From contig QNZW01000010.1 in NCBI GenBank assembly GCA_003978375.1, positions 1 through 12,718 on the forward strand: DNA of 12,718 bases. The letters are read 5' to 3'. This DNA is from Sulfurovum sp. Lineage in GTDB: Bacteria; Campylobacterota; Campylobacteria; Campylobacterales; Sulfurovaceae. Below are positions 1 to 12,718 of the stretch, in pieces (positions within the stretch are counted from its first letter, which is position 1; every line of letters starts with the position of its first letter). The position numbers and the translations under genes are program-made. The notes beneath the pieces are model-generated. The model ran no database searches, had not been told where the DNA came from, and worked only from the letters and a program-made list of their open reading frames with translations.

Positions 1-290
1 CTGGGAGTATTGCTACCAAACTTTATTACAATGAACAGTTTACCAATGGACGTCAAGACATACAACAGGCCAAAGAGCTCATACATAAAGTGATTTTTAC
101 CTATGCAATGAGTGAAGATTTTGTACTCACCTCCCAACAAGAAGAGGCTCTTTTAAAAGAGTCTGTCTTAGAGGTGACAACTTTACTCAAAACCCTAGAA
201 AAGGCACTGAGTGAAATATCTAATTATTTATTGTTACATGAAAATATTTCACATGAAGAGTGCAAAGAGATTCTACGTGATATATTTTAA
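1..290 (+). CDS. C-terminal end of an FtsH-like (M41 family) AAA protease, 5' truncated by window edge
   Basis: The reading frame is open from base 3 to the TAA at 288-290, about 95 residues, so the gene begins left of the window. The stretch GRQDIQQAKELIHKVIFTYA followed by MSED resembles the helix after the zinc site in FtsH, where the family has a DIQQAT...YGMSE pattern. The helical tail with EEALLKESV and HEECKEIL resembles the final helices of the M41 peptidase domain. The AAA module and the HExxH zinc motif would lie upstream, so activity cannot be judged. FtsH proteins are membrane-anchored ATP-dependent proteases. This sequence is divergent from typical FtsH, so it may be the second FtsH-like paralogue found in Campylobacterota rather than the essential copy. 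Its end overlaps the proposed start of bioV by 14 bases, which suggests translational coupling. The family call rests on pattern similarity only. Confidence 0.7.
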   Translation, partial: GSIATKLYYNEQFTNGRQDIQQAKELIHKVIFTYAMSEDFVLTSQQEEALLKESVLEVTTLLKTLEKALSEISNYLLLHENISHEECKEILRDIF

Positions 291-798
291 TGGATTTTCT
301 CTTAAGGGAGAGGAAGCATTGTTTTCGTCCTATCTTTTAGAAAATGACACAACAGTAGCAGGGTTTTCCTATGGGGCTCAAAAAGCATTAGAGTATGTTT
401 ATCAAAATACAACCCAACGCATAGATAGGCTTATTTTACTCTCACCAGCTTTTTTTCAGACACAAAAACCCTCTTTTATTCGTACACAATTACGTTATTT
501 CAATACAGATAAAGAAGCATATATCAAACAATTTTTACAAAATGCAAGCAAACCTTCTTCTATAGATTTGTCTCCTTATGTACACATAGGAACACAAGAA
601 GAACTTGAAGCACTTCTTACCTATACATGGGAAAAAGAGAAAATACAATCCATAATAAATAGAGACATAGCTATAGAAGTTTTTTTAGGGAAAAAAGATA
701 AAATTATCCCTATAGACGAAGCAATAAAATTTTTTACACATACGACGCACTATATTATCAAAGATGCAGGACATATACTTAGGAGGAGTGATGGTTAA
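277..798 (+). CDS. bioV: BioV-type pimeloyl-ACP methyl ester esterase
   Basis: A small alpha/beta hydrolase that is expected to cleave pimeloyl-ACP methyl ester, freeing pimeloyl-ACP for biotin synthesis in the cytoplasm. The triad is visible: Ser31 in the nucleophile elbow GFSYGA, Asp141 in FLGKKDKIIP and His166 in DAGHIL. I choose GTG 277 because it gives the N-terminus (M)IYFNGFSLKGEEALF, which lines up with my recollection of the Helicobacter pylori BioV N-terminus and gives 173 aa, close to its roughly 171. An AAAGAG at 263-268 could serve as ribosome binding site. The open frame extends upstream to ATG 211, but that would add a cysteine-rich, non-family leader lying wholly inside the upstream gene. 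The start overlaps the FtsH-like gene by 14 bases and the end overlaps the dehydrogenase by 8. BioV was first described in Helicobacter. Function is inferred from family resemblance and an intact triad. Confidence 0.85.
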   Translation: MIYFNGFSLKGEEALFSSYLLENDTTVAGFSYGAQKALEYVYQNTTQRIDRLILLSPAFFQTQKPSFIRTQLRYFNTDKEAYIKQFLQNASKPSSIDLSPYVHIGTQEELEALLTYTWEKEKIQSIINRDIAIEVFLGKKDKIIPIDEAIKFFTHTTHYIIKDAGHILRRSDG

Positions 799-1606
799 TA
801 TTGTCATTACAGGCTGTTCAACAGGTATAGGACTTGCTACAGCACACTATTTACAAGATAATGGGATAAAAGTCTATCCTACAGCACGTCACACATCAGA
901 TGTACAGAGGCTTAAGAGACTAGGCTTTGAGACTGCCATGTTACTAGATGTCACAAACTACCAACATATCACCCAAGTCATAGAAACTGTGATGACATCT
1001 GATGGGAAGATAGATGTATGGTTCAATAATGCAGGATATGGGCAACCTGCCATGATAGAAGATTTGCCTACAAATATACTACAAGAACAATTTGAGACCA
1101 ATGTATGGGGACTCCATGAATGCACACGACAAATCATACCTATTATGAAAAAACAAGGTTATGGAAAAATCATACAACACTCCTCTGTATTGGGTATCGT
1201 ATCACTCGCAGGTCGTGGTGCTTACAATGCTAGTAAATATGCCATAGAAGGGCTAACCGATACACTACGATTAGAATTGCAAGGGAGTAACATCTATCCT
1301 GTATTACTCAACACCGGTCCTATTACTTCTGATTTTCGTATCAATGCAATGCAAAAACTCAGAGAAAACATAGACATAGAACACTCATCGTATAAAATAA
1401 AATACCAAGCAAGTCTCAACGCAGATAAAAGTACTGTACCTTTCAATGAAGAAGCTATTTCTGTAGCAAAAGTAGTCTATACTATCATAACAACAAAAAA
1501 ACCAAAACCACGCTATTATATTACTAAAGCTACCTATCTTTTAGGCTATTTAAAGCGTGTTTTGAGTACAACTTTATTAGACAAAATACTTTTAAAAATA
1601 GGATAA
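791..1606 (+). CDS. short-chain dehydrogenase/reductase (classical SDR)
   Basis: A 271-aa cytoplasmic NAD(P)-dependent oxidoreductase of unknown substrate. Classical SDR motifs appear in order: TGCSTGIG at residues 7-14 (dinucleotide binding), LDV at 52-54, NNAGYG at 79-84, and the catalytic set Asn104, Ser132, Tyr145 and Lys149 (YNASK). Length and the basic C-terminal tail resemble YbbO-like SDRs. ATG 791 is preferred because AGGAGG at 781-786 sits just ahead, although the gap is short at 4 bases. An upstream in-frame ATG at 764 would include that ribosome binding site in the coding region. The gene overlaps bioV by 8 bases and ends 3 bases before mogA, so it is co-transcribed with them, but nothing in the sequence ties it to biotin or molybdenum cofactor chemistry. 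Confidence 0.88.
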   Translation: MVNIVITGCSTGIGLATAHYLQDNGIKVYPTARHTSDVQRLKRLGFETAMLLDVTNYQHITQVIETVMTSDGKIDVWFNNAGYGQPAMIEDLPTNILQEQFETNVWGLHECTRQIIPIMKKQGYGKIIQHSSVLGIVSLAGRGAYNASKYAIEGLTDTLRLELQGSNIYPVLLNTGPITSDFRINAMQKLRENIDIEHSSYKIKYQASLNADKSTVPFNEEAISVAKVVYTIITTKKPKPRYYITKATYLLGYLKRVLSTTLLDKILLKIG

Positions 1607-1609
1607 AAG

Positions 1610-2143
1610 ATGGACAAAATAAAAATAGGGGTAGTCACTACTAGTGATAGAGCCTCTCAAGGCATTTATGAAGATGCCTCTGGTATGGCGATTATAGATA
1701 CAATGAAAGCATATCTTCTCAATGAATGCGAATATGAGTATAGATGTATCCCTGATGAACAAAGCCTTATTGAGACCACATTAATCAAACTCTCTCGTGA
1801 TGACAAGTGTGACCTCATTGTCACCACAGGTGGAACAGGACCAGCCAAACGTGATGTAACCACAGAAGCTACAGAAAATGTATGCCAAAAACTTTTGCCT
1901 GGATTTGGAGAGCAGATGAGGGCAGTCAGTTTACAGTATGTACCTACAGCCATTCTTTCTCGTCAAACTGCAGGTATTTGTAATGGCTCTTTAGTGATTA
2001 ATCTTCCTGGTAAACCAAAATCTATTCGTGAATGTTTGGATGCTGTATTTCCTGCGGTACCTTATTGTATTGATCTTATAGGTGGTCATTATATGGAAGC
2101 CAATGAAGAAGTCATACAGATATTTAGACCAAAATCAAAGTAA
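1610..2143 (+). CDS. mogA: MogA-like molybdopterin adenylyltransferase
   Basis: The enzyme adenylates molybdopterin with ATP, activating it for molybdate insertion in molybdenum cofactor synthesis. Its 177 aa match E. coli MogA along the whole length: IGVVTTSDRAS at 6-16, the IPDEQ segment with Asp49, TTGGTGPAKRDVT at 72-84 with Asp82, PGFGEQMR at 97-104, PTAILSRQTAG at 112-122, and the C-terminal FRPKSK. Asp49 and Asp82 correspond to residues known to matter in E. coli MogA. The usual TPEAT is TTEAT here, a minor change. AGGA at 1600-1603 precedes ATG 1610 by 6 bases and overlaps the end of the SDR gene. Presence of mogA implies the cell makes molybdo- or tungsto-enzymes, none of which lie in this window. 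Confidence 0.93.
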   Translation: MDKIKIGVVTTSDRASQGIYEDASGMAIIDTMKAYLLNECEYEYRCIPDEQSLIETTLIKLSRDDKCDLIVTTGGTGPAKRDVTTEATENVCQKLLPGFGEQMRAVSLQYVPTAILSRQTAGICNGSLVINLPGKPKSIRECLDAVFPAVPYCIDLIGGHYMEANEEVIQIFRPKSK

Positions 2144-2164
2144 AAAAGGAATATACTATTTAAT

Positions 2165-2371
2165 ATGAATATTATTTTTATAGAAGAAAAATTAAATGAA
2201 ATCATAAAAAACCTAGAGAGTGAAGTGCTAGAAATAGTAATGGATGAAAGCTTAGACAAAAAACAAACCAATCTAAGAATGAAACCTCTTGCCTCAACAA
2301 AAAAAATCATCACAAATGCTCTAGATAGCATTAAAATGGTAGAAAAACTCGCACAAGAAGAGTGCGAATAA
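2165..2371 (+). CDS. small hypothetical protein, 68 aa
   Basis: Not recognised. The protein is acidic and almost wholly helical in character, with a heptad-like N-terminal half (IEEKLNEIIKNLESEVLEIV) and no cysteine except C67, no signal peptide and no membrane segment. It lies 21 bases after mogA on the same strand, so it probably shares its transcript. The nearest Shine-Dalgarno-like run, AAGGA at 2146-2150, is 14 bases from ATG 2165, which is long. No other standard in-frame start is available upstream, so either spacing is unusual or translation is weak. The last 20 bases of the gene carry the probable terminator hairpin of the convergent tonB, and the two stop codons are only 2 bases apart. 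Confidence 0.6.
   Translation: MNIIFIEEKLNEIIKNLESEVLEIVMDESLDKKQTNLRMKPLASTKKIITNALDSIKMVEKLAQEECE
2342..2367 (-). terminator. probable intrinsic terminator of tonB, lying inside the convergent gene
   Basis: Read on the minus strand, a TCGCAC/GTGCGA stem (2362-2367 with 2349-2354) and a 7-base loop are followed by GTTTTTCT. It begins 7 bases beyond the tonB stop. The stem is only 6 bp but has 4 GC pairs, and the T-run is in the correct place for minus-strand transcription only. Confidence 0.55.
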
Positions 2372-2373
2372 AA

Positions 2374-3897
2374 TTATCTTAAACTATACTCTACATAAAA
2401 AGTAATTTTTGTTTTCGTTTTAGGATGAGGGTAGCTTTTGTAAGCGATACGTATAACCCGTAATGTGTTTTTGTCCAACGAGGCATATCCCAAAGGTCTT
2501 TTTAATCTCAATCTAGAAATATCACCATTTGGATGCAGATAAAAAGTCACTATTTGTGTACCTTGTTGATGGGTACGTACTGCCACTGATGGGTACCCAT
2601 TACGGGTAAGTCTACGTTGGGTAATGCGATAAATAGCATTTAAATTGTCTTCTATAAATTTCTTTTGTGTGCCTGTAAAGGAGTTAAATTCTGACCCATA
2701 AAATCTTTCTATCATGTGCATAGACGTATTGGATGCTCTGTGCGATGATCTTTGTGTGCTAGCTTGCATCAAGCTACGTGCTAAAGCATTTTTACGTCTG
2801 GTTCTTTTTTTTCTTTCTTCTAATTTTTGATATTTTCTAGCCTCTTGCACTTTTTTTCTTCGGGCTCTTTCTTGTGCTTTTCTTCTGGCTTTAACCAATG
2901 CGTCTCTTTGACGTTTTATTTCAAGTTTTCTTTGTTTAGCTTTAGCTAAACGTGCCTGTCTTTTTTTCTTTTGGATTTTACGCCGTTGTTCTTCTAATTT
3001 TTCTTTAGCCATACGATTTTTTTGTGCTTCTAGCTTCTCTTTTTCTAAACGTGCTTGTTCTTTTTGCTCTTCTTCTTTTAACCTTTGTTTCTCTTTGGCT
3101 AGGCGTATTTTTTCTTTTTCTTCTTCTATTTTGGCTTCTTCTTGGGCTTTTGCCAATGCTTCTTTCAGTCTTTGTTCTTCTAGCTTCTCTTTTTCTAAAC
3201 GTGCTTGTTCTTTTTGCTCTTCTTCTTTTCGCTTTGCCTCTTCTTGGGCTTTGGCAAGTGCCTCTTCTTTTAATCTTTGTTTCTCTTTGGCTAGGCGTAT
3301 TTTTTCTTTTTTGGCTTCTTTTTTAGCTTCTTCTTGGGCTTTGGCAAGTGCTTCTTTGCGTTTTTGTGCTTCCAATTTTTTTTGAGCCAAACGTGAAGCC
3401 TTTTCTTTTTTTTCTTTTACTATCTCCATTTTTTTTTGTTTAGCTATTTTTTCAAATAATGCTTTTGTGGCAGCTTCAAGAGATTCTATATTAGGTTTTT
3501 TGGACGTTTCTTGTGTCTTTGCTATTTTTTCAAAAAGTTTTTTGGTGGCTTCTTCTAAGGATTCTACTTTAGGTTCTTTGACAGGTTTTGGAAGGGGTTT
3601 GTCTATGGGTTTCGAGTCAGATTCTTTTGCTAACTTAGGAAGATTTTTTTCTTCTACTTCAGATTTAGCTTCTTCTTCAAGGGGCTTTGAAGATGTTTCT
3701 TCACTTTTTGTTTGTACTGCACTCTCTTCATTTTCCGTAGAAGTAGAAGATTCAAACTGCTGTAAATTAAGGGTAAGTTTTTCTTCGGTATTGCCATGGG
3801 GCATTGTTTTTAATTTTTTAAATGTGAGCCAAAAAAGAGACAAAATAAGTAAGTGTATACATAGGGAAATATAAAATCCTCTTTTGCTAATAGACAT
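2374..3897 (-). CDS. tonB: TonB-like energy transducer with a long repetitive coiled coil
   Basis: TonB proteins transmit proton-motive force from ExbB/ExbD in the inner membrane to outer-membrane receptors; TolA has a similar layout. This 507-aa protein has a short cytoplasmic start, one membrane helix at about 8-26, an acidic Ser/Thr/Pro/Lys linker to about 155, a very charged Lys/Glu/Arg/Ala helix at about 155-370, a Ser/Thr-rich hinge and a TonB-type C-terminal domain at about 415-507 (YPSVAVRTHQQGTQIVTFYL, then LDKNTLRV). It is about twice the length of E. coli TonB (239 aa). The start is secure: GGAGAGGA precedes ATG 3897. No exbB/exbD or tol-pal genes flank it, so TonB versus TolA is not settled by context; the C-terminal domain favours TonB. 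Within the linker, two related units (VESLEEATKKLFEKIAK and IESLEAATKALFEKIAK) are a separate duplication. Confidence 0.8.
   Translation of the reverse strand: MSISKRGFYISLCIHLLILSLFWLTFKKLKTMPHGNTEEKLTLNLQQFESSTSTENEESAVQTKSEETSSKPLEEEAKSEVEEKNLPKLAKESDSKPIDKPLPKPVKEPKVESLEEATKKLFEKIAKTQETSKKPNIESLEAATKALFEKIAKQKKMEIVKEKKEKASRLAQKKLEAQKRKEALAKAQEEAKKEAKKEKIRLAKEKQRLKEEALAKAQEEAKRKEEEQKEQARLEKEKLEEQRLKEALAKAQEEAKIEEEKEKIRLAKEKQRLKEEEQKEQARLEKEKLEAQKNRMAKEKLEEQRRKIQKKKRQARLAKAKQRKLEIKRQRDALVKARRKAQERARRKKVQEARKYQKLEERKKRTRRKNALARSLMQASTQRSSHRASNTSMHMIERFYGSEFNSFTGTQKKFIEDNLNAIYRITQRRLTRNGYPSVAVRTHQQGTQIVTFYLHPNGDISRLRLKRPLGYASLDKNTLRVIRIAYKSYPHPKTKTKITFYVEYSLR
3027..3351 (-). repeat. direct DNA repeats inside the tonB coiled coil
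   Basis: Bases 3027-3079 are identical to 3177-3229 (53 bp, offset 150). Bases 3071-3119 match 3263-3311 with one mismatch (49 bp, offset 192). Bases 3239-3261 are identical to 3329-3351 (23 bp, offset 90). All offsets are multiples of three, so gain or loss of a unit keeps the frame. At protein level the units are blocks of RLAKEKQRLKEE, KEQARLEKEKLE and EALAKAQEEAK. Confidence 0.9.
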
Positions 3898-3936
3898 CTA
3901 CCACGTCCTCTCCTATTTTATTATGCACTTTTAGTG

Positions 3937-3968
3937 TATAATTTCGTCTAATTATACATAACTAAGGA
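3937..3968 (+). promoter_or_regulatory. hemL promoter -10 box and ribosome binding site
   Basis: TATAAT at 3937-3942 lies 33 bases ahead of the hemL ATG, with no good -35 at 17 bp, which is common in Campylobacterota. AAGGA at 3964-3968 is 6 bases from ATG 3975. The 77-bp gap between the divergent hemL and tonB starts must hold both promoters. For tonB, a minus-strand TATAAT at 3956-3951 is a candidate but also lacks a clear -35. Confidence 0.6.
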
Positions 3969-3974
3969 TTAAGC

Positions 3975-5267
3975 ATGGCATATGATAAAAGTATTGCAGC
4001 ATTTAAAGAGGCATATCAGGTAATACCTGGAGGTGTTGACTCCCCTGTACGTGCGTTTTCAGGAGTGGAGGGAACACCACCTTTTATTGAAAAAGGAGAA
4101 GGTGGATACCTTTTTGATATTGATGGAAATAGATATATCGATTTTGTGCAAAGCTGGGGACCACTTATTTTCGGTCATTGCGATGAAGATATAGAAAATT
4201 CCGTTATCAAAGCTGTTAAAAAAGGGCTTAGTTTTGGTGCACCTACTACGGTAGAAACTGCATTGGCTGAAGAAATCGTGAAATTATTTGAGAGTATTGA
4301 TAAAGTACGTTTTGTCAGCTCTGGTACAGAAGCAGTTATGTCTGCTATTCGTTTGGCTAGAGGTATTACAAAACGTGACAATATCTTAAAGTTTGCAGGT
4401 TGTTATCATGGACATTCTGATTCACTTTTAGTACAAGCAGGTTCAGGTTTGGCAACTTTTGGTACACCAAGTAGTCCAGGTGTACCTGAAGATCTTACCA
4501 AACATACACTTCTTGCAACCTATAATGATTTAGCTTCTGTAGAAGCATGTTTTGAAGATGCCAAAGGAGAGATAGCCTGTATAATTATTGAACCAATTGC
4601 AGGTAATATGGGATTAGTACCTGCTGATGAAACATTTTTAAAAGGTTTGAGAACTTTGTGTGATGCACATGGCACACTACTTATATTTGATGAAGTGATG
4701 TCTGGATTTAGAGCTTCTTTAAAAGGAGCACAAGGTATTTCTGAAGTAAAGCCAGATATGGTAACCTTAGGTAAAGTCATCGGTGCAGGGATGCCAGTCG
4801 GTGCTTTTGGTGCAAGTGCCAAGATGATGGCACATCTTTCACCTGAGGGGCCAGTGTATCAAGCAGGAACGCTCTCTGGTAATCCTGTAGCCATGACAGC
4901 AGGACTCACAAGCCTTAAAAAGCTTACCTCAAATCCTTCTCTTTATGTCGAATTTGCACAAAAAGCAAAAAAGCTTGTTGATGGTTTTCAAAAAGCTGCA
5001 GCAGCTGTCGATGTACCCATGGTCACAGAAGTAAGAGGAAGTATGTTTGGTTTCTTTTTTTCAGATAAGCCTGTGAAGAACTTTGACGATGCCTGTCAAA
5101 ATGACACGGAGATGTTTGCAAAATTTCATAAAGGTATGTTAGATCGTGGCATTTATTTGGCATGTTCTTCTTATGAAACTGGATTTATCTGTACAAAAAC
5201 CACAGATGAGATGATCGATGAAGCCATCAAAGCTGCCTATGAAACCATGGCAGAAATATATAAATAA
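3975..5267 (+). CDS. hemL: glutamate-1-semialdehyde 2,1-aminomutase
   Basis: This PLP enzyme converts glutamate-1-semialdehyde to 5-aminolevulinate, the C5-pathway entry to haem and other tetrapyrroles. The 430 aa are full length for the family. Visible signatures are the N-terminal [12 protein letters not shown] at 17-28, SSGTEA at 115-120 (phosphate binding), YHGHSD at 144-149, the class-III aminotransferase block with [12 protein letters not shown] at 235-246, and Lys267 in [17 protein letters not shown] as the PLP Schiff-base lysine. [13 protein letters not shown] at 295-307 is also typical. Start and ribosome binding site are clear. It heads a + strand run with an AtpZ-like gene, a membrane protein and an amidase, spaced closely enough to be one transcript. 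The haem link may be relevant to the c-haem protein at 9421, but the two are not in one operon. Confidence 0.97.
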
Positions 5268-5286
5268 CTATCACAAAGAGTCATAT

Positions 5287-5598
5287 ATGGAAGAACCAAA
5301 ATATAAAAAATTAGTAGAAGGTGCAAATGATTTAAGTTTAGGCATCTCTATGGTTGTAGCCGTACTATTGGGAGTAGGGATAGGGATAGGACTGCGTAAT
5401 CTTACGGGTATAAGATGGACATTTTGGATAGGTATCTTTATCGGTATTTCTGCGGCTATACTCAATGTTTACAAAGCGTATGCCAAACAAAAAAAATCCC
5501 TTGATGCCTTAGCAAATGATCCCAAATATTCTTACAAAAAAAATCAAGCCCTACAAAAAAAATATGATGATGAAGATGATGATGAAATCTACTCTTAA
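5287..5598 (+). CDS. AtpZ/AtpI-family small membrane protein
   Basis: A 103-aa inner-membrane protein with two predicted helices at about 17-36 (rich in Gly and Val) and 45-66, a cytoplasmic-type basic segment and a very acidic tail (YDDEDDDE at 93-100). The first half, with LSLGISMVVAVLLGVGIGIG and a second helix ending NVYKAY, is the pattern of AtpZ/AtpI proteins, which help assemble or stabilise the F-type ATP synthase rotor ring or a linked Mg2+/Ca2+ transporter. ATG 5287 is chosen over the open frame reaching back to 5218, since AAAGAG at 5275-5280 sits 6 bases ahead and MEEPKYKKL is a typical family N-terminus. It starts 19 bases after hemL. ATP synthase genes are not in the window. Confidence 0.75.
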   Translation: MEEPKYKKLVEGANDLSLGISMVVAVLLGVGIGIGLRNLTGIRWTFWIGIFIGISAAILNVYKAYAKQKKSLDALANDPKYSYKKNQALQKKYDDEDDDEIYS

Positions 5599-6127
5599 GA
5601 TATTGATACTTACTGATATTGTTTTAGGTATAACATCTTTCATATTTTTTAATACTAAAATAACATGGAATCTGCAAATAGGGTTTATCTCTTCTGCTTT
5701 GGTTGTTTTAGCTTCTATGTTGTCCTATAAACGTATGATAACTGCAAGAATTGCACATTATGATATTGCACACGATGACGATCAAGATATTTTAAATAAA
5801 TTAGAAGATCCTTATGACCTTTATAGTCAAGCCTATGAGGAAGAAAGTAGTGAAGACAAAACGTTGGTTGATGTCGTCAAAGAAGAGAAAAAAAAGCAAA
5901 AAGCCAATCGACGTACTTTTACAGAAACACTTAAAGACACAAAAGCAACATTCTCCTTTTATCGTTTGGGTGCCTATGTAATACTTATTTTGGGTTTTCT
6001 TTATCTTAATAGACATGGGTTACTTCATATTCCTAGCTATATGCTTGCATTAGGTATTCCTCTTGTTATCATTGTGGCTATACTTTTAAGCGAAAAAGAA
6101 ATACATAGTGAATATTCGATAAAATAG
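5582..6127 (+). CDS. four-helix membrane protein of unknown function
   Basis: Family not recognised. The product is about 181 aa: two helices at about 4-23 and 31-52, a hydrophilic stretch of about 75 residues that changes from strongly acidic (HDDDQDILNKLEDPYD) to lysine-rich (VVKEEKKKQKANRR), then two more helices at the C-terminus. The start is ambiguous: six in-frame ATG codons at 5564-5584 form a Met/Lys run, with a weak GAAG at 5572-5575 best placed for ATG 5582. Any of these starts overlaps the acidic tail of the AtpZ-like gene by 17 or more bases; the same GATGATGA run encodes Asp/Glu in one frame and Met in the other. Coupled translation with the AtpZ-like gene is likely. I recall integral membrane proteins next to hemL in other Campylobacterota, but cannot verify homology here. 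Confidence 0.75.
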   Translation: MKSTLKILILTDIVLGITSFIFFNTKITWNLQIGFISSALVVLASMLSYKRMITARIAHYDIAHDDDQDILNKLEDPYDLYSQAYEEESSEDKTLVDVVKEEKKKQKANRRTFTETLKDTKATFSFYRLGAYVILILGFLYLNRHGLLHIPSYMLALGIPLVIIVAILLSEKEIHSEYSIK

Positions 6128-6159
6128 ACCTAACCAATTTAATAACAAGGAAATTATTT

Positions 6160-6873
6160 ATGATAAAAAATATTGTATTGTTTTTAATGTTTTTAGCATT
6201 AAACGCCTGTGCTTCTCAAAAGCCTCATATAGAAAAATCAACACCCAAGCAAACTGATGCATCTATAAAAATAATAGACAAACCTATCATCTTTAAAAAA
6301 GAGCGTATTGCTATGACCAAATCATATATTGCTTCGCATTATGGGAAACATGTAAATACCATACAAATCACCCCTAAAATTATTGTACTACATTGGACAG
6401 CTGAGATGAGCTTTGATAAATCATTTAAACGCTTACAGCCACAACGCCTATTGTCTGACAGAAAAGATATTGCAAAAGCATCTGCACTTAATGTCTCTGC
6501 ACAATTTCTTGTTGCACGCGATGGCACAATTTATAGATTGATGCCTGAAAATTGGATGGCACGTCATGTTATTGGGTTAAATTACTCTAGTATTGGTGTA
6601 GAAAATGTTGGTGGCAAAAACAACAAAATAGATGATTTAACACCAGCTCAAGTCCAATCAAATATTAAACTTGTACGTTATTTAAAAGCAAAATATCCGA
6701 CTATTACTTACCTTATTGGGCATCATGAATATAAACAGATGGAATCAACTCCTTTATGGCTAGAAAAAGATAAAGGGTACCGAACCAACAAATCCGACCC
6801 TGGATCAAACTTTATGTCCAAAGTACGTAAAGCAGTCAAAAATTTAAACCTTAAAAAACCACCACGTCACTAA
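6160..6873 (+). CDS. lipoprotein N-acetylmuramoyl-L-alanine amidase (Amidase_2 family)
   Basis: Predicted to cleave the bond between N-acetylmuramic acid and the stem peptide, acting on peptidoglycan or its turnover fragments in the periplasm. Its 237 aa begin with a signal peptide and lipobox LNAC, putting Cys17 as the lipidated residue. The Amidase_2 domain covers about 70-220. Zinc ligands are likely His78 (VLHWTAE), His188 (LIGHHEY) and Asp213 (KSDPGSNF). Glu148 in SSIGVENVG and His136 in ARHVIG sit where AmiD-like enzymes have catalytic or substrate residues. A basic tail (LKKPPRH) follows. AAGGA at 6147-6151 lies 8 bases before the ATG. It is nearest in layout to E. coli AmiD, also a lipoprotein. 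It is the last gene of the hemL run. Confidence 0.87.
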   Translation: MIKNIVLFLMFLALNACASQKPHIEKSTPKQTDASIKIIDKPIIFKKERIAMTKSYIASHYGKHVNTIQITPKIIVLHWTAEMSFDKSFKRLQPQRLLSDRKDIAKASALNVSAQFLVARDGTIYRLMPENWMARHVIGLNYSSIGVENVGGKNNKIDDLTPAQVQSNIKLVRYLKAKYPTITYLIGHHEYKQMESTPLWLEKDKGYRTNKSDPGSNFMSKVRKAVKNLNLKKPPRH

Positions 6874-6883
6874 TATGCGTAAC

Positions 6884-6910
6884 AAGTGAAGAGATCTTGT
6901 CTCTTTACTT
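6884..6910. terminator. probable bidirectional terminator between convergent genes
   Basis: AAGTGAAGAGA (6884-6894), a 5-base loop and TCTCTTTACTT (6900-6910) form an 11-bp stem with one G-U pair. It fills the 37-bp gap between the amidase stop and the flavoprotein stop. The + strand side is followed by a moderately T-rich stretch. The other side has only a short T content, so two-way action is plausible rather than shown. Confidence 0.6.
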
Positions 6911-8143
6911 TTACTGTAATTTTCCAGCCAAATATCCAGAAGCAAAACTCCATTGTAAATTATAACCACCACAAGGACCATCAATATTTATAACTTCTCC
7001 ACAAAAATAGAGTCCTTTTCGTTTTTTACTTTGCATGGTGTAAGGATCTATCTCTTTTAGGTCTATACCTCCACGGGTTATCATCGCCATTTTAAAACCA
7101 TCATGTCCATTAATCGTAAGTGGTGTCCATGCGAGTAATGTATAAAGTGTATCTCTACTGTGCCCTTTTTGTTTAGACAAACTCAATGTAGGGTCAATAT
7201 TGGCTAATTGGCATAATGCCAAAGCTACAGACTTTGGAAGTAGGGTAAGCAATACATCTATGGTATTTTGATGAGGATTTTGTTTTAATACTTTTTTAAA
7301 GTGTTGGCGTATGTGTTCTTCATTCATTCCTTTGGTCAAGTTAACCAAAACAGGCACTTCTGCATACTTAGAAAGCAGTGGCGTAATCTCTCTAGAAAAG
7401 TCCAGTACCACAGGTCCACGTATACCATCTTTTGTAAAGATTAAATCACCTTTGGCAGTATATTTTTTATATTTTTTGATATTAACACGCATTTCTACCT
7501 TTGCTATGGTATCTGCCCGACAATTAGCAACCCAAGTTTCTTTGACTTTTAGTGGCATCATTGCGGGGTAGAGGGGTATAATATTATGACCTATCTCTTT
7601 TGCCATAGTGTATCCATCTCCTTCTGCACCCAAACTAGGATAACCCATACCACCAGTCGCTACGATTATAGATTGTGCATAAAAAATATCACTTTTTGTT
7701 TTTACACCTGTTACTTTATCTTCATCATAAAGTAATTTTTCTACTTTTTGGGAACATTGCACCTCTATACCTAGATTATGCATTTCTTGTTTTAGTGCGT
7801 TTATAATAGTATTGGCATTATGGGTCACAGGAAAAACACGATACCCATCAGGGGCATGGCTTTCGACCCCAAGTTGCAAGAAAAAATCTATTAAAGCTTC
7901 GTGATCTAACGCCTCAAGTGCAGGTGTCATAAAGCGACCATCTCTACCAAAATGTGACATAAAGGTTTCATTATCTAACGTATTGGTGAGGTTGCAACGT
8001 CCTCCACCAGTGGCTTTAAGTTTGGATGCTATCATGGGAAGTTTTTCCAAAAGAAGCACACGTTTGCCATCACGTCCAGCACAAATAGCTGCCATCATCC
8101 CTGCAGCTCCAGACCCAATAACAATAAGATGATATGTTTGCAT
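6911..8143 (-). CDS. YhiN/HI0933-family FAD-dependent oxidoreductase (BaiN/RdsA family)
   Basis: A 410-aa flavoprotein. The Rossmann motif GSGAAG is at 10-15, the family signature ATGGGRCNLTN at 44-54, VATGGMGYPSLG mid-protein, and the C-terminal block CGEVINIDGPCGGYNLQWSF at 381-400, which closes the FAD site. E. coli YhiN of this family has been reported as a 23S rRNA dihydrouridine synthase (RdsA), and the clostridial relative BaiN acts on bile acids. For this genus a role in rRNA modification is the more plausible, but that is inference. An AAGAGAGAGAA purine run precedes the ATG. Eleven bases upstream ends a broken or recoded small gene on the same strand, so the two appear to form an operon. 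Its 3' end abuts the shared hairpin with the convergent amidase. Confidence 0.92.
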   Translation of the reverse strand: MQTYHLIVIGSGAAGMMAAICAGRDGKRVLLLEKLPMIASKLKATGGGRCNLTNTLDNETFMSHFGRDGRFMTPALEALDHEALIDFFLQLGVESHAPDGYRVFPVTHNANTIINALKQEMHNLGIEVQCSQKVEKLLYDEDKVTGVKTKSDIFYAQSIIVATGGMGYPSLGAEGDGYTMAKEIGHNIIPLYPAMMPLKVKETWVANCRADTIAKVEMRVNIKKYKKYTAKGDLIFTKDGIRGPVVLDFSREITPLLSKYAEVPVLVNLTKGMNEEHIRQHFKKVLKQNPHQNTIDVLLTLLPKSVALALCQLANIDPTLSLSKQKGHSRDTLYTLLAWTPLTINGHDGFKMAMITRGGIDLKEIDPYTMQSKKRKGLYFCGEVINIDGPCGGYNLQWSFASGYLAGKLQ

Positions 8144-8154
8144 TTCTCTCTCTT

Positions 8155-8309
8155 TTACTTGCGATTGCAGGATTTAGATATATCGTTTAGGATTATACCC
8201 GTTCCACAATAAATACACAGATAATCGTTACTATAGATGAGCCTTTCTAATGGATGCCTGACTATTTTTTTCCCTTCATGCTCAGGTCGAAGTTAGAAAG
8301 GTCTTTCAT
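8155..8309 (-). pseudogene. small CxxC protein gene broken by a one-base frameshift, or recoded
   Basis: On the minus strand ATG 8309 is preceded by GTGAGGTAAC. It opens a frame giving MKDLSNFDLSMKGKK, then meets TAG just after a run of seven A (8271-8265). The frame one base back continues without a stop for 37 codons, including KIVRHPLERLIYSNDYLCIY followed by CGTG, and ends with SKSCNRK at TAA 8157-8155, 11 bases before the flavoprotein. Joined, they make about 51 residues with a CIYC pair at 32-35 and Cys48. The downstream frame has no ATG, GTG or TTG after its upstream stop, so it cannot be translated alone from a usual start. Eight A would restore one frame. In-frame the site reads GGA AAA AAA TAG, so it contains the -1 slippery heptamer A AAA AAA. 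Recent mutation, an assembly error in a homopolymer and programmed slippage all remain possible. Family not recognised. Confidence 0.6.
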
Positions 8310-8310
8310 G

Positions 8311-8350
8311 TTACCTCACTAAAACTTTTCAAAAAGAAGTAGTGAGGTAA
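8311..8350 (-). promoter_or_regulatory. hairpin that buries the ribosome binding site of the small CxxC gene
   Basis: TTACCTCACTA and TAGTGAGGTAA (8311-8321 and 8340-8350) are perfect 11-bp complements around an 18-base loop, and CTTT/AAAG can pair within the loop. On minus-strand RNA the 3' arm contains GAGGT, the Shine-Dalgarno sequence for ATG 8309, so the folded form would block initiation. No T-run follows, so it is not an intrinsic terminator. Confidence 0.55.
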
Positions 8351-8369
8351 TAGGTATAAACCCCAAATT

Positions 8370-9317
8370 ATGATAAAATCATATATGATGATGCGATTTA
8401 CCAATCAATCTATGCAAGAGATTTTTCCTCTTTTGCAAGATGCCTTAAAAAAAAGCCATACAATTTACTTTGAAGTCTACAATCCTGACTTAGCCGACTA
8501 TTATGCAGGAGAAGAGATTACACTAGATAACATAGTCTATTTGTATAGAGGGTATAAAGCATGGATAGATCTTGCTTCTTTACTTCATTGTAAAATGCTC
8601 ACACCTGAAAAAAGTACATTTCCTCTGATAAAACTCTCTTTTAAGAAATTAGAGATACAAAACTCTTTTCATCGTCAAACAGAAATGCCTACAGAAGAAA
8701 AATATGGTATAAACTCTTCTTTTGCTTCTATACATAAAATGGAAGAACCCTCATTTTTTTATTACTATCTACAGGCATTAAAAAATATTCATATCGAAAA
8801 TAAAACGCGTATTTTAAATCTGGGTATCAACAAAGCAGATGAACTCGAAGTGATTAAAAAACAATTAGATATTAGAAAATATCAAAATATAGATTTTGTA
8901 GGTATAGACCATTCAAATACAGCAATATCTTATGCCAAAGCTAAATTTCCCGAAAAAAATGTTACTTTTTATGTGCACGATATTAATCACTTGGACGCAC
9001 TAAAATTAGGTCAGTTCGACGTGCTCATCAGTATAGGAACACTACAAAGTCCAAATATTCAGTTTAAACCTTTTTTTATGTCCTTGGTACAAAAATATTT
9101 AACAAAAGATGCTGCGATTATTTTAGGTTTTCCTAACTCAAGGTGGGTTGGGGGAGAGATGCTTTATGGTGCTAAAGCACCCAATTATGCCATGTCAGAG
9201 ATGTCTTTACTTTTTAACGATGTGATGTTTTGCAAAAAATATTTACAACAAAAAAAATATAGAGTCACACTTACAGGTAAATATTATATTTTTCTCACTG
9301 CTACGAAGATTCATTAG
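8370..9317 (+). CDS. SAM-dependent methyltransferase-like protein with degenerate motif I
   Basis: A 315-aa protein with two parts. Residues 1-140 are an unrecognised N-terminal region with IYFEVYNPDLADYYAG and YLYRGYKAWIDLA. Residues about 145-255 look like a class I methyltransferase fold: ILNLGINKADE at 148-158 in the place of motif I, FVGIDHS at 176-182 with the acidic residue that usually binds SAM ribose, HDI at 203-205, and FDVLISIGTLQSPNI at 216-230. The usual GxGxG loop is GINKA, so cofactor binding is doubtful. Start is uncertain: ATG 8370 is used, but ATGs at 8385, 8388 and 8391 follow and none has a good ribosome binding site (the nearest AGG is 14 bases before 8370). It is divergent from the flavoprotein operon and alone on its strand. 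Substrate unknown. Confidence 0.75.
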   Translation: MIKSYMMMRFTNQSMQEIFPLLQDALKKSHTIYFEVYNPDLADYYAGEEITLDNIVYLYRGYKAWIDLASLLHCKMLTPEKSTFPLIKLSFKKLEIQNSFHRQTEMPTEEKYGINSSFASIHKMEEPSFFYYYLQALKNIHIENKTRILNLGINKADELEVIKKQLDIRKYQNIDFVGIDHSNTAISYAKAKFPEKNVTFYVHDINHLDALKLGQFDVLISIGTLQSPNIQFKPFFMSLVQKYLTKDAAIILGFPNSRWVGGEMLYGAKAPNYAMSEMSLLFNDVMFCKKYLQQKKYRVTLTGKYYIFLTATKIH

Positions 9318-9352
9318 TCTTTATTGTATAGTTTGTGTTAATCTTTTTTATC

Positions 9353-9415
9353 TATAATCATTTTATCCGAAATAATGCAATCGCATTTTTTGGTCTACTA
9401 TTTATAAAATAAGGA
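9353..9415 (+). promoter_or_regulatory. promoter -10 and ribosome binding site for the DUF3365 gene
   Basis: TATAAT at 9353-9358 lies 62 bases before ATG 9421 and has no clear -35. AAGGA at 9411-9415 is 5 bases from the ATG. A 5-bp AATGC/GCATT hairpin with a 4-base loop, followed by T6 (9374-9391), lies between them. It could be a weak terminator for the gene upstream or a leader hairpin. Confidence 0.4.
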
Positions 9416-9420
9416 TTTTA

Positions 9421-9975
9421 ATGAAACTCAAAATACTTTTATGTTCAGCCTTCATAGCCCATAATGCCATGGCCGTAGAATCAAACACCACACAAGAGGG
9501 TGTTAAATATATTAAAATGTTAGGCAGCGCACTCAAAACAGAATTACAATCACATATGAAAAATGACCCTTCAGGACTTGAAGCATTGTCATTTTGTACA
9601 GGAAGTGCCCAAAGTATTACCCAAAAAATCAATGCAAAACTACCCAAATATGCCAAAGTACGCAGAACTGCACTCAAAGTACGCAATCATTCCAATAAAC
9701 CAGATGCTACAGATATAAAAGTAATACAGACCTATACCAAAGCTATTGCCTCTAAAACATTTCATGCTGATGATATAAAAACCATCATTGAGGGAAATAC
9801 TACACGTGTTTATAAACCATTACTTGCTCAAAAAGTATGTCTAAAATGTCATGGAAGTACACTCTCGCCACAAATTAAAAATGCACTACACAGTGCTTAT
9901 CCAAAAGATGAGGCAGTAGGGTACAAAGAGGGTGATTTGAGAGGTGTTATTGTTTCTGAGATAAAGAAACATTAA
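9421..9975 (+). CDS. periplasmic DUF3365 (Tll0287-like) c-type haem protein
   Basis: A 184-aa exported protein. A signal peptide covers about 1-18 (cleavage near NAMA-VES). The pattern FCTGSAQSI at 58-66 and RRTALKVRNHSNKPD at 81-95 is characteristic of the Tll0287-like/DUF3365 domain, and CLKCH at 140-144 is a single covalent haem site of the CxxCH type. The ending, with YKEGDLRGVIVSEI, is also typical. Such domains occur alone or as sensor modules; here there is no attached output domain, so a redox carrier or small-ligand-binding haem protein in the periplasm is the likely role. It needs the cytochrome c maturation system. The gene stands by itself, and its last 29 bases overlap the 3' end of the convergent DUF2238 gene. 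Confidence 0.85.
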   Translation: MKLKILLCSAFIAHNAMAVESNTTQEGVKYIKMLGSALKTELQSHMKNDPSGLEALSFCTGSAQSITQKINAKLPKYAKVRRTALKVRNHSNKPDATDIKVIQTYTKAIASKTFHADDIKTIIEGNTTRVYKPLLAQKVCLKCHGSTLSPQIKNALHSAYPKDEAVGYKEGDLRGVIVSEIKKH

Positions 9976-10567
9976 AATAACGTTTGAGTTGTTTGTCATG
10001 CAAACGACTCAAAGTCAACAATGCTGTGATACCACCAATAAGTGCAAACATCATATCTGACTGAGTATCCCAAACATATCCCTGTGTGCCTAAAAATGCT
10101 TCAGCATCATCACCTGTAGCTAAAGCCACCCACCATTCAACCAACTCATAAAAAGCAGAAAATCCTAATACGATACTTATTATAATATAGTCTAACCATG
10201 CTCTTGAAGCGGTAACAATATGTTTGCGTATTAAAATCTCTCTAGCTAAAATCGCTGGTTCAAACCCTTGCATAAAATGTCCAAGTTTATCATAATTGTT
10301 TCTACTTTGATGAAAAACATCCTTGATCCAATCAAAAAATGGTACTTCTGCATAGGTATAATGTCCTCCTATCATCAATATAATCATATGTATCAAGATA
10401 AGTATATACAGTAATGGCGTAAGTGGGAAGGTTTTATAGCTTATCACAATAATCACAAATCCAATGAGAGCAGGTATGACTTCTAAAAACCATGTAAATG
10501 TATCTTTGGGATTTATCCCAGACCAAATGAGTGCTATAAAAAAGATAGCCAACCATAGATATTTCAT
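9947..10567 (-). CDS. DUF2238 (YjdF-like) inner-membrane protein
   Basis: A 206-aa polytopic membrane protein with about five or six helices. Conserved polar motifs of the DUF2238 family are NNYDKLGHFMQGF at 90-102, FYELVEWW at 139-146 and WDTQSDMMFALIG at 166-178; E. coli YjdF (about 209 aa) has the same blocks. Biochemical function is unknown for the family. The conserved Asp, His and Glu in membrane-facing loops suggest an enzyme or a metal site. ATG 10567 overlaps the stop of the upstream methyltransferase gene by one base (TAATG on the minus strand), so the two are translationally coupled. Together with tetR upstream they look like a repressor-controlled set. The 3' end overlaps the convergent haem gene by 29 bases, leaving no room for a separate terminator. 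Confidence 0.88.
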   Translation of the reverse strand: MKYLWLAIFFIALIWSGINPKDTFTWFLEVIPALIGFVIIVISYKTFPLTPLLYILILIHMIILMIGGHYTYAEVPFFDWIKDVFHQSRNNYDKLGHFMQGFEPAILAREILIRKHIVTASRAWLDYIIISIVLGFSAFYELVEWWVALATGDDAEAFLGTQGYVWDTQSDMMFALIGGITALLTLSRLHDKQLKRYFNVSLSQKQ

Positions 10568-11175
10568 TATTTTACTCCTGTCATTAAAAATACACTAAAA
10601 TCTTGTTGTGGCTTAGAGATATGATTTGCCAATTCAAAATGAATATTTTTAAATCCAATTTCTTTAGCTATCTGCTCTAATGCATCTCTTTTAAATCCAT
10701 AATGATATACCCCAGTATTGTCACTATGAAAACTACCATCTTCACTATCAAGATCAGCAATGGCTATAAAACCATTGGTATCTAACATATCATAAAATTT
10801 TTGGAAGAGGGCTTTTATATCTTCTATATGATGCAACGTCATAGAAGAGATAATTCCATCAAACTTTCTATCTAAGGTTTGGGTACTTAAGTCCTTCTGT
10901 ATGATTTCTGTTTGCGAAGCAAATTCGCTCGATTTTTTTTCAAAGGCTTCTAACATAGAAGGTGAGTTATCCACTGCAACAATTTTTTGAACAAAAGGTG
11001 AAACAAAATAACTTAAAAGTCCTGTACCTGCACCAAAATCCATAATTTCCATTGTTTTAGACAAATATATATTTTTTACTATCAAATCAGCAATACCTTT
11101 GGCATTTTGTACACGTTTGGCATTCATATCCCACGATTTTGATTTATCTTCAAATAAATCTTTTTGCATATTCAT
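10567..11175 (-). CDS. class I SAM-dependent methyltransferase
   Basis: A 202-aa cytoplasmic methyltransferase of the UbiE/Methyltransf_11-like type. Motif I is IMDFGAGTGLLS at 44-55, the ribose-binding acidic residue is Asp69 in VAVDNSPSM, and the later motif FDGIISSMTLHHIEDI spans 105-120. Unlike the methyltransferase-like protein at 8370, its glycine loop is intact. GGAG is 5 bases before the ATG. The N-terminus (DLFEDKSKSWDMNAKRV) is the usual cap for small-molecule methyltransferases of this group. The substrate cannot be read from sequence. The gene lies between tetR (70-bp AT-rich gap, no terminator seen) and the DUF2238 gene (1-base overlap), so its role is probably tied to the TetR signal, perhaps modifying the inducer or a membrane compound. 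Confidence 0.88.
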   Translation of the reverse strand: MNMQKDLFEDKSKSWDMNAKRVQNAKGIADLIVKNIYLSKTMEIMDFGAGTGLLSYFVSPFVQKIVAVDNSPSMLEAFEKKSSEFASQTEIIQKDLSTQTLDRKFDGIISSMTLHHIEDIKALFQKFYDMLDTNGFIAIADLDSEDGSFHSDNTGVYHYGFKRDALEQIAKEIGFKNIHFELANHISKPQQDFSVFLMTGVK

Positions 11176-11245
11176 TTTTTCTCCATATTTTTTAATTTTA
11201 ATTTATTAATTATTTAATATTATTTAGTATTTTACATAATTAATA

Positions 11246-11899
11246 TTAAAATAAAGACTCTTGTTTTACTATTTTAATCATATCCCAAAACAAATCTACA
11301 TGTTTTTCAAACATTGAAACTACAGAAGAGGTTGATTTTTTATCTAATTTTAGTAAAGTCACCTGCATTTGATAAAAAAACAAAGGTGAAAAAAATTCAT
11401 TTGCCAATAATAAAGGATCAGAAGATTTAATCATCTCATTTTGCATCATACCAAAGAAGATTCCAGAGAGTTTTTTAACATTTTCTTGATAAAAATGTTC
11501 ATTATATATCTCACGTATACGCTCATTCCGAAATATCTCTTGCATAAGTAACCTATACAGTGCCTCATTTTGCCCGTCAAAGCTTAAAAGTTTAAAAGTA
11601 GTGGCAATACTCGACAAAAGGGCTTTTCCTTGTTTTTGAAGCTCCTGTGTATCTTTATTATCAAATAGTGTCACTATTGCTGAGGAGGTAAGATTGCTTA
11701 TAAGTGTCTCAAGTATCTCATCTTTGTTTTTAAAATGGTTATATAACGCACTTTGTTTGACTCCCATAACACCTGCTATATCCCTTACAGTTGTGGCTTT
11801 ATAGCCCTTAGTAGAGAAGAGCTTTAAGGCTACTTTGAGTATTTTTTCTTTGGTTTTGTTACCTTTAGAAGAGGGGGTTTTAACGCTCTGCTCGTTCAT
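11246..11899 (-). CDS. TetR/AcrR-family transcriptional repressor
   Basis: A 217-aa repressor. The N-terminal helix-turn-helix covers about 17-63: ATTVRDIAGVMGVKQSALYN then HFKNKDEIL is the family signature. Residues about 70-217 form the variable helical ligand-binding and dimer domain, so the inducer is unknown. The open frame reaches back to 11947, but ATG 11899 is chosen because AAGGAG at 11910-11905 sits 5 bases ahead. The longer form would start inside the operator and upstream of the transcription start implied by the promoter. The gene is very probably autorepressed, since a palindrome lies between its own -35 and -10. Likely targets are its own operon (methyltransferase and DUF2238 protein) and possibly the divergent gene at 12230. 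Confidence 0.93.
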   Translation of the reverse strand: MNEQSVKTPSSKGNKTKEKILKVALKLFSTKGYKATTVRDIAGVMGVKQSALYNHFKNKDEILETLISNLTSSAIVTLFDNKDTQELQKQGKALLSSIATTFKLLSFDGQNEALYRLLMQEIFRNERIREIYNEHFYQENVKKLSGIFFGMMQNEMIKSSDPLLLANEFFSPLFFYQMQVTLLKLDKKSTSSVVSMFEKHVDLFWDMIKIVKQESLF

Positions 11900-11918
11900 T
11901 ATGACTCCTTTAAGTGAT

Positions 11919-11947
11919 ATTATAATGAACATTTGTTCATTTGTCAA
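11919..11947 (-). promoter_or_regulatory. fully consensus sigma-70 promoter for tetR
   Basis: On the minus strand TTGACA (11947-11942), exactly 17 bp, then TATAAT (11924-11919). Both boxes are perfect matches, and predicted transcription starts near 11912, just before the AAGGAG. Such a strong promoter is exceptional in this AT-rich window, where -35 boxes are otherwise weak, and fits a promoter held down by a repressor. Confidence 0.9.
11924..11941. promoter_or_regulatory. TetR operator 1, inside the promoter spacer
   Basis: AATGAACA-tt-TGTTCATT, perfect 8-bp arms around 2 bp, centre 11932.5. It lies almost exactly between the -35 and -10 boxes, so bound repressor would exclude RNA polymerase. 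Confidence 0.88.
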
Positions 11948-11961
11948 GTATACATAATAAA

Positions 11962-11987
11962 ATTATATGAACATTTGTTCATATAAT
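11962..11987. promoter_or_regulatory. TetR operator 2
   Basis: ATTATATGAACA-tt-TGTTCATATAAT, perfect 12-bp arms, centre 11974.5, 42 bp from operator 1. The outer arms create TATAAT on both strands (11982-11987 on +, 11967-11962 on -), but neither has a good -35. Confidence 0.88.
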
Positions 11988-12009
11988 AAGAATTAGGTAA
12001 TTAATTAAG

Positions 12010-12023
12010 TGAACAAATGTTCT
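12010..12023. promoter_or_regulatory. TetR operator 3, imperfect
   Basis: TGAACA-aa-TGTTCT, arms matching over GAACA/TGTTC, centre 12016.5, 42 bp from operator 2. It is the weakest of the four by symmetry. Confidence 0.75.
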
Positions 12024-12047
12024 TTTTAATTGTGTGCATAGCTATTA

Positions 12048-12069
12048 CATATGAACAAGTGTTCATATG
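12048..12069. promoter_or_regulatory. TetR operator 4
   Basis: CATATGAACA-ag-TGTTCATATG, perfect 10-bp arms, centre 12058.5, 42 bp from operator 3 and 160 bp before the start of the 107-aa gene. The rest of the gap to that gene (12070-12229) is very AT-rich, with a CATAAT at 12193-12198 but no convincing promoter. Confidence 0.85.
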
Positions 12070-12229
12070 CTTTCTCTTTGTATATATTTATTTTTTTATC
12101 TTCTTAGACGTGTTCTTTGTAGTGTTTATTATTCTCTTAAAATAAATATTTTTTAATATAAATATTTGCATTTTTTATGCATCTTGCTTGTGCATAATTC
12201 GGCACATCACTATTCAACAAAGGAACAAT

Positions 12230-12553
12230 ATGAAAAAAATATTAACAACAGCTGGGCTATTTTTAACCATTCAACTTCAAGCAGGTAATGTAGTACCTTC
12301 TGATAAATTTTCTCACGTGTATGCTGGATTAGGTATCTATGCAGGATGTTTTTTAATAAAAGGTGTAGGCGAGGCATTACACTTTAATATGGATTATTTA
12401 AATGCTAAGACATGTGTCATTCCAGTTATTGCTGCGGGTGTAGGTAAAGAAGTTTATGATAGCCAACATACACAAACCCATACTCCAGAAATATTAGATG
12501 CAGTCTCAACTATTGCTTTACCTTTGGCCATTGGGTTTAGTATCGATTTTTAA
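12230..12553 (+). CDS. small exported protein with DKxxH motif, 107 aa
   Basis: Family not named with confidence. The start has a signal peptide (MKKILTTAGLFLTIQLQAGN), and later segments at about 33-47 and 92-104 are hydrophobic enough to sit in a membrane. Polar residues stand out: DKFSHVYAG at 25-33, GKEVYDSQH at 72-80 and Asp90 in ILDAVSTIALPLAIG. This DKxxH, KExYD, D-x-T-G-type order resembles small DUF2279- or VanZ-like proteins, and also the polar residues of the DUF2238 protein at 9947 (DKLGH, E141/E144, D171). ATG 12230 is used because AAAGGA at 12219-12224 sits 5 bases ahead; an open frame upstream to 12188 has no support. It is divergent from tetR across the operator array and is followed by a strong terminator, so it is a single-gene transcript. 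Confidence 0.8.
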   Translation: MKKILTTAGLFLTIQLQAGNVVPSDKFSHVYAGLGIYAGCFLIKGVGEALHFNMDYLNAKTCVIPVIAAGVGKEVYDSQHTQTHTPEILDAVSTIALPLAIGFSIDF

Positions 12554-12572
12554 TCCTTAAGTGTTTTTCTAC

Positions 12573-12624
12573 AATACAAAAGTCATCTTATGGAAGTACA
12601 AAAAGGGTGACTTTTGTATTTTTT
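12573..12624 (+). terminator. intrinsic terminator of the 107-aa gene
   Basis: AATACAAAAGTCA (12573-12585) and TGACTTTTGTATT (12608-12620) are perfect complements, extendable to 15 bp with one G-U pair, around an 18-base loop. Six T follow (12619-12624). This is the clearest terminator in the window. Confidence 0.85.
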
Positions 12625-12658
12625 ATAGAATTTATATTATGTTAACCAAAGCTATTTC

Positions 12659-12718
12659 TTAAAAATTATACACAAAATGCCTTTGGGGTGCAAAATCTGC
12701 TTTGATTATAAACGAAAT
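12659..12718 (-). CDS. possible C-terminus of an outer-membrane beta-barrel protein, cut by window edge
   Basis: Reading leftwards from the edge, one minus-strand frame gives ISFIIKADFAPQRHFVYNF then TAA at 12661-12659. The end fits the outer-membrane barrel signature: terminal Phe with aromatic or hydrophobic residues at every second position (F, Y, F at -1, -3 and -5), which the BAM machinery recognises. The position also suits a gene convergent with the 107-aa gene, the terminator lying between. Only 19 residues are visible, another minus frame also runs to the edge, and chance cannot be excluded. A barrel receptor would be a natural client of TonB, but that is speculation. Confidence 0.4.
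   Translation of the reverse strand: MSFIIKADFAPQRHFVYNF

Follow-up and report, generated by a model that had tools for sequence, protein, structure and literature searches.

A locus in Sulfurovum sp. raises the question of why the gene for a TetR-family regulator should be preceded by four palindromes at a constant distance from one another, and of what function would keep such an arrangement where it lies on the chromosome. The locus is part of a stretch of 12,718 nucleotides, hereafter the window. We consider the most probable answer, at a probability of about 0.7, to be a cooperative autorepression array that presents its sites on one face of the DNA to a TetR-family regulator encoded beside dif at the chromosome terminus. 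From the sites, their spacing, their overlap with a promoter, their conservation, and their position at dif, all of which can be read in the DNA itself, we infer the encoded regulator as the binder, as well as autorepression and cooperativity.

An earlier note on this DNA had described four palindromes with the core TGAACA-nn-TGTTCA at exact 42-bp steps. These palindromes are real. Their centers lie at 11932.5, 11974.5, 12016.5, and 12058.5, and all three center-to-center steps are 42 bp. Operator 1 (11926..11939) and operator 2 (11968..11981), both with the sequence TGAACATTTGTTCA, and operator 4 (12052..12065), with the sequence TGAACAAGTGTTCA, match exactly, whereas operator 3 (12010..12023), with the sequence TGAACAAATGTTCT, carries one mismatch; the palindromes are listed without strand. 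At one mismatch or fewer the window holds four sites, compared with a mean of 0.07 and a maximum of 2 in 300 first-order Markov shuffles. At three mismatches or fewer there is no enrichment (nine matches in the window against a chance mean of 10.7), and thus only near-perfect sites count. The exact motif does not occur outside the array in the organism’s own assembly, which is 79% complete, and a looser motif, WGAACRNNYGTTCW, identifies one extra site in this assembly, on a different contig. An Rfam scan of the window yielded no RNA above the gathering score.

The upstream regions of orthologous genes indicate whether the spacing is a peculiarity of this locus. The 80 loci listed include 64 with close TetR relatives, nearly all from Campylobacterota (L034 to L097), and these were compared together with the window as 65 rows. 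At least two sites with two or fewer mismatches are present in 61 of the 65 rows, and neither random spacing nor a solitary site, either of which would speak against a phased array, is the rule among orthologs. The exceptions are L064, which has 1 bp of upstream DNA and was dropped after the site comparison, L089 (one site in 63 bp of upstream DNA), L088 (one site), and L093, whose upstream region has no site at this threshold and one degenerate site. Four sites occur in 53 rows, comprising 49 arrays of the 42-bp type, the window included, and L094 to L097 at 32 to 33 bp. The other 12 rows have zero to three sites, and four of these rows (L064, L077, L084, and L089) hold no more than 165 bp of upstream DNA. 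Nearly all of the 147 gaps in the 49 arrays (143) are 42 bp (108 gaps) or 43 bp (35 gaps), with one gap each of 41, 32, 34, and 45 bp; the 34- and 45-bp gaps are off whole turns by 0.24 and 0.29 turn, respectively.

This length is kept while the letters between the sites vary. When only spacers of exactly 28 bp are compared, the inner 16 bp between operators 4 and 3 (37 arrays) have an identity of 0.303 versus 0.301 after shuffling, and the inner 16 bp between operators 3 and 2 (43 arrays) are slightly above the shuffled value (0.343 versus 0.321). The spacer between operators 2 and 1 (28 arrays), which contains promoter sequence, reaches 0.422 versus 0.284. The letters of the two promoter-free spacers are random or nearly so while the length is maintained, and the spacing is therefore selected. 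A C-N8-GG element is found about 20 to 30 bp upstream of operator 4 in 39 of the 49 arrays, at the same exact offset in 32, and is missing in the window; its center is about 30 bp (three turns) from that of operator 4, and it is possibly the site of another protein.

The same regularity emerges when the regulator is ignored. A protein-blind scan for two GAACANNTGTTC cores with centers 18 to 48 bp apart, performed on a drawn sample of 397 genomes of the class, returned 47 pairs in 30 genomes, with spacings of 20 bp (2 pairs), 22 bp (2), 32 bp (11), 33 bp (1), and 42 to 43 bp (31); a reversed control pattern gave no entry in the table. All 47 pairs fall on the 10 of 31 possible spacings that lie within 0.15 turn of whole turns, although the pairs share descent and the useful number is therefore that of a few family classes. 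Common descent likewise inflates phase coherence inside a lineage, and weight is therefore placed on the classes between families. The pooled phase calculation leaves aside L095 to L097 (32 to 33 bp) and loci of the Sulfurovaceae pool with fewer than four sites. At spacings of 49 to 79 bp, one of the 397 genomes gave a match, at 64 bp, with a degenerate site midway. Together, the 143 of 147 ortholog gaps at 42 to 43 bp and the 47 of 47 scan pairs in phase indicate that spacing and helical phase are selected, in agreement with what had been claimed from the window.

Pitch is characteristic of each group. It is 42 to 43 bp in Sulfurovaceae and 31 to 33 bp in Sulfurimonas, where G173 has five sites. 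Other genomes have pitches of 33 and 33 bp (G044 and G038), 32 and 32 bp (G192), 33, 31, and 22 bp (G039), or 22, 22, and 22 bp (G053, where one of the sites has three mismatches). Single arrays, too, show shifts of pitch by whole turns or nearly so, as in L066 (42, 32, and 42 bp), L083 (42, 34, and 42 bp), and G039. A tree of 56 proteins, in which several long branches leave placement unsure, assigns the 22- and 42-bp arrays to distinct parts of a single family and the 32- to 33-bp arrays to several others. By eye, three f8 genomes from another family (G352, G346, and G401; L127 to L129) carry a 20- to 22-bp pair with the same core that adjoins a different TetR-like ORF.

These pitches bear on how the bound proteins might cooperate. 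One dimer per palindrome would place four dimers on one face of the DNA. Judged by the size of a TetR dimer, neighboring dimers could touch at 22 bp, whereas at 42 bp (~140 Å at 3.4 Å per bp) contact would hardly be possible without bent DNA. Pitch differs by whole turns between families (22, 32, and 42 bp), which makes rigid contact between neighboring dimers unlikely, and the face is kept at 42 bp despite the distance, which makes bridging or in-phase bending more plausible than a fixed contact. The three upstream dimers, each whole turns away, would act in such a manner to produce a tighter and more switch-like complex.

The target of this putative complex is suggested by the promoter of the gene. 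On the minus strand, a conserved −35 hexamer (TTGACA, 11942..11947) and a conserved −10 hexamer (TATAAT, 11919..11924) are separated by a 17-bp spacer that contains operator 1. In 47 of the 49 arrays, the operator nearest the gene fills the 17-bp TTGACA/TATAAT spacer (at least 5 of 6 letters per box). This position of operator 1 points to autorepression of tetR, which we regard as very likely from the promoter sequence. A dimer seated between the −35 and −10 elements would block the strong tetR promoter, and the block would extend to the methyltransferase and DUF2238 genes where these follow tetR. Judged by eye, the Sulfurimonas promoter is covered by another of the array's sites, and a TetR that is 46% identical in G011, 0.1 kb from dif, has no operators. 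These two observations, together with the degenerate L093 and the 34- and 45-bp gaps, weaken the case for a one-face autorepression array. On the other side of the array, a divergent ORF of 107 aa (P0002, 12230..12553, plus strand) lies between the array and dif and matches no family above cut-off. Control of this ORF by a divergent promoter was rejected because the arrangement is not conserved; its cluster occurs in no other neighborhood compared, and therefore P0002 is probably outside the system.

The claim that a TetR-type gene adjoins the array is borne out by P0001 (217 aa, 11246..11899, minus strand), which matches PF00440, the N-terminal TetR_N DNA-binding domain, with an E-value of 9.4e-16 and 57.8 bits against a cut-off of 24. 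Its AlphaFold2 model is all-helical, with ten helices and a mean pLDDT of 87. A search with this fold gave 388 PDB matches at E ≤ 0.001, the best 50 of which are mostly labeled as TetR-family or transcriptional regulators, and the predicted fold is thus that of an ordinary TetR regulator. The DNA recognition region is kept among orthologs. P0001 is likely the binder of the palindromes, and binding of a dimer to each palindrome is predicted. A likeness of the core to the RutR site, which the earlier note had drawn, finds no counterpart in the protein, as P0001 reaches 21.9 and 18.8 bits with the NCBIfam RutR models, whose cut-offs are 368 and 230. P0001 was also rejected as a RefZ homolog (NF037937, 63.2 bits against a cut-off of 180) and as SlmA (PRK09480, 38.4 bits against a cut-off of 120), and neither is among the best 50 matches of the fold search. 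The RefZ model is the best NCBIfam match of P0001, L096, and L075 and is only third for L095, which indicates that this match is generic; the closest Bacillaceae relatives, L099 and L100, are also not RefZ.

The C-termini of Sulfurovaceae TetR proteins tend to the form Q/K-x-S/T-L-F, which in the window corresponds to the last five tetR codons (11249 to 11263). An LF ending is found in 49 of 62 complete loci, with Q (29) or K (13) as the first residue of the pentapeptide; QETLF is the C-terminus of 94 of 120 proteins, and the form is absent in L093 to L097. It resembles the bacterial beta-clamp pentapeptide, given as QL(S/D)LF in the consulted part of the literature (PMC9690074).

The position of the array on the chromosome, which the earlier note did not link to dif, became apparent from a dif core, TAGAATTTATATTATGTTAAC, at 12626..12646 (plus strand), upstream of the array and 0.56 kb from operator 4. 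It is one letter off the dif published for Sulfurovum NBC37-1, and the dif elements beside other arrays likewise match the XerCD-type dif published for Sulfurovum and Sulfurimonas (PMC2731167). For NBC37-1, dif is placed at 1,186,929 and the skew peak at 1,189,307 (PMC2731167); G024 has the published form at 1,186,916 to 1,186,936 and its array at 1,187,524 to 1,187,663. Sampled GC skew flips sign at dif, from 0.061 to −0.028 in G024 and from 0.009 to −0.102 in G051, and dif is present as a single copy in G003, G016, G024, G034, G035, and G051. By these sequence markers, the array appears to sit at the chromosome terminus, beside dif and, in the two genomes sampled for skew, at the GC-skew switch. 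The organism’s own assembly (G000) has two exact dif copies on different contigs (C12:16629-16649 and 12626 to 12646 of the window). Most other Sulfurovum genomes examined have one, and the second copy in G000 is possibly contamination or a mobile dif.

This linkage is widespread. In a set consisting of the own genome and 36 others of the genus, the TetR is encoded by 26 (E below 1e-50), and all 26 have dif (three or fewer mismatches). In 22 of these 26, no more than 2.1 kb separates dif from tetR, and the side on which dif lies and its orientation relative to tetR are constant; dif is 32 kb off in G034 and on a different contig in G007, G010, and G025. Twenty further array-bearing genomes (19 from the 18- to 48-bp scan and G419 from the wider-spacing scan) include 17 whose dif lies at most 2 kb from the array and keeps to that same side, as well as G353 (80 kb from dif), G419 (17 kb), and G428 (no dif match). 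Among the 49 orthologous arrays, 41 have dif 64 to 1872 bp upstream (4.5 kb searched), and of the eight others, six hold only 203 to 1034 bp, whereas L076 and L081 hold about 4.8 kb. Where the recombination system is of the other type, the order is the same: in G039, G053, and G192, difH is followed by the array and then by tetR, which is oriented away from them, and an XerH-like gene lies at the opposite end; L093 repeats this layout with a single degenerate site. The G039 recombinase matches Helicobacter pylori XerH with an E-value of 1.1e-107, and four ORFs beside difH have tyrosine-recombinase Pfam domains. In G058, G043, G045, and G048, difH is present without such a TetR within the 6 kb examined, and G038 has an array with no dif or difH match.

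Several explanations compete with, or could accompany, a one-face autorepression array; their odds belong to readings that are not mutually exclusive and do not sum to one. An equal pitch inside an array would be a natural outcome if a 42-bp unit had been duplicated in tandem and the spacing were merely left over from this, with no selection on it. This is very improbable, as the spacers are saturated or nearly so and yet keep their length, and pitch shifts by whole turns or nearly so even within the arrays of L066, L083, and G039. The earlier denial of a duplication is further upheld by Tandem Repeats Finder, which detects no tandem array, and by a spacer identity within arrays (0.323) that is like that between arrays (0.317). 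P0001 might instead be an ordinary ligand-responsive repressor of a small detoxification operon, a possible reading with the odds leaning against it. The predicted fold agrees with it, as does a class I SAM methyltransferase gene (cluster c1; 10567..11175, minus strand), which is found downstream of tetR and co-oriented with it at most Sulfurovum loci and whose cluster has 48 members in the 64 rows, usually after tetR; the top match of its product in an NCBIfam search, BioC, is far below cut-off. A DUF2238 membrane protein gene (cluster c2; 9947..10567, minus strand; PF09997, E-value 3.6e-58) occupies the third position of the likely operon at many Sulfurovum loci. Against this reading, neither gene was found in nine Sulfurimonas regions or in L052, L065, L086, and L088, where tetR remains. 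The gene after tetR is on the opposite strand in all nine Sulfurimonas regions, and these converging genes are read as putative 2-oxoacid oxidoreductase subunits.

That next gene on the other strand would also suit a terminus landmark. In this reading, the array with its bound TetR is itself the functional product; it would mark dif as a nucleoprotein structure and couple segregation of the terminus, resolution of dimers, or cell division, and autorepression would only set the dose. This reading is compatible with the autorepression array, and we advance it tentatively, the odds being some way against it. It accords with dif always being on the same side in the 22 of 26 and 17 of 20 genomes with close linkage, with the occurrence beside difH and xerH in G039, G053, G192, and L093, and with the lack of any regulon carrying the motif in the own assembly and in scans of array-bearing genomes for stray sites. 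RefZ and SlmA, TetR-family division regulators that work from fixed chromosomal sites, offer precedents (PMC6657595), but the likeness of P0001 to them does not exceed the general TetR level. Also against it are the arrays far from dif in G034, G353, and G419, those with dif on a different contig in G007, G010, and G025, and the four genomes with difH and no such TetR nearby. With similar reserve, the mark might take the form of a TetR-family protein on its phased array, in most cases with three to five sites, that is anchored next to dif or difH in Campylobacterales with helix face rather than distance constrained; it would link the last-replicated DNA to recombination, replisome, or division machinery and would have survived the exchange of dif/Xer systems. 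The main rival to any action at the terminus is inertia around dif, to which we give somewhat less than an even chance. Under inertia, xerH, difH, and tetR would have been ancestral neighbors, the convergence of polar sequences would have forced the new dif to arise where difH had been, and tetR would simply not have been moved. The loss of dif linkage in three genomes fits inertia, as do murA and an ORF of about 145 aa (named by eye), which are found close to difH in L093 and G058 and close to tetR in L094 and suggest that some of the neighborhood is inherited. The gene families within 8 kb of dif speak against inertia and for a landmark. In 18 dif regions (nine Sulfurovaceae and nine Sulfurimonas) chosen for having the array, there are 160 families, of which two span both groups: tetR (9 of 9 in each), whose presence is by construction, and one other, found in one genome each (G186 and G190). 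The near-absence of other group-spanning families is informative, because it implies that rearrangements right up to tetR occurred.

The stray sites behind the regulon search are few. In nine genomes, the control pattern gives hits in similar or larger numbers, apart from G051 and G039, and seven other genomes of the genus Sulfurimonas have 0 to 3 strays with a narrower motif. In a set of 29 strays, 26 are inside mechanical ORFs (at least 60 aa) and 3 are between them; strays outside this set include those of G035, G325, and G050 and two each of G192 and G053. A SlmA-like distribution of sites across the genome was rejected as a general rule because strays are few and mostly within ORFs. G051 and G039 have nine strays each, whereas the control matches number 1 and 0. 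In chromosome coordinates, all of these strays are distant from the array, and 16 of the 18 are inside ORFs. In Sulfurimonas L096 (4459-4806 and 4857-4955), an RNase P RNA gene is transcribed away from the array, and about 45 bp lie between the 5′ end of this gene and the outermost operator.

Autoregulated TetR-family repressors such as TetR and QacR have paired operators. The array resembles these systems in the TetR fold, in palindromes within the binder’s own promoter, and in a site between −35 and −10, but it differs from them in that it usually comprises three to five sites, keeps a whole-turn spacing from family to family, lacks any other identified target, and is located at dif. Plasmid centromeres such as the ParR/parC iterons double as operators and are likewise regular arrays that overlap the promoter of their binder; unlike them, the array described here is chromosomal and palindromic, with two- to four-turn spacing and no motor gene recognized alongside. 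Bacillus RefZ is also a TetR-family protein with palindromes whose chromosomal position is conserved across the genus; its five motifs are scattered (two per chromosome arm and a further one close to oriC), whereas here a single phased array lies at dif, and the sites of SlmA, a nucleoid occlusion factor that is also a TetR-family DNA-binding protein, avoid the terminus, whereas these sites cluster at dif (sections of PMC6657595). The neighboring dif and difH elements are exactly the dif/XerCD and difH/XerH types of Campylobacterota; in the consulted parts of the study that describes them, difH is not associated with specific elements or ORFs except its recombinase, and the term TetR is absent from the main text (PMC2731167). 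Among the matches listed in literature searches on multi-operator TetR spacing, dif in this group, TetR with difH/XerH, TetR in Sulfurovum or Sulfurimonas, and RefZ or SlmA at the terminus, neither the array nor its dif linkage is reported. A terminus factor in Campylobacter or Helicobacter was likewise not found among the matches listed, as judged by titles and abstract openings.

For the study of repressor complexes, the arrays constitute a natural series at two, three, and four helical turns, which would permit a direct test of whether the DNA face or the distance matters. For Campylobacterales, the regulator encoded beside them is a candidate for a protein tied to the chromosome terminus.
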